From assembly GCA_019873655.1 (NCBI GenBank), contig JAIOAU010000013.1, forward strand, positions 1 to 64,000: a DNA stretch of 64,000 bases, given 5' to 3'. This stretch comes from Chloroflexota bacterium. Its GTDB lineage: Bacteria; Chloroflexota; Anaerolineae; Anaerolineales; Villigracilaceae. Under the pieces are notes generated by a model that was not told the origin of the DNA, made no database searches, and worked only from the letters and a program-made list of their open reading frames with translations. Shown piece after piece: positions 1 through 64,000 of this stretch. Each line of letters starts with the position of its first letter. Within the stretch, counting starts at the first letter, position 1. The position numbers were made by a program, and so were the translations under genes.

Positions 1-1
1 T

Positions 2-70
2 GCTTTGGCTGAATTGCCTGCTCCAGAGCCTTTTCAATTGCCGCTCCCTATCCCTTTGTCAGGGGTATGA
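2..70 (+). CDS. 3' end of an unidentified gene, possibly a transposase subunit
   Basis: The first 70 bases read as an open frame ending in TGA, with a proline-rich tail (AELPAPEPFQLPLPIPL). Only about 22 residues are present, so the family cannot be read from the protein itself. The stop lies a few bases before a pair of direct repeats that look like the right end of an IS21-type element, which is the only reason to suggest an IstB- or IstA-like product. It could equally be chance reading frame. Confidence 0.25.
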   Translation, partial: ALAELPAPEPFQLPLPIPLSGV

Positions 71-71
71 T

Positions 72-111
72 TTTATGAGACTGTAAAGGTACGAATTTAT
101 GAGACTTTACA
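72..111. mobile_element. Probable right end of an IS21-like insertion sequence
   Basis: Two near-identical copies of TTTATGAGACTNTANA lie about 24 bp apart, and the second ends in TTTACA. Multiple internal direct repeats near the tip and a terminal CA are typical of IS21-family ends. The rest of the element would lie outside the window to the left, so the target-site duplication cannot be checked. Inference from repeat layout only. Confidence 0.35.
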
Positions 112-186
112 TCCCGTGTAGTAAGAACCATCGGCGCATTCGAGGATGTAAACATAGAAAGGCATACTTCCTCACAACTGTCCTCC

Positions 187-295
187 GTCCTGAGCGGAGG
201 CCCCGAGCGCAGCGAGGGGCCGCAGTCGAAGGGCGGGTTGATATTCGTCCTTCGACTTCAGTCCTCGGCTTACGCCTCGGACTTCCGCTCAGGAC
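187..295. repeat. Branched inverted repeat (CCTGAGC family)
   Basis: The outer arms GTCCTGAGCGGA and TCCGCTCAGGAC are perfectly complementary over 12 bp and about 85 bp apart. Nested inside are GGCCCC/GGGGCC, GTCGAAGG/CCTTCGAC and a third small hairpin, so the strand could fold into a multi-branched structure. It lies just beyond the 3' end of the minus-strand ABC exporter gene. It resembles the dispersed CCTGAGC/TTCGAC repeat class, a fragment of which also sits inside the nitroreductase gene near 45.0 kb. Confidence 0.6.
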
Positions 296-303
296 GCGGT
301 TTT

Positions 304-2106
304 TCATCCAAAGCCCTCGCTGCTGCGGATGGGCTGCGGCGCGTATTCGCCGACCGGCTCGGCCTCTTCTTCCTCGAGCATGTTCTGCACCAGTTGCAGG
401 TCGTGAATCTCCCGGTACAGCCCGCCCTGGGCCAGCAATTGCTCGTGCGTCCCGGTCTGGACGATGCGGCCGCGGTCCATGACCACGATGAGGTCGGCGC
501 GGCGGACGGTGGCCAGGCGGTGGGCGATGACGAAGGTGGTGCGGCCCTCCATCAGCCGCTCCAGCGCCTGCTGGATGAGCGCCTCGGTCTGGGTGTCCAC
601 GCTGGAGGTCGAGTCGTCGAGGATGAGGATGCGCGGGTCCATGAGCAGGGCGCGGGCGATGGCAATGCGCTGACGCTGGCCGCCGCTCAGGGTCACGCCG
701 CGCTCGCCGACGACCGTCTCGTAGCCTTTCTCGAAGGACAGGATGAAGTCGTGCGCCTGGGCGGCTTGGGCGGCGGCGATGATTTCGTCCATGGAGGCGT
801 CCGGCCGCCCGTAGGCGATGTTGGCGGCGATCGTGTCCGAGAACAGCAGCGAGGTCTGCAGGACGATGCCGATCTGACGGCGCAAGGAGGTCAGGTCCAC
901 GGCGCGGACGTCGTGGCCGTCCACCAGCACCGCGCCCTCGCTGACATCGTAGAAGCGCGGGATGAGATTGACCAGCGAGGTCTTGCCCGAACCGGTCGGG
1001 CCGATGAGGGCGACGATTTGATTCGGCGCGACGCTCAGGTTGATGTCCGTCAGCGAGTCGCGCTTCTCGTCCTGGTACTTGAGCGAAACGTCCCGGAACT
1101 CGACCTCGCCGCGCAGAGTCGGCAGGACGACGGCCCCGGGCGGAGAGGCGATCTCTGGCGGCGTTTCGAGGACCTCGAGGACGCGCCGCGCCCCGGCCCC
1201 GGCCTCCCCGGCGGCGTTGACCAGCCAGGTCAGTTCCTGCGCCGGCGAGGCCAGCATGACCAGGTAGGCGTTGAAGGCCACGATTTCGCCGATCGTCATC
1301 GTCCCGGCCAGCACCATCCGGCCGCCGAAGAACAGGATCAGAATCGTGCCCAGCGTGACCAGCAAATCGGTGGTCGGCATGACCTTCGACCACTCGCCGA
1401 TGACCTTCAGGCGCGCCCGGTAGTAGGCGCGGTTGGTCTCGTCGAAGCGGCGAATCTCGTGGGGTTCGCGGGCAAAGGCGCGCACCACCTGCACGCCCAG
1501 GACGTTCTCCTGCAGGCGGGCGGACAGGTCGCCGAGGAGGGTGTCCACTTTGAAGAACAGTTCGGTGATGCGCTTGCCGAAGTCGAGCGTGATGATGGTC
1601 AGCGGGATGAGCGGCAGGATGGCAATCAGAGTCAGTTTCCAGTTGGCCAGCAGCATCAGCGTCAGCGCGCCGACCAGCAGGAAGGACATCTGCGCCAGAT
1701 GGACCAGCGATCCGCCGATGAAGTTCTGTACGGCGCGCACGTCCTCGATGCAGCGGCTGATGAGCTGGCCAGTCTGGGAATGGTCGTGATAGGAGAACGA
1801 AAGATGCTGGATGTGATCGTACAGGCGGTTGCGCAAGTCGTAGCCGATGTGGCCGCCGATCCACTCGGCCAGGTAGCGCTGCAGGGCCGACATCCCGGCC
1901 GAGGCCAGGCCCAGACCGAGCAGGAGCAGGGCGGCCCGCCCCAGGTAGGCGGTGTCGGTCTGAATCAGGCCCTCGTCGATGACGCCGCGGATGATGCGCG
2001 GCACGTACAGGCTGAGGGCCGTCATCGCCGCCAGGTTCAGAATCGAGAGGACGATTTGAGGAAGATAGGCTTTGACAAAGGAGCGGAGTTTGAGGAGGTG
2101 GGTCAT
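304..2106 (-). CDS. ABC exporter half-transporter (permease fused to ATPase)
   Basis: A 600-residue type IV ABC half-transporter, expected to dimerise in the membrane and export a hydrophobic substrate, drug or lipid. The N-terminal half carries the six-helix exporter domain. The C-terminal ATPase shows Walker A GPTGSGKT (about residues 369-376), signature LSGGQRQR, Walker B ILILDDSTSS and the switch HR (IAHRLATVR). The start chosen is the ATG giving MTHLLKLRSF; longer upstream reading runs into the stutter repeat and the marR gene. It lies 92 bp downstream of a MarR-type regulator on the same strand, so it is probably the regulated target. Substrate unknown. Confidence 0.9.
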   Translation of the reverse strand: MTHLLKLRSFVKAYLPQIVLSILNLAAMTALSLYVPRIIRGVIDEGLIQTDTAYLGRAALLLLGLGLASAGMSALQRYLAEWIGGHIGYDLRNRLYDHIQHLSFSYHDHSQTGQLISRCIEDVRAVQNFIGGSLVHLAQMSFLLVGALTLMLLANWKLTLIAILPLIPLTIITLDFGKRITELFFKVDTLLGDLSARLQENVLGVQVVRAFAREPHEIRRFDETNRAYYRARLKVIGEWSKVMPTTDLLVTLGTILILFFGGRMVLAGTMTIGEIVAFNAYLVMLASPAQELTWLVNAAGEAGAGARRVLEVLETPPEIASPPGAVVLPTLRGEVEFRDVSLKYQDEKRDSLTDINLSVAPNQIVALIGPTGSGKTSLVNLIPRFYDVSEGAVLVDGHDVRAVDLTSLRRQIGIVLQTSLLFSDTIAANIAYGRPDASMDEIIAAAQAAQAHDFILSFEKGYETVVGERGVTLSGGQRQRIAIARALLMDPRILILDDSTSSVDTQTEALIQQALERLMEGRTTFVIAHRLATVRRADLIVVMDRGRIVQTGTHEQLLAQGGLYREIHDLQLVQNMLEEEEAEPVGEYAPQPIRSSEGFG

Positions 2107-2117
2107 GAGGATGAGTC

Positions 2118-2198
2118 TGAAGTCGAAAGTCGGGTGTGTGTCGAAAGTCGGATGTCGAAAGTTGAAGGGTCGAAAGTCGGATGTCGAAAGTCGAATGG
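2118..2198. repeat. Stutter repeat GTCGAAAGTCGGAT in the marR-exporter gap
   Basis: The gap between the two genes is almost wholly made of imperfect tandem copies of GTCGAAAGTCGGATG with 14-20 bp spacing. It abuts the stop codon of the marR gene. It belongs to the same style of low-complexity gene-junction repeat seen near 5.8, 43.8, 45.6 and 60.2 kb, though with a different core. Confidence 0.6.
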
Positions 2199-2636
2199 TC
2201 AAGGGGTTGGGTCGGTGAAGGCCTTGCGCAGGAGCAGAAGAGATTGGCGAAGAAGGGCTGCTTCTTCGTCGGAGAGACGGGCAAAACGTTCGGCCAGCCA
2301 GGCCTCGACCTCGGCGTAGATGCCCGCCAGGGTCTGTTCGCCGGCCGGGGTGAGCGAGAGGCGGAGGTGACGGCGGTCGCGGGCGTCGGTCAGACGCGCC
2401 GCCAGCCCGCGGCGGACGAGCGCCTCGACGGCGCGGCTGGCCTGCGAGCGGCTCAACCGCCCCTCCTCCGCCAGCGCGCTGACGGTGTCCATCCCCTTGC
2501 GGATGCGTCGCAGGGCCTGGAACTGCTCCACCGTCAGGGCGAAGCGTTCGGCGGCCACGGCGCGGATTTTCGTGCGCGTCTGCCGCCAGACGGACGGGAT
2601 GCTCTCCCAAAAGGCGTCGATCAATTCTTCGCTCAT
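2199..2636 (-). CDS. MarR-family transcriptional regulator
   Basis: A 145-residue winged-helix regulator of normal MarR length. The core LTVEQFQALRRI, the recognition region RLSRSQASRAVEALVRRGL and the wing region DARDRRHLRLSLTPAG are clear. The start MSEELIDAF was chosen because the longer reading would extend through a palindrome that looks like its own operator. It precedes an ABC exporter on the same strand, the common arrangement of a ligand-relieved repressor controlling an efflux pump. Regulation and ligand are inferred, not seen. Confidence 0.88.
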   Translation of the reverse strand: MSEELIDAFWESIPSVWRQTRTKIRAVAAERFALTVEQFQALRRIRKGMDTVSALAEEGRLSRSQASRAVEALVRRGLAARLTDARDRRHLRLSLTPAGEQTLAGIYAEVEAWLAERFARLSDEEAALLRQSLLLLRKAFTDPTP

Positions 2637-2666
2637 ATGCGCCTGCCTATAGTTGCAGAATGAAAC

Positions 2667-2683
2667 AGTTGCATTATACAACT
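2667..2683. promoter_or_regulatory. Candidate MarR operator palindrome
   Basis: AGTTG-N7-CAACT forms a 17-bp dyad (AGTTGCATTATACAACT) about 30 bp upstream of the marR start. An extra AGTTGCA half-site lies at 2651. TTGC/CAA-type half sites in AT-rich surroundings are common for MarR proteins. Binding is inferred. Confidence 0.5.
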
Positions 2684-2692
2684 ATTTTGGCG

Positions 2693-2719
2693 GCAGGACA
2701 ATGCTAGCAGTTGTCCTGC
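2693..2719. repeat. Palindrome with TGCTAGCAGTTGT core (copy 1)
   Basis: GCAGGACAA and TTGTCCTGC flank a nine-base centre TGCTAGCAG. Apart from one missing C, the core equals that of the 36-bp palindrome at 11880-11915, while the outer arms differ in sequence but remain complementary. Confidence 0.6.
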
Positions 2720-2798
2720 AATCAGGTGACATCTATCGGCTGTGCAGCGGTGCGATTTATGCTATATTATCTGTATCCACCCTTCTCGCCAGAGCGCC

Positions 2799-2909
2799 AT
2801 GGCCGATAAACTCAAAGTCTTCCTCTGTCATGCCAGCGAGGACAAGCCGATTGTCCGCGATGTGACAGTCACCTCGCAGGTGACTGTCACACGGCGCGTC
2901 CAGGAGTGA
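2799..2909 (+). pseudogene. Truncated TIR-domain gene remnant
   Basis: The frame begins MADKLKVFLCHASEDKPIVRD, which matches the first strand and BB-region entry of bacterial TIR domains (KVFLSHASEDK type). After residue 21 the reading passes straight into a 31-bp perfect palindrome and stops at residue 36. A complete TIR domain needs about 130 residues, so this is a remnant, apparently cut at the palindrome. Whether it is translated is unknown; its stop overlaps the ribosome binding site of the TPR gene. Confidence 0.6.
2861..2891. repeat. 31-bp near-perfect inverted repeat (GTGACAGTCACCT)
   Basis: Arms of 14 bp (TGTGACAGTCACCT / AGGTGACTGTCACA) are separated by CGC. Each arm also contains the smaller palindrome GTGACNGTCAC. 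It lies exactly where the TIR reading frame loses homology, which suggests insertion of, or deletion at, a miniature palindromic element. Confidence 0.75.
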
Positions 2910-2911
2910 CC

Positions 2912-4912
2912 ATGCCCAAAGGACCCCCTCCCGCCCGCATAGACCCCCTCAACCTGCCGCGCCGTCTGCGCGACGGACTGGATGAAGCCGCCTCCCTGCT
3001 GGAAAAAGGCAAGGCCGCCGAAGCCCTGGAAGCGCTGGAGGAACTGGACGAGCGCTACCCGAACCAGGTCTATGTGCTGGAAATGCTGATTGACGCCTAT
3101 GCCCGTCTGAATAATGGCCTTGGTTTGTTGGACGCCGCGCGCCGTTTGCACCGCCTGACGTCCAACCGTTCGGATGTCAAACTCAGCCTGGCCAGCGCAT
3201 ACCTGGTAAATATGTTCCTCGTGCTGGCGCTGGCCGCGTTCCGTGAATTCCTCAAGCGCTGGCCGCAGCACGAAGAAGCAGTCAACGCGAGAAAAACCGT
3301 CGAGATGCTGGAAGCCGAACTGCCCAAAATATTGGCTGAGGGAGGCCTGAACTTCGAGACCGACTTTGAGTTTGCCTGCCAGCACGAGGAAGTGCAAGTC
3401 TGCTTGAACACCGGCGAGTTCGCCCGCGCCAAGTCGCTGGTCGAAAAGATGCAACGGCAAAAGCCGGATTTTGTCGCCCCGCTGAACAACCTGAGTCAGA
3501 TTTACTGGTTGGAGGGCAACCTGCCGCGCGCCATCGAGACCTGTCAACGGGTGCTAACCATCCGGCCGGATAATGTCCATGCCCTGGCGAATCTCGTCCG
3601 CTTCCTGTACCTGGCGGGACGCAAAGAGGAAGCCGCTCCCTTCGTAGAACGCCTGAAAGCATCCACTGCCAAGGCTGCCGACCGATGGAGGAAACTCGCC
3701 GAAACTCTGGCCTTCATCGGCGACGACGTCGGGATGTTGGAACTGGCCGCCCGCGCCGAAAAGGAAGCTCACCCCATCGAATTGGACGAATACTTCTACC
3801 ATCTTGTCGCCGTCTCTGAATGCCTGTTAGGGAAGGAAAAAGATGCCCGCGCCCACTGGCGACGCGCGCTAAAACTCAATCCCGACTTCGAGCCCGCGCA
3901 GAAAAATCTCGATGACCTGAAAAAGCCCGCCCACGAGCGCAATGGTCCCTGGGCCTTCCCCGTGGCGCAAATGCTCCCCCAGCGCACCACCTACGAAATG
4001 CTCCGCGTCGTTGAGCGTGAAGTCAAACGAAAGGACGGGGAAAACCTCCAGCCTGCTGTCCGGCATTTCCTTGACGCCCATCCCGAACTCCTGCAAATGG
4101 CCCCGCTCCTGCTGGAGCGCGGCGACGCGGCCGCGAAAGAGTACGTGCTCATGATGGCCGACATGTCCGGCCATCCGGGTTTCCTGGCGCTGCTCAAGGA
4201 ATACGCCTTCGGCCAGAAAGGCTCGGACGAGTCGCGCCTGAAAGCCGCCCAGATTCTCTCGAAATTCAACCTTGTCCCCGCGGGCGAAACGAAACTGTGG
4301 ATTCGAGGCAAATGGCAGCCCATTCTCCTGCTCGGCTTCGAGGTTACCCCCGACCCCATCATGGACGACTATCCGATGAAGCAAAAGGCGATTGACCTGA
4401 TGGCCCAGGCGATCGAGGCGCTGCGGGCGGAAGACGGCGCGCGGGCAGAAGAACTCCTTCGAAAAGCGCTCGCCATCCAACCGGAGCATCCCAGTCTGCT
4501 CAACAACCTGGCCCTGGCGCTCGACATGCAGGATAAAGATAAGGAAAGAGACGCTATTCTCGATCATATCACCAACGACTTCCCGGATTATTTCTTTGGG
4601 CAGATAGCGCTAGCCAGAAAAGCCATTCACGCTGGCGACCTCGACCAGGCCCGTTCTATTCTCCATTATTGGATGGAAACGAAAAAGAAATACCATGTCA
4701 CCGAATTCAATATACTGTGCAAAACCCAGATTGATCTCTTCTTGGCAGAAAAGAACATCCAAGGCGCGTTGTCCTGGATGGAAATGTGGGAGGCGACCGA
4801 GCCGGACGATCCCGATTTTGAATCCTATCAACAGCGCCTGGATATCATCGACCTTCTCTCCAAGTTCAAGAGCAGACGAAGCAAGAGAACCAAGAACCCC
4901 AAAAAGGAGTGA
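2912..4912 (+). CDS. Tetratricopeptide-repeat protein
   Basis: A 666-residue soluble protein made largely of TPR-like helix pairs. Recognisable units include AAEALEALEELDERYPNQVYVL, the run around NLPRAIETCQRVLTIRPDNVHAL, and a late block AEELLRKALAIQPEHPSLLNNLALAL. The ATG start was preferred over an upstream GTG because AGGAG sits five bases before it. The family is a protein-interaction scaffold; no catalytic motif is visible. It is followed after three bases by panB, whose ribosome binding site overlaps this stop, so the two are probably co-transcribed. Confidence 0.8.
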   Translation: MPKGPPPARIDPLNLPRRLRDGLDEAASLLEKGKAAEALEALEELDERYPNQVYVLEMLIDAYARLNNGLGLLDAARRLHRLTSNRSDVKLSLASAYLVNMFLVLALAAFREFLKRWPQHEEAVNARKTVEMLEAELPKILAEGGLNFETDFEFACQHEEVQVCLNTGEFARAKSLVEKMQRQKPDFVAPLNNLSQIYWLEGNLPRAIETCQRVLTIRPDNVHALANLVRFLYLAGRKEEAAPFVERLKASTAKAADRWRKLAETLAFIGDDVGMLELAARAEKEAHPIELDEYFYHLVAVSECLLGKEKDARAHWRRALKLNPDFEPAQKNLDDLKKPAHERNGPWAFPVAQMLPQRTTYEMLRVVEREVKRKDGENLQPAVRHFLDAHPELLQMAPLLLERGDAAAKEYVLMMADMSGHPGFLALLKEYAFGQKGSDESRLKAAQILSKFNLVPAGETKLWIRGKWQPILLLGFEVTPDPIMDDYPMKQKAIDLMAQAIEALRAEDGARAEELLRKALAIQPEHPSLLNNLALALDMQDKDKERDAILDHITNDFPDYFFGQIALARKAIHAGDLDQARSILHYWMETKKKYHVTEFNILCKTQIDLFLAEKNIQGALSWMEMWEATEPDDPDFESYQQRLDIIDLLSKFKSRRSKRTKNPKKE

Positions 4913-4915
4913 CCC

Positions 4916-5782
4916 ATGCCCGAAGCCTCTTCCCCCCGCAAGAAAATCACCCTGCCCTACCTGTTCGACAAAGTCAAGAAAGGTGAACCCATCACCTGGC
5001 TGACCTGCTACGACTATCCCACCGCCTACCTGCAGGAGCAGGCCGGAATCGAGATGATTCTGGTCGGCGACAGCCTGGGCATGACCATGCTCGGCTACGA
5101 CAGCACCCTGCCGGTCACGATGGACGACATGATTCGCCACAGCCAGGCCGTCCGCCGCGGCGCGCCGACCGCCTTCCTGGTCGGCGACATGCCCTACATG
5201 ACCTACCAGCCCTCGGTCGAGACCGCCATCCGCAACGCCGGGCGCTTCATGGCCGAGGCCGGCTGCGACGCCATCAAACTGGAGGGCGGCGCGGCCATGG
5301 CCGACCGCATCAAGGGCATCGTGGACGCCGGCATCCCGGCCATCGGCCACCTCGGGCTGACGCCGCAGTCGGCCAGCATGCTGGGCGGCTTCCGTCTCCA
5401 GGGCAAGACGGCCGCCCTGGCCAAGCGCATCGTGGACGACGCCAAGGCGCTCGAAAAGGCCGGGGCCTTCGCCATCCTGCTGGAGATGGTCCCCGACCGG
5501 CTGTGCCAGATCATCACCGAGCGCGCCGAGAACTGCATCATCATGAGTCTCGGCTCCGGGCCGCACGCCCACGGTCAACTGCTCATCTACCACGACATGT
5601 TCGGCCTCTACCCCAAGTTCAAGCCGAAGATGGCCAAGGTCTATGGCAACGCCGGCGAAGTCATCCTCAACGGCCTCAAGGCCTACCACGACGAAGTCAT
5701 CAACCGCCAGTTCCCCCAGCCGGAGAACTGGTTTGGAATGCCGGATGAGGAGTTCGAGGAATTGAAGAAAATGCTAGAGTAA
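4916..5782 (+). CDS. panB: 3-methyl-2-oxobutanoate hydroxymethyltransferase
   Basis: First committed step of pantothenate synthesis: transfers a hydroxymethyl group from 5,10-methylene-tetrahydrofolate to alpha-ketoisovalerate, giving ketopantoate in the cytoplasm. The 288-residue protein has the full-length family pattern: LTCYDYPTAYL, the metal-binding loop VGDSLGMTMLGYDSTLPV, VGDMPYMTYQ, AIKLEGG and GHLGLTPQS. The catalytic glutamate region LLEMVPDRL is present. No panC or panD is adjacent. Ribosome binding site AAAGGAG overlaps the TPR stop. Confidence 0.95.
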   Translation: MPEASSPRKKITLPYLFDKVKKGEPITWLTCYDYPTAYLQEQAGIEMILVGDSLGMTMLGYDSTLPVTMDDMIRHSQAVRRGAPTAFLVGDMPYMTYQPSVETAIRNAGRFMAEAGCDAIKLEGGAAMADRIKGIVDAGIPAIGHLGLTPQSASMLGGFRLQGKTAALAKRIVDDAKALEKAGAFAILLEMVPDRLCQIITERAENCIIMSLGSGPHAHGQLLIYHDMFGLYPKFKPKMAKVYGNAGEVILNGLKAYHDEVINRQFPQPENWFGMPDEEFEELKKMLE

Positions 5783-5784
5783 AA

Positions 5785-5812
5785 AGTGATTAGTGAGGAG
5801 TGATTAGTGAGG
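5785..5812. repeat. Two tandem 14-bp stutter units before the four-helix-bundle gene
   Basis: AGTGATTAGTGAGG occurs twice head to tail. The second unit runs into GGAGG, which serves as the ribosome binding site of the next gene. Inverted copies (ACTAATCACT) close the other side of that gene. Confidence 0.7.
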
Positions 5813-5819
5813 AGGCGAG

Positions 5820-6263
5820 ATGGGGAACTTGCCGCATGCACAGACATATCGCGACCTGGTGGTGTACCAGAAGGCGCGGCAATTGTCTCGCGAGATATTC
5901 AAACTCACCAAAACATTCCCTAAAGAAGAAACCTACTCCCTGACTGACCAGATACGCAGGTCATCGCGTTCGGTCGGCGCGCAGATTGCCGAGGCCTGGG
6001 CCAAGCGGCGCTACGAGGCGCATTTCGTCAGCAGACTCACGGATGCAGACGGCGAATGCCTGGAAACCCAGCACTGGCTTGAAACCGCTCTCGACTGTAA
6101 TTACCTCACGCCCGAACAATCCGCCGACCTTGTAGCCCAATACGACGAAATCGGTCGTTTGATTGCCGGCATGATTGCGAAAGCCTCCATGTTCTGTGGC
6201 ACACCCACCTACTCCATTCGCGAACAAGCCGCCGAATATTTCACTGCCACTAATCACCAATAA
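5820..6263 (+). CDS. Four-helix-bundle protein (23S rRNA intervening-sequence type)
   Basis: A 147-residue all-helical protein of the S23/IVP-Avd-like family. Diagnostic segments are YRDLVVYQKARQLSREIF, KTFPKEETYSLTDQIRRSS, SVGAQIAEAWAKRRYEAHF and ETQHWLETALDCNYL. Family members are encoded in rRNA intervening sequences or as stand-alone genes; Avd relatives help diversity-generating retroelements, but no reverse transcriptase is nearby. The gene is bracketed by inverted stutter repeats, and its stop codon lies inside the right-hand one, so it reads as a small mobile cassette placed between panB and the next gene. Function unknown. Confidence 0.85.
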   Translation: MGNLPHAQTYRDLVVYQKARQLSREIFKLTKTFPKEETYSLTDQIRRSSRSVGAQIAEAWAKRRYEAHFVSRLTDADGECLETQHWLETALDCNYLTPEQSADLVAQYDEIGRLIAGMIAKASMFCGTPTYSIREQAAEYFTATNHQ

Positions 6264-6272
6264 CTAATCACT
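6249..6272. repeat. Inverted stutter repeat closing the four-helix-bundle cassette
   Basis: ACTAATCAC and ACTAATCACT are the reverse complements of the AGTGATTAGT units at 5785-5808. The TAA stop of the four-helix-bundle gene lies between the two copies. Confidence 0.7.
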
Positions 6273-6299
6273 ATTTACTATTATTCACAAGGAGCCCCC

Positions 6300-7559
6300 A
6301 TGAACCTCCAACAACTACTCGCCATCCCCCCCGACCGCCTCGAGGCCGTCAACGCCGTCTTCACCGACCCGAACTCGACCGTGATGAAAGAGTTCCTCGA
6401 GGTGGTGGCCAGGTACGGCACGCCCGAGGAAATCAACCGCAAGCACCGCGAGAACCGCAAAATGGAAGCGCTCTTTGCCAAAGTGCGCGAGCGCGCCCCG
6501 GAGTACATCAAAGACCTGGAATGGCTCATCGAACAGCGCGACCGCGGCGCCTTCGTCACCGTCGCCGACTACCGCCGCGCCGTCCTCGGCCCCAAAGCCG
6601 ATACGATGACCTTCAAGGACGAGTACGCCGTCACGCTGGAGGTCAGCGCCCTGCAGTACTTTCCCTGGATTCGCCCGATGTGCGAAAAAGCCATCGCCGA
6701 ACGCTCGCTCGTGCCAGGACGCTTCATCGCCGTCCGCAAGATGAAGGAAAGCGAACTGGACGGCGACCTGCCCGCCATCGTCGCCGCGCTCGACATCATG
6801 GGCTGTTCCTTCGTCGAGACGCTCGACACGAAGGGCACCGACGGCTCGAATCCGCACCTGGGCGGCCCGGCCACCATCACCGGCTACTTCGGCGGCATCG
6901 GCCAGCCCAACGAGCACGCCCTCCAGTGGCTGGACGAATTCCTGTACTATTACACCAACTACGGCGTCCAGCACGTGCTGAACTTCAACGCCGGCACCAT
7001 CCTGCTGGCCTTCCTGCTCTACAAACTCGGCGTGGACATCAACTTCAAGATTTCGGTCTACTTCGGCTCGGACAACCCCTACCACGCCCTGTGGATCATG
7101 ACCATGGCCAAACTCTTCAGCCGCGACGACGGCTCGACCCCGCTCATCGGCTTCAACTGGTCGAACTCCATCAACAACCGGACGATGGAACTGACCGCCG
7201 AATTCCGCCGCGCCCTCGGCTTCGAGCGCAACATCCGCTTCGAGCATCACATCGTCGAGACCTGGAAGAGCATCGTCATCCAGCCCTACGACCGCCGCGC
7301 CGAACTGATGGAGATTGCCGACCACGTCGCCAACATCGCCGCCAAGCACGAGGGCGGCCTGCCCGAAGTTGAGCAGACCCTCGACCACCCATCCGACATC
7401 CTCGACTACTTCCGCGAGAAGAAAGAAGTCATCGAGAGCGGCGACTGGGAGAACCTGCAAAAGAACTTCCTGCTCAAGGTGGAAGCGGCCAACTCGACGG
7501 CGCGCATGCTCACCGAGCGCGGCCTGTCCTTCATCGCCGCGCCGAGGCTGCACAAATAA
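6300..7559 (+). CDS. Conserved hypothetical protein, 419 residues
   Basis: I do not recognise this family with confidence. The protein is soluble and well behaved, with an N-terminal helical region (to about residue 95) and a larger alpha/beta part containing GCSFVETLDTKGTDGSNPHLGG, YFGGIGQPNEHALQWLDE, ISVYFGSDNPYHALW and FNWSNSINNRT, all of which look like active-site loops of a TIM-barrel-like enzyme. Ribosome binding site AAGGAG is good. It precedes the secreted glycosidase and lies upstream of an ABM/ALDH/iron-ADH set, so a role in oxidation of a small carbonyl or sugar-derived compound is possible but unsupported. Confidence 0.6.
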   Translation: MNLQQLLAIPPDRLEAVNAVFTDPNSTVMKEFLEVVARYGTPEEINRKHRENRKMEALFAKVRERAPEYIKDLEWLIEQRDRGAFVTVADYRRAVLGPKADTMTFKDEYAVTLEVSALQYFPWIRPMCEKAIAERSLVPGRFIAVRKMKESELDGDLPAIVAALDIMGCSFVETLDTKGTDGSNPHLGGPATITGYFGGIGQPNEHALQWLDEFLYYYTNYGVQHVLNFNAGTILLAFLLYKLGVDINFKISVYFGSDNPYHALWIMTMAKLFSRDDGSTPLIGFNWSNSINNRTMELTAEFRRALGFERNIRFEHHIVETWKSIVIQPYDRRAELMEIADHVANIAAKHEGGLPEVEQTLDHPSDILDYFREKKEVIESGDWENLQKNFLLKVEAANSTARMLTERGLSFIAAPRLHK

Positions 7560-7613
7560 ACACGCGCCACGCGCCTCGAAGATGCGCGGCGCAAGGACCA
7601 ATGTGAAAGAATT

Positions 7614-9962
7614 ATGAGGCTCAAGCCAATTTTTCTTCACGCCCTTGCTATCCTGTCGCTTGCGCTTCAGGCCGCCGTTCCTGCAGCGCAGACAGAGACT
7701 ATCACCATCCACGGGGTCATGGCCGACACGGAAGGCAACCCGGTCCGCGGCTTTGCCAGCATCCACGACCATCGCTGGAATTTCCTCACCTGGACCGAGA
7801 GCGATTCCGATGGATATTACCGCCTTCGGGTTCCGAGAAGCAATGGCTATATCATTCAGGTCGAGCCGAGCAACCGCGTCCGGAGCGGATCTGCAATCTT
7901 TGCGTCGGACTTTCTCGATCAATCTCTGTATGTTGCGACCACCGGCAGCGATCTGGAAGTGAATTTCATACTCCAGCCCGGCGGAGCCATCTGGCTGCAA
8001 ACGTATACTCCCCAGGGTCAATACGTCTTTCTGCAGGATAAGCCTACCGGTTGGAACATGGGCGTCTATCCGCTTGGAGCCTCTCCCGCCAGTCCTTCGC
8101 TTCAATACATCTACCATCAAAGACCGATATCGTGGGGCTGGCAGGACGGCAGCAGCCAGAACCACCCCGTTGCGCTCGTTCCCGCCGATACGCCGGTTGA
8201 ACTATGGATTCACTGGCCGATTCCGGAGGTCGGCAACACCTTCATTCACCTGGATAATGACGGCCAGGGATACATCGTCCCGCGCCGCGGCGTTCTGCCG
8301 GTCAATGTCCTCTACGAAGCCGCCCGGACCGAGCACCGGCTTTTCCAGGAACGGCTGGCCGCTTATCAGGCCGACGGCTACACTTTCACGGATGAAATCG
8401 GCCAATGGAACAGCGAAGCGAGTCAGGCGCTGGAACAGGCGCAAAGAGAATGCCCCAACGGCAATATCAGCGCCTGCATCCCGGCTTCCTACACTGTCCT
8501 GACCCGCATCCTGCGCGCCCGCGAAGAGGCCGTTTTCCAGGCCGCGCAGCAGGACATCGAAACCAATCGTAGAACCGATGTGACGGTGCAAATAGTAGAT
8601 TGTTCCGGCGTTCCACTGACCGGCGTGGACGTGCACTATCAACAAACTTCCCACGACTTTATCTTTGCCGTCGGCTGGCCCAGCACCTACAACCAGGCCC
8701 AAATCCTGTCAGAGGCCGGCTTTAACAGCGCCACCCAAGAGGCCTGGTGGAGCGAAGTGTTATCGACTCCGGATGTCTATGACTACCGGGAACGGTACTT
8801 TGCTCCAATCGTCCGGGCTGGCATGAAGATTGTCATGCACACCGGCATTTGGATTACCCCCGGCTGGATGCCGACCTTTGCCCAAAGGATGAGCGCGGCC
8901 GACCTGGAAGCCCTGGCCCACGATTATAGTTACAACATCACCCGTCACTATCGAGAACACCTGGTCATGTACAATGCGTTCAATGAGCCGCAAAACGCTT
9001 TCGGCTTCATGCCGCTCAGTACGCAAGACCTTGTAAATATCGCCGCCGCCTCGGTCCAGGGAGCGCAAGAGGGCGCGCCTCACGTCCCCACTTACATCAA
9101 TTTTTACAGCATGTACCTCGGCGATCTCTTCTGGCCGATCAATTCCACCAACGAGACGTTTCCCACGCCTAACGAAATCCTCCAGGCCATGTTGGCGCAA
9201 GACATCCCCTTCGACAACATTGGCCTGGAATTTTACAATGGCGTATTCGCTCCCACGATTGACATCGGCATCTTCAACGACGCGCTCGAGGCCTACAGCG
9301 GCTACGGTAAGACCATCTTCGTCTCCGAACTTTCCTATGATGCGACGGATGATGCGACTGAAAATCCGGCCGGTGAGTCCAACGGCGACCTGTGGTTTCG
9401 CGATGGCTGGCATGCAGGCTACACCGATGAGGCTCAGGCCGAATGGGCGCGCTACACCTATACGGTTACGTTCAGCAAGCCGTACACCACCGGCGTGATG
9501 TGGGTGCCATGCAGCGATCCCGCCGAAGAGGGCGATCTTTCGGGCGCTGGTCTGTTCGATCAGAATAAGAGACCGCGCCCAATCGTCGAGACAGTCGGCG
9601 GCCTCATTCAATCTTGGACGACCTCCGGCGCGGCGCAAACCGATTCGTCCGGGACTCTGACCTGGCGCGGCTTTGCCGGAGACTACATTCTCACCTGGAC
9701 CAACCCCGACGGGACGCCGGGCTCGGCCACCATTCATGTCGCCCAGGGCGGGGAAAACAGGTTCACCGTTCAGGCTGCTGCTTGCGCGCAGATGACGCCG
9801 ACCGAAACGCCCACAATGACCGCCTCGACCATCCCCACTCCCACTGCGTCGGCGCCAGAAACAAGCAGGGCCGCCTTCCCCGCCTGGGCAATTGCGCTGG
9901 CCGGAATCCTGCTCGTTCTTGGGATATACTTGTTCTTCCGCAGGCAAAAGAGCAGCCGATAA
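7614..9962 (+). CDS. Secreted, membrane-anchored GH10-like glycoside hydrolase
   Basis: A 782-residue exported protein. It has a signal peptide (MRLKPIFLHALAILSLALQA), an N-terminal carboxypeptidase-regulatory or Ig-like region (about 30-130), a GH10-type barrel (about 330-640), a small beta domain, a Thr/Pro-rich linker and a C-terminal membrane helix (AIALAGILLVLGIYLFF) followed by RRQKSSR. The predicted acid/base glutamate is in FNEPQ (about E458) and the nucleophile in VSELSYD (about E572). GH10 enzymes cut beta-1,4-xylan or related glycans; the true substrate is not clear because the barrel is divergent. Anchoring suggests action at the cell surface. Confidence 0.75.
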   Translation: MRLKPIFLHALAILSLALQAAVPAAQTETITIHGVMADTEGNPVRGFASIHDHRWNFLTWTESDSDGYYRLRVPRSNGYIIQVEPSNRVRSGSAIFASDFLDQSLYVATTGSDLEVNFILQPGGAIWLQTYTPQGQYVFLQDKPTGWNMGVYPLGASPASPSLQYIYHQRPISWGWQDGSSQNHPVALVPADTPVELWIHWPIPEVGNTFIHLDNDGQGYIVPRRGVLPVNVLYEAARTEHRLFQERLAAYQADGYTFTDEIGQWNSEASQALEQAQRECPNGNISACIPASYTVLTRILRAREEAVFQAAQQDIETNRRTDVTVQIVDCSGVPLTGVDVHYQQTSHDFIFAVGWPSTYNQAQILSEAGFNSATQEAWWSEVLSTPDVYDYRERYFAPIVRAGMKIVMHTGIWITPGWMPTFAQRMSAADLEALAHDYSYNITRHYREHLVMYNAFNEPQNAFGFMPLSTQDLVNIAAASVQGAQEGAPHVPTYINFYSMYLGDLFWPINSTNETFPTPNEILQAMLAQDIPFDNIGLEFYNGVFAPTIDIGIFNDALEAYSGYGKTIFVSELSYDATDDATENPAGESNGDLWFRDGWHAGYTDEAQAEWARYTYTVTFSKPYTTGVMWVPCSDPAEEGDLSGAGLFDQNKRPRPIVETVGGLIQSWTTSGAAQTDSSGTLTWRGFAGDYILTWTNPDGTPGSATIHVAQGGENRFTVQAAACAQMTPTETPTMTASTIPTPTASAPETSRAAFPAWAIALAGILLVLGIYLFFRRQKSSR

Positions 9963-9986
9963 GAATACTTGTAAGGAGATGCCAAT

Positions 9987-10295
9987 ATGTACATCGTCCA
10001 CGTCCACATCCACGTCAAACCCGAATTCCTCGAAGCCTTCAAAGAGGCCACGCTGGAGAACGCCCGCAACAGCGTTCAGGAGCCGGGCGTGGCGCGCTTC
10101 GATGTCATCCAGCAGGCCGACGACCCGACCCGCTTCGTGCTGGTGGAGGTCTATCGCACGCCCGACGACCCGGCCCGCCATAAGGAAACCGCCCATTACA
10201 ACCGCTGGCGCGAGGCCGTCGAGCCGATGCTGGCCGAGCCGCGCAGCCGCGTCGTCTACGTCAATCTTTTCCCCGACGAAACCGGTTGGGGATGA
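9987..10295 (+). CDS. Antibiotic biosynthesis monooxygenase (ABM/LsrG-like) domain protein
   Basis: A 102-residue ferredoxin-like dimeric ABM-domain protein. The typical pattern is visible: [38 protein letters not shown] and [17 protein letters not shown]. Relatives include LsrG and YgiN-type quinol monooxygenases, which act without cofactors. A strong AAGGAG ribosome binding site precedes it. It is the first gene of a short run with an aldehyde dehydrogenase and an iron alcohol dehydrogenase, a neighbourhood that recurs for ABM genes and suggests small carbonyl metabolism. Substrate not known. Confidence 0.8.
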
Positions 10296-10325
10296 TCAAA
10301 ATTCATCCGATTTTGGAGGAGGATT

Positions 10326-11849
10326 ATGAACCCATTGCTGAAGAAACTCAACATCCAGGAGGTCAACCCCGGCGCCTGCACCGGCCCCGACGGCTGGATC
10401 ACCGACCCCAAGGGCAAGGAACTGATCTCCTACAACCCAACCACGGGCGAGGCCCTCGCCAAAGTGATTCAGGCCACGCCGGACTCCTACGAGACCGTCG
10501 CCGCCGCCGCCCACGCCGCCTTCCTGAAATGGCGCGAGGTCCCGGCCCCCAAGCGCGGCCAGGTCGTCCGCGACCTGGGCGACGCCCTGCGCGAACTCAA
10601 GGAGCCGCTCGGCGACCTGGTGACGGTCGAGATGGGCAAGATTCGCGCCGAGGGGCACGGCGAGGTGCAGGAGATGATTGACATCTGCGACTTCGCCGTC
10701 GGCCAGTCGCGCATGCTCTACGGCCTGACCATGCACTCCGAGCGGCCGCGCCACCGCATGTACGAGCAGTGGCATCCCCTCGGCGTCGTCGGGCTGGTGA
10801 CCGCCTTCAACTTCCCCGTCGCGGTCTGGTCGTGGAACGCCGCCCTGGCCGCCGTCTGCGGCGACACCGTCCTGTGGAAGCCGTCCTCTTACACCCCGCT
10901 GACGGCCATCGCCGTGACCCACATCACCAACCGCGTCCTGGCCGATCACGGCCTGACCGGCATCTTCACCCTGGCGATCGGCTCCGGCCGCGACGTCGGC
11001 GAATTGCTGCTCAACGACCGCCGCATCCCGCTCGTCTCCTTCACCGGCTCGACCCAGGTCGGCGTCCACGTCTCCGAGACGGTCGCCCGCCGCTTCGGGC
11101 GCACCATCCTCGAACTGGGCGGCAACAACGCCATCATCGTCTCCGACAAAGCCGACCTGGCCATGGCCACCCGCGCCATCCTCTTCGGCGCGGTCGGCAC
11201 GGCCGGGCAGCGCTGCACCTCCACCCGCCGCATCATCATGCACAAGAGCATCGCCGCCGACCTGACCGAGCGCCTGAAGAACGCCTACGCCCAGGTACGC
11301 ATCGGCGACCCGCTCGACCCCAAGACCCTGATGGGGCCGCTGGTGGTCAACACCTCGGTCGAAGAGATGATGGAAGCCATCCGCCAGGCGGTGGCCGACG
11401 GCGGCGAAATCATCTACGGCGGCCACATGCTGCCCGAACTCGGCCCCAATTTCGTCGAGCCGACCATCATCAAGATGCCCGCCCAGACCGAAATCGTCAA
11501 GACCGAGACCTTCGCCCCCATCCTGTACCTGCTCGAGTACGAGACCCTCGAAGAGGCCATCCAGATTCACAACGACGTCCCGCAAGGCCTGTCGAGCGCC
11601 ATGTTCACCGATTCGCTGCGCGAGGCCGAGGCCTTCCTGTCCGTCTCCGGCTCGGATTGCGGCATCGCCAACATCAACATCGGCACCTCCGGGGCCGAGA
11701 TCGGCGGCGCGTTCGGCGGCGAGAAGGAAACTGGCGGCGGGCGCGAGTCCGGCTCGGACGCCTGGAAAGCCTACATGCGCCGTCAGACCAACACCATCAA
11801 CTGGTCGAAGGAACTGCCGCTGGCGCAGGGCATCAAATTTGGAGATTGA
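10326..11849 (+). CDS. Aldehyde dehydrogenase, ALDH7 (antiquitin/AmaB-like)
   Basis: A 507-residue NAD(P)-dependent aldehyde dehydrogenase. The N-terminal NPTTGEALAKV, the NAD region VVGLVTAFNFPVAVWSWN, WKPSS, FTGSTQVG, catalytic glutamate in LELGGNN and catalytic cysteine in GQRCTSTRR are all present, as is the C-terminal GGAFGGEKETGGGRESGSD typical of ALDH7. ALDH7 members oxidise alpha-aminoadipic semialdehyde (lysine catabolism) or betaine-type aldehydes. With an ABM protein and an iron ADH as neighbours, a different aldehyde is possible. Ribosome binding site GGAGGAGG. Confidence 0.9.
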   Translation: MNPLLKKLNIQEVNPGACTGPDGWITDPKGKELISYNPTTGEALAKVIQATPDSYETVAAAAHAAFLKWREVPAPKRGQVVRDLGDALRELKEPLGDLVTVEMGKIRAEGHGEVQEMIDICDFAVGQSRMLYGLTMHSERPRHRMYEQWHPLGVVGLVTAFNFPVAVWSWNAALAAVCGDTVLWKPSSYTPLTAIAVTHITNRVLADHGLTGIFTLAIGSGRDVGELLLNDRRIPLVSFTGSTQVGVHVSETVARRFGRTILELGGNNAIIVSDKADLAMATRAILFGAVGTAGQRCTSTRRIIMHKSIAADLTERLKNAYAQVRIGDPLDPKTLMGPLVVNTSVEEMMEAIRQAVADGGEIIYGGHMLPELGPNFVEPTIIKMPAQTEIVKTETFAPILYLLEYETLEEAIQIHNDVPQGLSSAMFTDSLREAEAFLSVSGSDCGIANINIGTSGAEIGGAFGGEKETGGGRESGSDAWKAYMRRQTNTINWSKELPLAQGIKFGD

Positions 11850-11879
11850 ATTCAGAGTTACGTTTACCGCCAGCAATAT

Positions 11880-11915
11880 GGAGGTAGAACAACTGCTAGC
11901 AGTTGTTCTACCTCC
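11880..11915. repeat. Perfect 36-bp palindrome (copy 2 of TGCTAGCAGTTGT element)
   Basis: Eighteen-base arms meet without a spacer at CTAG: GGAGGTAGAACAACTGCT and its exact complement. The core ACAACTGCTAGCAGTTGT matches the palindrome at 2693 except for one base. It sits between the aldehyde dehydrogenase stop and the iron ADH start; its right arm ends in CCTCC rather than a ribosome binding site. Confidence 0.8.
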
Positions 11916-11927
11916 TCCAAATACTCG

Positions 11928-13091
11928 ATGGAACGCTTCGAGTTTGCCACGGCTAACCGAATCATCTTTGGACCCGGAACCTGCGCCGAGGTCCCGGCGC
12001 TGGCCGCCCCGCTCGGACGGCGCGCCCTGTTCGTGACCGACTCACTCGAACGCTCCGCCGCGCTGCGGGAGGGGCTGGTGAAGGCTGGTTTGGAGGTGGT
12101 TTCTTTCTTGGTCGAAGAAGAGCTGGATGTTTCTTTGGTTATATTGGCTACACGAAACGTAAAAGAATCTGACTGCGACCTAGTCATCGGCTTCGGCGGC
12201 GAGGCGACGCTGGATACCGCCAAGGCTGCCGCGGCGCTGGCCGCCAACCCCGGCGACCCGCTCGACTACCTCGAGGTGGTCGGTCGCGGCCAGCCGCTCC
12301 GCTCCCCCTCCCTGCCGGTCATCGCCGTTCCCACCACCGCCGGGACGGGGTCGGAGGTGACGCGCAACGCGGTGCTTGCCGTCCCCGAGAAGCGCGTCAA
12401 GGTCAGTCTGCGCAGTCTGTTGATGCTGCCGCGCCTCGCCGTCGTTGACCCAGAACTGACCTACTCCCTGCCGCCCGATCTGACCGCCGCCACCGGCATG
12501 GACGCCCTGACGCAGTGCCTGGAGCCGTACGTTTGCAACGCCCCCAATCCGCTCACGGGCCCGCTCTGCCTGGATGGAATCCGCCGCGCCGCCCGCGCCC
12601 TGCCGCGCGCTTTCGAGGACGGCGACGACGCCGCGGCGCGCGAGGAAATGTGCCTGGTCAGCCTGTTCGGCGGGCTGGCGCTGGCCAACGCCCGCCTGGG
12701 CGCGGTCCACGGGCTGGCCGGCCCCATCGGCGGGATGTTCCCCGCCCCGCACGGCGCGGTCTGCGCCCGGTTGCTGCCGGCTGTGGTGGAGGTCAATCTG
12801 CGGGCGCTGCGTTCCCGCCAGCCGCAGAGCCCAGCGCTGACCCGGTATGCCGAGGTGGAGGAGGCGGTTCGGTTTGCTTTTGCGGATTTTGGTTCGAGGG
12901 TTGATGGTTTGGAGAAATGGCTACACGCATTAATCGAAAAACTGCACATCCCGCCCCTGCGCTGCTACGGCCTCACGCCCGCCGATTTTCCCGCGATCGT
13001 CGCCCAGGCGCAAAAGGCTAGTAGCATGAAAGGCAATCCCATCCCGCTCACGGACGAAGAACTGACCGAAATTTTGCAGCGCGCCTGGTAG
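11928..13091 (+). CDS. Iron-containing alcohol dehydrogenase family protein
   Basis: A 387-residue group III (iron) alcohol dehydrogenase-like protein. It shows the nucleotide-binding region DLVIGFGGEATLDTAKA, VPTTAGTGSEVTRNAVL, and the metal region. The metal site is unusual: the family GMDALTH motif reads GMDALTQ here, replacing one histidine ligand with glutamine, while the later histidines in AVHGLAGPIGGMF and APHGAVC are kept. A codon stretch at about 12090-12180 is more AT-rich than the rest. Likely reduces or oxidises the same small carbonyl handled by the adjacent ALDH. Metal use is uncertain. Confidence 0.85.
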   Translation: MERFEFATANRIIFGPGTCAEVPALAAPLGRRALFVTDSLERSAALREGLVKAGLEVVSFLVEEELDVSLVILATRNVKESDCDLVIGFGGEATLDTAKAAAALAANPGDPLDYLEVVGRGQPLRSPSLPVIAVPTTAGTGSEVTRNAVLAVPEKRVKVSLRSLLMLPRLAVVDPELTYSLPPDLTAATGMDALTQCLEPYVCNAPNPLTGPLCLDGIRRAARALPRAFEDGDDAAAREEMCLVSLFGGLALANARLGAVHGLAGPIGGMFPAPHGAVCARLLPAVVEVNLRALRSRQPQSPALTRYAEVEEAVRFAFADFGSRVDGLEKWLHALIEKLHIPPLRCYGLTPADFPAIVAQAQKASSMKGNPIPLTDEELTEILQRAW

Positions 13092-13117
13092 CCGCCCTCC
13101 CCTCCCCCGCGAAAAAC

Positions 13118-13145
13118 CGTCCCCGGCCGTTCCTTGCCGGGGACG
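13118..13145 (-). terminator. Terminator between converging genes
   Basis: CGTCCCCGGC and GCCGGGGACG form a perfect 10-bp stem with an eight-base loop. In the minus direction it is followed by TTTTT, so it ends the protease pair transcript; it may also end the iron ADH transcript. Confidence 0.8.
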
Positions 13146-13152
13146 ATGTCAT

Positions 13153-13929
13153 TCAAGCCGGCTGGCTCTCCTGAGCCTCGCGCCACAAGAAGACCGGCAG
13201 CAGGCACAGCCCTCCGGCCAGGAGCAACAGCGCCTCGGTCCAGTAAGGGCCGAGAAACGCCATGCCCAGTTCCCGGCCGGACGCGATCACGAAATGCAGC
13301 ACAATCGCCAGCAGGAACCACGCCGAGCGTTTTTCCAGGAACGTGCGCATCACCAGCGTCGCCAGGCCGATGTTGACCATCAGGAAAGAAATGCTCTCCA
13401 GGGCATTCAAAAGCGTGAAATACCAGGGCTGCGACCAAAAACGCGCCACTTCCGCCTGAGCGTAGGCCAGTTGGTCGGCGGGGACAATGGTCGAGAGGTC
13501 GGCGTTGCGATAGCGGAACATTTGCGAAACGTAGAACAAGGCAAAGACGCCCAGCACAATCGCCATCGCCCCGCCATGCCCGGCGCCCATCATGATGCCC
13601 TCCCGCCGCGAGCGGACGTCCTTCGCCCACCAGCGCAAGACGGCGTAGCGCATCCCCTCTTCCCACAACGCCGCGCTCAAGCCGAGGAAAAGGCCGTCGA
13701 AAATCATCTGCGAAACCACCGGCCAGGAGGCGGCGCTTTCGGCCACGAGGCTGTTCACCGCCCGGGTAAAAAAGCCCGAGCCGATCTGCGCTGCCAGAAA
13801 AGTCACGACGCCCAGGAACCAGATTCCCCATCCCTGGGCAAAGCGGCGGGTAAGATAATATCCCACCGCGATCGGGACGCCGATCATCAAGACGGCGTTG
13901 AGCGGATAGGTGAAAGCCAGAATATCCAT
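13153..13929 (-). CDS. YhfC-family intramembrane metalloprotease-like protein (copy B)
   Basis: A 258-residue multi-pass membrane protein. The glutamate-type protease signature is present: WEEGMRYAVLRWW, then GAGHGGAMAI and a later LHFVIASG histidine. The start ATG (MDILAF) was chosen because GGAGG lies five bases upstream; the start is one base past the stop of the upstream gene, suggesting translational coupling. It is a clear paralogue of that gene. The family's substrates are unknown. Ends in a loop-rich RREAQESQPA-like tail. Confidence 0.8.
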   Translation of the reverse strand: MDILAFTYPLNAVLMIGVPIAVGYYLTRRFAQGWGIWFLGVVTFLAAQIGSGFFTRAVNSLVAESAASWPVVSQMIFDGLFLGLSAALWEEGMRYAVLRWWAKDVRSRREGIMMGAGHGGAMAIVLGVFALFYVSQMFRYRNADLSTIVPADQLAYAQAEVARFWSQPWYFTLLNALESISFLMVNIGLATLVMRTFLEKRSAWFLLAIVLHFVIASGRELGMAFLGPYWTEALLLLAGGLCLLPVFLWREAQESQPA

Positions 13930-13930
13930 C

Positions 13931-14737
13931 TCAGCCTCCGACACCCTCTTCGATGGAGACCGCCTCTGCAGCCGGTTCGGGCTGACGCAGGCGCAGAATG
14001 ACGAAAATGCTCACCGCGCTGAAGACCGCCATCAGCGCTTCCACCCAATAGATGCTAAGGTAGTTCAATGCAAAGACCACGCTGGCATCCACGAGGGCGT
14101 GAGAAAGAACGGCCAGCCAGAGCCAGAACCATTGCCGGCGCAGGAAGGTTTGCATGACAATCACGGCCATCGCAATTTGAATGGGAATGGCCAGGAGGCG
14201 CTCTAGAGCGCCCATCAGCGAGTCATACCAGGGCATGGACCAATAGGCGGCGACCTGCTGCTGCACAAGTTCGCTTTGCGGGACCGCGGCAAGCGCCGCG
14301 CTGCCCATCAGATGCAGCGCCAGCATGGAAACGTAGCCGACCAGAACCGCCAGGCCGAACAGAATCGCCTCCGCCCCGCCATGCCCCGCGCCGAACAGGA
14401 CGCCGCTGCGCCAGGAGCGGGCCGTCTTCGCCCACCAGCGCAGGACAACGTAGCGCATCCCCTCTTCCCACAGCCCGGCGCTCAGGCCCAGGAAGACGGC
14501 ATTGAAGAGTTGCCGCCCGACCAGCGGCCAAGACGTGGTATTCAGCCGTTCCAGCCCCAGCCCCGCCGCCCAATTGAAAGGAATATGCCCCACTTGCGAA
14601 AGGACGAAGGTCGCCGCGCCGATCCACCACAAACCCCAGCGCATCTTCCAGCGGCGGGTCAGAATGACCGCCAGCGCCAGCGGCATGGCGATCATCAACA
14701 AACCGTTCAAGACATGCGTCACAAACAAGATATTCAT
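13931..14737 (-). CDS. YhfC-family intramembrane metalloprotease-like protein (copy A)
   Basis: A 268-residue multi-pass membrane protein closely related to the next gene, with WEEGMRYVVLRWW, GAGHGGAEAI and LSHALVDAS. It has about seven hydrophobic segments. Ribosome binding site AAGGGGAG is strong. The tandem pair probably arose by duplication and may act as a heteromer; this is inference. No anti-sigma factor or other obvious cleavage target is adjacent. Confidence 0.8.
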   Translation of the reverse strand: MNILFVTHVLNGLLMIAMPLALAVILTRRWKMRWGLWWIGAATFVLSQVGHIPFNWAAGLGLERLNTTSWPLVGRQLFNAVFLGLSAGLWEEGMRYVVLRWWAKTARSWRSGVLFGAGHGGAEAILFGLAVLVGYVSMLALHLMGSAALAAVPQSELVQQQVAAYWSMPWYDSLMGALERLLAIPIQIAMAVIVMQTFLRRQWFWLWLAVLSHALVDASVVFALNYLSIYWVEALMAVFSAVSIFVILRLRQPEPAAEAVSIEEGVGG

Positions 14738-14755
14738 GTCGCTCCCCTTTCTGGA

Positions 14756-16237
14756 TCAACCGGCGGCCGGAACCGGCTGTTGGAATCCGGCCGGCAGTAA
14801 ATCCGCCTCCGTGACGATGCGCGGCACGATCTCCTCCCACCCCACCGCCATGATGTGCAGGCCGTGGACGCCCTGACCGCGGAACTTCTTGATTTTCTCG
14901 ATCAACTCGAGCGCAATCTGGACGCCCTCCTCCTGGGCGTTGCCGGCCGCCTCGGCGGCCTCCATGCGTTTGAGCAACGTCTCGGGGATGAAGACGCCCG
15001 GCACCTCGTCATTCATGTAACGGGCCATCTTGAGGTTCTTGAGCGGCGTAATGCCAATCAAAATGAACACTTTGTCCAGGACGCCCCGCTTGGCCAGTTC
15101 GTTCAACCAGACCTCCATGCGCTCCGTCTCGAAGACCAGGTTGGTCTGGAAGAACTGCGCGCCGGCGTTGACCTTCTTGTGTTCGCGCAAAGCCTGGAAC
15201 TTCGGCTCGGAGGCGAACGGCGAGGCCGCCGCGCCGAGAAAATATCTGGGCGGGAATTTGATTTCGCGGCCATCGAGATAGCGGCCCTCGTCGCGCATCC
15301 GGCGCAGAATCCACAGAATCTGGACCGAGTCGAGGTCGATGACGTCCATCCGGCCGCGCGGCCCCGGCGACATCTTCATGCTGTCGCCGGAAAGGCAGAG
15401 GATGTTGCGCACCCCCAGGGCGGCCGCGCCCAGCACTTCGGACTGCAGCCCGACGCGGGTCCGGTCGCGCCCGGCGATCTGCAGCACCGGTTCGGCGCCC
15501 CGTTCGAGCGCCATCTTGCTGCACGCCAGCGAAGACATGCGCGGCGTCGCCGAGGGGTTGTCGGTGAAATTGACCGCCGCCACATACGGCCGCACCAGGT
15601 CGATGTTCTTGAACAACTTGTCGGTCTTGACCGTCAACGGCGGCGCGACCTCGGCGGTGACGACGAACTCCCCGGCTTTTAGACGGCGCTCGAGTTCCGA
15701 GACCGGCTCGGTATAGGCCGGCGGATGGTACTCAGCGTCGCCCTGCCACCAGTCCGGCTGGCGGATGGGGCGGAAGATCATGTCCCAGGTGGTGGTCCGC
15801 GTCAGCGCGTCGCGGGAGAGGAGGCCGCGCGCCACCCGGCCGGTCCCAATCTTGCGGACCTGGGCAACCACATCGCCCCAGGTTTCGCCGCCGACCTTGT
15901 CCCAGTCGAGCGGCGGCAAAACCTCGAGCAGGTATTTCTCGCGGCCCATCTTGTGCGCCCGGTCGTAAATCGCGTACCAGATGCACGGACGGGTTTCGTC
16001 CACATAGCAGCGTTCCGAGGTCGAACCGCCGCAGGGGCCGTTGCGGGCTCCTTTGGGACATTCCATCGGACAAATGAAAGCGGTTTCCTGCAACAGGCAG
16101 TTGCCGCACATCCGGCAGCCGAACAGCGGCCCCTTAATGACCTTTTCGAGCGAAACAAGCAGGCGCTCGCCGAGCGAGACTCTCTTGAAAGCGGAGTAGG
16201 GCGGCTGCCAGCGGCGGCCTGGCGTGAAGAGAGGCAT
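14756..16237 (-). CDS. Methylenetetrahydrofolate reductase with N-terminal MetV-type zinc/cluster domain
   Basis: A 493-residue fusion. The N-terminal about 200 residues form the methylenetetrahydrofolate reductase C-terminal/MetV-like domain with the cysteine cluster CRMCGNCLLQ...CPMECPKGARNGPCGG. The C-terminal part is a MetF-type barrel (FVVTAEVAPP, AVNFTDNPSATPRMSS, NILCLSGDS). It should reduce 5,10-methylene-THF to 5-methyl-THF. In acetogens MetV and MetF are separate subunits, so the fusion points to a MetVF-type enzyme with non-NADH electron input. The ATG start was chosen because GGAG lies seven bases upstream; the longer reading begins with TTG. Confidence 0.82.
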   Translation of the reverse strand: MPLFTPGRRWQPPYSAFKRVSLGERLLVSLEKVIKGPLFGCRMCGNCLLQETAFICPMECPKGARNGPCGGSTSERCYVDETRPCIWYAIYDRAHKMGREKYLLEVLPPLDWDKVGGETWGDVVAQVRKIGTGRVARGLLSRDALTRTTTWDMIFRPIRQPDWWQGDAEYHPPAYTEPVSELERRLKAGEFVVTAEVAPPLTVKTDKLFKNIDLVRPYVAAVNFTDNPSATPRMSSLACSKMALERGAEPVLQIAGRDRTRVGLQSEVLGAAALGVRNILCLSGDSMKMSPGPRGRMDVIDLDSVQILWILRRMRDEGRYLDGREIKFPPRYFLGAAASPFASEPKFQALREHKKVNAGAQFFQTNLVFETERMEVWLNELAKRGVLDKVFILIGITPLKNLKMARYMNDEVPGVFIPETLLKRMEAAEAAGNAQEEGVQIALELIEKIKKFRGQGVHGLHIMAVGWEEIVPRIVTEADLLPAGFQQPVPAAG

Positions 16238-16278
16238 AATCGAACTCCAAGACAAGATTTCGCCCTATTTTACCTTAG

Positions 16279-16307
16279 TTGCTGCAAAGCGGCGCGGCCG
16301 TTATAAT
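16279..16307 (+). promoter_or_regulatory. Promoter of the CAP-LysM gene, leaderless arrangement
   Basis: TTGCTG and TATAAT are separated by exactly 17 bp. The -10 box ends seven bases before the chosen ATG at 16315, so transcription would begin at or next to the start codon, and there is no ribosome binding site. Confidence 0.65.
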
Positions 16308-16314
16308 AGCCCCA

Positions 16315-17292
16315 ATGTACAGAATTCGAACCACCCTCGTGTTTGTACTCGGTCTGCTATTCTTTGGCGCTGCCTGGCCAGTCAAAGCCATGCCGGCTGC
16401 TTCGAACCCCCAGCAGGCCCCCAGCCCGTATGAGTTGATCGACGCCGTCAACGCCTTGCGGACCTCAAACGGCCTGCCTGCTTACACGCCCAACGCTATC
16501 CTGATGCAAATCGCCCAGGCCCAGGCCAACTATCAAGCCTCGATCGGCACGGTCACCCACATCGGGCCGGATGGATCGCGCCCCTACCAACGCGCCCTGG
16601 CCGCCGGCTATCCGCTGGCCGGCGATCTCTCGCTTGGCGGCTTCATTTCAGAGAACGTCTTTCACGGCTCCAGCGTCGAACAGGCCATGACATGGTGGTA
16701 CAACTCGCCGCCGCACTACAACACGATGATGTCCACCATGCTTCAGGAAATCGGCGCCGGCGTGGCCGGGACGGAAGGCTCGTGGTACTTTACGATCGTG
16801 GCCGCCCGGCCCACCGGCTCCTCTGGAAGCAGTTCGGGCAGCGCCAGTACGGCGGCCGGGACGCGCGCCCCCACCTCCTTCACCACCGTGACCGTCTATC
16901 CCAGCACCCCCAACCCCGACGGCAGCGTCGTCCATGTGGTGCAGCCCGGCGAAACGGTCTGGCAGATCGCCATGGCTTATGGAGTCTCGGAACAGGACAT
17001 CATCCGGCTCAACCCTCAAATGGGGACCTTCATCTACCCGGGCGACACACTCCTGATTCGCTCCGGCCACACCCCCACACCGACCGCGCCGACGGCCACC
17101 CCCACCCTGCGGCCGACCGCCACCGCCTGGCCCACGCTGACGCCGACAGCCGCGAACAGCCCCACACCCACGCGGGTCCCCGCGGCGGCTGTGCCGCGTT
17201 CCTCGGGGATGGCCGCCGCCGGACTCATCTTCCTGTCGGCGTTGCTGGTCGCAGGGGGGATAACTTTCCTGGGCGCACGCGGACGAAAGTAG
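16315..17292 (+). CDS. Secreted CAP/SCP-domain protein with LysM and C-terminal membrane anchor
   Basis: A 325-residue exported protein. Order: signal peptide (TTLVFVLGLLFFGAAWPVKA), CAP domain (about 30-165, with IDAVNALRTSNGL, HIGPDGSRPYQRA and SENVFHGSS), Ser/Thr linker, LysM domain (HVVQPGETVWQIAMAYGVSE), Thr/Pro linker and a C-terminal helix (AAAGLIFLSALLVAGGITFL). LysM binds peptidoglycan or related glycan, so it probably sits at the cell surface. The start follows the leaderless promoter; an upstream in-frame ATG would lie before the -10 box. Confidence 0.85.
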   Translation: MYRIRTTLVFVLGLLFFGAAWPVKAMPAASNPQQAPSPYELIDAVNALRTSNGLPAYTPNAILMQIAQAQANYQASIGTVTHIGPDGSRPYQRALAAGYPLAGDLSLGGFISENVFHGSSVEQAMTWWYNSPPHYNTMMSTMLQEIGAGVAGTEGSWYFTIVAARPTGSSGSSSGSASTAAGTRAPTSFTTVTVYPSTPNPDGSVVHVVQPGETVWQIAMAYGVSEQDIIRLNPQMGTFIYPGDTLLIRSGHTPTPTAPTATPTLRPTATAWPTLTPTAANSPTPTRVPAAAVPRSSGMAAAGLIFLSALLVAGGITFLGARGRK

Positions 17293-17306
17293 GCCTTGCC
17301 AAACAG

Positions 17307-17339
17307 AGAGACCCGGCCTCTTCGAGGGACCGGGTCTCT
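17307..17339. terminator. Bidirectional terminator
   Basis: AGAGACCCGG and CCGGGTCTCT form a perfect stem with an inner CCTC-TTC-GAGG hairpin. It lies between the converging CAP-LysM and gpmA genes. Confidence 0.8.
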
Positions 17340-17358
17340 GCCTTTTCTAAAATCTCCT

Positions 17359-18117
17359 CTATTGTTTGGCTTTCCCCTGCGCCGCTACCGCCTCCGCTGC
17401 TTTGCGGACGGTCTCTTCATCGCCCAGATAATAATGGCGCAGCGGACGAAGGGCGTCGTCCAACTCATAGACCAGCGGAATGCCGGTGGGAATGTTGAGT
17501 TCGGTAATTTCCTGGTCGGAAATGTTGTCCAGGTGCTTGACCAGGGCGCGCAGACTGTTGCCGTGGGCAACGATCAGCACCCGTTTGCCGCTTTGGATGG
17601 TCGGCACCAGGGTACTATTCCAGTAAGGCAGAACGCGCTCCAGCGTGATCTTCAGCGATTCGGTCGCCGGCAACTGCTCGGGGGTCAGGTCGGCGTAGCG
17701 GCGGTCGAAGCGCGGGTGGCGCTCATCGTCCCAATCCAGCGCCGGCGGGGGGACGTCGTACGAGCGCCGCCACAGTTTCACCTGCTCCTCGCCAAACTTG
17801 ACCGCCATCTCGGCCTTGTTCAACCCCTGCAAAGCGCCATAGTGGCGCTCATTCAACTGCCAGGCGCGCACCACCGGAATCCACTCGAGGCCCATTTCCT
17901 CCAGAATGATCCACAGGGTTTTGATCGCCCGCCGCAGGACCGACGTGTAGGCAATATCGAAGGTGTAGCCCTGCTCGCGCAGAATCTGACCGGCCGAGTG
18001 CGCCTCGGCAATCCCCTGCTCGGTCAGCCCCACATCCGTCCAGCCGGTGAACCGGTTTTCCAGATTCCAGGTACTTTGTCCATGTCGGACCAGAACCAAT
18101 TTATATTTCGCTTCCAT
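17359..18117 (-). CDS. gpmA: 2,3-bisphosphoglycerate-dependent phosphoglycerate mutase
   Basis: Interconverts 3- and 2-phosphoglycerate in glycolysis. The 252-residue protein has the catalytic histidine in [26 protein letters not shown], the acid region [14 protein letters not shown] and the second histidine in [15 protein letters not shown]. Length fits the dimeric dPGM class. An upstream in-frame ATG exists, but the MEAKYKL start is better placed relative to GAGG. It lies downstream of the UgpC-type ATPase gene and may be partly co-transcribed through a hairpin lacking a T-tract. Confidence 0.93.
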
Positions 18118-18141
18118 ACATTCAACCTCGCTCGGCATAAG

Positions 18142-18175
18142 GAACCGCCAGGGACGACACGCGCCCTGGCGGTTC
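18142..18175 (-). terminator. Strong hairpin after the UgpC-type gene
   Basis: GAACCGCCAGGG and CCCTGGCGGTTC form a perfect 12-bp stem. There is no T-run on the minus side, so it may act as a processing or pause site rather than a full intrinsic terminator. Confidence 0.5.
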
Positions 18176-18193
18176 GGCTATCGGAAACTCTCT

Positions 18194-19294
18194 TTAGCGG
18201 ACGGCCAGTTCGCTGTCGGGATCGAACAGGTGCATCTTGTCGATGTTGAACGAGACCTGAACCTGATCGCCGATACGGAAATCGGTGCGCGGGTCGACGC
18301 GCGCCACGATGGTGTTGTCGCCGGCCACCAGGTACAAGAAGATTTCGTTGCCCATCAACTCGGTGACATCCACCTTGCAAGCCACTTTGGCCGCGTTGAT
18401 ACCCGGCGGCACGAAGGCCGGGTTGAAGATATCCTCCGGGCGGATGCCCAGAATGATCGGTCGGTCCACGTAGGGCTGCGCGGCGCGCACGCGCTCGGCC
18501 GGCAGCGGCACCGAGAACGCGCCGCAGTCCACGAACAACTTGCCGCCGTCCTTGCGCACGTGACCCTTGAAGAAGTTCATCGCCGGCGCGCCAATGAAGC
18601 CGGCCACGAACATGTTGATCGGCGTATCGTACAGCACCTGCGGCGTATCCAGTTGCTGGAGCATGCCTTTGTTGATGACCGCAATGCGGGTGGCCATCGT
18701 CATGGCCTCCATCTGGTCGTGGGTCACGTAGATGAAGGTCGTCTGCAGGCGATGATGCAGTTTGCTGATTTCGGCGCGCATTGCGATGCGCAGTTTGGCG
18801 TCCAGGTTCGAGAGCGGCTCGTCGAAGAGGAAGACTTTCGGCTCGCGGACGATGGCGCGTCCCACCGCCACGCGCTGGCGCTGACCGCCCGAAAGTTGGC
18901 GCGGTTTGCGGCCCAGCAAGTCCTGAATGCCCAAAATCTCGGCGGCTTCCTGAACGCGCCGCTTGATTTCCTCTTTCGGCGTCTTGCGCAACTTGAGGCC
19001 AAAGGCCAGGTTATCGTACACGGTCATGTGCGGGTACAACGCATACGACTGGAAGACCATGGCGATATCGCGGTCTTTGGGGGGAACGTCATTGACGATG
19101 CGATCACCGATTTTGATGATGCCCTTCGTCACTTCCTCCAGCCCGGCCAGCAAGCGGAGGGCGGTCGTCTTCCCGCACCCTGACGGGCCGACGAAAACCA
19201 GGAATTCTTTGTCTTCGATGTGCAGATTCAGATCGTTGACTGCAATGACATTGCCGAATTCCTTTGTAACGTGCTCGTACGTAACACTAGCCAT
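18194..19294 (-). CDS. ABC transporter ATPase, UgpC/MsmK family (sugar uptake)
   Basis: A 366-residue cytoplasmic ATPase for carbohydrate-type ABC importers. Walker [10 protein letters not shown], signature [16 protein letters not shown], Walker [13 protein letters not shown] and the switch [11 protein letters not shown] are present, followed by the C-terminal OB-fold regulatory region ([10 protein letters not shown]). No permease or binding protein is adjacent, fitting an MsmK-like shared ATPase serving several importers. The start is set by GGAGG seven bases before ATG. Upstream minus-strand ATATAATAATG provides a possible -10 box. Confidence 0.92.
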
Positions 19295-19469
19295 TTGAAC
19301 CTCCGTTTCTCGAGAATATAGTGACATTATTATATCCCAGATTTGCAAATTCGTGCCATACACAGCCCATTTTTCCGTCGAAATGCCCGCGCCGCGCCGC
19401 GCGAATCCCCCCGCCGCGTCCCCGCCGATCGTCTCCGCACCCTTGCCCAATTAGACGCCTGAACATAAA

Positions 19470-22400
19470 ATGGGAAACATGTCCGAAGATGTCACCCCCG
19501 TCCGCCAGCAGTACCTCGAAATCAAACGCCAATACCCCGACGCGATTCTCTTCTTCCGCCTCGGCGACTTCTACGAAACCTTCGATGAGGACGCCGAAAC
19601 CGTCTCGCGCGAACTGGACATCGTCCTGACCTCGCGGCCGGTCGGCAAGAATCAGCGCGTTCCCCTGGCCGGCATTCCCTATCACGCGGTCGAAAACTAC
19701 CTTGCCCGTCTCATCGAAAAAGGCTACCGCGTCGCCATCTGCGAACAGATGGGCGACCAGCCCGTCAAGGGCATCTTCCCGCGCAAGGTGGTGCGCGTCG
19801 TCACCCCTGGAACGGTCGTCGAACCGACCCTCCTGCCCGGCGACGCCAACAACTACCTCGCCGCCCTCGTTTTGGACGAAGGGCGCGCCGGCATCGCCTA
19901 CGCTGATATCACCACCGGCGAATTCGCCGCCGCCGAACTCGAGGCGGGCGCGGACGCCTCCGGGCAGGCCTGGGCGCCGCTGCGCGCCGAACTGACGCGC
20001 CTGCGCCCCGCCGAAATCCTCCACCCCGACAACCTCACCCTCGCCGACGGTTTCCCCGGCCATCTGACACCCTGGCCTGCCTGGCGCTTCGAGCCGGGCA
20101 AATGCCGCGAAACCCTCCTGGCCCACTTCCAGGCCGCCACGCTGGACGGCTTTGGCCTGACCGACAAGCCCCTCGCCATGCGCGCCGCCGGGGCCATCCT
20201 GCAATACCTGAAGGAGACCGAACCCGCCGCCCTCAGTTTGCTGACCGGCCTGCGCGTCTACACCCTCGGCGAGTTCATGACGCTCGACGCCGCCACCCGC
20301 CGCAACCTCGAACTGACCGAAACCCTGCGCGGCGAGACGAAAAATTCCCTGCTCGGCGTCCTCGACCAGACCGTCACGCCGATGGGCAAGCGGCTCATGC
20401 GTCAGTGGGTCAGCCAGCCCCTGCTGGACGTAGCACGCATCCGCGCCCGGCAAGACGGCGTGCAATTCTTCTTCGACCGCGCCATGCTGCGGGCCGAACT
20501 GCGCGCCGCCCTCAAGCCGCTCGGCGACCTGGAACGCCTGACCAACCGCGTCCTTTCCGGCCATGCCCAGCCGCGCGATTTGGTCGCCATGCGCGAGACG
20601 CTGGCAAGACTGCCGGGGGTGAAATCAGTAATTAGTGAGCAGTTATCAGTGAGCAGTGAGCAGTGGTCGGTCTGCGAGGAGGAGTATGCGCTGTTGAAGG
20701 CCGCGATCGCCGACGAGCCGCCGCAAACCCTGCAAAACACCGGCGTCATCCGCCCCGGCTACTCCGCCGAACTGGACGGCGTCATCGAGGCCTCGCGTCA
20801 CGCCCGCGAGTGGATCAACAACCTGGAATCGGTCGAGCGCGCCCGCACCGGCATCAAGACCCTGAAAGTGGGCTACAACAAAGTCTTCGGCTACTACATC
20901 GAAGTCTCCGCCGGGCAGGCCGCCAACGTCCCCTCCGATTACATTCGCAAGCAGACGCTGGTCAACGCCGAGCGCTTCATCACGCCGGAGATGAAAGAGT
21001 ACGAGACGCTGGTGCTGAACGCCGAGGAACGCATTCGCGAAATCGAACTGCGCCTGTTCAAGGAAGTCTGCGCCGCGCTGGCCAAGTCTGCGCCGCGGCT
21101 GCTGGCGACGGCGCGCGCCCTGGCCGAACTGGACGTGCTGGCCGCCCTGGCCGAGGCCGCCGCCCTGGGCGGGTACGTCCGGCCCGAGGTCGAGGAGGAC
21201 GGCGTGCTGGACATCCGCGAGGGCCGTCATCCGGTCGTCGAACAGACCCTGCGCGGCGAACGCTTCGTCCCCAACGACATCGTCTTCGAGCGGGGCGAAA
21301 TCGTGCGCGTCATCACCGGGCCAAACATGAGCGGCAAATGCCTGACCGGCGAGACGCTCCTTTTCACCGAACGCGGTCTGATGCGCCTGGACGCCCTCCA
21401 GCCTGCCGGCGCCGCCCTGAGAGAATTTACGCCGCTCAACGTGACCGTCCAGGGCAAAAGCGGCCGCGCCCGGGCGGAAGCGTTCTATACCGGCGGCAAA
21501 CAGCCCACCCTGCGGGTCCGCACCCGCCTGGGATTCGAAATCGAGGGGACGCCCGAACACCGCCTGTGGGTGCGGAATCCCGACGAAAGCGAGGGCTGGA
21601 AAACGCTTGGCGAACTGCGACCCGGCGACTATGTGGCCCTGGCGCCGGGCGCCAATCTGTGGGGAGCAGAGACGCGCATTTCCTTCGAGCGACCAGAGCC
21701 GTACGGTAACCAGAAATCCTACAACCTGCCCAAAACGTTGACCCCCGACCTGGCCTACTGGCTCGGCCTGCTCACCGGCGACGGCACGCTGACCTATCAT
21801 CATGCCGTCACGTTCTCCACGGCCGATGACTTTCTGGCGCGCCAATTCTGCCGCATTGCCGAAGAACAATTCGGCTATCCGGTGCAGGCCAAGAGCAACG
21901 GAAAAGACTGGTGCATCACCAGCAAAGAAATCCGTCTCTTCCTCGAACACCTGGGGATGGGATACGAAGCCGCCGCTCAAAAACGCGTCCCCGAGGCCGT
22001 CCTGCGCGCTCCCAGAGAGGTCGTCGTCGCCTATTTGCAAGGGCTGTTCGACACCGATGGCTACGCCGACCGGCGCTACGGCAACATCACCTACAGCACC
22101 GCCTCGCCCGTCCTGGCGCGGCAGGTGCACATGCTTCTTTTCAACCTGGGCATCCTGGCGTCCTTCCATGTCAAGCCCACCCGCCGCTCCCCGGCTTACC
22201 TGATCGACATCAACGGCGAAAACGCCATCCGTTTCTATCGAGAAATCGGCTTCCGTCTGGCGCGCAAACAAGAGCGAGGCAAACTGGCCTCTTCCCTGCG
22301 CCGTCCCAATGTGGGAGGCATTCTCCACCTGGCGCAGACGTTGAAAAGCATCCAGGCGCGCCTGGTCGCCCGTCAGGACAAACCGGTAGCGCTGAAACGG

Positions 22401-23360
22401 AACAAGCGAGTCAATGGCATCTTCTATTCGTACCTGCGGCGGGGGCGGCGCATCTCCTACGCGAAAATGGAGGAACTGCTCGCCTTTTGCCGCCAGAGCA
22501 ACGTTCCCGCGCCCGAACTCGAAACCTTGCTGGCGCAGCGGTATCTTTACGATCCGATAGAGGAAATCACCCCCGGCGAAGCAGAGGTCTTTGACCTTTC
22601 GATTCCAGGTGAACACGCCTACCTCGCCAACGGCTTCATCAGCCATAATTCCACCTATCTTCGTCAGGCGGCGCTCATCGTCCTGATGGCGCAAATCGGC
22701 TCCTTCGTCCCGGCCGCCTCGGCCCGCCTCGGGCTGGTGGACCGCATCTTCACCCGCATCGGCGCGCAGGACGAAATCCACGCCGGGCAGTCCACCTTCA
22801 TGGTCGAGATGATCGAAGCGGCCAACATTCTGCACCACGCGACCGCCCGCTCGCTGCTCATCCTGGACGAAATCGGGCGCGGCACCAGCACCTACGACGG
22901 CGTCTCGATTGCCTGGGCGGTGGTCGAGTACATCCACAACCATCCGCACCTGCGCGCCAAGACGCTCTTCGCCACCCACTACCACGAACTGACTCAACTG
23001 GCCGACCTCCTGCCGGGCGTGCGCAACTACAACGTAGCCGTGACCGAGGCCGACGGCAAGGTGGTCTTCCTGCACAAAATCGTCCCCGGCGGCGCGGACC
23101 GGTCGTACGGCATCCACGTGGCGCAACTGGCCGGCCTGCCCAAACCGGTCATTCAGCGGGCGAACGAAATCATGGCCGAACTGGAGAAGTCGTCGGGGCG
23201 GGCGGTCAAAATCAACCCGGTGGCGGCCAAGCAGGCGGCGCTCTTCCCGGAGACCAGTCCGCTGCTGGAGGAGTTGAAGGCGCTGGACATCAATTCGCTC
23301 TCCCCCATCGAGGCGCTGAACAAGTTGTTCGAGTGGCAGAGGAAATTCACGAGCAAATAA
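19470..23360 (+). CDS. mutS: DNA mismatch repair ATPase MutS, interrupted by an intein
   Basis: MutS recognises mismatches and starts repair. The 1296-residue precursor holds a 437-residue intein; the spliced protein would be about 859 residues, the normal MutS length. The mismatch-reading GDFYETF (F34, E36) is intact. The P-loop is split as GPNMSGK/ST, and Walker B LLILDEIGRGTSTYDG is downstream. Activity therefore requires splicing. Residues about 386-400 (SVISEQLSVSSEQWSV) come from an in-frame stutter repeat in the lever/clamp region, absent from typical MutS. It diverges from the UgpC-type gene. No mutL is in the window. Confidence 0.95.
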   Translation: MGNMSEDVTPVRQQYLEIKRQYPDAILFFRLGDFYETFDEDAETVSRELDIVLTSRPVGKNQRVPLAGIPYHAVENYLARLIEKGYRVAICEQMGDQPVKGIFPRKVVRVVTPGTVVEPTLLPGDANNYLAALVLDEGRAGIAYADITTGEFAAAELEAGADASGQAWAPLRAELTRLRPAEILHPDNLTLADGFPGHLTPWPAWRFEPGKCRETLLAHFQAATLDGFGLTDKPLAMRAAGAILQYLKETEPAALSLLTGLRVYTLGEFMTLDAATRRNLELTETLRGETKNSLLGVLDQTVTPMGKRLMRQWVSQPLLDVARIRARQDGVQFFFDRAMLRAELRAALKPLGDLERLTNRVLSGHAQPRDLVAMRETLARLPGVKSVISEQLSVSSEQWSVCEEEYALLKAAIADEPPQTLQNTGVIRPGYSAELDGVIEASRHAREWINNLESVERARTGIKTLKVGYNKVFGYYIEVSAGQAANVPSDYIRKQTLVNAERFITPEMKEYETLVLNAEERIREIELRLFKEVCAALAKSAPRLLATARALAELDVLAALAEAAALGGYVRPEVEEDGVLDIREGRHPVVEQTLRGERFVPNDIVFERGEIVRVITGPNMSGKCLTGETLLFTERGLMRLDALQPAGAALREFTPLNVTVQGKSGRARAEAFYTGGKQPTLRVRTRLGFEIEGTPEHRLWVRNPDESEGWKTLGELRPGDYVALAPGANLWGAETRISFERPEPYGNQKSYNLPKTLTPDLAYWLGLLTGDGTLTYHHAVTFSTADDFLARQFCRIAEEQFGYPVQAKSNGKDWCITSKEIRLFLEHLGMGYEAAAQKRVPEAVLRAPREVVVAYLQGLFDTDGYADRRYGNITYSTASPVLARQVHMLLFNLGILASFHVKPTRRSPAYLIDINGENAIRFYREIGFRLARKQERGKLASSLRRPNVGGILHLAQTLKSIQARLVARQDKPVALKRNKRVNGIFYSYLRRGRRISYAKMEELLAFCRQSNVPAPELETLLAQRYLYDPIEEITPGEAEVFDLSIPGEHAYLANGFISHNSTYLRQAALIVLMAQIGSFVPAASARLGLVDRIFTRIGAQDEIHAGQSTFMVEMIEAANILHHATARSLLILDEIGRGTSTYDGVSIAWAVVEYIHNHPHLRAKTLFATHYHELTQLADLLPGVRNYNVAVTEADGKVVFLHKIVPGGADRSYGIHVAQLAGLPKPVIQRANEIMAELEKSSGRAVKINPVAAKQAALFPETSPLLEELKALDINSLSPIEALNKLFEWQRKFTSK
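20625..20668. repeat. In-frame stutter repeat within mutS
   Basis: Tandem imperfect copies of AGTGAGCAGTNATCAGTGAG-type units, the same family as the junction repeats near 43.8, 45.6 and 60.2 kb, are read through in frame to give SVISEQLSVSSEQWSV. No stop arises in this frame. Confidence 0.8.
21339..22649 (+). other. LAGLIDADG-containing intein in the MutS P-loop
   Basis: Residues 624-1060 of the precursor. Block A begins with Cys (CLTGETLLF). Block B carries TPEHRLW. Two LAGLIDADG motifs follow, LGLLTGDG (about 768-776) and LQGLFDTDG (about 856-864), so the homing endonuclease domain looks complete. Block F is VFDLSIPGEHAYLANG and block G ends in SHN, followed by extein Ser. All residues for standard splicing are present. 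Insertion after the P-loop lysine, in front of the Ser, is a classic intein site in ATPases. Confidence 0.95.
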
Positions 23361-23401
23361 TCCCCGTAAGTTCCCAAGCCGCGCGGGTTGTGAAAATAAA
23401 A

Positions 23402-23425
23402 TGGCCTCCCCAACGCGGGAGGCCA
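23402..23425 (-). terminator. Terminator of hppA
   Basis: TGGCCTCCC and GGGAGGCCA form a perfect 9-bp stem with a six-base loop. Reading in the minus direction it is followed by TTTTATTTTC. It lies between the converging mutS and hppA genes and may serve both. Confidence 0.85.
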
Positions 23426-23444
23426 CTCCATTGCGAGAGAAAGG

Positions 23445-25817
23445 TCAATCTTCTTTCAACGCCTTCGCCGGGGCCTTCGAGCGTCCAATCGCCCAGCCGA
23501 CCAGTCCAAGCATGACGATGGCCACGCCCCAAACGGCGTACAGCGTAGCGCCGGTGGCGTTGGCATATTTGACGATAATGGGGGCCGCAATCAGGCTGAC
23601 CAGGTTGACCACCTTGATCATCGGATTGAGGGCTGGGCCGGCGGTATCCTTGAGCGGGTCGCCGACCGTATCGCCGACCACGCCCGCCTTGTGCCGCTCG
23701 GACCCCTTGCCGGTATTGGCCGCCGGATCGCGCGGCTCGTCCTCAATGGCCTTCTTGGCGTTGTCCCACGCGCCGCCGGCGTTCGCCATGAAGACCGCCA
23801 GCAACTGGCCGCTCAGGATGATTCCGGCGCAAAATCCGGCCAGCGATTCAACCCCAAGCATCAAGCCCAACGCCAGAGGCGTCAGCACCGAAACCAGCGC
23901 CAGCGGAATCAACTCCTTCTGGGCGGCGGCCGTCGAAATCCCCACCACGCGGGCGTAGTCCGGCTTGACCTTACCCTCCATGAGACCGGGGATCTGGAAC
24001 TGGCGGCGCACTTCCAGCACAATCAGGCTGGCGGCCCGGCTGACCGCCTTGATGGACAGCGAACCGAACAGCCACGGCAGCGCCCCACCCAGCAACAGCC
24101 CGACGAAAACGTTCGGTTCCGAAACGCGGATGCCGGTATCGCGCAGCAACTGCGCAAAGGGGATGGCCTGCCCCGCCGCCTCGGCCGCCCGGTTGGCGGC
24201 CTCCTGCACCCGGCCGACGTCAATGAAGAACGAAGCAAACAGGCTGACCGCAGCAATGACCGCCGAGGCAATCGCTATGCCTTTGGTGATCGCCTTGGTC
24301 GTATTCCCCACCGCATCCAGGTCGGCCATAATCTGGCGCGCCCTACGTGTCTCTTCGTCGTTCTGTTCATGCCAGGCCATTTCGCCGATGCCGTTGGCAT
24401 TATCGGAAATGGGTCCGTACGAATCCATCGCGACGTTGTTGCCGGTGTGACTGAGCATGCCAATGCCGATCATCGCCACCGCGTAGAGGACGTATTCGGC
24501 TCCCTGACCGCTGTAGAGCAACAGAGCAAAGATGAAACTGACCACAATCACCACCAGCGCCCAGACGCTCGACTCCATCCCAACCGACATGCCGGAGAGA
24601 ATCGTCGTCGCCGGGCCGGTGCGGGTCGATTCGACGATCTCCTTGACCGGCGCGTGCTTGGTGGCGGTGAAGTACGAGGTCAAAGGATTGAAGGCCACAG
24701 CCAGGCCCACGCCGATGGTGGTGAGGGCGGCCAGCCGCCAATCGTGAGCATAAAAGACGGCCAGCAAGAAAGACCACAGGATGGTATTCACGCTCGAAAC
24801 TTCGTACGAGCGGAACATCGCTTCTTCGGCGTCATGCGCATGCAAAAAGCCAAACAGGCCCTTGGCGGGCATCTTCTCCCAAATCGGCACCGTGAACGTT
24901 CCCAGGATGGAAGAGAGCACGCCAATCGCCCGGATGATGAGCGGGTACACGATCCACTTCAGGTCGCCGGTGATGGCAACAAGGGTCAGGCCCAGAATCA
25001 GGCCCGAGACGATGGTCACTTCGTAGGACTCGAAGATGTCCGCCGCCATGCCGGCGCAGTCGCCCACGTTGTCCCCCACCAGGTCGGCGACGACGGCGGC
25101 GTTGCGCGGGTCGTCTTCGGGGATGTCTTTTTCGACCTTGCCCACCAGGTCAGCACCGACATCGGCAGCCTTGGTATAGATGCCGCCGCCGACGCGCATG
25201 AACAGCGCCAGCAGCGTGCCGCCGAAGCCGAAGCCCAGCAGCGCATCGGGGGCCGCCGTGCCGAAGACAATAAAAATGACGGTCCCGCCAAACAGGCCCA
25301 GACCGTCGGTCAGCATGCCGGTGATCGTCCCGGCATAGTAGGCAATCGTCAACGACTCGTTCAAACTGCGGCGAGCGGCCGAAGCGGCGCGGACGTTTGC
25401 CTGAATGGCCATGCGCATCCCCAACTGGCCGACAAGGAGGGAGAACGAAGCCCCCATGATGAAAGCGATCGTCCGGCCGACCGCGACCCAAATCTGGGCG
25501 TTCTCGCCAAATTCATGGGTCGCTTCGAGCGAGGGAGGAACGATATAAACGCTGAGGAAAAGAACGATGGTCAGGAGGGCAATCAAGGGCAGAATGGTCT
25601 TCAACTGCCGGCGGAGATACGAATCCGCGCCGACGCGAATCGCATCCCACACTTCTTGCATCTTCTGCGTCCCTTTGTCCTTCTTGAGCACGTTGCCGCG
25701 CAGCAACCAGGCATACAGGAGGCTGAGGAAAGCCGTCAAAAGCACGCCTACGATGGCAATTTGTTCGAAATTGCTCAACCCGTGCCGGCTGCCCAGCCAA
25801 AGCAAGTTCAATTCCAT
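23445..25817 (-). CDS. hppA: Membrane-bound proton-translocating pyrophosphatase
   Basis: Uses the energy of pyrophosphate hydrolysis to pump ions across the membrane. The 790-residue protein has about 16 membrane segments and the substrate motifs GGGIYTKAADVGADLVGKVE and DDPRNAAVVADLVGDNVGD, plus the late DNAKKAIEDEP region. The segment NTTKAITKG carries Lys and Thr at the two positions that mark K+-independent enzymes, so proton pumping without K+ demand is expected. The second of two ATGs was chosen as start because GGAGG lies five bases before it. It should recycle PPi made by biosynthesis. Confidence 0.95.
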   Translation of the reverse strand: MELNLLWLGSRHGLSNFEQIAIVGVLLTAFLSLLYAWLLRGNVLKKDKGTQKMQEVWDAIRVGADSYLRRQLKTILPLIALLTIVLFLSVYIVPPSLEATHEFGENAQIWVAVGRTIAFIMGASFSLLVGQLGMRMAIQANVRAASAARRSLNESLTIAYYAGTITGMLTDGLGLFGGTVIFIVFGTAAPDALLGFGFGGTLLALFMRVGGGIYTKAADVGADLVGKVEKDIPEDDPRNAAVVADLVGDNVGDCAGMAADIFESYEVTIVSGLILGLTLVAITGDLKWIVYPLIIRAIGVLSSILGTFTVPIWEKMPAKGLFGFLHAHDAEEAMFRSYEVSSVNTILWSFLLAVFYAHDWRLAALTTIGVGLAVAFNPLTSYFTATKHAPVKEIVESTRTGPATTILSGMSVGMESSVWALVVIVVSFIFALLLYSGQGAEYVLYAVAMIGIGMLSHTGNNVAMDSYGPISDNANGIGEMAWHEQNDEETRRARQIMADLDAVGNTTKAITKGIAIASAVIAAVSLFASFFIDVGRVQEAANRAAEAAGQAIPFAQLLRDTGIRVSEPNVFVGLLLGGALPWLFGSLSIKAVSRAASLIVLEVRRQFQIPGLMEGKVKPDYARVVGISTAAAQKELIPLALVSVLTPLALGLMLGVESLAGFCAGIILSGQLLAVFMANAGGAWDNAKKAIEDEPRDPAANTGKGSERHKAGVVGDTVGDPLKDTAGPALNPMIKVVNLVSLIAAPIIVKYANATGATLYAVWGVAIVMLGLVGWAIGRSKAPAKALKED

Positions 25818-25970
25818 GCTTTCCTCCATGATGCAAAAAGATACGCCGCTTTCTAGCGGACGCTCGACGGCATATTTTACTCGAAATGGGCAGGAGTGAG
25901 AAGAAGCAGAGCGCCGCAGGCAACCAGCCCGCTGTCAAGATTAGCATTTGATTAGAAATCGACTGCCTAC

Positions 25971-26000
25971 TTGACTTTAACCCCGCGTTTATTGTATAGT
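25971..26000 (+). promoter_or_regulatory. Promoter of the GldA-type operon
   Basis: TTGACT and TATAGT are separated by 18 bp, about 94 bp upstream of the ATPase start. Between this and hppA lies a divergent intergenic region of about 260 bp with no other clear feature. Confidence 0.6.
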
Positions 26001-26093
26001 GATACACGGTTGGAGGAATGTCTCGCCCGGCACGCGTCCTGAGGTCGCTGTGCCTTTTATTTCGTCATCGATCCTACAGAACAAGGAGTTCGC

Positions 26094-27020
26094 ATGATCC
26101 GTGCTACCGGACTCACCAAGGACTACGGCTCACGCCGAGCCATCGAAAACCTGACCTTCGAAGCCAATCAGGGCGAAATCGTGGGCTTCCTGGGCCCCAA
26201 CGGCGCCGGCAAGACGACCACGATGCGCATCCTGACCGGCTTCATGCCGCCCACCTACGGCACCGCGCAGGTGGCCGGCTTCGACATCATCGAAGAATCG
26301 ATGGAGGTGCGCCGCCGGGTGGGCTATCTGCCCGAAACCGTCCCGCTGTACCCGGATATGACCGTCTACGGCTATCTGAAGTTCATGGCCGATCTGCGCC
26401 ATCTGCCCAACGCCGACGACATGATTGACGAGGCGCTGGAACTGGTCGGCATGACCGAGCGCGCCGACGGGTACATTTCCAACCTGTCGAAGGGCATGCG
26501 GCAGCGGGTCGGGCTGGCGCAGGCGCTGCTGCACAAGCCCGAGGTCCTGATCCTCGACGAGCCGACCATCGGCCTCGACCCGGCCCAGGTCGTGGAGGTG
26601 CGCAACATCATCCGCGAAATCGGCAAACAGCGGACGGTCATGCTGTCCACGCACATCCTTTCCGAAGCGCAGCAAATCTGCGACCGCGTCCTGATTCTCA
26701 ACCGCGGCCGCATCGTCGCCGAAGATACGCCCGAGAACCTGCAAGCCCGCCTGATGGGCGCCGAGCGCGCCCTGCTCACGGTGCGCGGCGACTCGGACGG
26801 CCTGGCCGCCCTGCTGGCCAAGGTCAAGGGCGTCAAGAACGTAAACGCCAGGCCGGACGGCGGCGTCGAGTTTCAGTTCGAGCCGGGGATGGACGTCCGC
26901 CCCGAGGTCGCCCGTCAGACCATCCAGGCCGGCTACGATTTGCTCGAACTCCGCCTGCTGGGTTTGAGCCTGGAAGAAATCTTCCTCGAACTCACGCGCG
27001 ACAGCAAAATCTCAAGATAA
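26094..27020 (+). CDS. ABC transporter ATPase, GldA/NosF-like
   Basis: A 308-residue ATPase with Walker A GPNGAGKTT, signature LSKGMRQRVGLAQALL, Walker B VLILDEPTIGLDP and switch STHILSEA. It heads a four-gene operon with an ABC-2 type permease, a GldG-like auxiliary protein and a DUF4340 protein. Such sets (GldA-GldF-GldG) are needed for gliding in Bacteroidota, but in Chloroflexota the role is unknown; export or surface assembly is likely. ABC-2 ATPases of this size usually pair with a single permease, as here. Confidence 0.9.
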   Translation: MIRATGLTKDYGSRRAIENLTFEANQGEIVGFLGPNGAGKTTTMRILTGFMPPTYGTAQVAGFDIIEESMEVRRRVGYLPETVPLYPDMTVYGYLKFMADLRHLPNADDMIDEALELVGMTERADGYISNLSKGMRQRVGLAQALLHKPEVLILDEPTIGLDPAQVVEVRNIIREIGKQRTVMLSTHILSEAQQICDRVLILNRGRIVAEDTPENLQARLMGAERALLTVRGDSDGLAALLAKVKGVKNVNARPDGGVEFQFEPGMDVRPEVARQTIQAGYDLLELRLLGLSLEEIFLELTRDSKISR

Positions 27021-27033
27021 GCGAGGTCATCCT

Positions 27034-27783
27034 ATGCGCAACGTTTGGACGATTGCCAGCCGCGAATACCGGCATTATTTCCTCAGCCCGGTGGCGTATA
27101 TTGTCGCCTTCTTGATTCTGATGCTTGCAGGAACGCTGTTCGTGTTCCAGATTCAAAGGACACAATCCTACATCTATCAGGGATACTATCCTCCGGCCCC
27201 GACAGCCGCCAGTTCGGTCATCAATCCGACCGCGTTCATGATGTTGTTTGCCGCTCCCGCCCTGACCATGCGCCTGCTCTCGGAGGAGCATCGCAGCGGG
27301 ACCATCGAACTCCTGCTGACCGCTCCGGTCAAAGACTGGGAATTGGTGGTTGGAAAATGGTTGGGCGCCTTCCTATACATGCTGACCGTCTTCGTCATCA
27401 CCCTCATCATCCCCATTGTGCTGAACAGATTGGTCGAGCCAGGGATCGATGTGAAGGCCACCCTGGCGGGCTACATCGGCCTGATCTTGTTGACGGCGGC
27501 CTTCCTGGCCATCGGCACGGCTTTCTCGGCCATGTTCAACAACCAATTTGCATCCTTTTTCGCCACCCTGATCATGATCGTGATTTTGTGGTGGATGGCT
27601 GCCTGGCCTGCGAACGCGATTCAAAACGCCGCCAGTTTCTTCAACTACCTGCACGCCTATGCTCATTTTGACTCGATGGTGAAAGGGTCGATCGCGCTCA
27701 AAGACATCGTCTACTTCCTGAGTCTGACCGTGATCGGCCTCTTCGTCGGCACCACTGCAATCGAAATTCGAAGGTGGCAATGA
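27034..27783 (+). CDS. ABC-2 type permease, GldF-like
   Basis: A 249-residue membrane protein with about six transmembrane segments, starting MRNVWTIASREYRHYFLSPVAYIV, a typical ABC-2 opening with an amphipathic interface helix. The segment MRLLSEEHRSGTIELLLTAPV is the conserved coupling region. It follows the ATPase by 13 bp, and its stop overlaps the start of the GldG-like gene (ATGATG at the TGA), so translation is coupled. Confidence 0.85.
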   Translation: MRNVWTIASREYRHYFLSPVAYIVAFLILMLAGTLFVFQIQRTQSYIYQGYYPPAPTAASSVINPTAFMMLFAAPALTMRLLSEEHRSGTIELLLTAPVKDWELVVGKWLGAFLYMLTVFVITLIIPIVLNRLVEPGIDVKATLAGYIGLILLTAAFLAIGTAFSAMFNNQFASFFATLIMIVILWWMAAWPANAIQNAASFFNYLHAYAHFDSMVKGSIALKDIVYFLSLTVIGLFVGTTAIEIRRWQ

Positions 27784-29384
27784 TGGCTAAGAAACGCTCT
27801 CGCAAAACCACTATCAAGAATTACGCCTACATCGCGCTGATCGTCTCCGGCGTGGCGCTGTTGGCCTCCGCCCTGTTTGGGCTGTTCAAATTGGTGCTCT
27901 TCCTCGACCTGTACACGCTGCAAAACGACCAATGGGTGAATACCGCCCTGTACATTTCCCTGGGCATGATCCTGGTCGGATTGGCAGTCTACGCGCTGAT
28001 CGTCCCCGAAAAGGTGCGCGACTTCTTCGCCGGCCGTCAGGGGCGCTACGGAAGCAACGCCGCCATCAACCTGATCGCCTTCTTCACCATCATCGTGATC
28101 GCCAATATGTGGGCCTACGCCGCGCCGGTCGAGGACCTGGATTTCACTGAGGACCTGCAACACACCCTGGCCCCCGAAACGCTCGACACCCTGCGCCTGC
28201 TGCGCGAACCGGTCCATGCCATTGCTTTCTACACCCAGGAATCGACTCAAATCCGCGATTTGCTGGAAAACATGGAGAACAGTTCGAACGGCAAGTTCGA
28301 CTTCGAATTCGTCAACCCCGACACCAACCCCGCCCGCGCCCTCCAATATGAAGTCACCAGCGACCGCACCATCGTCCTGGTGATGGGAGACCGGCGGGAG
28401 TCGGTGACCTACCCGACCGAGCAGGCCATCGTCAACGCCCTGATGCGCCTGATGAACCCCGGCGAACGCATCGTCTACTTCCTCACCGGCCACGGCGAAC
28501 ATAGCCTCGAAGCGACCGACGAGGCCGGCCTGTCGCGCCTGCAATCCACTCTGATAGGCAAGAACTATGTCCTTCGCACCTTGAACCTGCTGGCCGAGAA
28601 TCGCATTCCCGCCGACGCCCAGGCGCTGGTCATTGCCGGCCCCACCCAGACCCTCTCGGCCGAGGAAGTGGACCTGATCGCCCAATACCTCGAACAAGGC
28701 GGCTCGCTGATTCTGCTGTCCGAGTCGCCGCTCTCGACCGGCAATACCGACCAGGCCGACCCCCTGGCCGCCTACCTGGCCGCCAACTGGAACATCGGCC
28801 TCAACAACGATATCGTCATCGATCCCAGCCTCGACCAGGTGTTGATTGCCGTCTCGGCTTCCTACGGCGATCATCCGATCGTGCAGAACATCCAAACCAC
28901 CAACACCTACTATCCCGTTGCGCGCAGCCTGACCATCGGCAGTGAAACCGCCGACGTACAGACGACCACCCTGGTCAGCACCGTCAACCGCGCCTGGGGC
29001 GAGACCAACCTGGCCGAAATCGACCAGGGCTACCTGCAATTCAACGCCGGCGCCGACACCCCCGGCCCGCTCGTCCTGGGCGCCGTCTCCGAAAACCCGA
29101 CAACGGGCGGGCGGGTCATCGTCTTTGGCGATTCTGACTTCGCCACCGACAGCCTCTTCGACGTCTACGGCAACGGCAACATGATCGTCAACGCCATCGA
29201 CTACGCCGCCGGCCAGGAAGAGTACATCACCCTGACCCGCTCCGAGCCCATCAACCGCCGCCTGTCCGATGACGTAAAACAGGGCACCATCCTGATCCTC
29301 GGCGCGGCTTTCATCTGCCTGCTCCCGCTGCTGATCGTCGTCGGCGGGGTTGCCGCCTGGCTGATGCGCCGAGCGCAAGGATAA
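27780..29384 (+). CDS. GldG-like ABC-associated protein
   Basis: A 534-residue protein with an N-terminal pair of membrane helices (to about residue 110), a large extracytoplasmic GldG/DUF-type domain (VHAIAFYTQESTQIRDLLENM, YFLTGHGEHSLE, GGSLILLSESPL, VFGDSDFATDSLF) and a C-terminal membrane helix (ILILGAAFICLLPLLIVVGG). The domain is thioredoxin-like/ThuA-like in fold. Two consecutive ATGs overlap the permease stop; either may start. Acts with the preceding ATPase and permease. Confidence 0.82.
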   Translation: MMAKKRSRKTTIKNYAYIALIVSGVALLASALFGLFKLVLFLDLYTLQNDQWVNTALYISLGMILVGLAVYALIVPEKVRDFFAGRQGRYGSNAAINLIAFFTIIVIANMWAYAAPVEDLDFTEDLQHTLAPETLDTLRLLREPVHAIAFYTQESTQIRDLLENMENSSNGKFDFEFVNPDTNPARALQYEVTSDRTIVLVMGDRRESVTYPTEQAIVNALMRLMNPGERIVYFLTGHGEHSLEATDEAGLSRLQSTLIGKNYVLRTLNLLAENRIPADAQALVIAGPTQTLSAEEVDLIAQYLEQGGSLILLSESPLSTGNTDQADPLAAYLAANWNIGLNNDIVIDPSLDQVLIAVSASYGDHPIVQNIQTTNTYYPVARSLTIGSETADVQTTTLVSTVNRAWGETNLAEIDQGYLQFNAGADTPGPLVLGAVSENPTTGGRVIVFGDSDFATDSLFDVYGNGNMIVNAIDYAAGQEEYITLTRSEPINRRLSDDVKQGTILILGAAFICLLPLLIVVGGVAAWLMRRAQG

Positions 29385-29390
29385 AAGACT

Positions 29391-30032
29391 ATGAAGAAGG
29401 ATACGCTCATTGTCCTGTTCATCCTGGCGGTCGTTCTTGCCGCCTACTTCATCTGGAAGAACTGGGAACCTCAAACGTCGGCCGAAACTGCTGAACCGAC
29501 CGCGACCAGCAGTTCCTATCTCCTGTTCACGAGCGACCTCGGCCTGTTGACCAGCCTCCGAATCACCGATGGGCGTACCACCGTCAAACTAGAGCGCGAC
29601 CCGGCCGGACCGTGGAGCGTGCGTCTGCCGCGTCCCGGTCAGGCCGACCCGGCGCGGGCCGGCGCGGCCGAGATTCAAGTCATGAGTCTGCGCGTCCTCA
29701 ATCAGGTCGAGGCCGATCTCAGTCCCGAAGTCTTGGGCGTGGACGACCCCAGTTACACGATCGACCTCGTCTTTGCCGGCGGCGCGACCTATCGGCTGGA
29801 AGTCGGCCGGAAAACCCCCACCGGCAGCGGCTATTACGTCCGAGTGAACGGCGTCAACTACATCATCGGCGTCAGCGGAATCGACGCCCTCTCGAACCTG
29901 CTGGTCGAGCCGCCCTACCCGGCGACGCCCACCCCCGAGCCGGCGACCGAAACCCCCACCCCCTCGCCCGAGGAAACGCCGCCTAGCGAGACGCCGGTCG
30001 AAGCAACCCCAACGCCGACCACCACACCCTGA
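29391..30032 (+). CDS. DUF4340 domain protein, membrane anchored
   Basis: A 213-residue protein with one N-terminal membrane helix (TLIVLFILAVVLAAYFIW), a DUF4340 beta-rich repeat domain (LTSLRITDGRTTVKLER, YTIDLVFAGGATYRLEVGRKT, GYYVRVNGVNYIIGV) and a Thr/Pro-rich tail. DUF4340 proteins regularly follow GldG-like genes. It ends the operon; a palindromic TTGCTTTCGAAGCAA lies just past it and overlaps the rpoD promoter. Confidence 0.85.
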   Translation: MKKDTLIVLFILAVVLAAYFIWKNWEPQTSAETAEPTATSSSYLLFTSDLGLLTSLRITDGRTTVKLERDPAGPWSVRLPRPGQADPARAGAAEIQVMSLRVLNQVEADLSPEVLGVDDPSYTIDLVFAGGATYRLEVGRKTPTGSGYYVRVNGVNYIIGVSGIDALSNLLVEPPYPATPTPEPATETPTPSPEETPPSETPVEATPTPTTTP

Positions 30033-30059
30033 TCCAGTCAACAAATTCAGATACAGGTA

Positions 30060-30088
30060 TTGCTTTCGAAGCAAAAAAAGAGTATTCT
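30060..30088 (+). promoter_or_regulatory. Probable rpoD promoter
   Basis: TTGCTT and TATTCT are 17 bp apart, with predicted transcription start about 30 bp before the ATG. The -35 box lies inside the palindrome TTGCTTTCGAAGCAA. Confidence 0.5.
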
Positions 30089-30123
30089 GATTGAGAACAT
30101 AAATCACGAGAAGAAAATCTGCT

Positions 30124-31329
30124 ATGGAAAATCCTTTACTGATTGAGGAAGAAGAAGAATTTTCCGCCATTGCCCGTTTGATCGAACTGGGACGTCAAAA
30201 GTCGTATGTGACGATTGACGACATCCTGCATTTCTTCCCCGAAGCCGAGCAAGACGTGGAACAACTGGAAGAGGCCTTTGCGGCGCTCCTCAGCGCGGGC
30301 GTCCCTTTTATCGAAGACATGCCCGCCGAGGAACCCCCTGAAGATGAACTCGCCGCTGCCGAAGGAGTCATCCCCGAAACCGAACCCGAAGCCAACCTGG
30401 ACGATTACCTGGCCAACATTGACACCGACGACACCATCGGCCTCTACCTGAAAGAGGTCAGCCGCGTCCCGCTCCTGACCGCCGAGGAAGAAGTCGAACT
30501 GGCCCAGCGAATCGAGCGCGGACGCATGGCGCGCGAAGAACTGGCGCGCGGCAACGTCAGCCCGCGCCGACGGATGGAACTCCGCCGCCTGATCGAAGAC
30601 GGCTGGGCAGCGCGCGAACATCTCATCACCGCCAACAGCCGTCTGGTCATCAGCGTCGCCAAGAAATACATGGGGCGCGGCGTCCCCTTCCTCGACCTGA
30701 TTCAGGAAGGCAACATCGGCCTGATTCGCGCCACCAAAAAGTTCGACTACCGCCGCGGCCACAAATTCAGCACCTACGCCACCTGGTGGATTCGCCAGGC
30801 CGTCACCCGCGCCATCGCCGACCAGGGCCGCACCATCCGCGTCCCGGTTCACATGGGCGACCAAATTAACAAACTGTTGCGCGTCCAGCATCAATTGACC
30901 CAGCGCCTGGGGCGCGAACCGTCGGTCGAAGAACTGGCCGACGCCCTCGAGGTGCCGCCCAAAAAGGTCGAGAATATGATTCAGGTGGCGCGCCGTCCGC
31001 TCTCGCTCGAAACCCCCACCGACGACGAGGAGGACTCCGTCCTGGGCGACTTCATCGAAGACGACGAGGCCGCCCCGCCCGACGACACCGCCACCTACAA
31101 CCTGCTGCGCGAACACCTGGGCGAAGTCTTGAACGGACTGCCGCCGCGCGAGGTGCGCATCCTGCAACTGCGCTACGGATTGCTTGACGGCCAGGCGTAC
31201 ACCCTCGAAGAGGTCGGCCGCAAAATGGGCGTCACCCGCGAACGCGTCCGGCAGATCGAGGCTCAGGCGCTCAGCCGTCTGCGTCACCCCTCCATCCGGC
31301 GCAAACTGCGCGACTATCTCGGCGAATAG
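30124..31329 (+). CDS. rpoD: RNA polymerase primary-type sigma-70 factor
   Basis: A 401-residue sigma factor directing RNA polymerase to promoters. Present are an acidic N-terminal part with a short region-1.1-like helical unit, region 1.2 ([21 protein letters not shown]), region 2 ([35 protein letters not shown]), region 3 ([14 protein letters not shown]) and region 4 ([39 protein letters not shown]). This is a group 1 or close group 2 sigma. It reads out of a short-leader promoter and is followed by a terminator. Confidence 0.92.
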
Positions 31330-31332
31330 ACC

Positions 31333-31535
31333 CAAGGGCTGTCCCAGAAATGAGACGGCCCTACTTTTTGGACAGTCCCTTGCTTCCTCCCTTGCTTCTT
31401 CGGAGACTTAGCCCCCGAAGAAGCGGATTGGAGCAGGTTGCCACTCCCACGACCGGACAAAATCAGAGAGGCCCGACCCAGGCTTTGGGTCCCTGGGCAA
31501 GATAGCATCCTGCTCTGCTTTTTGGACAGCCCTTG
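31333..31535. mobile_element. MITE-like element with 12-bp terminal inverted repeats
   Basis: CAAGGGCTGTCC and GGACAGCCCTTG are perfect inverted termini 203 bp apart. The interior has no usable reading frame but contains partial copies of the tip (CTTTTTGGACAGTCC and CTTTTTGGACAGCCC). Ends of the GGGCTGTCC type resemble those of some DDE-type insertion sequences. No target-site duplication is visible. It fills the rpoD to 31.57-kb gene gap. Confidence 0.55.
31335..31362 (+). terminator. Terminator after rpoD
   Basis: AGGGCTGTC pairs with GAGACGGCCCT-type sequence through a nine-pair stem with one G-T pair, followed by ACTTTTT. The left arm is also the left terminus of the MITE-like element. 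Confidence 0.6.
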
Positions 31536-31571
31536 TTTTAAACTCAAACATCTTGCAGTAAAATGGGGGCA

Positions 31572-33017
31572 ATGCGCCTGAACACCCGCCAACTATTCAC
31601 CCTCCTGCTCTTCCTCGGCCTCCTGACCATGACCCTGCGGCCGGTCGCCGACCCCGATTTCTGGTGGCACCTGCGCAGCGGACAGTGGATGGTCGAAAAC
31701 CAGGCCATCCCCCACGCCGATCCCTTCTCGTGGACGAAGCGCGGCGCCCCCTGGGTGGCCCACGAATGGCTCTCGGAAGTGCTGATTTACGGCCTGTATC
31801 GGCTGGGCGGTTTTCCGCTGCTTATCCTCGTTTTCGGAATCATCATCACAACCGCTTTCGGTCTGGTTTACTTACGCAGTCCGGCCAAACCCTACCTGGC
31901 CGGCTTCGCCCTTCTGCTCGGCGCGCTTGCCACAGCGCCCACCTGGGGCGTGCGCCCACAAATGTTCTCGCTGCTGCTGGGCAGCCTGTTTCTGTATCTG
32001 CTGGATCGCTTTCAGGAAACAGGTCGGACCTCATTGCTGATTCAGTTGCCGCTCCTCACCATCTTGTGGGTCAACCTGCACGCCGGCTTTGCCCTGGGCA
32101 TTTTTCTCATCGGCGCGTACGCCTTCGTTCAAGCCGCGACCTTCGTGTGGTCCTATTTTGCAAAAAACGAAGCGGCGCAGAAGGCGGCCTTCCATCGCGG
32201 GAGTCGGCTGGGCCTGACCCTGGCGGCCTGTCTGCTGGTCGTGCCGCTCAACCCGAACGGAGCGCGCCTGTACACCTACCCCTTCGAAACGCTCGCCAGC
32301 CCCTCGATGCAGATGTTCATCCAGGAATGGGCCTCGCCAGACTTTCACTTGAACGAATGGCAGCCCCTGGCCTGGCTGATTCCGGCCCTGATCGTCTTCG
32401 GCGCGCTGGGACGACAACCGGTCAACCCGACCCACTTGCTGCTGACCGCTGCGCTGGGCTACTTTGCCCTGCGCTCGATGCGCAACGTCTCCCTTTTCGT
32501 CCTGACGGCGATTCCCCTGCTCGCCGCGCAGGCCGCCGCTCTCGGGCGCGGCAGGCCGGAGGTCCGCGCCCAGCCCCGGCCGATTCCCTGGCTCAACCCG
32601 CTGCTGCTGACCCTGGCCCTGCTCGCAGGCGGGGCGCGCTTCTTCGCCGTCGTCCAAGAACAGCCCGGCAGCGAACGAACGCAGTTCCCCGCCGCGGCCG
32701 TGGACTGGATCGAGCGCAACCATCCGGCAGGGAATCTCTACAACACGTACGGGTGGGGCGGCTATTTGATCTGGCGTTTGTATCCGGACTACCCGGTCTA
32801 CATCGACGGCCGCGCCGATTTATACGGGGACCAGTTCATCTTCGACTATCTGGAAGTCTATCGCGCCGAACCCGGCTGGGAAACCGCCCTCGACGAGGCG
32901 GGCGTGCGCCTGGTCTTGATCGAGCCGGGCGCGCCGCTGACGGTCGCGCTCTCGGCCTCGCCCAACTGGCAACTGGATTATGCGGACGCGCAAAGCGCTG
33001 TCTTCACGAAACGATGA
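31572..33017 (+). CDS. Multi-pass membrane protein, GT-C glycosyltransferase-like
   Basis: A 481-residue protein with about ten membrane helices. The first loop has DPDFWWHLRSGQWM and PFSWTKRGAPWVAHEWLSEV, with acidic/aromatic residues placed as in GT-C glycosyltransferases. A small C-terminal soluble part follows (VYIDGRADLYGDQFIFDYLEVY). GT-C enzymes use polyprenyl-phosphate sugars at the outer membrane face; catalysis here is an inference. The second ATG was taken as start, with TAAAAT seven bases before it, so the transcript may be leaderless. Confidence 0.6.
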   Translation: MRLNTRQLFTLLLFLGLLTMTLRPVADPDFWWHLRSGQWMVENQAIPHADPFSWTKRGAPWVAHEWLSEVLIYGLYRLGGFPLLILVFGIIITTAFGLVYLRSPAKPYLAGFALLLGALATAPTWGVRPQMFSLLLGSLFLYLLDRFQETGRTSLLIQLPLLTILWVNLHAGFALGIFLIGAYAFVQAATFVWSYFAKNEAAQKAAFHRGSRLGLTLAACLLVVPLNPNGARLYTYPFETLASPSMQMFIQEWASPDFHLNEWQPLAWLIPALIVFGALGRQPVNPTHLLLTAALGYFALRSMRNVSLFVLTAIPLLAAQAAALGRGRPEVRAQPRPIPWLNPLLLTLALLAGGARFFAVVQEQPGSERTQFPAAAVDWIERNHPAGNLYNTYGWGGYLIWRLYPDYPVYIDGRADLYGDQFIFDYLEVYRAEPGWETALDEAGVRLVLIEPGAPLTVALSASPNWQLDYADAQSAVFTKR

Positions 33018-33043
33018 GAAGTGGAAACAGCCGCTAAATGAAA

Positions 33044-33068
33044 AACGGGCGCATGGTCGGCGCCCGTT
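33044..33068. terminator. Bidirectional terminator
   Basis: AACGGGCGC and GCGCCCGTT form a perfect 9-bp stem; CTTTTTTC follows on the plus side and TTTTT on the minus side. It separates converging genes. Confidence 0.9.
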
Positions 33069-33090
33069 CTTTTTTCTCGACCCCGCCCTT

Positions 33091-33555
33091 TCAAAGGCGA
33101 CGCAAGGCCGCTAACACCTCGGCGCTATGGTCGGCCGGTTTGACATTCTCGAAGACGCGCGCAATCTGTCCATGAGCGTCGATGAGAAAGGTCGTCCGCA
33201 AAACGCCTTCGTATTCACGGCCCATGAATTTCTTCGGCCCCCACACGCCGTAGAGAGAAGCAACCTGGTGATCCTCATCGGCCAGAAGAGGAAAAGGAAG
33301 GCCGTATTTTTCTTTGAAGCGGGCATGCGAGGCCACACTATCGGGACTGACGCCTAGAATCACGACATCCGCCTCGACATACGCGCTGTAATCGTCGCGG
33401 AAGTTGCAGGCCTCCGTGGTGCAGCCGGGCGTATCGTCTTTGGGATAGAAATACAGCACCACCGGCCGCCCGCGAAATTCGGACAGGCGGCGAAGGACGC
33501 CCTTTTCATCGGGAAGAGCAAAGTCGGGAGCAGGAATACCGGCAGCAATTGGCAT
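33091..33555 (-). CDS. bcp: Thiol peroxidase, Bcp/PrxQ type
   Basis: A 154-residue peroxiredoxin that reduces peroxides using thioredoxin. The peroxidatic cysteine is in TPGCTTEAC and the second cysteine five residues later supports the atypical two-cysteine mechanism of this class. FYPKDDTPG, GVSPDSV and LLADEDHQVA are family landmarks. It is transcribed toward the terminator at 33.05 kb. No regulator is adjacent. Confidence 0.93.
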   Translation of the reverse strand: MPIAAGIPAPDFALPDEKGVLRRLSEFRGRPVVLYFYPKDDTPGCTTEACNFRDDYSAYVEADVVILGVSPDSVASHARFKEKYGLPFPLLADEDHQVASLYGVWGPKKFMGREYEGVLRTTFLIDAHGQIARVFENVKPADHSAEVLAALRRL

Positions 33556-33650
33556 AGACCCTCAACTGATAAATTGGATATGAATGGTGCGATTATAAGG
33601 GATCAACCGATTCTTGCCAAGTCTGCAACAGCGCGGCGGACAGGGAAAGG

Positions 33651-34019
33651 TCAGGCCAGCAGGCCGACCTTCTTGAGCGCCTCTTCGAGCGTATCGGGCA
33701 TGACCGGCTTGATGACGACCGCGTTCGCCCCCGCCTTCATCGCCCGCTGAGAGGTCTCCGGCTGGTCGTCCGAGGTGACAACGATGACCGGCACATTCAT
33801 CAGGCGCGGTTCGCGGCGCAGATAGCCCAGCACCTCGAATCCGTCCACGCCGGGCATATTGATATCCAGGGTGATGAGAGCCGGAATGTCAGACGCCAGA
33901 ATGGTCATCGCCGCGCTGGGACCAAGCGCCACGCGGCCCTCGAACCCCCACAGACTCAGAATCTGACTCAGCGCATCGGCTGTTTGGCGATTATCGTCAA
34001 TCACGAGCGCAAAAGACAT
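33651..34019 (-). CDS. Single-domain response regulator
   Basis: A 122-residue CheY-like receiver with no output domain. The acidic pocket is in VIDDN, the phospho-acceptor aspartate in LITLDINMPGVDG, the conserved Thr/Ser in VVTSDD and the lysine in VIKPV. The start was chosen by GGAGG before ATG. No histidine kinase is near. It is 90 bp downstream of a UbiA-like gene on the same strand and may be transcribed with it. Confidence 0.9.
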   Translation of the reverse strand: MSFALVIDDNRQTADALSQILSLWGFEGRVALGPSAAMTILASDIPALITLDINMPGVDGFEVLGYLRREPRLMNVPVIVVTSDDQPETSQRAMKAGANAVVIKPVMPDTLEEALKKVGLLA

Positions 34020-34109
34020 AGACGCCTCCACTGGTGGATTCGATTCGATTGTACCTGGAAAACGCCAAGCGGCAATACCCCGAAAGTAGGGCAGAAAATC
34101 CGGCCGAGG

Positions 34110-34982
34110 TCAACGCAGCCAAAAGGAAAGAGTCAGCCAGTAAAGGGGAAGGCCAAACGTTCCGGCTGCCAGGGGCAGGAAGAACTTCCACGCCGTCCGC
34201 CCGCCCTGGCCAATGCGGTGCAGCCAAAAGATTTGCACGCCCGCCAGCGGAGCGATCAGAAAGACCGGCCAGATCAGAGTCCACGAGACCCCCAGGGGCG
34301 GCGCCAGACCGAGCAGAAGAAACGCCAGGACGATCAAAAAATGATGCAAAGGAATCGCCCGCTGCCAGGTCAGACGCGTCAATAACGTCTGGCGGCCTAT
34401 TTTTTGGTCGTGAGCAAAGGCGGGAAAATCCTCCACCAGCAGCCAGGCCAGCGCCAACAGCAGCAACGGAAAGGTCGACAACGGCAGCAAGCGATGAAAA
34501 TCGTCCGTCTGCAAAAAGAAGGACAGCGCCGGCAAGAGAATGGTGAGAGAAAACGCTAACAAAAACTCCCCATATCCCCGGTCGCAGGCGCGAAACGGCG
34601 GGACGGCGTACGCGACCACAAAAGAGAAACCCAGGACCACCAAAACGCCGCTGACCGGTTCGATCTGCCCCATCAGAATCAACGTCAGGACGGAGACGAA
34701 CGCCAGCGCCAGGCTTGCATAAGAGGCAAAGAGCAGCCTTTCGCGCAGGCGGATTCGCTGCCGGGGAGTCTCGCCTGCTTCGAGGGGGAGAAACGGCAGA
34801 CGAAAGGCCTCGGCCAGCCAGAACGCCGACGGCAACAAGGCGAGAACGAACACCAGCCCAAACGCGAACGGTTCCCAGGAAACGCCCCGTCCCAAATAGC
34901 GAACGATGCCGGCGCCCAACAGCCAGGCAAGAACAGCGAAGAACAAAACGAGAGGACGGACGAATTTGATCAGCGGTTTCAT
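34110..34982 (-). CDS. UbiA-like prenyltransferase family membrane protein
   Basis: A 290-residue protein with about eight or nine membrane helices. It has a MenA/UbiA-like YAVPPFRACDRGYGEFLLAF and a second aspartate-rich motif DFPAFAHDQKIGRQTLL. The first NDxxD motif is degenerate (SAFWLAEAFRLP), so normal prenyl diphosphate handling is doubtful. It may be an inactive or altered relative. Its ATG lies nine bases past the stop of an SDR gene upstream, so the two form an operon. TTG further upstream is less likely as start. Confidence 0.7.
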   Translation of the reverse strand: MKPLIKFVRPLVLFFAVLAWLLGAGIVRYLGRGVSWEPFAFGLVFVLALLPSAFWLAEAFRLPFLPLEAGETPRQRIRLRERLLFASYASLALAFVSVLTLILMGQIEPVSGVLVVLGFSFVVAYAVPPFRACDRGYGEFLLAFSLTILLPALSFFLQTDDFHRLLPLSTFPLLLLALAWLLVEDFPAFAHDQKIGRQTLLTRLTWQRAIPLHHFLIVLAFLLLGLAPPLGVSWTLIWPVFLIAPLAGVQIFWLHRIGQGGRTAWKFFLPLAAGTFGLPLYWLTLSFWLR

Positions 34983-34990
34983 TTTCAATC

Positions 34991-35713
34991 TCAAACGAGA
35001 GAATAACCGCCATCCACCGCAATCACTTGACCGGTGACGGAGGCGTTGTCGAGCAGAAATTCAAGCGCCGCGGCCAGATCCTCCGGTCGGACAGACTGCC
35101 GGAGCGGGGTCCGGCCGACCAGCGCCTGCCACTGGTCGGAGGGGAAATCGTCGGCGGGCAGAACCAGGCCGGGGGCGAGAGCGTTGACGCGCACCTGCGG
35201 GGCAAAAGCCCTGGCCAGGACGCGGGTCAAGGCTTCCAGTCCGGCCTTGCTGACGACATAATCCACATAACCGCTCCAGGCTTTCTGCGCGCCGACGTCG
35301 GTCACATTGACGATCAACCCACCAGCAGTCATCCGCGGCGCGGCTTGCTGGGCCAGCAAGAAGGGGGCGCGCAGGTTGACCGCCAGCGTCGCGTCCCAAT
35401 CGGCGACGGAAAGGGTGCGCGCCTCGCCGCGCCTCATGACCGCCGCCGAATTGACCAATACACGCAGATCGCCTCCCGCCGCATCAACCTCGTCGAAAAT
35501 CGCCGGAATTTGGGACGGGTCTGCCAGGTCTGCGCGCGCCGTTTTTGCCAGGACGCCCAAAGCCTCGATCTCCCGGGCGGTTTGGGCGGCCGCAGACGCC
35601 GAGGTGTGATAATGCAAGACGATTCCATAGCCTCGCCGGGCGAGGGTCAAGGCGAACAGGCGTCCCAGCCGGCGGGCAGCGCCGGTCACCAGGGCGAGGG
35701 GCGGAGCGTCCAT
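34991..35713 (-). CDS. Short-chain dehydrogenase, pteridine reductase/FolM-like
   Basis: A 240-residue SDR. The cofactor motif TGAARRLGR has the arginine that marks pteridine reductases and FolM-type enzymes using NADPH. VLVNSAA, the serine-equivalent region NVTDVGAQK and catalytic YVVSK are visible, as is the late DGGYSLV. Likely reduces a dihydropterin or similar small carbonyl. Upstream of the UbiA-like gene in the same transcript. Exact substrate not known. Confidence 0.8.
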   Translation of the reverse strand: MDAPPLALVTGAARRLGRLFALTLARRGYGIVLHYHTSASAAAQTAREIEALGVLAKTARADLADPSQIPAIFDEVDAAGGDLRVLVNSAAVMRRGEARTLSVADWDATLAVNLRAPFLLAQQAAPRMTAGGLIVNVTDVGAQKAWSGYVDYVVSKAGLEALTRVLARAFAPQVRVNALAPGLVLPADDFPSDQWQALVGRTPLRQSVRPEDLAAALEFLLDNASVTGQVIAVDGGYSLV

Positions 35714-35821
35714 GCCCCTGTTTTACCACAGAAGCGTTCCCCTGAAAACAGAAAAAGAAGACCTCCTGCCTCGCGCTCGCGCGCCTGCAAGAGGTCTGTC
35801 GAAACTTTCGATGCTGGTCGC

Positions 35822-36781
35822 CTATTTACGGAACAGGTTGGAGAGGAAGAACCAGATATTGGCCGGCCGTTCGGCCAGACGGCGCATGAAGTACGGATAC
35901 CAATGCGTGCCGTAAGGCACGTAGACGCGCACCGGATACCCCTCGGCCACGCACTGTTCCTGCAAGTCGCGGCGGATGCCGTACAGCATCTGGAATTCCA
36001 GCGCCTCTTTGGGCAGACCGACCTTTTCGGCGTATCGTTTCGCGAATTCTATCCGCTTGGCGTCGTGCGTGGCAATGGCAGGGACGGGCGGGAAACGGCC
36101 GTCGGCGCTGATCGGCCGGGCGCCGCTGGCCAGCGCGCCGTCGATCAAAATGCTGCTCAGCAAGTCGAAATTGGCGTCCACGTCGGCCTTCTTGGGATAA
36201 GCCTTGTCCGGCGGCTCCTTGTAGGCCCCTTTCACCAGGCGAAAGCAGGCTCCCTCGGCCAGCAGGGCGCGGGTATCCTTCTCGGCGCGGTAAAGGTAAG
36301 ACTGCACAGCGACGCCCGTGTTCTCGTACCCCTTCTGGCGCATCAGGCGATACAGGCGATACGTTTTATCGGTGTAGGGTGTGTCTTCGATGTCAATGCG
36401 CACAAAGTTGCCGTGCTTCTTGGCGCACGCCAGGATCTGCTCCAGGTTTTGGGCGCACAGATCCTCGTCCAGCGCCAGTCCAATCTGAGTCAACTTGATC
36501 GAAACGTTGGCCCGCACCTCGCAGCAATCGATCTGCTCAAGCAATTCGATGATGTCGGCGGTCGCTTTCCGGGCTTCGTCGGGCGTGGTCGTGTTTTCCC
36601 CAAGGTGATCGAGCGTGGCATTGATGCCTTTCGCGTTGAGTTCGCGGACGGCCTTGATGGCATCTTGAATGGTATTTCCGGCGACGAACCGGCTGGCAGC
36701 CTTCCAGGCGAACTTCCAGCCGGTCACCAAACGCTGCGCCCAGGCAGCCTTCGACAAATAGATGAGAAATGAGCGAAGCAT
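35822..36781 (-). CDS. Proline dehydrogenase
   Basis: A 319-residue FAD enzyme of the PutA N-terminal (PRODH) class, oxidising proline to pyrroline-5-carboxylate. It is stand-alone, not fused to P5C dehydrogenase. Landmarks are ATLDHLGENT, VSIKLTQIG, FVRIDIEDTPYTD, FRLVKGAYKEP, IATHD, EFQMLYGIR and the C-terminal signature RRLAERPAN. The start follows AAGGAGG, six bases upstream. The partner P5C dehydrogenase is not in the window; the ALDH at 10.3 kb belongs to a different ALDH group. Confidence 0.92.
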   Translation of the reverse strand: MLRSFLIYLSKAAWAQRLVTGWKFAWKAASRFVAGNTIQDAIKAVRELNAKGINATLDHLGENTTTPDEARKATADIIELLEQIDCCEVRANVSIKLTQIGLALDEDLCAQNLEQILACAKKHGNFVRIDIEDTPYTDKTYRLYRLMRQKGYENTGVAVQSYLYRAEKDTRALLAEGACFRLVKGAYKEPPDKAYPKKADVDANFDLLSSILIDGALASGARPISADGRFPPVPAIATHDAKRIEFAKRYAEKVGLPKEALEFQMLYGIRRDLQEQCVAEGYPVRVYVPYGTHWYPYFMRRLAERPANIWFFLSNLFRK

Positions 36782-36856
36782 GAGCCTCCTTGTCGAAACC
36801 CACTGAAATGAAATGACCAAAAAAGATTGTAGCACAACTGCTGGGAGGGAGTGTGT

Positions 36857-36862
36857 TATACT
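36857..36862 (+). promoter_or_regulatory. -10 box of the beta-lactamase-fold gene
   Basis: TATACT lies about 45 bp before the chosen GTG start. No good -35 box at 17 bp is visible. Confidence 0.4.
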
Positions 36863-36907
36863 TTTTACTCAGTCTGCATGATGAAAGTCACTGTTTTCGG
36901 AGGCCGA

Positions 36908-38416
36908 GTGAAAATTCGCAACTCTTCGTTCCTTCTGCGCTGGGTATCCTTGCTGTTTGTGCTCACGGCGGTGGTTTTGACGGTGCTTCAACTGGTCGGT
37001 TACAGCCGCCTGCGCAGCAACTATCCGCCCGGCATGACCATCGGCGGCGTCCCGGTCGGCGGGCTGGACCCCAACACCGCCGCCCAGCGCATTCTGCAAG
37101 TGTACGCCGCGCCGGTCGAAATCCGCTACGGCGAAGCCGTGATTCACCTGGACCCTGCCCTGGTCGGCTTTCAGCCCAACATCGAGGCCATGCTCGCCGC
37201 GGCCGATTTGCAACGCACCGGCTCTCCGTTCTGGGGCGGCTTCTGGGATTACCTATGGAATCAATCGCCGCCCGGCAACGAAATCCCCCTGATTGCAACC
37301 TACTCAGAAGAACGGCTGCGCCTCTACCTGCTCAACGAAATCTCGGCCCGCTACGACCAACCGCCCGTCCCCGCTCAGCCGATCGCCAACAGCGCCGAGT
37401 TCACGCCTGGCGCGCCGGGAACGATGCTGGATATCGACCGGGCAGTCGTCTTAATCGAGAACGCCCTCTTCTCATCCACCAACCGGACGGTGATCCTGTC
37501 CTCTCAAACGATTCCCGCCGGCCGTCCCTCCATGCAGACCCTGCAATTGCAACTCCAGCAAATTGTCGATCAAAACGGTTTCGACGGCATCATCGACATC
37601 TACCTGCTCGACCTGCAAACCGGCGAAGAACTCCATTTCGCCTACCAGGCTGGGACCAATCTGCCGGTCAACCCGGATATTGCCTTCACCGCCTCCAGCA
37701 CCATCAAAATCCCGGTCATGGTCTCCGTGTACCGTCACAACAACGGACGGCTGACGCCCCAGCAGGCGGCGCTGATGTCCGAAATGATTCAACAATCCAA
37801 CAACGACGCTACCGACGCCCTCATCATGGGCCTGGACGAAGCGCGCGGCCCGCTCATCGTCAGCGAGGACATGCGCGCCCTGGGATTGGAAAACACCTTC
37901 TTGGCCGGTTATTTCTACCCTGGCGCTTTTCTGCTCTATCCCGCCGTCACGCCGGCCAATCAGCGCACCGACGTCAACACCGACCCCGACCCCTACAACC
38001 AGACCACGCCCTCCGATATGGGCATGCTCCTGGCCGACATTTACCAGTGCGCCGAAATGGGCGGCGGCATCTCGGCAGTCTTCCCCGGTCAAATCGACCA
38101 AACCGCCTGTCGGGAAATGATCTCCTATTTGCAGCAAGACCGCATCGGCGTCCTCATCCAGGCCGGCGTTCCGGAAGGGACGATCGTCGCCCACAAACAC
38201 GGCTGGGTGACCGACGCCGCCACCGGCGTCATGCACAACGCCAGCGACGCCGCCATCGTCTATACCCCCGGCGGGAATTACGTCCTCTCGATTTATACCT
38301 ATCACCCCGTGCAAATCATCTGGGAACGGGACAACGCCTCGCGTACCGGCGTCTCGCGCATGTTTGCCGACATCTCACGCGCCGTTTACAACTACTTCAA
38401 CCTGACCGTGCGCTAG
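36908..38416 (+). CDS. Serine hydrolase of class A beta-lactamase fold, membrane anchored
   Basis: A 502-residue protein with an N-terminal membrane helix, a YoaR/VanW-type binding region (PPGMTIGGVPVGGLDPNTAAQR) at about 45-190, and a C-terminal beta-lactamase-like domain. The SxxK motif is STIK, the SxN motif is in QQSNNDATDAL and the KTG box is replaced by KHG (HKHGWV). Such proteins may act on peptidoglycan rather than on antibiotics. GTG was chosen as start because GGAGG lies five bases before it. It is followed by a zinc-ribbon gene with its own promoter. Confidence 0.8.
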   Translation: MKIRNSSFLLRWVSLLFVLTAVVLTVLQLVGYSRLRSNYPPGMTIGGVPVGGLDPNTAAQRILQVYAAPVEIRYGEAVIHLDPALVGFQPNIEAMLAAADLQRTGSPFWGGFWDYLWNQSPPGNEIPLIATYSEERLRLYLLNEISARYDQPPVPAQPIANSAEFTPGAPGTMLDIDRAVVLIENALFSSTNRTVILSSQTIPAGRPSMQTLQLQLQQIVDQNGFDGIIDIYLLDLQTGEELHFAYQAGTNLPVNPDIAFTASSTIKIPVMVSVYRHNNGRLTPQQAALMSEMIQQSNNDATDALIMGLDEARGPLIVSEDMRALGLENTFLAGYFYPGAFLLYPAVTPANQRTDVNTDPDPYNQTTPSDMGMLLADIYQCAEMGGGISAVFPGQIDQTACREMISYLQQDRIGVLIQAGVPEGTIVAHKHGWVTDAATGVMHNASDAAIVYTPGGNYVLSIYTYHPVQIIWERDNASRTGVSRMFADISRAVYNYFNLTVR

Positions 38417-38467
38417 TCCTCTATCCCGGCCGCATCCCTGCGCTTTCTCGATTTCGGGCAATCGGTA

Positions 38468-38473
38468 TATAAT
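38468..38473 (+). promoter_or_regulatory. -10 box of the zinc-ribbon gene, leaderless arrangement
   Basis: TATAAT ends six bases before the ATG at 38480. There is no ribosome binding site between them. Confidence 0.55.
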
Positions 38474-38479
38474 CAACCC

Positions 38480-39181
38480 ATGAGCAAAGTGCTCGACCTC
38501 TACCGCCTCCAGCAAACCGACAGCCAGATGGACCGCGCCCGGGCGCGCCTCCAGGCCATCCTGAACCTGCTGGAGAACGACGAAGCCATCCGCCAGCAGG
38601 AAGAGCAACACCGCCAGGCCAAAGAGCGGCTGCACGCCTGCCAGGCGGAACTCCGGCAGGCAGAAGCCGCCGTCCAGCAACAGCGCATCAAGATCGAGCA
38701 GGCTGAAGCGGCCCTCTATGCCGGCGCGATCAAAAATCCGAAAGAACTCCAGGACTTGCAAAACGATGTCGCCGCCCTCAAACGCCGTCTGACCGTGCTC
38801 GAAGAACGGCAACTGGAAGCCATGCTGGCCCTCGAACAGGCCGAACAAGACTTTGCCGCCGCCGAGCAAACCTGGCAGACTGCGCAAGCAGAATGGTCGC
38901 AAAAGACCGGCGACCTGCGCAGCGAACAGGCCGCCCTGCAAAAAGAACTCGAAAAACTGGCCACCGAACGGCTGGGCATCGCCCAGACAATCTCTCAGGA
39001 ACACATTCAACTCTATGAAGAATTGCGCAGCGAACGGCGCGGCGTTGCCATTGCCGGCATTGCCGAAAACGCCTGCGAAGCCTGCGGCGCCCAACTCACC
39101 CCCGCGCAGGCGCAAGCCGTCCGACTCGCCGCCCAAATCGTCCGCTGCCCGTCTTGTGGACGCATCCTGTACGGCAATTGA
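38480..39181 (+). CDS. Coiled-coil protein with C-terminal C4 zinc ribbon (COG1579-like)
   Basis: A 233-residue protein with a long coiled coil (about residues 5-175, rich in Glu/Gln/Arg heptads) and a zinc ribbon CEACG...CPSCG near the end. The family is widespread in bacteria, with proposed nucleic-acid or translation-related roles that remain weakly defined. The next gene (NACHT-HEAT) begins seven bases after the stop, so they are likely one transcript, together with ssnA, npdG and cofE. Confidence 0.85.
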   Translation: MSKVLDLYRLQQTDSQMDRARARLQAILNLLENDEAIRQQEEQHRQAKERLHACQAELRQAEAAVQQQRIKIEQAEAALYAGAIKNPKELQDLQNDVAALKRRLTVLEERQLEAMLALEQAEQDFAAAEQTWQTAQAEWSQKTGDLRSEQAALQKELEKLATERLGIAQTISQEHIQLYEELRSERRGVAIAGIAENACEACGAQLTPAQAQAVRLAAQIVRCPSCGRILYGN

Positions 39182-39187
39182 GGGCGC

Positions 39188-41731
39188 ATGAGATTCCGAC
39201 TGCCCCCCATCCAGGAATTCTCCTTCTGGCTCGGCGTTCTCGTCGCCACCGTCTTCTGGTGGCTGGTCGCCGCCTTTCGGCCAGCGTTTCAACACATTCT
39301 GGAAACCTGGCGCGAAAAGCGCGCCGCCGAGAAAGAACGCAAAGCGCGCCTGCCCAGCGCCGTCGAAGAACATTACCGGCAGGCAACGCTGGTGCGCGCC
39401 CAGGGAATGCACCTGGCCGCTCCGCTCTTCGCCCTGGATGAGATTCTCGAACCGCCCCTCCTGCTGGCTCCGCCGCCGCGCGTCGAGCCGGGCCTCCCGC
39501 CCACGCCCGAAGACATCGTCTCCAGCACCCTGCCCTACCTGCCCGCATGGCCCGAACTGGGCGCCGTCTACCGCGCCCCCACGCTGACCCTGGCCGAGGC
39601 GCTTTCCGGCGAAAGCGACATCGTCCTGACCGGTCGGACCGGCGCAGGCAAGACCGTCGCCCTGGCCCACCTGGCCTCCTGCCTGGCGCGCCGCGAAACC
39701 TTGCCGGGCATCCCCGAAGGCACGCTCCCCTTCCTCATTCACGTCGCCGACCTCGACCTGGCCGCCCTCCGCCCCGAAGACCCGCTCCTGCCTCTCATCG
39801 ACTTCATCGCCGAAAAGGCCCCCCTGCTCGACGTCGGCCGCATCCCGGAATTCGTCAGGAGTTCCTTCGAAAACAAGCGCGCCCTCCTGCTCCTGGATGG
39901 CACCGACGAACTCCCTCCCGCCGCGCTGCAACGCGCCGTCGAATTCATCAAGGCGGTCAAGAAGCGCTATCCATCCACCCGCATCATCACCACCGCCTCG
40001 CCCGAATACCTGGACGGCCTGGTGACGCTCAACTTTGTCCCGCTCGTCATGGCCGCCTGGGACGCCGCCCAGCGTCAACGCTTCATCGAACGCTGGGGAG
40101 ATCTGTGGTCGCGCTTCGTGGCCGTCGAAAGCTGGATACAGACCGGCCCCGAAGCCGTGGACCCCATTCTCCTCAACCGCTGGCTCTCTTGCGACGCCGA
40201 TTTCCTCACCCCGCTCGAACTGACTCTCAAAGTCTGGGGCGCGTACGCCGGCGATATCCGCGGCCCGCGCCCCGTGGACGCCATCGAGACGCACCTGCGC
40301 CGCCTCACCCCCGCCAACGTCCCCCCGGCGGCTCTGGAACTCCTCGCCCTGCAAGCCCATCTGACCGCCGAACCGGTCTTCGACCCGCGCGCCGCCCGCG
40401 GCTGGATCAAATCGTTCGAACCGTCTGAAAGCGCCCCCGAAAGCGAGGCGGCCGAATCCGCTGAAGCCGTCAGCGCCGCGCCCGCCAAAAAAGGGACGAA
40501 ATCCCCCGCGCCCGTCGCCCCCTCCCACGGCTTGATTTCCAAAATGGCCGAGAGCGGCCTGCTCCAGCAGCACCGCAACAACCGCTTCCGCTTCGCCCAC
40601 CTGCTCTTCGGCAGTTACCTGGCGGGCAAAGCCCTGGTCAACTACAAGGCCGAATCCCTCCTCGACCAGCCGCCCTGGGCCGGGAAGTACCTGGCCCTGC
40701 AATACCTGGCGGCCCACGGCGACCCCTCTCCTCTGGTGGACAGACTGCTCGCTCAAATCGACCGCCCGCTCTTCCGCAACCTGCTCATCCCCGCCCGCTG
40801 GCTGCGCGACGCCCCCCGTCAGGCCGCGTGGCGCGGCCCCGTCATGGCCAGACTGGCCGAACTCCTCCAGGCAGAAGGCCAGCCGCTCACCCTGCGCGGC
40901 CAGGCGCTGGCCGCCTTCGTCCTGAGCGGCGACCCCGGCGCGGCGGCGCTCTTCCGGCAACTCTACCGCGTCGTCTCGGGCGAACTGCTCCAACTGGCCG
41001 CCCTGGGCAGCGGCGCGGTTCAGGATGTCAAAGCCATTGACGGCCTCTCCGGATTGCTCAACAGCCCCCATCCCGGCGTCCGGCGGGCGGCCTGCCTGGC
41101 CCTGGTCCATATCGGAACGACCGCCGCCCTGGAGTCGGTCGCCTACGTCCTCCTGCACGGCGACGAAGACCTGCGCCGCGCCGCCGCCGAGGCCCTGGCC
41201 AACGACCCCGCCGAGGGGCACGCCATGCTGCGCGACGCCCTCGACATGAAAGACGATCCCCTCGTGCGGCGGGCGGCCGTCTATGGCCTGGCGCGCGTCA
41301 ACCAACCCTGGGCCGACGAACTCCTCACCCGCGCCCAGACCGACGATCCCGAATGGGTGGTGCGCAACTCCGCCGTCGAAGTGGTCGAAAGCCGTCAGAT
41401 TCTCAACCCGCGCATCCCGCGCCGCCTGCCGTTGCCGTCCGAATCGCCCTGGCTGATCGAATTTGCCGGCAAACAGGGGCTGGGCGTCGCCCCCGACAAG
41501 CCGCCCACCGACTTGCTGCTCCTGGCGCTCAAATCGGGCAACGAAGAAGAACGCCTCGCCTCGCTGAATTACCTGCGCATCCTGCCCCTCGAAGGCGTCT
41601 TCGGCGCCCTCTACCAGGCCATGTACGCCGGCACGCCCGAATTGCGAGACGCCATCTTCCTCATCATCTGGGAAATGGCCGGGCGCGGCGTCGAAATCCC
41701 CGACCCCGTTCAGTTCGGAGTAGGATACTGA
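39188..41731 (+). CDS. Membrane-anchored NACHT-type NTPase with HEAT-like repeats
   Basis: An 847-residue STAND-like protein. A membrane helix lies near the N-terminus (SFWLGVLVATVFWWLVAAF), followed by a basic coil. The NTPase domain has a P-loop GRTGAGKT (about 149-156) and Walker B LLLLDGTDEL with NACHT-like extra acidic residues. A helical arm region follows, then HEAT-like repeats (about 610-760). In other bacteria such proteins sense infection, but this one sits in a housekeeping operon, so a signalling role is equally possible. The stop overlaps the ssnA ATG by one base. Confidence 0.75.
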   Translation: MRFRLPPIQEFSFWLGVLVATVFWWLVAAFRPAFQHILETWREKRAAEKERKARLPSAVEEHYRQATLVRAQGMHLAAPLFALDEILEPPLLLAPPPRVEPGLPPTPEDIVSSTLPYLPAWPELGAVYRAPTLTLAEALSGESDIVLTGRTGAGKTVALAHLASCLARRETLPGIPEGTLPFLIHVADLDLAALRPEDPLLPLIDFIAEKAPLLDVGRIPEFVRSSFENKRALLLLDGTDELPPAALQRAVEFIKAVKKRYPSTRIITTASPEYLDGLVTLNFVPLVMAAWDAAQRQRFIERWGDLWSRFVAVESWIQTGPEAVDPILLNRWLSCDADFLTPLELTLKVWGAYAGDIRGPRPVDAIETHLRRLTPANVPPAALELLALQAHLTAEPVFDPRAARGWIKSFEPSESAPESEAAESAEAVSAAPAKKGTKSPAPVAPSHGLISKMAESGLLQQHRNNRFRFAHLLFGSYLAGKALVNYKAESLLDQPPWAGKYLALQYLAAHGDPSPLVDRLLAQIDRPLFRNLLIPARWLRDAPRQAAWRGPVMARLAELLQAEGQPLTLRGQALAAFVLSGDPGAAALFRQLYRVVSGELLQLAALGSGAVQDVKAIDGLSGLLNSPHPGVRRAACLALVHIGTTAALESVAYVLLHGDEDLRRAAAEALANDPAEGHAMLRDALDMKDDPLVRRAAVYGLARVNQPWADELLTRAQTDDPEWVVRNSAVEVVESRQILNPRIPRRLPLPSESPWLIEFAGKQGLGVAPDKPPTDLLLLALKSGNEEERLASLNYLRILPLEGVFGALYQAMYAGTPELRDAIFLIIWEMAGRGVEIPDPVQFGVGY

Positions 41732-43074
41732 TGCTCATCACAAACGCCGTCATCGTCACCTGGGAAACGCCCAACCGCATCCTGGAAAAACACGCCCTCT
41801 TCATCCAGGATGGCCGCATCGCCGACCTCGGCCCCGACGCCGCCCTGCGCAAACGCTACCCCGAAGCAGAAACGCTGGACGCTGGCGGCCAACTGCTCAT
41901 GCCGGGCAACATCTGCGCCCACACTCACTTCTACGGCGCCTTCGCGCGCGGCATGGCCATCCCCGGCGAGCCGCCGCGCAGCCTGCCGGGCATCCTCGAA
42001 AAACTCTGGTGGCCGCTCGACCGTTCCCTGCGCCCCGAAGACATCCGCTACTCGGCCCTCGTCTGCCTGATCGACGCCATCCGTCACGGCACGACCACCC
42101 TCTTCGACCATCACGCCTCGCCGAACGCCATCGAGGGCAGCCTCGACCTCATCGCCGAGGCCGTCGAACAGGCCGGCGTGCGCGCCGTCCTGTGCTACGA
42201 GGTCAGCGACCGCGACGGCGAGGCCAAAGCGCGGGCCGGCATCCAGGAAAACCTTCGCTTCCTGAAAAAAGTCGCCGGCGACAAACCGCGCCGCCTCGCC
42301 GCGACCTTCGGCCTGCACGCCAGCCTGACCCTCTCCGACGCCACCCTGGCCGCCTGTCGCGAACACCTGCCCGAGGGAGTCGGTTTCCACATCCACGCCG
42401 CCGAAGGAGACGCCGACCAGTTCGACAGCCTGAACCGCTACGGCATGCGCGTCGTCCAGCGCCTGAACGAGAGAGGCATCCTTGGCCCCTCCTCCATCCT
42501 GGCGCATTGCGTGCGCGTCGACGAACCCGAAATCGACCTCCTGGCCGAGACGCGCACCTGGGTCACCCACCAGCCGCGCTCGAACATGAACAACGGCGTC
42601 GGCGTCGCGCCGGTCGAAGCGATGCTCCGGCGCGGGGTCCGGCTCGGCCTCGGCAACGATGGCTTCTCCAACGCCATGTGGGAAGAGTGGAAAGCCGCCT
42701 ACCTGTTGCACAAAGCCTGGCACCACGACCCGCGCCGCATGCCCGCCAGCGAAGTCGCCCGCATGGCCATCCACACCAACGCCGAACTGGCCGACCTCTT
42801 CTTCCCCGCCGCCCGGATTGGCAAAATCGTCCCCGGCGCTGCCGCCGACCTCATCCTGGTGGATTATCACCCCCATACCCCCCTGACTCCCGACAACCTG
42901 CCCTGGCAAATCATCTTCGGTTTTCACGAGAGCATGGTCACCGCCACCATTGTGGACGGCAAACTCCTGATGAAAGACCGCCAACTGCTTACCCTGGACG
43001 AAGAAGAAATCACCGCCCGCGCCCGCCAATTGGCGGCCCAGGTCTGGAGCCGATACGAGGAGCAATTCGAATGA
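41731..43074 (+). CDS. ssnA: Amidohydrolase of the SsnA family
   Basis: A 447-residue metal-dependent amidohydrolase. Metal ligands are in HTHF (H64, H66), with HIHAAEGD, AHCVRV and the late LGLGNDGFSN also present. SsnA-like proteins are predicted aminohydrolases, but the substrate is not established; E. coli SsnA sits with purine/selenate genes. It overlaps the NACHT gene by one base and npdG by four (ATGA), so all are translationally coupled. Confidence 0.85.
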   Translation: MLITNAVIVTWETPNRILEKHALFIQDGRIADLGPDAALRKRYPEAETLDAGGQLLMPGNICAHTHFYGAFARGMAIPGEPPRSLPGILEKLWWPLDRSLRPEDIRYSALVCLIDAIRHGTTTLFDHHASPNAIEGSLDLIAEAVEQAGVRAVLCYEVSDRDGEAKARAGIQENLRFLKKVAGDKPRRLAATFGLHASLTLSDATLAACREHLPEGVGFHIHAAEGDADQFDSLNRYGMRVVQRLNERGILGPSSILAHCVRVDEPEIDLLAETRTWVTHQPRSNMNNGVGVAPVEAMLRRGVRLGLGNDGFSNAMWEEWKAAYLLHKAWHHDPRRMPASEVARMAIHTNAELADLFFPAARIGKIVPGAAADLILVDYHPHTPLTPDNLPWQIIFGFHESMVTATIVDGKLLMKDRQLLTLDEEEITARARQLAAQVWSRYEEQFE

Positions 43075-43772
43075 GCGAACCTTCCCTTTTACTGACCATC
43101 GCCGTTCTGGGCGGCACCGGAAAAGAGGGCAAAGGACTGGCCTATCGCTGGGCGAAGGCCGGTTACCGCGTCCTGATCGGTTCCCGCACCCCCGAAAAGG
43201 CCCAGGCGGCCGCGCTCGAATTAATCGCCAAAGTGGGCGACAAAGCCTTCGTCGAGGGGACCAGCAACGAGAAGGCCGCCCAGGCCGCCGACATCGCCGT
43301 CCTGACCGTCCCCTACGCCGCCCACCGCGCCACCCTCGAACAGTTGCGCCCGGTCCTGCAGGGCAAGATTCTGATTGACGTCACCGTCCCGCTCGTGCCG
43401 CCGAAAGTCACCAAAGTGCAAATGCCGCCCGCCGGCTCGGCCGCCCTCGAGGCGCTCGAAATCCTTGGCCCGGACGCGCAAATCGCCACCGCCTTCCAGA
43501 ACATCTCCCACGAACACCTGATGAGCGACGACCCCATCGAATGCGAAGTCCTCGTCACCGGCGTGAGCAAAGCCGTCCGCCAGGAGGCGCTCAAACTGGT
43601 CGAGGCCGCCGGCCTGACCGGCTGGGACGCCGGTCCGCTCGAAAATTCGGTCGTCGTCGAAGGCCTGACCTCCGTGCTGATTCACATCAACAAGCAGTAC
43701 AACTCCACCCACGCCGGCATCAAAATCACCGGCGTCGCCGCTCCCCCCGAACTACCGAACACCGACCACTGA
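43071..43772 (+). CDS. npdG: F420-dependent NADP oxidoreductase
   Basis: A 233-residue enzyme moving hydride between NADP(H) and coenzyme F420. The N-terminal dinucleotide site is GGTGKEGKGLAYRWAKAGY with IGSRTPEKA, selective for NADP. ISHEHLMSDD and GPLENSVVVEG are typical of the F420 side. Overlaps ssnA by ATGA. The last residues (LPNTDH) and the TGA stop come from a stutter repeat, so the ancestral C-terminus may have been a little different. Followed after six bases by cofE. Confidence 0.92.
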   Translation: MSEPSLLLTIAVLGGTGKEGKGLAYRWAKAGYRVLIGSRTPEKAQAAALELIAKVGDKAFVEGTSNEKAAQAADIAVLTVPYAAHRATLEQLRPVLQGKILIDVTVPLVPPKVTKVQMPPAGSAALEALEILGPDAQIATAFQNISHEHLMSDDPIECEVLVTGVSKAVRQEALKLVEAAGLTGWDAGPLENSVVVEGLTSVLIHINKQYNSTHAGIKITGVAAPPELPNTDH

Positions 43773-43779
43773 ACACTGA
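43754..43779. repeat. Stutter repeat at the npdG-cofE junction
   Basis: Tandem copies of CCGAACACCGA / CACTGAACACTGA. The npdG stop codon and the cofE ATG both lie in or at it. Same family as the repeat at 60164. Confidence 0.7.
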
Positions 43780-44546
43780 TGACCCTCACCCTCACCCCCC
43801 TCCCCGGCATCCCCCTCATCCGCCCAGGCGACGACCTGGCGGATGTTCTTCTCGCCGCCCTGTCAGCCGCCCGCCTGACCCTCGAAGACGGCGACATCCT
43901 CGTCCTGGCGCAGAAGATCGTCAGCAAGGCCGAAGGCCGGCTGGTTCATCTGCAGACCGTTTCCCCCAGCCAGGCGGCCCTTGACTTGGCTACACGCAGC
44001 GAAAAAGACCCCCGCCTGTGCGAACTCATCCTGCGCGAAAGCCGCCAAATCCTGCGCGTCCGCCCGGGGACGATCATCGTCGAGCACCGCCTCGGCTTCG
44101 TCTGCGCCAACGCCGGCATCGACCACTCCAACGTGCGCGGCGAGGGCGGGAATCCCGAGGACTGGGTCCTGCTCCTGCCCGAAGACCCCGACCGCTCGGC
44201 CGCCGCGATCCGCGCCCGGCTGGAGGCCGCCAGCGGCAAACGCCTGGGCGTCCTGATCATCGACTCGCACGGCCGCGCCTGGCGGCTGGGCATCGTCGGA
44301 ACCTGCATCGGCCTCTCCGGCATCCCCGCCCTGGTGGACAAGCGCGGCGACCCCGACCTGTTCGGCTTCCGCCTGCGCATCACTCAGATCGCCGCCGCCG
44401 ACGAACTGGCCGCCGCCGCCTCGCTCGTCATGGGCCAGGCCGACGAGGGCCTCCCCGCCGTCCACGTCCGCGGCTTCCCCTACCCGCTGCGCGAAGGCTC
44501 CTTCAAAGAACTCCCGCGGCCCAAAGAACAGGACTTGTTCCGATGA
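43779..44546 (+). CDS. cofE: F420-0:gamma-glutamyl ligase
   Basis: A 255-residue GTP-dependent ligase that adds glutamates to F420-0. Landmarks are GDILVLAQKIVSKAEGR, IIVEHRLGFVCANAGIDHSNV, the metal/GTP loop DSHGRAWRLGIVGTCIGLSG and AAADELAAAASLVMGQ. It is the single-domain archaeal-type form, lacking the nitroreductase domain found in mycobacterial FbiB; a separate nitroreductase lies 380 bp downstream. Overlaps the PPase gene by ATGA. Confidence 0.93.
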   Translation: MTLTLTPLPGIPLIRPGDDLADVLLAALSAARLTLEDGDILVLAQKIVSKAEGRLVHLQTVSPSQAALDLATRSEKDPRLCELILRESRQILRVRPGTIIVEHRLGFVCANAGIDHSNVRGEGGNPEDWVLLLPEDPDRSAAAIRARLEAASGKRLGVLIIDSHGRAWRLGIVGTCIGLSGIPALVDKRGDPDLFGFRLRITQIAAADELAAAASLVMGQADEGLPAVHVRGFPYPLREGSFKELPRPKEQDLFR

Positions 44547-44884
44547 ACGACGATTTCTGGGGATTCCTCGACCGGCTCGCCGCCGAACACACCCTCGTCA
44601 TCGACCGGCCCAAAGGGACGCGCCACCCGCGCTGCCCGGAAATCATCTACCCGCTCGATTACGGCTACCTGGAAGGAACAACCGCTGGCGACGGCGGCGG
44701 GATCGACGTCTGGGTCGGCTCGCGCCAGAGCCGCGACCTGACCGCTCTGCTCGTGACCGTGGACCTGTTCAAGCGGGACGCCGAGATCAAACTCTTGCTC
44801 GGTTGCACGGAGGCGGAAACCCAGATTGCCCTGGCCTGCTCCAGCGACGGCGATCTGCGCGCCCTGCTCGTGCGCCGGCCGTAA
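44543..44884 (+). CDS. Small inorganic pyrophosphatase-like protein
   Basis: A 113-residue protein with the family I PPase core: YPLDYGYLEGTTAGDGGGIDVWVG, in which the metal/PPi acidic residues are visible, but much shorter than the usual 170 or more residues. Hydrolysis of PPi would pull forward the guanylyltransfer step (CofC) of F420 synthesis, which fits its place between cofE and the nitroreductase. Activity is inferred. Confidence 0.7.
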   Translation: MNDDFWGFLDRLAAEHTLVIDRPKGTRHPRCPEIIYPLDYGYLEGTTAGDGGGIDVWVGSRQSRDLTALLVTVDLFKRDAEIKLLLGCTEAETQIALACSSDGDLRALLVRRP

Positions 44885-44923
44885 GGCGAACCTCCGTTCA
44901 TCAATCTCCCAGAAAGAATTCCC

Positions 44924-45565
44924 ATGACTCCCCCTCCCCCTTCCCACGCGGACGACCTCCACACCTTCCTGCGCTCGCGCCGCTCCATCCGCCGCTTCAA
45001 GCCGGATCCTTCGACAGGCTCAGGACAGTGCCCCGTGCCTGCTTCCGTCATCGAGCGGATTCTCGTCACCGCGACGCACGCCCCCTCCGCCCACAACCTC
45101 CAGCCCTGGCGGTTTGCGCTCGCGCCGCCGAATTCGGCCGCCAGAGACCGCCTCGCCCAAACGTTGACCTCCGCCCTGCGCCGCGACATGACCGCCGCCG
45201 GCGCGCCCGAAGCGGAGATCGAGAAGCGCCTAGCCAGTTCCGTCCGCCGCATCCAGGAAGCGCCCGTCCTCGTCCTCCTCTGCCGCGACGTGACCGCCGT
45301 CCGCGAACACAAGCGCCAGGACGAAATCATGGCCGTCCAATCCGTCGCCAACGCCGCGACCTATCTCCTGCTGGCCGCGCACGCCGAGGGCCTGGGCGGC
45401 AACTGGATTTGCTGGCCGCTCTACGCCCAGGAGGAGACCCGCCTCGCGCTGGACTTGCCCGCAACCTGGGAGCCGCAGGCGATGATCTTCCTGGGCTACC
45501 CCGACGAGACGCCGCCGGAAAAGACGCTGAAGCCGCTGGAGGAAGTGGTTGTCAGTGTTCAGTGA
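44924..45565 (+). CDS. Nitroreductase-family flavoprotein, candidate dehydro-F420 reductase
   Basis: A 213-residue FMN-binding nitroreductase fold protein. RRSIRRFKP, APSAHNLQPWRF and EGLGGNWICWPLYA are the FMN-site landmarks. In Mycobacterium, the equivalent domain is fused to CofE as FbiB and reduces dehydro-F420-0; the adjacency to cofE suggests the same role here as a split FbiB. An in-frame repeat inserts PSTGSGQ after the first helix, and the C-terminus with TGA stop comes from a stutter repeat. No ribosome binding site is strong. Confidence 0.8.
   Translation: MTPPPPSHADDLHTFLRSRRSIRRFKPDPSTGSGQCPVPASVIERILVTATHAPSAHNLQPWRFALAPPNSAARDRLAQTLTSALRRDMTAAGAPEAEIEKRLASSVRRIQEAPVLVLLCRDVTAVREHKRQDEIMAVQSVANAATYLLLAAHAEGLGGNWICWPLYAQEETRLALDLPATWEPQAMIFLGYPDETPPEKTLKPLEEVVVSVQ
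45007..45028. repeat. In-frame TCCTTCGACAGGCTCAGGACAG repeat in the nitroreductase gene
   Basis: The 22-base unit is a widespread bacterial dispersed repeat type and has the same CCTTCGAC/CTCAGGAC elements as the inverted repeat at 187-295. It adds residues PSTGSGQ without breaking the frame. Confidence 0.7.
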
Positions 45566-45584
45566 TCAGTGTTCGGTGTTCAAT
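45552..45584. repeat. Stutter repeat at the nitroreductase stop
   Basis: TCAGTGTTCAGTGATCAGTGTTCGG-type tandem units, the reverse complement of the units at 43754 and 60164. It provides the TGA stop of the nitroreductase gene and runs into the larger repeat array. Confidence 0.75.
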
Positions 45585-45585
45585 C

Positions 45586-46070
45586 AAGGTTCGCGAGCGG
45601 TTGAACCGCGAGCCGTTCAGCCTTCAGTTCAGCAGTACAACTGCTGAAGGAACACACCTTCCAAGTTCGCGAGCACTTCAAGGTTCGCGAGCAGTTAAAC
45701 TGCGAGCCGTTCAGCAGTACAACTGAGTTGAACGTTCGCGAGCAGTTGAACTGAACGTTCGCGAGCAGTTGCACTGCGAGCCGTTCAGCCCTCAAAGTTC
45801 GCTTCAAGGTTCGCGAGCAGTTAAACTGCGAGCCGTTCAGCAGTACAACTTCAGCAGTACAACTGCTGAAGGAACGCGGTGGAGGGGATTGGTCGGTAGT
45901 CGAATACTCGTCAGTCGCAGGGCAGGCGGAGAGTCTGCCCTGCGTGCTATAGTATTGGATCAAGGTTCGCGAGCAGTTGCACTGCGAGCCGTTCAGCAAT
46001 ACAACTTCAGCAGTACAACTGCTGAAGGAACAAAGTACAACTGCTGAAGGAACAAAGTACAACTGCTGAA
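45586..46070. repeat. Array of hairpin repeats at the left edge of the island
   Basis: No gene is visible in this stretch. It holds about seven copies of GTTCGCGAGCAGTTNAACTG-type units, each with the small palindrome GCAGTTNAACTGC, interspersed with CAGCAGTACAACTGCTG hairpins followed by AAGGAAC. One copy of the 82-bp repeat lies inside. Long frames through it are artefacts of the repeats. Single related units recur at the right edge of the island. Confidence 0.85.
45871..45952. repeat. 82-bp island-flanking repeat, copy A (left outer)
   Basis: Begins GGAACGCGGTGGAGGGGATT and ends TGCGTGCTATAG. Contains the hairpin GCAGGGCAG...CTGCCCTGC. Nearly identical to copies at 46071, 58888 and 59044, all in the same orientation. 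Confidence 0.85.
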
Positions 46071-46152
46071 GGAACGCGGTGGAGGGGATTAGTCGGCAGT
46101 CGTTAGTCGTCAGTCGCAGGGCAGGCGGTGAGTCTGCCCTGCGTGCTATAAT
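46071..46152. repeat. 82-bp island-flanking repeat, copy B (left inner), with -10 box
   Basis: Same unit as copy A. It ends TGCGTGCTATAAT, an extended -10 promoter element (TGN-TATAAT with one base shift), about 90 bp before the methylase start, so it could drive that gene. Confidence 0.85.
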
Positions 46153-46240
46153 ATCAGCAACATCTTGTATAAACGGGGAAATCCCCTCCGGTCGGCAAAT
46201 TGGTTCAAAAGATGTTCTCTGCCCCCAACTCCAGCCTCCC

Positions 46241-49200
46241 ATGACCACCACCCTCCAAACCTACGAACAAATCCGTCAGCTGACCCCTGCCTTTGCCCGC
46301 TTTACACAAGAGGCGGCGGCGCAGGCGCACAACGAAGCCGAGTTCGAACGCCAGATGAACAACGAAATCGAGCGCCTGGCGGCAAAGCTCGGCGTGCAAT
46401 TGCTTTTTCGAGAGCAATACACCCTCGCCACCGGACGCGCCGACGCGGTCTATAACCGTTTCGTTATCGAGTACGAACCGCCCGGTTCACTGCGCTCCGT
46501 TCTCCCGCACGGACACACTACTCACGCCATCCAGCAAGTCAAAAATTACATCGAAGGTCTGGCGCGGGAAGAACGTCACGACCGCGACCGACTGTTGGGA
46601 GTCGCCTTCGACGGCAACTTCATCATTTTCGTCCGTTACCACCAGGGGCATTGGATTGTCGAAGAGCCGCTGGAAGTCAACGAGGCTTCCTGTGAGCGTT
46701 TCCTGCGCTCGCTGTTTTCCCTTTCGTCGGGGCGGGCGCTCATCCCCGAAAACCTGGTCGAAGATTTCGGCAATCAGAATGTCCTCAGCCATCAGGTCAC
46801 CGGCGCGCTCTATCGGGCGCTGGAACGCCACGAAAACGACCTGACGGCCCGCCTGTTCGAGCAGTGGAAACTCTTCTTCGGCGAGACGGCCGGCTACGAG
46901 GCTGCTGCTGGGGTCTTGCAACACAAGACCGAACTGCGCGCCTTTCTGCGCGGCATGGGATTGAAGCCTGAAGCGACCGACATGCCGCGCTTTTTCTTCG
47001 CCCTGCAAACCTACTTTGCTTTTCTGGTCGAAAACATCGCCCGCCTGGTGTTGCAGGCCTATGCCGGGGGCGCATTGGGCGCGACGCCGCTCACGACCGT
47101 CGCCTCCCTGCAAGGCGGAGCGTTGCACGCCGAACTGAAGAAATGGGAAAGCGGCGACCTCTACCGCCTGCTGGGGCTGAAAAACCTGCTCGAAGGCGAC
47201 TTCTTCGCCTGGTATCTGGACGCCTGGGACAACGAGGTGGAAGCCGCCCTGCGCCAGGTGCTGCAACGCCTGGCCGATTACAACCCCGTCACCGTGCAGG
47301 ACGACCCGCACTCCGCCCGCGACCTGCTCAAGAAACTCTATCACTACCTGCTGCCGCGCGAGATTCGCCACGACCTGGGCGAGTTCTACACCCCCGACTG
47401 GCTGGCCGAACGCCTGCTCACCCAGTTAAACGAGCCGCTCTTCGTCATGCCCAAAGCAGGGCAGATGCCGAGACTCGCCCCAAAACGCCTGCTCGACCCG
47501 GCCTGCGGTTCCGGCACGTTCCTGGTGCTGGCCGCCCGCGCCCTCAAGGCCAACTGCCGCCAGGCCGGGCTGGCCGAAGCCGATACCCTAGACATCCTGC
47601 TCAACAGCCTGGCCGGGATTGACCTGAACCCGCTGGCGGTGATGGCGGCGCGGGTCAACTTCCTGCTGGCCATCGCCGACCTGCTGCCCTACCGCCGCCG
47701 CGAGGTGGAAATCCCGATTTATCTGGCCGACAGCATCCTGACCCCCGCCCAGGGCGATGTGCTGGCGCACAACCGCCGCATCCTGGAGACCGCTGTCGGG
47801 CCGCTGCCTGTACCGCTGGCGATTGACAGCCGCGCCGAGATGGAAAAACTGACTGACCTGCTCGAAGAATACGTGCGCGGCGGCTTCGAGGCCGAAGTCT
47901 TCCTGCAGCGCTGCTGCGCCGACCTGCCCGACCTGAACGCCGACCCGGCCAACACGGCCATCCTGCGCGACCTCTTCGAGACCCTGCGCGACTTGCACCG
48001 GCGCGGGCTGGACGGCATCTGGGCGCGGGTGGTCAAGAACGCCTTCATGCCGCTCTTCCTGGAGCCGTTCGATTACATCGCCGGCAACCCGCCCTGGATT
48101 AACTGGGAAAGTCTGCCGCAAGGGTATCGCGACCGCTCCGCCCCGCTCTGGCAGGAACTGGGGTTGTTCGTTCATTCCGGCATGGACACCATCCTGGGCA
48201 AAGGCAAAAAAGACATTTCAACGCTGATGACCTATGCCGTTGCACGACGCTTTCTAAAACGCGGCGGCAAACTGGGCTTTGTCATCACCCAGAGCGTGTG
48301 GAAGACGAGCGGCGCCGGACAGGGCTTCCGCCGCTTCCGGCTGGGCAAAGAAGGAGAACACCTTCGCATCCTGCACGTGGACGACCTGAGCCGCCTGCAG
48401 GTCTTCGAGGGCGCCAGCACGCGCACCAGCGTCTTCGTCCTCAAGAAGGGCGAGCCGACCCGCTACCCCGTCCCCTATACCTATTGGCAGAAGACCACCC
48501 CCGGCCAGGGGCTGGATTACGACAGCACGCTCGACGAGGTGCTGGCGCAGACCCGCCGCCTGCGCTTCGATGCCGCGCCGGTGGACCCGGATGATCTCAC
48601 CAGCGCCTGGCTGACCGCCCGCCCGCGCGCCCTCAAAGCCGTACAGAAGGCATTGGGCAAATCCGAATACCAGGCGCACGCCGGCGTGACCACCTGGGCT
48701 AATAGCATTTATTGGCTGGAAAAGATTGCCGAGCGCCCGGACGGCTTGTGGATTGTGCGCAACCTGACCGAGGGCGCCAAACGCAAGGTGGACTCGGTCA
48801 CCGCCGAAATCGAACCCGACCTGCTCTACCCCCTGGTGCGCGGCCGCGACGTGCAGCGCTGGCAGGCGCAGCCTTCTGCCTACCTCCTGATGACGCAGGA
48901 CGCCCAACTGCGGCGCGGATTAGACCCAACCCTCCTGCAAACCCGCCACCCCAAAACCTGGGCCTATCTCAAGCGCTTCGAGGCCGTCCTGCGCGAGCGT
49001 TCCGGCTTCAAGCGCTATTTCACCCGCAAGCAGGGCAAACAGGTGGTGGAGACCGGCCCCTTCTACTCCATTTTCAACGTCGGCGAGTACACTTTCAAGC
49101 CGTGGAAGGTGGTGTGGCGAGAGCAATCTGCCTGGTTTACGGTTGCTGTTGTGGGCATGCAAGAGAATAAATGCATTGTTCCTGACCACAAACTTATGTT

Positions 49201-49591
49201 GATTGATTGTCAAGAAGAAAACGAAGCATTTTATCTGGCGGCGGCCTTGAACAGTTTGCCGGTGACGATTGCCGTTTGGTCATACGCTATTTCCATTCAA
49301 CAAACGACCCACATTACCGAAAAAATTGCCATTCCAAAATTTGACCCTGCCAACTCTGTTCACACTCGCCTAGCCGACCTCTCGCGCCAGGCGCACACCC
49401 TGGCGCCGGCGGCCTATGCAGGTGATGATGCTGCCTGGCAACAATTGCAGGCCATCGAAACACAAATTGACACCCTGGCGGCGCAGTTGTGGGGTCTCGC
49501 CCCGGCGGAACTGGCCGAACTGCGCGCTGCGCTGGAAGAATTGAAGGGCGACGATATCGGCGCAGAGGCAGGCGAGGAGGACGAGGAATAG
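46241..49591 (+). CDS. Eco57I-like restriction-methyltransferase protein
   Basis: A 1116-residue, single-chain type IIG/ISP-like protein. The N-terminal part may be a nuclease domain: GRADAVYNRFVIEYE has an Asp and a Glu spaced as in PD-(D/E)xK enzymes but with Glu instead of the usual Lys. The methylase core has LGEFYTPDWLAERLL, motif I DPACGSGTF (about 419-427) and motif IV NPPW (about 616-619), so it modifies adenine N6. The rest is a target-recognition region, ending in a coiled coil IETQIDTLAAQLWGL. The start MTTTLQTYEQ was chosen over a longer frame that runs into the repeat. Confidence 0.88.
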   Translation: MTTTLQTYEQIRQLTPAFARFTQEAAAQAHNEAEFERQMNNEIERLAAKLGVQLLFREQYTLATGRADAVYNRFVIEYEPPGSLRSVLPHGHTTHAIQQVKNYIEGLAREERHDRDRLLGVAFDGNFIIFVRYHQGHWIVEEPLEVNEASCERFLRSLFSLSSGRALIPENLVEDFGNQNVLSHQVTGALYRALERHENDLTARLFEQWKLFFGETAGYEAAAGVLQHKTELRAFLRGMGLKPEATDMPRFFFALQTYFAFLVENIARLVLQAYAGGALGATPLTTVASLQGGALHAELKKWESGDLYRLLGLKNLLEGDFFAWYLDAWDNEVEAALRQVLQRLADYNPVTVQDDPHSARDLLKKLYHYLLPREIRHDLGEFYTPDWLAERLLTQLNEPLFVMPKAGQMPRLAPKRLLDPACGSGTFLVLAARALKANCRQAGLAEADTLDILLNSLAGIDLNPLAVMAARVNFLLAIADLLPYRRREVEIPIYLADSILTPAQGDVLAHNRRILETAVGPLPVPLAIDSRAEMEKLTDLLEEYVRGGFEAEVFLQRCCADLPDLNADPANTAILRDLFETLRDLHRRGLDGIWARVVKNAFMPLFLEPFDYIAGNPPWINWESLPQGYRDRSAPLWQELGLFVHSGMDTILGKGKKDISTLMTYAVARRFLKRGGKLGFVITQSVWKTSGAGQGFRRFRLGKEGEHLRILHVDDLSRLQVFEGASTRTSVFVLKKGEPTRYPVPYTYWQKTTPGQGLDYDSTLDEVLAQTRRLRFDAAPVDPDDLTSAWLTARPRALKAVQKALGKSEYQAHAGVTTWANSIYWLEKIAERPDGLWIVRNLTEGAKRKVDSVTAEIEPDLLYPLVRGRDVQRWQAQPSAYLLMTQDAQLRRGLDPTLLQTRHPKTWAYLKRFEAVLRERSGFKRYFTRKQGKQVVETGPFYSIFNVGEYTFKPWKVVWREQSAWFTVAVVGMQENKCIVPDHKLMLIDCQEENEAFYLAAALNSLPVTIAVWSYAISIQQTTHITEKIAIPKFDPANSVHTRLADLSRQAHTLAPAAYAGDDAAWQQLQAIETQIDTLAAQLWGLAPAELAELRAALEELKGDDIGAEAGEEDEE

Positions 49592-50052
49592 GCGGCCTCG
49601 GCGGCATCGGTTGGAAACCGACGCCGCCCGGGCGGGAAGCCCGCCCTGCGGGCTTGACACGGCGAGGCGGGGGATTCCATCCCCCGCCGGGGATGCGGCG
49701 GCCTCGGCGGCATCGGTTGGAAACCGACGCCGCCCGGGCGGGAAGCCCGCCCTGCGGGCTTGACACGGCGAGGCGGGGGATTCCATCCCCCGCCGGGGAT
49801 GCGGCGGCCTCGGCGGCATCGGTTGGAAACCGACGCCGCCCGGGCGGGAAGCCCGCCCTGCGGGCTTGACACGGCGAGGCGGGGGATTCCATCCCCCGCC
49901 GGGGATGCGGCGGCCTTTTGCGGCATCGGTTGGAAACCGACGCCGCGCGGGCAGGAAGCCCGCCCTGCGGGCTTGATACGGCGAGGCGGGGGATTCCATC
50001 CCCTGCCGAAAGAGAGTTTGACACCGCCAGGCGGGAGACTCCATCCACGCCG
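49591..50052. repeat. REP cassette array: three identical 106-bp units plus diverged copies
   Basis: Units begin at 49591, 49697 and 49803 and look identical; a fourth diverged unit starts at 49909 and a partial one follows to about 50052. Each holds three hairpins: CGGTT-GGA-AACCG, AAGCCCG-CCCTG-CGGGCTT and GGCGGGGGAT-TCC-ATCCCCCGCC. No gene is present. It abuts the methylase stop on one side and the transposase on the other. Confidence 0.92.
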
Positions 50053-50080
50053 GACAAAATTAGCGACAAAGGCAGAGAGC

Positions 50081-50500
50081 ATGAAAAGAGCGGGTGCATT
50101 CTATCAACTGGTTTATCACTTCACCTGGAGCACCAAAAACCGCCAGCCGATGATTACGCCAGAAGTGGAAGCGCGCCTGTATGCCTATATCGGCTACAAA
50201 TGCAAGGAATTGGGCTATCGCCTGCATGCCATCGGCGGCACAGGAGACCATTTGCATGTTCTATTGAGTTTGACGCCGACTCAATTGGTGGCAGAGGCGG
50301 CCAAAAATCTCAAGGGTGCGTCATCGCACTACATCAACAAAGAAAGCGGATTGAACGCCACACTTTACTGGCAAGATGGGTATGGCGTTGTCACGCTGCG
50401 CCAATCTGAAATCCAAAAGGTTGTAAAATATATTCTGAACCAAAAAGAGCATCACCGACAAGGAAGACTCGCCGTTTTGCTGGAGAGAGCGCAGGAATGA
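50081..50500 (+). CDS. IS200/REP-associated (RAYT) tyrosine transposase
   Basis: A 139-residue HUH transposase. The HUH pair is in GDHLHVLLSL, and the catalytic tyrosine lies in VVKYILNQKEHH. It starts YQLVYHFTWSTKNRQPMI, the usual family opening. Size fits a TnpA of the IS200 type; with the adjoining REP cassettes it forms a REPtron-like unit. The coding DNA is more AT-rich than the REP array and the upstream gene. No TnpB is present. Confidence 0.92.
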   Translation: MKRAGAFYQLVYHFTWSTKNRQPMITPEVEARLYAYIGYKCKELGYRLHAIGGTGDHLHVLLSLTPTQLVAEAAKNLKGASSHYINKESGLNATLYWQDGYGVVTLRQSEIQKVVKYILNQKEHHRQGRLAVLLERAQE

Positions 50501-50539
50501 TTCAACAGCACTCCGATACACAAATCCAGGGTGAAAACC

Positions 50540-51676
50540 ATGCCTAATCCCTTTGCACCCTTGCAGCCTGCCCTGCAAATCCTGGCCACCGAAGCACGCG
50601 TCCTGCCGGCCACCGGGCAAGCCATTGTTGACATGGTCTCGCCCGATTTGGAAGAAGCCTACGACCGCGCTGCAGGCGGGCGGGATGAAAAAGTCACTTC
50701 GGTCTGGGAGACACGCCGGAAACTCTACCATGACGTTACGCCCATTCCCCGGCGTCAAGAACATCGCTTGCGCTATTTCCTGGACGGTTCGGCCAAAGTC
50801 TATTTCATTGGCACTCTGCTCGAACGCGAACGTTCCAGCCCGGTGCAGTTGGGTCAAATTGGCGCGGCAGCGGTATACCGGGAGGACGACGGACGCGTGC
50901 GCCGCGCCGCGGTGGAACACAAAATCCTGCTCCTGATGGACCAAAAGGCGCTCTCAGAGCAACTCTGGCAAGCCGTGGAGCAAACTGTGGCCGGTACGCC
51001 CAACATTCTGCTTCGTTCCACAAACGATAGCAAAGACCGTTTTAGCGAAGCGCTGGGGGTCATCGAACCACGCTCACGCGGCGCTCACCGCGCCAACTGG
51101 GCTATGCGTGAATTGGAGGTTGCTCTGGCGCGTGAAGGGCTAAAACGAGACCAAGACGACTGGCTGGTGCTGGATGGTGCGCTTGGCACCGAATACATGG
51201 ACTGGAACGGCTTGCCGCTGATAGGAGTAGCCAAATCCTTCCGGCGCGATACGCTGTTCGACTTGGGCAGCGGTCCGCGCGCCACACAGATGAACCTGTA
51301 TTCCATGCTGGCCGGTTTGCAAGTTAACCAACGCACAGCCGTTTTCCCGCGCTGGCCGGCGCAGGAACGCGAGGGCGCAATTGTTTTCTGGTACGTCCGC
51401 ATCCGCCCCCAACGCGGACTGGATTATCCGCTAATGGGCGTAGTCAAAGTGGAATTACCAAACCCTGGCCGACAGCCGGTGGATAGCGACCTGGTAGACC
51501 GCATTAGCGGCTGGATAATGGCCGAGCGTTGTGTTACGCCGCACGGACGCGATAACCGCTGGCACGCGCACCTTTATGCCATCAGCCTGGCCGAACGCGT
51601 CATCAAAGACCGATTCTATACCGAAGAAGTGCTCAAAGCTGCCATCCGCTGGCCGCAAATTGGTGTGCAATTGTGA
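50540..51676 (+). CDS. NurA-like nuclease
   Basis: A 378-residue NurA-domain protein. The catalytic aspartates are in YFLDGSAK (about D82) and LVLDGALG (about D212), with the lysine of IGVAKSF (about K232) and a late WHAHLYAISLAERV. NurA is a 5'-3' nuclease that works inside the HerA ring in archaeal DNA-end processing. Here it is 19 bp upstream of a HerA-like gene in a methylase operon, which favours a defence role. The ATG start was chosen over an in-frame GTG three codons earlier. Confidence 0.85.
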   Translation: MPNPFAPLQPALQILATEARVLPATGQAIVDMVSPDLEEAYDRAAGGRDEKVTSVWETRRKLYHDVTPIPRRQEHRLRYFLDGSAKVYFIGTLLERERSSPVQLGQIGAAAVYREDDGRVRRAAVEHKILLLMDQKALSEQLWQAVEQTVAGTPNILLRSTNDSKDRFSEALGVIEPRSRGAHRANWAMRELEVALAREGLKRDQDDWLVLDGALGTEYMDWNGLPLIGVAKSFRRDTLFDLGSGPRATQMNLYSMLAGLQVNQRTAVFPRWPAQEREGAIVFWYVRIRPQRGLDYPLMGVVKVELPNPGRQPVDSDLVDRISGWIMAERCVTPHGRDNRWHAHLYAISLAERVIKDRFYTEEVLKAAIRWPQIGVQL

Positions 51677-51695
51677 GACCTAAGGAGAAGAAAAC

Positions 51696-53405
51696 ATGAG
51701 CGACGAACATCCCGAAAACATCACTCCACAAAACGATATCATTGGACGCGCTTCGGCCACCGAACGCGAACCGAATACCGCCGACCGCTTCTCGTTTTGG
51801 ATTCACCCGGCTGGCCGTCTGAATCCTTTCGACATTGTAGCCGCCGAACATTTGGAGCAAAGCCACACATACGGCCTGGTCACCAATATCCGTCACGTCA
51901 CGGACGCCGCAGGGCATCTCTCCAACTTTATTTCAAACGACTTCGGCGAATTGGTGGACGAACCTAACACGCCGCGCCAGGGCGCCAATGTAGCCGATGT
52001 CTCAGTGCTATCGAATGATAAAGAAATCTACATGCCCGTGCAAAGCGAGGCGCGCGTCCGCTTTGCAGACGAGGCTGGGATTCACGACGCGCTAGGTATC
52101 GACACCATGGCCGAGAAAGAGAAACGTGAGGGGCGCAAGATCCGCATCCCCGCCGGCCTGATTCAAATGAGCAACGGGACAGACGCTGTCGCCTACCTGG
52201 ATGTAGATTATGTTCTGGGCCCGGAGGCGGGGCATGTCAACATCAGCGGAATCTCCGGCCTGGCCACCAAAACATCTTACATTACGTTTCTGATTCAATC
52301 CATTCTGCAAACTCTCTCCTCCGAAAAAATTGCTGTCATCCTGCTCAATGTGAAATACGATGACCTGCTCCACATCCATGAAGCGCGTCGATTGGAAGAT
52401 GATGAAACAGCGCTCTGGTCGCGGCTTGGGCTTAGGCCCGAACCATGGCCTGCTGACCGCGTACATTACCTTTTGCCCTGGGGCAAGCAAACCCAGACGA
52501 CAGGTAAACCGAATATCTTTGGAGACAGTATTCCACCAGGCGCGTCCTTCTACGCCTATGACCTAAAAACCACTGCGCCCAAACTGGATTTGCTTCTGTC
52601 GCACGTCCCCGATCCATGGGACACATTGGGGGCCCTGATTGGCGAGGTTAGCCAGGGGTTACAGGCAAATGAATCAAAATGGCGCGAAATTCGCACTTGG
52701 CAGGATTTGCTTTCCAAACCGCCATTATCAGAAAACGGCATTCCGCAAAAGTTTGGAAATATTGCTGCTTCCTCGGTAGGGCGTTTCTTGCGTTTGCTAC
52801 GCAGAGCGGTGCAAACTCGCCAAAGCGGTGTATTTGTGTCACAACTCAGCACCCGCATGACTACCCTTGAGAAAGAAATTGGCGCTATCAAAGGTGGACA
52901 TACTTACGTGGTAGATATTGCCCGCCTGACCGATGTCGAACAGACGCTGGTTTTTGGCGATGTGCTACGCACCGTTTATGCTATGTACTCCGGAGAATTG
53001 GCTCTCGAAAGCGATGATGAATTGCCAGAAAAAGTCATCGTGTTTGTGGACGAACTGAATAAATATGCTCCCAGCCGAGGCGAAGCCGCCGAATCTCCGA
53101 TTGTAGAGCAGGTGCTCGATATTGCTGAACGCGGACGCTCCTTCGGAATTATCTTGTTTTCCGCTCAGCAATTCCTGAGCGCTGTGCACCCGCGCGTTAC
53201 CGGCAATGCCGCCACCAAGGTATTGGGTCGCACAGACAGCGCTGAGGTCAACGAAGGGAACTACCGCTTCCTCGACAAAGATATCAAAATGCACCTGACA
53301 AGGCTGGACAAGGGTGAATTGATTCTCTCACACCCAATTTACCGCCAGCCGGTTAAGATTCGCTTCCCGCGCCCGCCATTCCTGCAAGGCCGTGTCAAGA
53401 AGTGA
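51696..53405 (+). CDS. HerA-like ATPase
   Basis: A 569-residue HerA/FtsK-superfamily ATPase. The N-terminal HAS-barrel part spans about 30-170. The P-loop is unusual: SGISGLATKTS (about 184-194) lacks the glycine normally before the lysine and has one extra residue, though the Lys-Thr pair is kept. Walker B is VIVFVDELNKYAP (about 447-459), followed by the sensor-like FSAQQFLSAV and an arginine-bearing GRTDSAEV. It should form a hexamer with the NurA product and translocate DNA. Strong ribosome binding site AAGGAGA. Overlaps the next methylase gene by GTGA. Confidence 0.85.
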   Translation: MSDEHPENITPQNDIIGRASATEREPNTADRFSFWIHPAGRLNPFDIVAAEHLEQSHTYGLVTNIRHVTDAAGHLSNFISNDFGELVDEPNTPRQGANVADVSVLSNDKEIYMPVQSEARVRFADEAGIHDALGIDTMAEKEKREGRKIRIPAGLIQMSNGTDAVAYLDVDYVLGPEAGHVNISGISGLATKTSYITFLIQSILQTLSSEKIAVILLNVKYDDLLHIHEARRLEDDETALWSRLGLRPEPWPADRVHYLLPWGKQTQTTGKPNIFGDSIPPGASFYAYDLKTTAPKLDLLLSHVPDPWDTLGALIGEVSQGLQANESKWREIRTWQDLLSKPPLSENGIPQKFGNIAASSVGRFLRLLRRAVQTRQSGVFVSQLSTRMTTLEKEIGAIKGGHTYVVDIARLTDVEQTLVFGDVLRTVYAMYSGELALESDDELPEKVIVFVDELNKYAPSRGEAAESPIVEQVLDIAERGRSFGIILFSAQQFLSAVHPRVTGNAATKVLGRTDSAEVNEGNYRFLDKDIKMHLTRLDKGELILSHPIYRQPVKIRFPRPPFLQGRVKK

Positions 53406-54619
53406 ACCGGGTTGATCTGCCCTCTCTGCCCGAAGGCTTTGAATACCGGCTTGATTTGCGGCATCATGTAACACCGCACTTGCTGAAAAGCCAGCCGATA
53501 CATCGGTGGTTTGCATTTCCTCATAGCTATTCGCCGCAGTTGATTGACGAAGTTCTAAAAACCTGTCCCATCTCGCCTACCGGAAAAATATTCGATCCAT
53601 TTGTCGGGGCTGGAACGACCGTGTTGCGCGCCCGGCAATTGGGATATTCCGCTGTAGGAACTGATCTTTCTCCGCTCAGTCTGTTCGTAAGTAGGGTAAA
53701 ACTGGGGGACTATAACAAAGAGACTCTTGAAGAAGCCCTAAATTCTATCCTCGCTTACCATCCCCTTCGAGAATATCCAGAAGTACCTCCAAGAATCCAA
53801 AAAGCCTTTACCGACCTGGAAATTCGACACATCTTCGGAATAAAAGAACGCATTCAACATTTGCCCCAGCCAATGGCTGATTTTTTTCAACTGGCTTTGC
53901 TGCGCGTCCAACAAACTGTAAGCCGCGCTACGCCGGATGGCGGCTGGTTCCGCTGGATAGAAAAAGAAGACCAAAGCCACCTGGTAAAAGACTTATTCGA
54001 ACGCCAGGCGCGATTACAAATCGGAGATGTCGCCCCCCTTACAACTTGCCAAAGCGAGATTTTGGCTAGTGACGCCCGCTCCCTAGACAATATTACCGGC
54101 AACTTTGAAATGGTGATCACTTCGCCGCCTTACCCGAATCGGCATGATTATTCACGCATCTTTCACATCGAATTACTCTCTCTCGGTTTGGCAGAAAAAG
54201 ATGTGACATTTTTCCGCCACCACTCAATTCGGTCCCACGTGGAGGCGGTGAAGCCATCTGCTGCGCCAAACGATTACCAAATGCCCCAAAAATTGGCCGC
54301 GACCCTGGAACAGATACCTCCTAACGCCGACCCACGCGTAATCCCTATGCTCCAGGGATACTTTGAAGATATGCACATGACACTCAAGGCGATCTCCTCC
54401 AGGATTTCACACAACGGATGGTGCGCTTTTGTGGTAGGCAACGTCCGTCACGCGGGTGTAATGATCCCCGTAGATGAGATTCTTGCTGAAATAGGCGAAA
54501 GTATTGGCTACAGACTTCAAGCAGTTTGGGTTGCCCGTCTGCGAGGAAACAGCGCCCAACAAATGGGTCGCTTTGGACGCGAGCCGGCCAGAGAAAGCAT
54601 AGTGATCTTTAAGAATTAA
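53402..54619 (+). CDS. DNA methyltransferase (SPPY type)
   Basis: A 405-residue amino-methyltransferase. Motif I FDPFVGAGTT (about 64-73) precedes motif IV SPPY (about 241-244), and a target-recognition part lies between. SPPY-type enzymes make N4-methylcytosine or N6-methyladenine. Starts at GTG overlapping the HerA stop by four bases. No restriction endonuclease partner is visible other than NurA-HerA, so the methylase may mark self DNA for that complex. Confidence 0.9.
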   Translation: MNRVDLPSLPEGFEYRLDLRHHVTPHLLKSQPIHRWFAFPHSYSPQLIDEVLKTCPISPTGKIFDPFVGAGTTVLRARQLGYSAVGTDLSPLSLFVSRVKLGDYNKETLEEALNSILAYHPLREYPEVPPRIQKAFTDLEIRHIFGIKERIQHLPQPMADFFQLALLRVQQTVSRATPDGGWFRWIEKEDQSHLVKDLFERQARLQIGDVAPLTTCQSEILASDARSLDNITGNFEMVITSPPYPNRHDYSRIFHIELLSLGLAEKDVTFFRHHSIRSHVEAVKPSAAPNDYQMPQKLAATLEQIPPNADPRVIPMLQGYFEDMHMTLKAISSRISHNGWCAFVVGNVRHAGVMIPVDEILAEIGESIGYRLQAVWVARLRGNSAQQMGRFGREPARESIVIFKN

Positions 54620-54629
54620 GGAGTCAAGT

Positions 54630-54890
54630 ATGCCACCGACTGCTAACGACTTTCAAAAAGAACTGGATTCCATATTTGCCTTTGCCGAAGCAAAACGCTT
54701 GACCGCAATTGTCATAAAGTCCGGTGATTTGCATCAACTTGTGGGAGATTATCCCGGAACAGACCATCGGATGCCGATCTGTTGTAATGTCATGAGAAAG
54801 AACATGAGAAGTGGCGACCAGGTTTTGTCCGAACCACCAAGCGGAGAAGGTGCAACCTTGACCATAAAATATGAATTCCCCAGAAAATAA
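54630..54890 (+). CDS. Small conserved protein of the methylase operon
   Basis: An 86-residue protein, 10 bp after the methylase stop. It contains the conserved-looking stretch GDLHQLVGDYPGTDHRMPICCNVM followed by GDQVLSEPPSGEGATLTIKYEFPRK. I recall similar short proteins or domains beside restriction-modification and HNH genes, but cannot assign a function. The paired cysteines and conserved histidines could bind metal. Confidence 0.65.
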   Translation: MPPTANDFQKELDSIFAFAEAKRLTAIVIKSGDLHQLVGDYPGTDHRMPICCNVMRKNMRSGDQVLSEPPSGEGATLTIKYEFPRK

Positions 54891-54965
54891 TCCCGACCCG
54901 CTCGCGCCTTCGCTCTGTCATTCCCCTGGCGAAACATCGCGCCAATCCCCTCCCCGCGCAGCGAC

Positions 54966-54995
54966 CTGCGCAGACAGGCTCAAAGCCTGTCCTAC
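54966..54995. repeat. GACAGGCT...AGCCTGTC dispersed hairpin, copy 1
   Basis: CTGCGCAGACAGGCT and AAGCCTGTCCTAC form a hairpin with a short loop. A near-identical copy is at 59170-59199 on the other side of the island. Confidence 0.7.
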
Positions 54996-55127
54996 CAGGC
55001 AGCGCGAGATGAAACGTCCGCGCTGACGGAGCAAATCGAGCAGGTGGAAAGAGAAATTGACGAGCGTGTGAGCGAGTTGTATGGATTGCGCGAGAACCCA
55101 TCGCGAATTCACCAAAAAAGCGTATGA
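54996..55127 (+). pseudogene. Remnant of the C-terminus of a type II-like DNA methylase
   Basis: The frame reads ALTEQIEQVEREIDERVSELYGL, then ends RENPSRIHQKSV. Coiled EIDxxVxxLYGL tails are typical of Eco57I/PglX-type methylases. Only about 44 codons remain, without a start, and the left edge meets the dispersed hairpin. It suggests a second restriction-methylase gene was lost from this spot. Confidence 0.55.
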
Positions 55128-55161
55128 TTTCCGCCAACATGAGTGATGAAAGGAGGCAGGA

Positions 55162-55743
55162 ATGAACGGCGTAATCACTTATGTCAGAATCACCAACAAC
55201 TGTACAGAGACAATCAAGGTATACCTTCGCTATGTGATGCACACGAAGCCGTCGCTACGGAGAAGAAGAAAGAGGTTCATTGCCCTGAAACCGCGTGAAA
55301 CTTCATATCCTGTAGCAAAAACCAACCTGGTTGGAGGCAAAAACTGGGAAGAAATCTCCAGCAGGCCATGCGTCTTGATCGAAACTGTAGAGCATGAACA
55401 TAGATTCTTTGTAGTAAAAAACACAGGCCGAAGCCCGATTGCGATCCCCATCAAGATTTCCGTGCCGCAAGAATTGGCGGAAAAATATCCTAAACAGGAG
55501 CGAACCATTGTGATTCGGCCGGGCGCTTTTTCGCGCTCCATTGATAAAAAAGCCCTGAAATTCCCCGGACAATTACAGGAACTTGTTAAAGCCCGTCTTG
55601 CATTGGTGAAAGCCGTTGATATAGGACCAAGTAAAAAAACGGGGGCCGTTGGTTCTTTAGATGGAGAGGACGTATATATCTGCTACCAGTGCGGCGGACC
55701 AATCATATTCAGATATAATCCTCCCAGGCCAGTGCATGTTTGA
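55162..55743 (+). CDS. Hypothetical protein, 193 residues
   Basis: Not recognised. A beta-rich, Lys/Arg-rich N-terminal half (TYVRITNNCTETIKVYLRY) is followed by VKNTGRSPIAIPIKI and IRPGAFSRSI. The C-terminal GEDVYICYQCGGPIIFRYN has a single CxxC that might bind metal. AAAGGAGG is a strong ribosome binding site seven or eight bases from the ATG. It lies 16 bp upstream of the FRG gene, so the two probably form an operon. Confidence 0.6.
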   Translation: MNGVITYVRITNNCTETIKVYLRYVMHTKPSLRRRRKRFIALKPRETSYPVAKTNLVGGKNWEEISSRPCVLIETVEHEHRFFVVKNTGRSPIAIPIKISVPQELAEKYPKQERTIVIRPGAFSRSIDKKALKFPGQLQELVKARLALVKAVDIGPSKKTGAVGSLDGEDVYICYQCGGPIIFRYNPPRPVHV

Positions 55744-55759
55744 GTAAGGAAAAGAAGAG

Positions 55760-56512
55760 ATGAAGACCATTGAAAAAAGGCTGGTTCACTCCCTGGCAGA
55801 ATTTTTGAATGTAACAGCCGAGATCATTGAAGAGTGGTCCAGTCCAGAGATGGGCGAGGCGCAGCCCTGGTACCGCGGACAGATGAAAGCCGCATGGAGT
55901 CTCGTGCCGGGTGAATTCCGTTACGAAAACATCGACGCGGATGAATTGCGTACCCAATTTGAACTCAAGGCAAGGCCGCTTCTGACGAGCATTCCACAAA
56001 ACGAATGGGAATGGTATTTTCTAATGCAGCATTATGGGTTACCCACCCGTCTATTAGATTGGACAACGGGTTCGTTAATTGCATTGCACTTCGCATTGTG
56101 TCACGAAACCGGCTGTCACGATGCTGCCGTATGGGTACTGGATCCATGGAACTTGAATACTTGGAGCGTGGGTAGTCCGGATCTGCTGCTGACAACAGAC
56201 GAAAAACTAGGAGAGTATCTTTCTCCCCCTTATAGCAAGAAACGATATCCCTCAAAACCTGTTGCTGTTGTTCCCCCTTATAATAGTGCAAGAATTACGG
56301 TCCAGAGAGGAGCCTTTACCGTTCACGGCAATGATCCAAGAGGGATTGATCAACAGTTCAAAAAGAGGTTGATCCAAATTGTGATACCAAAAGACGACGC
56401 GATTCTGATGCGTCGCCAATTGAGAAATGCAGGTATAAGTGAGTTTACTCTCTTTCCTGAACTGGATGGCCTTTGCCGCGACATCCGCGCTCTGTATATC
56501 GAGGGCTGTTAA
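55760..56512 (+). CDS. FRG-domain protein
   Basis: A 250-residue protein whose FRG domain shows WYRGQ near residue 38, GEFRYEN and the hallmark QHYGLPTRLLDWT. FRG domains occur in prophages, toxins and defence loci, and structural relation to ADP-ribosyl or other transferases has been suggested but not settled. Coding DNA is AT-rich relative to the core genome. Pairs with the preceding 193-residue gene. Confidence 0.85.
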   Translation: MKTIEKRLVHSLAEFLNVTAEIIEEWSSPEMGEAQPWYRGQMKAAWSLVPGEFRYENIDADELRTQFELKARPLLTSIPQNEWEWYFLMQHYGLPTRLLDWTTGSLIALHFALCHETGCHDAAVWVLDPWNLNTWSVGSPDLLLTTDEKLGEYLSPPYSKKRYPSKPVAVVPPYNSARITVQRGAFTVHGNDPRGIDQQFKKRLIQIVIPKDDAILMRRQLRNAGISEFTLFPELDGLCRDIRALYIEGC

Positions 56513-56610
56513 AGCAAAATGATCATTGATGATTTTCAGACATCTGCTCCACCAATTGCGGCCCGCTCGAACAGCCCTGACGCGTGGCGACCTGCGCGGA
56601 TCGCGTCGCC

Positions 56611-56760
56611 GGCTTAACGGCTTCATGAAGCATGCTTAACTCGATTACATCGCTGGCTTAACGGCTTCGTAAAGCATGCTTAACTCGATTGCATCGCTGG
56701 CTTAATGGCTTCGTAAAGCATGCTTAACTCTTTGCGTCGCTGGCCTTAAAGCCGCATCCA
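56611..56760. repeat. 44-bp tandem repeat, about 3.3 copies
   Basis: Units start at 56611, 56655 and 56699 with a partial unit at 56742. Each contains GGCTTAANGGCTTC, the palindrome AGCATGCT, and TTAACTC. The first unit has the perfect palindrome GCTTCATGAAGC. The unit is not a multiple of three and no gene covers it. Confidence 0.8.
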
Positions 56761-56808
56761 ATGGATCGGGGCGGACAGGCGGCTTACGGATGCCGGGGGC
56801 GGCGCTTA

Positions 56809-57201
56809 CTACGCCTCTACCGGGTCATCCGGATGGTCGGCATTCCACAGGGCAAAAATCTCCTCCTGCGTCTTGCCGATGTTCTGGGCGTTGATCCATT
56901 TGCCGCGGAAACCGGCGTTGACGTTGCGGATCACCATCGGGTTGATGCGCGTCCGCACCTGAATGGATCCGTCCTTCTTGCCAATCGGCTCGAAATGCGT
57001 GCCGTTGGGCATCTGGACGATGCGGCCGGATTTCAGGCCGTTTTCCAACTGCACGTCCAGTTCGGCCAGCACGGCCAGCACCGAGCCGCGGCTTTGGTTG
57101 GTGGCGTTGACGATGTTCTCGATGATTTCCTCTTTGGTCATCGGTTTGCCCCGCTGGAGGCGCGGTCCATAAGCGGTCCACGCCTGTATCTTTTTGGCCA
57201 T
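56809..57201 (-). CDS. Probable HU-like DNA-binding protein
   Basis: A 130-residue protein with an IHF/HU-like N-terminal helical part (TKEEIIENIVNATNQSRGSVLAVLAELDVQL) and a beta arm region (GRIVQMPNGTHFEPI...SIQVRTRINPMVIRNV), then a C-terminal extension. Similar proteins with a PNGTHF-type arm are annotated as HU-like in Bacteroidota and other groups. It has a good AAGGAGG ribosome binding site and is the only minus-strand gene of the island. A TTCAAT-N8-ATTGAA dyad lies just upstream. Confidence 0.6.
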   Translation of the reverse strand: MAKKIQAWTAYGPRLQRGKPMTKEEIIENIVNATNQSRGSVLAVLAELDVQLENGLKSGRIVQMPNGTHFEPIGKKDGSIQVRTRINPMVIRNVNAGFRGKWINAQNIGKTQEEIFALWNADHPDDPVEA

Positions 57202-57216
57202 CGATTTTCCTCCTTA

Positions 57217-57236
57217 TTCAATTGAAAACGATTGAA
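57217..57236. promoter_or_regulatory. Dyad upstream of the HU-like gene
   Basis: TTCAAT and ATTGAA flank an eight-base centre, 16 bp before the HU-like start on the minus strand. A self-regulatory operator is possible. A minus-strand TATACT lies further upstream at about 57289-57284. Confidence 0.3.
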
Positions 57237-57389
57237 CAGGCTTGGCAAGGATGCAGTCGCGCTGTCCGCCCCGATCGGCGGCAAGTATACCGCAAGGTTC
57301 GCACTTCGGGAAGTCATCTAGTCAATGCCGCCTCAATAGAAAAATTCAAAAGCCGGAACGCAGAGAGATGAGCGGAATATAAGTGATTG

Positions 57390-57418
57390 TTGTTTCCTGA
57401 ACTTAAATCCGCTATAAT
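57390..57418 (+). promoter_or_regulatory. Promoter of the small basic protein and membrane gene
   Basis: TTGTTT and TATAAT are separated by exactly 17 bp, about 40 bp before the ATG at 57457. Confidence 0.65.
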
Positions 57419-57456
57419 CTCTATAAGTCAAGCCAGTTGAAAAAAACGAGGCTAAC

Positions 57457-57669
57457 ATGAAATTTCAAGGCATGTCAAATTCCACACTGCCTGGTCAGCC
57501 CCAAAGACCGCCCTCTAAACATCCGGGGGCCCGTAACCTGGAACGAGAAGCAGAAAAAAAGCGTACTGCCATTCCAGAACGGTCGCCTGGTAAATCGAAA
57601 AAAAAGCCATCACCCCGCTCTTCTCCGCTCCCTTTATCGAACAACGATTGTTCAGAGAAGAAAAAGTAG
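57457..57669 (+). CDS. Small basic proline-rich protein, 70 residues
   Basis: Not recognised. The sequence is rich in Lys, Arg, Pro and Ser (EAEKKRTAIPERSPGKSKKK), apparently disordered. It has a proper promoter and GAGG before the ATG, and the membrane gene starts 21 bp later. It may be a true small gene or a leader-like frame. Confidence 0.45.
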   Translation: MKFQGMSNSTLPGQPQRPPSKHPGARNLEREAEKKRTAIPERSPGKSKKKPSPRSSPLPLSNNDCSEKKK

Positions 57670-57690
57670 CCTGTCAAAAGTTTCATCTCG

Positions 57691-58731
57691 ATGAACACCT
57701 TGACAAATTATCTCGAAAAACTGGGGAGCAACTTTCTGGTTGCTTCGATGGTGCCTTCTCTGGCGCTTGTCCTTGCTTGCCTTCTTGTATTTGATCCTAT
57801 TTTGCAAACGGGGGAAATATTCAGAAATCCCGAAAGTACCGCTGGTCTCATTGGCCTGGGAATGATTATTTTTGTCCTGACCGTCATCATAGGTTACACT
57901 CTTACTGCGCTGAATACATATATTCTGAAAATGCTTGAAGGCTATGTCATCCCCTGGCCTTTGCGTCCTTTTTACTCTCTGCGCCAGAAGTCTCACTTGA
58001 ATAGAGCAAGACGCTTAAGAGAACAGCGCGAAGAACTGCAAGGGAAAATACTGGAGTTAGAAAAACAGGTCGAAGCAGAAGCAACGCCTGATTTGGACGA
58101 ACACTTGGAACAACTGCACGCTGACTATTACCGGATAGCCGTTACCTACGATCTCTCCTATCCAGAAGACTTGAACACCATACTGCCCACCCGATTCGGT
58201 AATCAGCTCAAAGCCGCAGAAAACTATCCGGGCGAACGTTTTGGGATGGATGGCGTATTGTTCTGGCCGCGCTTGATGCATGTCATTCCCCAGGATTACA
58301 AGTCAGAAATTGAGGCCGCTCGGAACGAACTATCCTTTCTGGCTAATATGTCAATTTTGGCATTTCTTTTCTCCTTGTTGTGCATGTTGGCTATTTTTGG
58401 AACAATGGCTACTGTTGATGTACAGATGGGGGGACTAAATGGGTTCCTTGATTTTTTGTTTCAGGTTTCCCGCTACCTTATTTCCATGATTATTTCGATT
58501 GCTGTCTCGGCTTTCTTCTATAACGCTTCACTCTATTCAGTAGGCTCTTTTGGATTGATCATCCGAGCCTCTTACGACCTCTTTCGGCTTGATTTATTCA
58601 AAAAAATGGGATTGAAGCCCCCAAAAAATTCAATACAAGAATTCAAAACCTGGCGTCAGCTCAACGAACTTGTTGCCCTTGGCAGACAATCACTGTCATT
58701 CAAGTGTTTGAATTATCGAGAAGACCTGTAA
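57691..58731 (+). CDS. Four-helix membrane protein of unknown function
   Basis: A 346-residue protein with two N-terminal membrane helices (VASMVPSLALVLACLLVF; LGMIIFVLTVIIGYTL), a cytoplasmic coiled-coil/globular part (NRARRLREQREELQGKILELEKQVE; LPTRFGNQLKAAENYPGERFGMDGVLFWPRL), and two C-terminal helices. The PTRFGN...GMDxVLFWPRL motif recurs in uncharacterised membrane proteins of actinobacteria as far as I recall. AT-rich composition and position suggest accessory DNA; a membrane effector is possible but unproved. Confidence 0.65.
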   Translation: MNTLTNYLEKLGSNFLVASMVPSLALVLACLLVFDPILQTGEIFRNPESTAGLIGLGMIIFVLTVIIGYTLTALNTYILKMLEGYVIPWPLRPFYSLRQKSHLNRARRLREQREELQGKILELEKQVEAEATPDLDEHLEQLHADYYRIAVTYDLSYPEDLNTILPTRFGNQLKAAENYPGERFGMDGVLFWPRLMHVIPQDYKSEIEAARNELSFLANMSILAFLFSLLCMLAIFGTMATVDVQMGGLNGFLDFLFQVSRYLISMIISIAVSAFFYNASLYSVGSFGLIIRASYDLFRLDLFKKMGLKPPKNSIQEFKTWRQLNELVALGRQSLSFKCLNYREDL

Positions 58732-58887
58732 CGCGCAAGGCCGGGAGGAAAAGCAGTCTCAGAGTTTCATCTCCACAGAGCCTTTACATTGCTTTTAGTT
58801 TTCCAAGTGCATCATAAGTCATAGACCGAGCCCCCGGATGGCACGAGAGGCAAATACAAAGAAACAACAGCAGTACAACTGCTGAAA

Positions 58888-58970
58888 GAACATGGTTGGA
58901 GGGGATTGGTCGGTAGTCGAATAGTCGTCAGTCGCAGGGCAGGCGGCGAGTCTGCCCTGCGTGCTATAGT
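58888..58970. repeat. 82-bp island-flanking repeat, copy C (right outer of the pair)
   Basis: Same unit as copies A and B, direct orientation. It is followed, as copy A is, by GATCANGGTTCGCGAGCAGTT and a CAGCAGTACAAC hairpin, so the A-B and C-D blocks share more than the unit itself. Before it, 58732-58887 holds no gene. Confidence 0.85.
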
Positions 58971-59043
58971 TTGGATCAGGGTTCGCGAGCAGTTAAACTG
59001 CGAGCCGTTCAGCAGTACAACTTCAGCAGTACAACTGCTGAAA

Positions 59044-59126
59044 GAACATGGTTGGAGGAGATTAGTCGGCAGTCGAATAGTCGTCAGTCGCAGGGCAGGC
59101 GGCGAGTCTGCCCTGCGTGCTATAAT
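59044..59126. repeat. 82-bp island-flanking repeat, copy D, with -10 box
   Basis: Ends TGCGTGCTATAAT like copy B, about 107 bp before the cofD start, so it may act as a promoter for cofD-cofC. Confidence 0.85.
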
Positions 59127-59169
59127 CAGTCTGCCCGACCACCAACCACCCGACTACTCGACTCCCGAT

Positions 59170-59199
59170 CTGCGCCGACAGGCTGAAAGCCTGTCCTAC
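59170..59199. repeat. GACAGGCT...AGCCTGTC dispersed hairpin, copy 2
   Basis: CTGCGCCGACAGGCT and AAAGCCTGTCCTAC; differs from the copy at 54966 at few positions. It lies in the cofD leader. Confidence 0.7.
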
Positions 59200-59233
59200 A
59201 CACCCGCGCCCTTCGTGTTGAAACCATAACCAG

Positions 59234-60181
59234 ATGAAACTCACCGCCCTTGCCGGCGGGGTCGGCGGAGCGAAACTCGCCCACGGCCTCGCCCAAATCC
59301 TCCCCCCCGAAGACCTGACCGTCATCGTCAACACCGGCGATGACTTCGAGCATTTCGGCCTCTCTATCTCGCCGGACCTGGACACGGTCTGCTACACGCT
59401 GGCCGGGCTGGCCAATCCCGTCGCCGGCTGGGGCCGCGCCGACGAAACCTGGAACGCCATGGCAAATCTCAAACGCCTCGGCGCGCCGGACTGGTTCAAT
59501 CTCGGCGACAGCGACTTGGCGACTCACCTCGAGCGCACCCGGCGGCTGCGGGAAGGCCAGACCCTCAGCCAGATTACCCGCGACTTCTGCGCTGCCTGGG
59601 GCGTGCGCCACACCGTCCTGCCGATGAGCGATGACCCCGTCCGCACGATGGTGGACACGGTCGAATACGGCGAACTGCCCTTCCAGGAATACTTCGTCAA
59701 ACACCGCTGCGAGCCGCGCGTGCGCGGCTTCCGCTTTGCGGGGATCGAGTCCGCCCGCCCCGCCCCCGGCGTGCTGGAGGCCATCCAGGAAGCCGACGCG
59801 CTCGTCATCTGCCCGTCCAACCCCTGGGTGAGCATCGACCCCATCCTTTCCGTACTTCATCCTTCATCCTTCATCTTTCATCCTTTAGTTGTCGCCGTCT
59901 CCCCCATCCTCGGCGGGCGCACGGTCAAAGGCCCGGCGGCCAAGATGTTCGCCGAACTGGGCATCGAACCCTCCGCCCTGGCCGTCGCCGAGCACTACCG
60001 CGGCCTGCTGACCGGCTTCGTCCTCGACACCGTGGACGCGGCCCTCGCCCCCGCCCTGCAACGCGAAAACGTTCGAACGTTCATCACCAACACCCTCATG
60101 AATTCCCCCGCCGACCGCCGCCGTTTGGCCCAAGATGTGCTAAACTTTATTCGTTCCACACCACCGAACACTGAACACTGA
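59234..60181 (+). CDS. cofD: 2-phospho-L-lactate transferase (F420-0 or dehydro-F420-0 synthesis)
   Basis: A 315-residue enzyme joining the lactyl-, enolpyruvyl- or glyceryl-diphosphoguanosine to Fo. The N-terminus [50 protein letters not shown] and [19 protein letters not shown] are landmarks. An in-frame TTCATCC repeat at about residue 208-217 encodes [10 protein letters not shown] where other CofD proteins have an ordinary helix start. The C-terminus and stop come from another stutter repeat. Followed 16 bp later by cofC. Confidence 0.94.
59855..59886. repeat. In-frame CTTCATC stutter repeat in cofD
   Basis: Four imperfect tandem copies of CTTCATC / CTTTCATC are read through as [10 protein letters not shown]. 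Confidence 0.75.
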
Positions 60182-60196
60182 ATACTGAACACTGAC
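60164..60196. repeat. Stutter repeat at the cofD-cofC junction
   Basis: Tandem GAACACTGAACACTGAATACTG-like units fill the gap; the cofD TGA stop is one of the CACTGA units. Same family as the repeat at the npdG stop. Confidence 0.75.
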
Positions 60197-60197
60197 C

Positions 60198-60809
60198 ATG
60201 ACCATCTGGGCCATCGTCCCCGTCAAACCCCTGCGGCGCGGCAAAAGCCGCCTGGCCGGTATGCTGACCGAAGACCAGCGGGCGCGCCTCAACCGCTACC
60301 TGCTCCAGCACACCCTGGATACGCTCAACGAAGTCCCCGAAATCGAGCATACCCTGGTCGTCAGCCGCGACCCGGCCGCCCTGGCGCTGACCCGCGAAAT
60401 GGGCGGGCGAACCGTCCTGGAGGACGGCGCGCCGCAGTTCAACACCGCCATCCAGCGCGCCACCGTCGTCGCCCGCGCCCACGGAGCGCACGCCGTCCTG
60501 ATCCTGCCCGCCGACCTGCCGCTGATCGACCCGCCCGACATCCGCGCCCTGCTCGAGCGCGGCCAGAACCCGCCGGCGGTGGTCATCGCCCCTGACCGGC
60601 GTCAGGACGGGACGAACGGCCTGTTCGTCAACCCGGCCGGCCTGATCGAGTACGGCTACGGCCCCGGCTCCTTCCAGCGCCACAGCGAACGCGCCCGCCA
60701 GGCCGGCGCGCGGCTGGAAGTCATCGAAAACCCCGCCCTCGGCCTCGACCTCGACCTGCCCGAAGACCTGGAAGCCCTGGGCGGCCTGGAAATGCTCGGC
60801 ATCTCTTGA
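60198..60809 (+). CDS. cofC: 2-phospho-L-lactate (or related) guanylyltransferase
   Basis: A 203-residue nucleotidyltransferase making the GDP-activated side-chain precursor of F420 and releasing PPi. Landmarks are [17 protein letters not shown], the metal-binding [11 protein letters not shown] and [10 protein letters not shown]. Substrate (2-phospholactate, PEP or 3-phosphoglycerate) cannot be read from sequence. Between cofD and an LLM oxidoreductase, 10 bp upstream of the latter with AAGGAGG. Confidence 0.93.
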
Positions 60810-60819
60810 AGGAGGAAAC

Positions 60820-61812
<993 letters not shown>

Positions 61813-61857
61813 ATTTGCATCCTACAACCTCCGGCTCTCCAGAGCCAGAATTTAGGC

Positions 61858-61863
61858 TATAAT
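61858..61863 (+). promoter_or_regulatory. -10 box of the kimA-like gene
   Basis: TATAAT directly precedes a terminator hairpin and lies about 48 bp before the ATG. A GGCTCT-CC-AGAGCC hairpin lies just upstream, at 61833-61846. No good -35 box is visible. Confidence 0.4.
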
Positions 61864-61895
61864 AAGCCCTTGCTCTTGCCCGGCAAGGGCTTTTT
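61864..61895 (+). terminator. Intrinsic terminator, possibly an attenuator
   Basis: AAGCCCTTGC and GCAAGGGCTT form a perfect 10-bp stem with a nine-base loop, ending in TTTTT. It ends the LLM transcript. Because a -10 box lies immediately upstream, it may also lie inside the kimA-like leader. Confidence 0.85.
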
Positions 61896-61910
61896 CTATG
61901 CAAGGTACAT

Positions 61911-63854
61911 ATGCTTCCTGACGAACAACCCACCCCCATCATCCATCGCAAAACCGACGAGCGTCCGCCGCGCGACTGGCGCACCTGGCTCTTCGGCCCG
62001 CCGCTGCGCACCGCCGACGCGCCGCATCAGACCATCGGCAAATTCATCGGCCTGGCCGTCTTCGCCTCCGACGCCCTCTCCTCCACCGCCTACGCTTCCC
62101 AGGAAATTCTGTTCATCCTGGCCGCGGCCGGCAGCGCGGCGTTTGGCTACGTTTTCCCCATCTCTCTGGTCATCGTCGGCCTGCTGGTCATCGTCGCCAT
62201 TTCCTACGAGCAAACCATCCACGCCTACCCCGATGGCGGCGGAGCCTATACCGTCTCACGCGACAATCTCGGCCAGACCTTCGCCCTGATTGCCGGCGCG
62301 GCCCTGTTGACCGACTACATCCTGACCGTCGCGGTTTCGATCTCTTCGGGCGTGGCGCAAATCGTCTCGGCCTTCCCGCAATTGTTCCAATACCGCGTCG
62401 TCCTGGCGGTTGGCTTTGTCTGGTTCATGACGATGATTAACCTGCGCGGCGTCAAGGAATCCGGGGCCATCTTTGCTATCCCGACATATTTCTTTGTCAC
62501 CACGATGTTCATCACCGTCGGCGTCGGTTTCTACAAATCCCTGACCGGCTCTCTCGGTCAGGTCGTCAACCCGCCCGAAATCGAAGTGGCGCAAACGCTC
62601 ACGATGGTTACGCCGTTCCTGCTCCTGCACGCCTTCTCCAGCGGCACGGCTGCCCTGACCGGAATCGAGGCGATTTCCAACGGCATCACCGCCTTCAAAG
62701 AACCGCGCAGCCGCAACGCCGGCATCACGCTCATCTGGATGGCGGCCATCCTGAGCACGCTCTTCCTGGGCATCTCCTTCCTGGCAGGAAAGATCGGGGC
62801 TACCCCCTCCGAGGTCGAGACGGTCATCTCGCAGTTGAGCCGCACCGTCTTCAGCCGCGAAAGTCCCTGGTACTTGATGGGCATTACCGCAACGACGATC
62901 ATCCTCATCATGGCCGCCAACACCGCCTTCGCCGATTTTCCCCGCCTGAGTTCCATCGTCGCCCGCGACCGCTTCCTGCCGCGCCAGTTGTTCCTGCGCA
63001 GCGGACGGCTGGTCTTCTCCTACGGAATCACCACCCTGGCGCTGGTCGCCTCCTTGCTCATCATCGTCTTCCAGGCCAGCGTCAACCGCTTGATTCCGCT
63101 CTACGCGGTGGGCGTTTTCATGTCCTTTACCCTCTCGCAAGCGGGCATGGCGCACCGCTGGTGGAAAATCGGCCGCCTCAAGCCCGGCGAAACGCTGAAG
63201 GAACGCGGCTCCACGCTGAAGCACGACCCCAAATGGGCGGTCAAGATGGTCATCAACGGATTCGGCGCGGCCTGCACCTTTGTGGTCATGATCATCTTTG
63301 CTGTGACCAAATTCGTCCATGGCGCCTGGGTGGTGCTCATCCTCATCCCGTCGGTGGTGGCCTTCTTCCTGATGGTCCACCGGCACTATACGTCCCTGGC
63401 GCGGCGGCTCTCGCTGGAAAACTACCCCGGTCAGCCGCTGCGACCCGGGCGTCACCGCGTCCTGCTCCTGGTCAGCACCGTCCATCGCGGCACGCTCCAG
63501 GCCCTGGCCTACGCCCAGCGCCTTTCGGACGACGTCACCGCCGTCCATGTCGCCCTCGAACCCGAAGAGGCCGAAAAAGTGCGTCAGAAATGGCAAGTCT
63601 GGGGCGAAGGCGTGCGGCTGGTGATTCTCGAATCTCCCTACCGCATCCTGATGGAGCCGCTCCTCAAATACATTGGCGAAATTCTTACCCTGCAACAAAC
63701 CGGCGAGACCTTGACCATTGTGGTGCCGCAATTCGTGCCTTCGCGCAAGTGGCACGAACTCTTGCACACCAACACCGCCGACGCTTTGCGCGAACGGCTG
63801 CTCAATCATCCGGGCATCGTCATCACCGAGGTCCCCTATCAGGTCTCGGAGTAG
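61911..63854 (+). CDS. KimA-type K+ uptake transporter (APC superfamily)
   Basis: A 647-residue membrane protein with 12 expected helices and a cytoplasmic C-terminal domain. It follows the KimA pattern closely: LAVFASDALSSTAYASQEIL, YPDGGGAYTVSRDNLG, LLTDYILTVAVSISSG, LHAFSSGTAALTGIEAISNGI, LIPLYAVGVFMSFTLSQAGM. KimA of Bacillus is a high-affinity, proton-coupled K+ importer inhibited by c-di-AMP. A TrkA-type gene follows after 13 bp, supporting K+ transport. Earlier annotations would call this an amino acid permease. Confidence 0.85.
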   Translation: MLPDEQPTPIIHRKTDERPPRDWRTWLFGPPLRTADAPHQTIGKFIGLAVFASDALSSTAYASQEILFILAAAGSAAFGYVFPISLVIVGLLVIVAISYEQTIHAYPDGGGAYTVSRDNLGQTFALIAGAALLTDYILTVAVSISSGVAQIVSAFPQLFQYRVVLAVGFVWFMTMINLRGVKESGAIFAIPTYFFVTTMFITVGVGFYKSLTGSLGQVVNPPEIEVAQTLTMVTPFLLLHAFSSGTAALTGIEAISNGITAFKEPRSRNAGITLIWMAAILSTLFLGISFLAGKIGATPSEVETVISQLSRTVFSRESPWYLMGITATTIILIMAANTAFADFPRLSSIVARDRFLPRQLFLRSGRLVFSYGITTLALVASLLIIVFQASVNRLIPLYAVGVFMSFTLSQAGMAHRWWKIGRLKPGETLKERGSTLKHDPKWAVKMVINGFGAACTFVVMIIFAVTKFVHGAWVVLILIPSVVAFFLMVHRHYTSLARRLSLENYPGQPLRPGRHRVLLLVSTVHRGTLQALAYAQRLSDDVTAVHVALEPEEAEKVRQKWQVWGEGVRLVILESPYRILMEPLLKYIGEILTLQQTGETLTIVVPQFVPSRKWHELLHTNTADALRERLLNHPGIVITEVPYQVSE

Positions 63855-63867
63855 AAAGGAATCTTTT

Positions 63868-64000
63868 ATGAAAACTGTCGTCTTGGGCTGCGGACGTCTG
63901 GGGTCCGAACTGGCCGCCCGTCTCTATCGACGCGGTCACCAGGTCACCATCATTGACCAGACGGCCGCATCCTTCAACCGCCTGCCGCCCGATTTCCAGG
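63868..64000 (+). CDS. TrkA-type NAD-binding K+ channel regulator (5' part)
   Basis: The first 44 residues read MKTVVLGCGRLGSELAARLY...VTIIDQTAASFNRL, a Rossmann start GxGRxG with the acidic residue ending strand two, typical of TrkA/KtrA RCK-N domains. Ribosome binding site AAAGGA. The gene runs off the window. With the KimA-like gene it forms a K+ uptake operon. Confidence 0.85.
   Translation, partial: MKTVVLGCGRLGSELAARLYRRGHQVTIIDQTAASFNRLPPDFQ

What the first reader, a model, noticed from the sequence alone, without database searches (positions are those of the whole stretch)
50540..54890. Compact NurA-HerA-methyltransferase-86-residue operon, a candidate antiviral system
Four genes are tightly packed (19 bp, -4 bp, +10 bp). 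NurA-HerA is a DNA-translocating nuclease pair known from archaeal end resection; joined to an SPPY methylase and a small conserved protein it would make a self/non-self system in which the methylase protects and the NurA-HerA complex degrades. I do not recognise this exact set as one of the named defence systems I know of.
Basis: partly seen in the sequence, partly recalled or inferred. Interest (0 to 1): 0.78.

Follow-up and report, generated by a model that had tools for sequence, protein, structure and literature searches.

The report
Thermus-type DNA donation operon in Chloroflexota
The four genes are most of a known operon, a restriction enzyme plus a DNA-pumping ATPase, its nuclease partner and a methylase, which in Thermus bacteria exports DNA to other cells; here it sits on a foreign island in a Chloroflexota genome, where it may donate DNA, destroy invaders, or both.

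Summary
NurA-like, HerA-like and SPPY-methylase genes and an 86-residue gene are packed at 50540-54890, with gaps of 19, -4 and 10 bp.

The unit was cut in the wrong place. Its first gene is a type IIG restriction-modification enzyme just upstream (46241-49591), separated from nurA by repeats and an IS200 transposase. Among 63 HerA relatives of at least 50% identity, 50 have the same IIG enzyme nearby and 27 the same methylase. The methylase carriers form one clade spanning about 11 phyla. None has the 86-residue gene.

The true unit, IIG-nurA-herA-methylase, is already published. It matches the tdtA operon of ICETh1 in Thermus thermophilus HB27 in order, gene sizes and the 4-bp herA/methylase overlap. 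There tdtA, nurA and the IIG gene are needed to donate DNA in transjugation.

The window lacks ICETh1's integrase and tRNA site. The operon lies on a 13.5-kb low-G+C island between nitroreductase and cofD. Relatives sit among defence genes and rarely beside integrases, so a defence role remains open.

Verdict: a new member of a known kind. The open question is whether, outside Thermus, it donates DNA, restricts invaders, or does both.

The parts
46241..49591 (+).
   Evidence: PADLOC REase_MTase_IIG PDLC03630, 1544 bits; D68...E77-x-E79, DPACGSG at 419, NPPW at 616, the motif set printed for the TspDTI subfamily (PMC3384240); next to HerA in relatives
49582..50023 (.). Four copies of a 123-nt repeat with a period of about 106 nt, between the IIG gene and nurA
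   Evidence: not found elsewhere in the genome apart from one 39-bp match
50099..50500 (+). IS200-like (Y1) transposase between the IIG gene and nurA
   Evidence: Pfam Y1_Tnp 1e-25; single copy in the genome
50540..51676 (+). NurA-family nuclease (378 aa; TTC1878 is 377 aa)
   Evidence: Pfam NurA 4e-4; profile match to drNurA 7f6d_H E=0.0012; 81% identical to the Levilinea homologue
51696..53405 (+). HerA/TdtA-type hexameric DNA-translocating ATPase (569 aa; TdtA is 568 aa)
   Evidence: profile match to drHerA 7f6d E=7e-58 with the same P-loop GISG-ATKTS and a DELNK Walker B; 60% identical to the T. scotoductus DSM 8553 copy
53402..54619 (+). N4/N6 DNA methylase with TSPPY (405 aa; TTC1880 is 410 aa), overlapping herA by 4 bp
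   Evidence: the 27 carriers form one HerA clade, SH-aLRT 98
54630..54890 (+). 86-aa orphan, adjacent but not a conserved member of the operon
   Evidence: absent from all other operon loci; rare scattered homologues elsewhere
45586..46154 (.). Left repeat block flanking the island
   Evidence: 8 of 10 genomic matches to this repeat lie at the two island edges
58863..59128 (.). Right repeat block flanking the island
45566..59233 (.). Genomic island (13.5 kb, 54.8% G+C against 63.5-64.2% in the flanks) between nitroreductase and cofD; also holds an FRG-domain gene (55760-56512)
   Evidence: G+C; 148 bp between the same genes in the same-genus genome G392

Best explanation
This is a tdtA-type operon: type IIG restriction-methyltransferase, NurA nuclease, HerA/TdtA translocase ring and N4/N6 methylase, carried on a horizontally acquired island of a Chloroflexota genome. 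Inferred mechanism: the IIG enzyme nicks or cuts at sites that are incompletely methylated, the NurA-HerA ring loads on those ends, and the HerA ring drives the DNA through while NurA trims it. In the only system tested, T. thermophilus ICETh1, the result is export of dsDNA to other cells (transjugation). The same role is the most likely one here. Shown here: gene identities, intact active-site motifs, operon conservation, island. Shown elsewhere, in Thermus: requirement for donation. Inferred: that this copy does the same. I put identity with the tdtA operon type at about 0.9; the confidence below is for the whole statement including the donation role.
For: Order, sizes and overlap match TTC1877-1880: 1106/377/568/410 aa with -4 bp tdtA-methylase overlap, against 1116/378/569/405 aa with -4 bp. 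The IIG enzyme carries the D-(x8)-ExE, DPACGSG and NPPW motifs of the TspDTI subfamily. The T. scotoductus DSM 8553 cluster, named in PMC5365140 as tdtA-like, is in my set as L084, with IIG-NurA-HerA and 60% identical HerA. Deleting tdtA abolished donation, nurA cut it 4-5 orders and the IIG gene about 3 orders; the methylase had only minor effects. Own genome has ComEC and, as in Thermus, a separate DUF87 HerA. The nearest relative (L060, 88% HerA) and L101 have a tyrosine integrase beside the operon.
Against: No integrase or tRNA attachment site in the window. Only 3 of 63 close loci showed an integrase within the fetched flanks. Neighbours are defence-rich (against 78). Direct identity to HB27 TdtA could not be measured, because HB27 is not held. 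Repeats and an IS200 transposase separate the IIG gene from nurA, so co-transcription here is unproven. No donation has been tested outside Thermus.
Confidence: 0.48

Rival explanations
1. A nuclease-reinforced restriction (defence) system. The IIG enzyme cuts unmodified incoming DNA, NurA-HerA loads on the ends and degrades it processively, and the IIG methylase domain plus the extra SPPY methylase protect the host. Donation in Thermus would be a derived or side use.
For: The slot between IIG and nurA carries defence-type genes: HEC-01/AriA-like ATPase, BrxD-like ATPase, DUF3800. Neighbours of 53 operons match 45 and 85 PADLOC families, against 2 for random regions of operon-bearing genomes. 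The window island also has an FRG gene, PADLOC candidate PDC-S15. HerA with SIR2 or DUF4297 is anti-phage, and archaeal HerA-NurA has been proposed to be antiviral (PMC12977600).
Against: The only experimental data show DNA donation, and the methylase mutant had minor effects. I found no phage assay of this operon in the held papers. PADLOC ATPase models are promiscuous, and defence-gene neighbours are also typical of mobile elements.
Confidence: 0.4
2. A DNA repair (end-resection) operon like NurA-HerA of Deinococcus radiodurans, with restriction genes as chance neighbours.
For: HerA is closest by sequence to D. radiodurans HerA among solved structures.
Against: Patchy, horizontally spread distribution, with the close HerA in 6 of 400 Chloroflexota besides the window; fixed partnership with IIG (overlap P=3e-8); a separate HerA in the same genome; the Thermus tdtA mutant is not notably stress-sensitive.
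Confidence: 0.05
3. A decayed island in which the operon no longer works, because repeats and an IS200 transposase have uncoupled the IIG gene from nurA.
For: About 950 bp of repeats and transposase lie between IIG and nurA.
Against: All four reading frames and active-site motifs are intact; relatives tolerate up to 3 kb of inserted genes at the same place.
Confidence: 0.07

Closest known systems
tdtA operon (TTC1877-1880) of ICETh1, Thermus thermophilus HB27: DNA secretion part of transjugation (PMC5365140, PMC7767461)
   Same: Same four gene families in the same order and near-identical sizes, with the same 4-bp overlap; TspDTI-type IIG enzyme; lower G+C than the host; island of similar size (about 14 kb)
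   Different: No integrase, no tRNA site and no 47-bp att repeats here; repeats and an IS200 transposase between IIG and nurA; different phylum; function untested
TspDTI / Tth111II / TthHB27I / TsoI subfamily of type IIG (IIC) restriction enzymes (PMC3384240)
   Same: D-ExE nuclease motif at the same spacing, DPACGSG, NPPW, about 1100 aa
   Different: Recognition sequence unknown; embedded with NurA-HerA, whereas the tspDTI flanks had no methylase
NurA-HerA of Deinococcus radiodurans (PDB 7f6d; PMC9960219)
   Same: HerA fold and unusual P-loop GISG-ATKTS; NurA-like partner
   Different: D. radiodurans pair is described as end-resection machinery; here the pair is tied to IIG and methylase genes
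HerA-SIR2 and HerA-DUF4297 anti-phage systems
   Same: HerA-family ATPase with a nuclease partner
   Different: Partner is NurA; PDB HerA 8xau matches at E=0.011 against 7e-58 for D. radiodurans HerA (that 8xau is an anti-phage type is my reading, not tested)

Membership tests
tdtA-type DNA secretion operon | Gene order IIG-nurA-herA/tdtA-N4/N6 methylase on one strand | tested here: met
   repeats and an IS200 transposase intervene between IIG and nurA
tdtA-type DNA secretion operon | Protein sizes near 1106/377/568/410 aa and 4-bp tdtA-methylase overlap | tested here: met
   1116/378/569/405 aa, -4 bp
tdtA-type DNA secretion operon | Direct sequence homology to HB27 TTC1877-1880 | tested here: inconclusive
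   HB27 is not held; bridged through T. scotoductus DSM 8553 (L084, 60% HerA identity), called tdtA-like in PMC5365140
tdtA-type DNA secretion operon | Required for DNA donation; membrane-associated translocase; co-transcription | not testable with these tools
   needs genetics and RNA
ICETh1-type integrative and conjugative element | Adjacent XerC-type integrase | tested here: not met
   no integrase among the ORFs or Pfam hits around the operon; present in relatives L060 and L101
ICETh1-type integrative and conjugative element | Insertion in a tRNA gene with 47-bp direct repeats | tested here: not met
   no tRNA in the window; flanking repeats are of another kind
ICETh1-type integrative and conjugative element | Lower G+C than the host genome | tested here: met
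   54.8% against 63.5-64.2%
TspDTI-subfamily type IIG enzyme | D-ExE nuclease motif, DPACGSG, NPPW | tested here: met
   D68, E77, E79; 419; 616 against PMC3384240
TspDTI-subfamily type IIG enzyme | Cleavage 11/9 nt from an asymmetric site, SAM-modulated | not testable with these tools
   needs purified enzyme
HerA-SIR2 / HerA-DUF4297 anti-phage systems | SIR2 or DUF4297 partner gene | tested here: not met
   partner is NurA-like

The most novel reading that the evidence does not exclude
Cell-to-cell DNA donation by the IIG-NurA-HerA operon is not a Thermus peculiarity. A horizontally spread form of it, mostly without an ICE integrase nearby and often joined to defence genes, occurs in Chloroflexota and many other bacterial phyla and doubles as a restriction system.
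Probability: 0.3. Interest if true: 0.78.

Novelty: new member of a known kind. Interest (0 to 1): 0.42.

Why it matters
The operon was characterised in one thermophile and described there as part of an ICE. Here the same unit is found in more than a dozen phyla, with the methylase-bearing form as one clade moving between them. That makes it testable whether gene donation of the transjugation type is widespread among uncultured bacteria, or whether the Thermus machine is a re-used restriction system.

Tried and rejected
The 86-aa protein gave no Pfam, NCBIfam or PHROGs hit and only a chance-level PADLOC hit (E=0.012), none in phages or viral contigs, and a low-confidence fold (pLDDT 51), so I did not search the model. 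A self-mobile ICE was rejected for lack of integrase and tRNA. HerA-SIR2-like defence was rejected on the partner gene. Coordinate or size errors cost. The integrase table could be tied to only a few loci because its contig numbers are unnamed. My integrase profile was seeded with three sequences, so its count is a lower bound; Pfam on neighbours did not show integrases among families with two or more members.

Full report
OBSERVATION. NurA is weak by Pfam (E=4e-4, just under the cut-off). It is supported by its place directly upstream of herA and by a profile match to solved D. radiodurans NurA (E=0.0012). HerA is not caught by Pfam DUF87 but matches D. radiodurans HerA 7f6d over its whole length (E=7e-58) with the same unusual P-loop GISG-ATKTS and a DELNK Walker B. 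That P-loop is therefore not a broken one: drHerA was solved with ADP bound (PMC9960219). The methylase has DPFVGAGT and TSPPY motifs.

THE UNIT IS LARGER. Immediately upstream lies a type IIG restriction-methyltransferase, 46241-49591 (PADLOC PDLC03630, 1544 bits). About 950 bp separate it from nurA: four copies of a 123-nt repeat and an IS200-like transposase. In the Chloroflexota sample (400 genomes), close HerA relatives occur in six genomes besides the window, and five of them also carry the IIG relative; the chance probability of that overlap is 3e-8. In 80 genome loci and one viral contig from across bacteria, 63 have HerA of at least 50% identity. Of these 50 have the IIG enzyme near, 53 a detected NurA, 27 the methylase, and 36 show IIG, nurA and herA in order on one strand; many contigs are truncated. 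No IIG relative was found beside a HerA below 50% identity. Gaps are tight, often -4 bp. In a quick maximum-likelihood HerA tree the methylase carriers, the window among them, form one clade of 27 rows (SH-aLRT 98, none of 500 label shuffles as low), with members from about 11 phyla, so the unit is co-inherited and moves horizontally. The 86-aa gene is absent from all of these loci and was found in only two other Chloroflexota genomes and three plasmids, in unrelated settings.

WHAT IT IS. The four-gene unit matches the tdtA operon of ICETh1 in T. thermophilus HB27: TTC1877, a type IIG enzyme identical to Tth111II, 1106 aa; TTC1878, NurA-like, 377 aa; TTC1879, TdtA, 568 aa; TTC1880, N4-N6 methylase, 410 aa, with gaps of 4, 2 and -4 bp and proven co-transcription (PMC5365140). 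The window has 1116/378/569/405 aa and the same 4-bp overlap. The window's IIG enzyme carries D68-(x8)-E77-x-E79, DPACGSG and NPPW, the motif set printed for TspDTI, Tth111II and TthHB27I (PMC3384240). PMC5365140 names the T. scotoductus DSM 8553 cluster as tdtA-like. That genome is in my set as L084 (IIG-NurA-HerA, HerA 60% identical to the window). HB27 itself was not available, so direct identity was not measured. As in Thermus, where all 27 genomes searched have a HerA match but only four have a close one, the window's genome has a separate DUF87 HerA.

HOW IT WORKS. Shown in Thermus: the tdtA mutant gives no donation, the nurA mutant loses 4-5 orders and the IIG mutant about 3 orders of transfer, and the methylase has minor effects. 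The authors propose that IIG cuts serve as transfer origins for a NurA-TdtA complex. Inferred here: the same cut, load and pump cycle. Whether the pumped DNA leaves the cell or is destroyed in place cannot be read from sequence.

CONTEXT. The operon sits on an island of about 13.5 kb, 54.8% G+C against 63.5-64.2% in the flanks, between nitroreductase and cofD. In the same-genus genome G392 those genes are 148 bp apart, and they are close neighbours in several other family members. Related repeats lie at both ends of the island and almost nowhere else in the genome. There is no integrase or tRNA, so ICETh1's mobility features are not met, though the nearest relative (Levilinea, L060) and L101 have a tyrosine integrase beside the operon. 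Across operon loci, neighbours match 45 and 85 PADLOC families in two batches of 102 proteins, against 2 families for 102 proteins from arbitrary regions of operon-bearing genomes. Some relatives carry defence-type genes inside the operon, between IIG and nurA: HEC-01/AriA-like ATPase with a weak DUF4276 match, BrxD-like ATPase, DUF3800. This keeps a defence role open. I give donation about 0.48 and defence about 0.40; the two are not exclusive.

NOVELTY. The operon type and its tested function are published, and the authors noted homologues in T. scotoductus and Chloracidobacterium. What is added here is a Chloroflexota member, the breadth of phyla, the single methylase clade, the defence-gene context and the variable slot between IIG and nurA. 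I found no paper in the held library joining this operon to Chloroflexota or to defence, but most subscription journals are missing from it.

Noticed in passing
L045:6397-12716, L038:454-6730, L120-L139: A second recurring operon, NurA-HerA followed by a GHKL (HATPase_c_3) ATPase and a radical SAM protein, in Clostridia and other phyla, as its own HerA clade; a radical SAM gene with B12-binding domain also follows IIG in L102, L110, L113 and L115. Function unknown to me.
   Followed up: partly
L036, L037, L039: Plasmids of Streptomyces and cyanobacteria carry a HerA-like gene next to SbcD and SbcC genes, like the archaeal rad50-mre11-nurA-herA cluster.
   Followed up: no
L035:4927-7635: Marinitoga camini virus 1 carries a NurA-HerA pair without IIG or methylase.
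   Followed up: no
L140: One IMG/VR viral contig (42.6 kb) carries the complete IIG-NurA-HerA-methylase operon.
   Followed up: no
window:45566-59233; L173, L174, L178: The gap between nitroreductase and cofD also holds other insertions of 5-6 kb in family relatives, so it may be an insertion hotspot.
   Followed up: partly
window:54630-54890: Homologues of the 86-aa protein are rare; one lies about 4 kb from a SIR2-domain gene (L168) and one about 4.4 kb from an avs1c gene on an Undibacterium plasmid (L165).
   Followed up: partly
window:55760-56512: FRG-domain gene, PADLOC candidate PDC-S15, on the same island.
   Followed up: no
window:56599-56730: Three tandem 44-nt repeats just after the FRG gene.
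   Followed up: no

Follow-up and report, generated by a model that had tools for sequence, protein, structure and literature searches.

A HerA-like ATPase with an extended Walker A loop, encoded in a tdtA-type operon on putatively acquired DNA of a Chloroflexota bacterium

The closest described counterpart of the gene set analyzed here is the operon TTC1877-TTC1880 of Thermus thermophilus HB27, which is located on the 14.9-kb element ICETh1 and encodes the type IIG enzyme Tth111II, a NurA-like protein, TdtA, and an N4-N6 methylase, with intergenic spacings of 4, 2, and -4 bp (PMC5365140). In the parts of that study drawn on here, TdtA is a hexameric ATPase, no transjugants were detected without it, and DNA transfer dropped by 4 to 5 orders of magnitude without NurA and by approximately 3 orders without the IIG enzyme (values from the text; the figure legend orders the bars differently). 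Absence of the methylase had minor effects on transfer, as far as described in a second Thermus paper (PMC7767461). The ATPase activity, the hexamer, and the need for TdtA, NurA, and the IIG enzyme are results of the Thermus work, and the cutting and pumping of DNA by these proteins constitute the model of that group (PMC5365140). The same source names T. scotoductus DSM 8553 as bearing a tdtA-like cluster; this locus, recovered in our collection as L028, encodes the IIG, NurA, and HerA proteins without a methylase, and its HerA carries the loop GISGLATKT. In a literature search on NurA-HerA with methylases, IIG enzymes, defense, or TdtA, the Thermus papers were the only description of the gene set that we recognized.

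For the ATPase itself, the reference structure is HerA of D. radiodurans, which has GISGVATKT at the loop position and was found by a PDB sequence search with the protein under study (7f6d, 7wrw, and 7wrx). According to the portions of PMC9960219 considered here, K175 of this HerA pairs with the beta-phosphate of ADP, T176 coordinates Mg, D220 is named as the catalytic acid, and mutations of K175 reduce both ATPase activity and resection. The ATPase is poor with Mg, being 10- to 100-fold under that of Sulfolobus HerA, and is better with Mn, DNA, and NurA; these portions hold no remark on the departure of the loop from the textbook motif (PMC9960219). Known already, then, are the loop, present in a solved structure, and the gene set, described in Thermus. 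The present comparison adds that the tdtA gene set occurs far outside Thermus, and that a functional HerA Walker A may lack the usual glycine and be one residue longer. Members of this branch can therefore be overlooked when proteins are annotated by the classic motif.

We analyzed the first 64,000 nucleotides of a contig from a Chloroflexota bacterium (JAIOAU010000013.1), hereafter the window. Four genes in it have the order of the ICETh1 operon, that is IIG, NurA-like, HerA/TdtA, and N4/N6 methylase, and were likened to it by order, lengths, and overlap as published (Table 1); the -4 bp overlap of herA and the methylase gene is common to both, as is the location on low-GC acquired DNA. The window differs from ICETh1 by an IS200-like transposase gene, which interrupts the operon upstream of nurA, just after the IIG gene, so that cotranscription is uncertain. 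It also differs in setting: ICETh1 is an excisable element with a XerC-like integrase and tRNA att repeats, whereas the window copy sits in an F420-type gene cluster, and neither a tRNA (at 40-64 kb) nor an integrase (in the window, by a profile from four relatives' integrases) was found there. The translation of the HerA-like frame is NISGISGLATKTSYITFL.

Table 1. Features of the operon and its surroundings in the window (lengths of the ICETh1 proteins, from PMC5365140, in brackets).
Feature	Coordinates	Strand	Remarks
Left repeat cluster	45583..46154	.	Related to repeats at 58863-59128
Type IIG restriction enzyme-methyltransferase	46241..49591	+	Likely ATG start 46241; 1116 aa (1106 aa); PADLOC IIG model, 1543.8 bits
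IS200-like (Y1) transposase	49760..50500	+	Pfam Y1_Tnp, E 4e-25; between IIG gene and nurA
NurA-like nuclease	50540..51676	+	Likely ATG start 50540; 378 aa (377 aa); Pfam NurA, E 3.7e-4
HerA/TdtA-type ATPase	51696..53405	+	569 aa (568 aa); D. radiodurans HerA match by profile
Walker A loop SGISGLATKTS	52245..52277	+	aa 184-194; K192 and T193 correspond to K175 and T176 of D. radiodurans HerA
NVKYDD	52347..52364	+	Invariant D223, aligned with D220 of D. radiodurans HerA
Walker B VIVFVDELN	53034..53060	+	aa 447-455; D452, E453
RGRS	53130..53141	+	aa 479-482; conserved arginines R479, R481
N4/N6 DNA methylase	53402..54619	+	405 aa (410 aa); TSPPY; 4-bp overlap with herA stop; Pfam N6_N4_Mtase, E 1.4e-6
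Right copies of edge repeats	58863..59128	.	Related to 45583-46154

We consider it probable that the loop is functional and that the protein is a hexameric ATP-driven DNA pump of a tdtA-type operon on acquired DNA, a reading for which this analysis establishes the sequence and its homology, the composition of the operon, the insertion, and the identity of the loop. DNA donation has been demonstrated in Thermus alone; by analogy, we infer that the window copy may act like the Thermus copy, donation included. In such a scheme, the IIG enzyme would nick or cut chromosomal DNA at its sites, most of which would be protected by methylation; the NurA-HerA assembly would take the DNA end, NurA would trim it, and HerA would drive double-stranded DNA out of the cell. 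The loop lysine would bind the beta-phosphate and the next threonine Mg, as in D. radiodurans HerA.

The original prediction, made from the DNA letters, had described SGISGLATKTS as an atypical P-loop accompanied by an intact Walker B motif and arginine region, and this description is exact. The loop lies within the interval it gave, and in comparison with GxxGxGK[ST] it has one extra residue, T191, and A190 in place of the glycine before the lysine. Inspection of the translation by eye revealed no canonical GKT or GKS elsewhere in the window HerA, the finding that would have undone the claim. G185, G188, A190, K192, T193, and S194 are invariant in all 39 aligned HerAs, with T191 and S187 almost invariant, and since its residues are so conserved the loop is not a chance feature. 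Also invariant in 39/39 and aligned with D. radiodurans HerA are D223 and, within VIVFVDELN, D452 and E453, although the loci were gathered with six peptide patterns, one of which, FVDELNKY, covers Walker B, whose conservation in the collected set is thus partly selected; none of the six covers the loop. RGRS is present as described, with R479 and R481 conserved, and these two residues may play the arginine-finger role. Pfam returned no match above cut-off for the window HerA; two relatives, taken from two clades, had no match at E<=0.01.

A profile of the 39 relatives matched D. radiodurans HerA best in the PDB (7f6d_B, E 1.3e-65) along nearly the whole protein, and counting along this alignment places the lysine of ATKTS at residue 175. 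The AlphaFold model of the window HerA has a mean pLDDT of 86.7, with low confidence at residues 71-79 and 81-94. Among the matches listed, its closest structures are 7wrw and 7wrx (Z 35.7, rmsd 3.1-3.2 over 503-504 residues, 31% identity); residues 14-567 of the model, comprising the HAS barrel and the RecA-like domain, align to 13-599 of 7wrw_B at Z 35.7. The likeness to D. radiodurans HerA-NurA thus covers the unusual Walker A (with V for L), the aligned catalytic D, the DE of Walker B, the fold, and the NurA partner, whereas that HerA, 31% identical over the structural alignment, belongs to a different large clade, which has VATKT and is linked to SbcD. Sulfolobus HerA (4d2i, Z 28.3) and the Thermococcus protein 9x1m (Z 24.5), which was solved in complex with NurA, have the HerA fold as well; these archaeal HerAs differ by an identity of 16-19% to the window HerA, and the archaeal Walker A is presumably canonical. 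The SIR2-HerA and DUF4297-HerA anti-phage complexes likewise have the HerA fold (Z 18.5-25), at approximately 11-16% identity, and according to their entry titles the partner nuclease is SIR2 or DUF4297, not NurA; to our knowledge, these complexes are without a methylase.

The loop is probably a working Walker A like that of D. radiodurans HerA, with GxxG[LV]A-T-K-T in place of GxxGxGK[ST]; ATP use through it is predicted from homology to tested proteins. A degenerate loop in a non-hydrolyzing HerA relative, specialized through loss of its ATPase, would explain the departure from the textbook motif, and the poor Mg-dependent activity of D. radiodurans HerA, raised by Mn and DNA, could be read in the same way (PMC9960219). 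This explanation is very improbable, and a dead P-loop was rejected, given that the loop is near-invariant over many phyla, that a loop of the same kind binds ADP-Mg in the solved structure and needs its lysine for ATPase activity (PMC9960219), and that TdtA is an ATPase (PMC5365140).

The distribution of the loop was read in 82 loci, namely the best 80 of 457 confirmed relatives on genome contigs, the window itself (L001), and L002, which shares a contig with L007; L036/L037 and L057/L058 hold HerAs that are identical in the tree columns. GISGLATKT is exact in 80 of these 82 loci (best 80 of 457 plus two), the remaining loops being GIGGLATKT and GISGLAAKT. By linkage within the same set, it occurs in 29/29 methylase-linked loci, in 33/34 loci with the IIG enzyme and no methylase, in 12/13 loci linked to a GHKL ATPase and a radical SAM protein, and in 6/6 others. 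The loop is thus far from randomly scattered. As a marker of methylase linkage or defense it was rejected, since it is common to all linkage classes.

The wider Chloroflexota sample gave a HerA match in 65 of 400 drawn genomes, the source genome included. Loops could be read in 124 of the 131 matching open reading frames, with no pattern match in the other seven, and every loop read was one residue longer than canonical, with GISG[LV]ATK[TS], LAAKT, LASKT, or close variants. For L107, the second pattern match, GISGVATKT, is the loop, the first match being wrong. A clade of five rows also shows GRGTKS, GSGTKS, and ASTKS, all of which retain the extra residue before the lysine, whereas the glycine is retained in some of them. 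The constant feature is therefore the extra residue, and A for G is the commoner form. As possible intermediates between the canonical and ATKTS loops, GRGTKS, GSGTKS, or ASTKS are carried by L109, L111, L112, L113, and L116, of which L113 and L116 are the same protein by length and loop. The other HerA-like protein of the source genome (DUF87 match) has the canonical loop GATGTGKS; it is encoded on contig C17 (L118, L160), approximately 7 kb further on from a second, better-scoring NurA. A phage nurA-herA pair with an ATKTS loop, located a few kilobases from a LexA-like gene, was observed in Marinitoga camini virus 1 (L114).

A HerA tree of 105 rows resolves into three large groups, with one phage row standing alone. 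SbcD (Mre11) is encoded downstream in 18 of the 23 rows of the first group (16 by tblastn, among them L107, where a short fragment at the contig edge matched, and two by annotation); of the five rows in which it was not found, L102 and L109 run into a contig edge, and L096, L097, and L099 show no SbcD. D. radiodurans HerA is placed in this group, a placement that rests on its 16-row set (support 99), the outgroup row being a wrong reading frame of L160. In the second group, of 14 rows, the partners are a GHKL ATPase and a radical SAM protein (12 labeled rows plus L090 and L115; a longer stretch of L090, L124, shows both partners). The 67 rows of the third group are mostly linked to a large IIG enzyme, and within this group all 29 rows that have the extra methylase fall together. 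For this methylase-linked set, the quick tree of 105 rows gives an SH-aLRT of 98 with all 29 rows. With 26 of these rows, the SH-aLRT is 75 under the mixture model, and the careful tree gives a bootstrap of 65 and an SH-aLRT of 98. Partial HerAs (L041, L068, L076, and L078) were left out of the trees, and the mixture-model and careful trees were also built without near copies, long branches, and partial rows. A single origin of the methylase-linked rows is favored, not proved.

These trees bear on two further parts of the original prediction, that the loop could mark a distinct HerA clade specialized for defense and that ATKTS might cluster with methylase-linked members. The loop does mark a distinct bacterial branch, and the methylase-linked rows are nested in it; relatives without a methylase carry the loop as well. 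The loop appears older than the methylase link, since all 29 methylase-linked rows fall into a single nested group. The defense specialization found no support: D. radiodurans HerA and the SbcD-linked HerAs carry the loop, and the closest characterized operon, tdtA of ICETh1, serves DNA donation. What bacterial NurA-HerA does is disputed, and three sister clades with one loop type and different partner sets (SbcD; IIG with or without the methylase; GHKL ATPase plus radical SAM protein) make this question testable by partner swap.

Within the operon, the IIG enzyme combines a PD-(D/E)xK-like nuclease motif, GRADAVYNRFVIEYE..QVKNY, with the methylase motifs DPACGSGTF and GNPPW (N6 methylase), and had no PDB match at 0.001. 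The D, E, and Q of the nuclease motif are kept in 37 of 37 aligned rows, as is the last Y in all but one; EY is followed by E in 22 rows and by K in 15, and GNPPW occurs in 37/37. Among the 82 loci (best 80 of 457 plus two), the IIG enzyme has a homolog in 55, nurA, which adjoins herA in the window, in 79 (exceptions L042, L066, and L068), and the N4/N6 methylase in 29, with SPPY in all 29. The Pfam match of the NurA-like protein, at 20.5 bits, falls just below the cut-off of 21; its profile matched D. radiodurans NurA (7f6d_H, E 1.2e-6), whereas a PDB search with the single sequence found no NurA. Neither IIG, methylase, nor GHKL was detected in six of the 82 loci (best 80 of 457 plus two; L024, L042, L043, L056, L065, and L066), four of which are shorter than 9 kb.

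The pairwise distances of the IIG, NurA, and HerA proteins rise together (r 0.90-0.93, with 0/999 permutations as high), and those with the methylase do so at r 0.72-0.73; shared descent alone would also produce such covariation. In the sample of 400 Chloroflexota genomes, the IIG enzyme (E<=1e-50) is present in 12 and a HerA of the IIG/methylase clade in seven, counted by hand, with six shared (hypergeometric p 1.2e-9, or 3.3e-8 without the source genome, for genomes that are not independent). A chance neighborhood of IIG and HerA was rejected on this co-occurrence. The remaining 6/12 IIG-bearing genomes are without a HerA of this clade.

These data also bear on the proposal that the cassette is a restriction-modification defense, in which the IIG enzyme would cut incoming DNA that lacks methylation, NurA-HerA would degrade this DNA from its ends, and host DNA would be protected by the second methylase. 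The nuclease D, E, and Q and the methylase motifs kept in all 37 rows agree with it, as do an IIG enzyme that also occurs alone, its position beside a methylase as in plain restriction-modification, the mixed phylum labels on the HerA tree, and a patchy occurrence in 2 of 61 genomes, the source genome being one of the two. In the portions considered here, a 2026 paper on Thermococcus HerA-NurA likewise argues for possible antiviral defense over end resection (PMC12977600). Against it, the IIG and NurA genes of Thermus are needed for donation and the methylase is minor (PMC5365140, PMC7767461), and we regard defense as the main alternative, possible and, on balance, rather unlikely. Our literature search recognized no phage test of the IIG-NurA-HerA-methylase cassette. 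Among the seven proteins scanned at 46-56.5 kb, no SIR2, DUF4297, Dnd, MADS, or like partner was found beside herA; the IIG and methylase genes score far lower against the mad2 methylase model than against restriction models, and the window HerA matches the PADLOC HerA and mad8 models weakly (31.6 and 30.5 bits). This result concerns the known anti-phage HerA systems and does not speak against restriction-type defense.

Another explanation is that a DNA-repair NurA-HerA pair, acting in end resection as proposed for D. radiodurans and for Thermus HepA, merely adjoins restriction genes. The protein families are the same, and a related clade has SbcD downstream in 18/23 rows. However, the window HerA belongs to the IIG-linked clade, not to the SbcD-linked clade with D. 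radiodurans HerA, and its distances covary with those of the IIG enzyme. In the Thermus study as far as consulted, HepA of HB27 (TTC0147), which is 31% identical to TdtA, matters for stress survival, whereas deletion of TdtA left heat-shock survival unchanged and changed UV survival marginally (PMC5365140); the TdtA/HepA pair in HB27 is in line with two HerA clades. In Oceanithermus, hepA is followed downstream by the genes for SbcD and SbcC (PMC5448004). We therefore find repair an improbable account of the window locus and retain the DNA pump of a tdtA-type operon as the preferred reading.

The genomic setting points to acquired DNA. Genes at 46-58.7 kb have a GC3 of 0.44-0.76, compared with 0.855-0.88 in the left flank and 0.82-0.90 in the right flank. 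The left-flank genes presumably encode a CofE-like protein and a nitroreductase, and the right-flank genes CofD-, CofC-, and Mer-like proteins. Of 27 other genomes that have a CofD match, 20 carry a nitroreductase homolog within 600 bp upstream of it and two more carry a CofE homolog there; in five, neither was found that near. Since GC3 drops and the flanking genes adjoin in 20/27 other genomes, we conclude that the window carries an insertion. The repeats at its edges also occur on one other contig. In the stretches examined, an integrase-type recombinase is near 5 of the 69 loci outside the GHKL set (best 80 of 457 plus two), and in the nearest relative (L003, 88% identity; best 80 of 457) a phage integrase directly follows the methylase gene. 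The low-GC3 insert also encodes an FRG-domain protein at 55760-56512 (PADLOC candidate PDC-S15, 172.6 bits). The source genome has a ComEC-family gene, so DNA uptake is possible, but the presence of this family in 10 of 14 control genomes makes it say little.

On the HerA tree, 54 of 61 rows labeled by record titles with 18 phylum labels give 26 changes, compared with 31.8 for shuffled labels and a minimum of 17, in line with some vertical signal and much apparent transfer, in bins that may be contaminated. A broader proposal, which we put forward tentatively and hold with some doubt, is that IIG-NurA-HerA(-methylase) cassettes are widespread mobile DNA-export modules in at least a dozen phyla and that donation is perhaps a general route of gene flow. 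If true, transjugation-like donation would be an overlooked gene-flow route built from restriction and repair parts.

Several minor observations concern the genes around herA. Four tandem repeat copies with a spacing of 106-107 nt share the interval between the IIG gene and nurA with the IS200-like transposase gene (49582-50500), and a short frame at 54891-55124 has a weak IIG profile match (E 1.1e-4) and is perhaps a remnant. In L003, L008, L009, and L011, three extra genes separate the IIG gene from nurA, the middle one in L003 encoding an AAA ATPase with a weak BrxC/BrxD match. The NurA-HerA clade with the GHKL (HSP90-like) ATPase and the radical SAM protein includes L067, L070-L077, and L079-L082 (13 of the 82 loci; best 80 of 457 plus two), as well as one Chloroflexota genome (L124) and one fecal phage scaffold (L115). 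PADLOC gave no match for the two partners in L071, and our literature search found no paper on this combination. In L046, L051, L060, L061, and L063, an IIG-linked NurA-HerA is accompanied by a different radical SAM protein after the IIG gene, which in L046 also matches a B12-binding domain.
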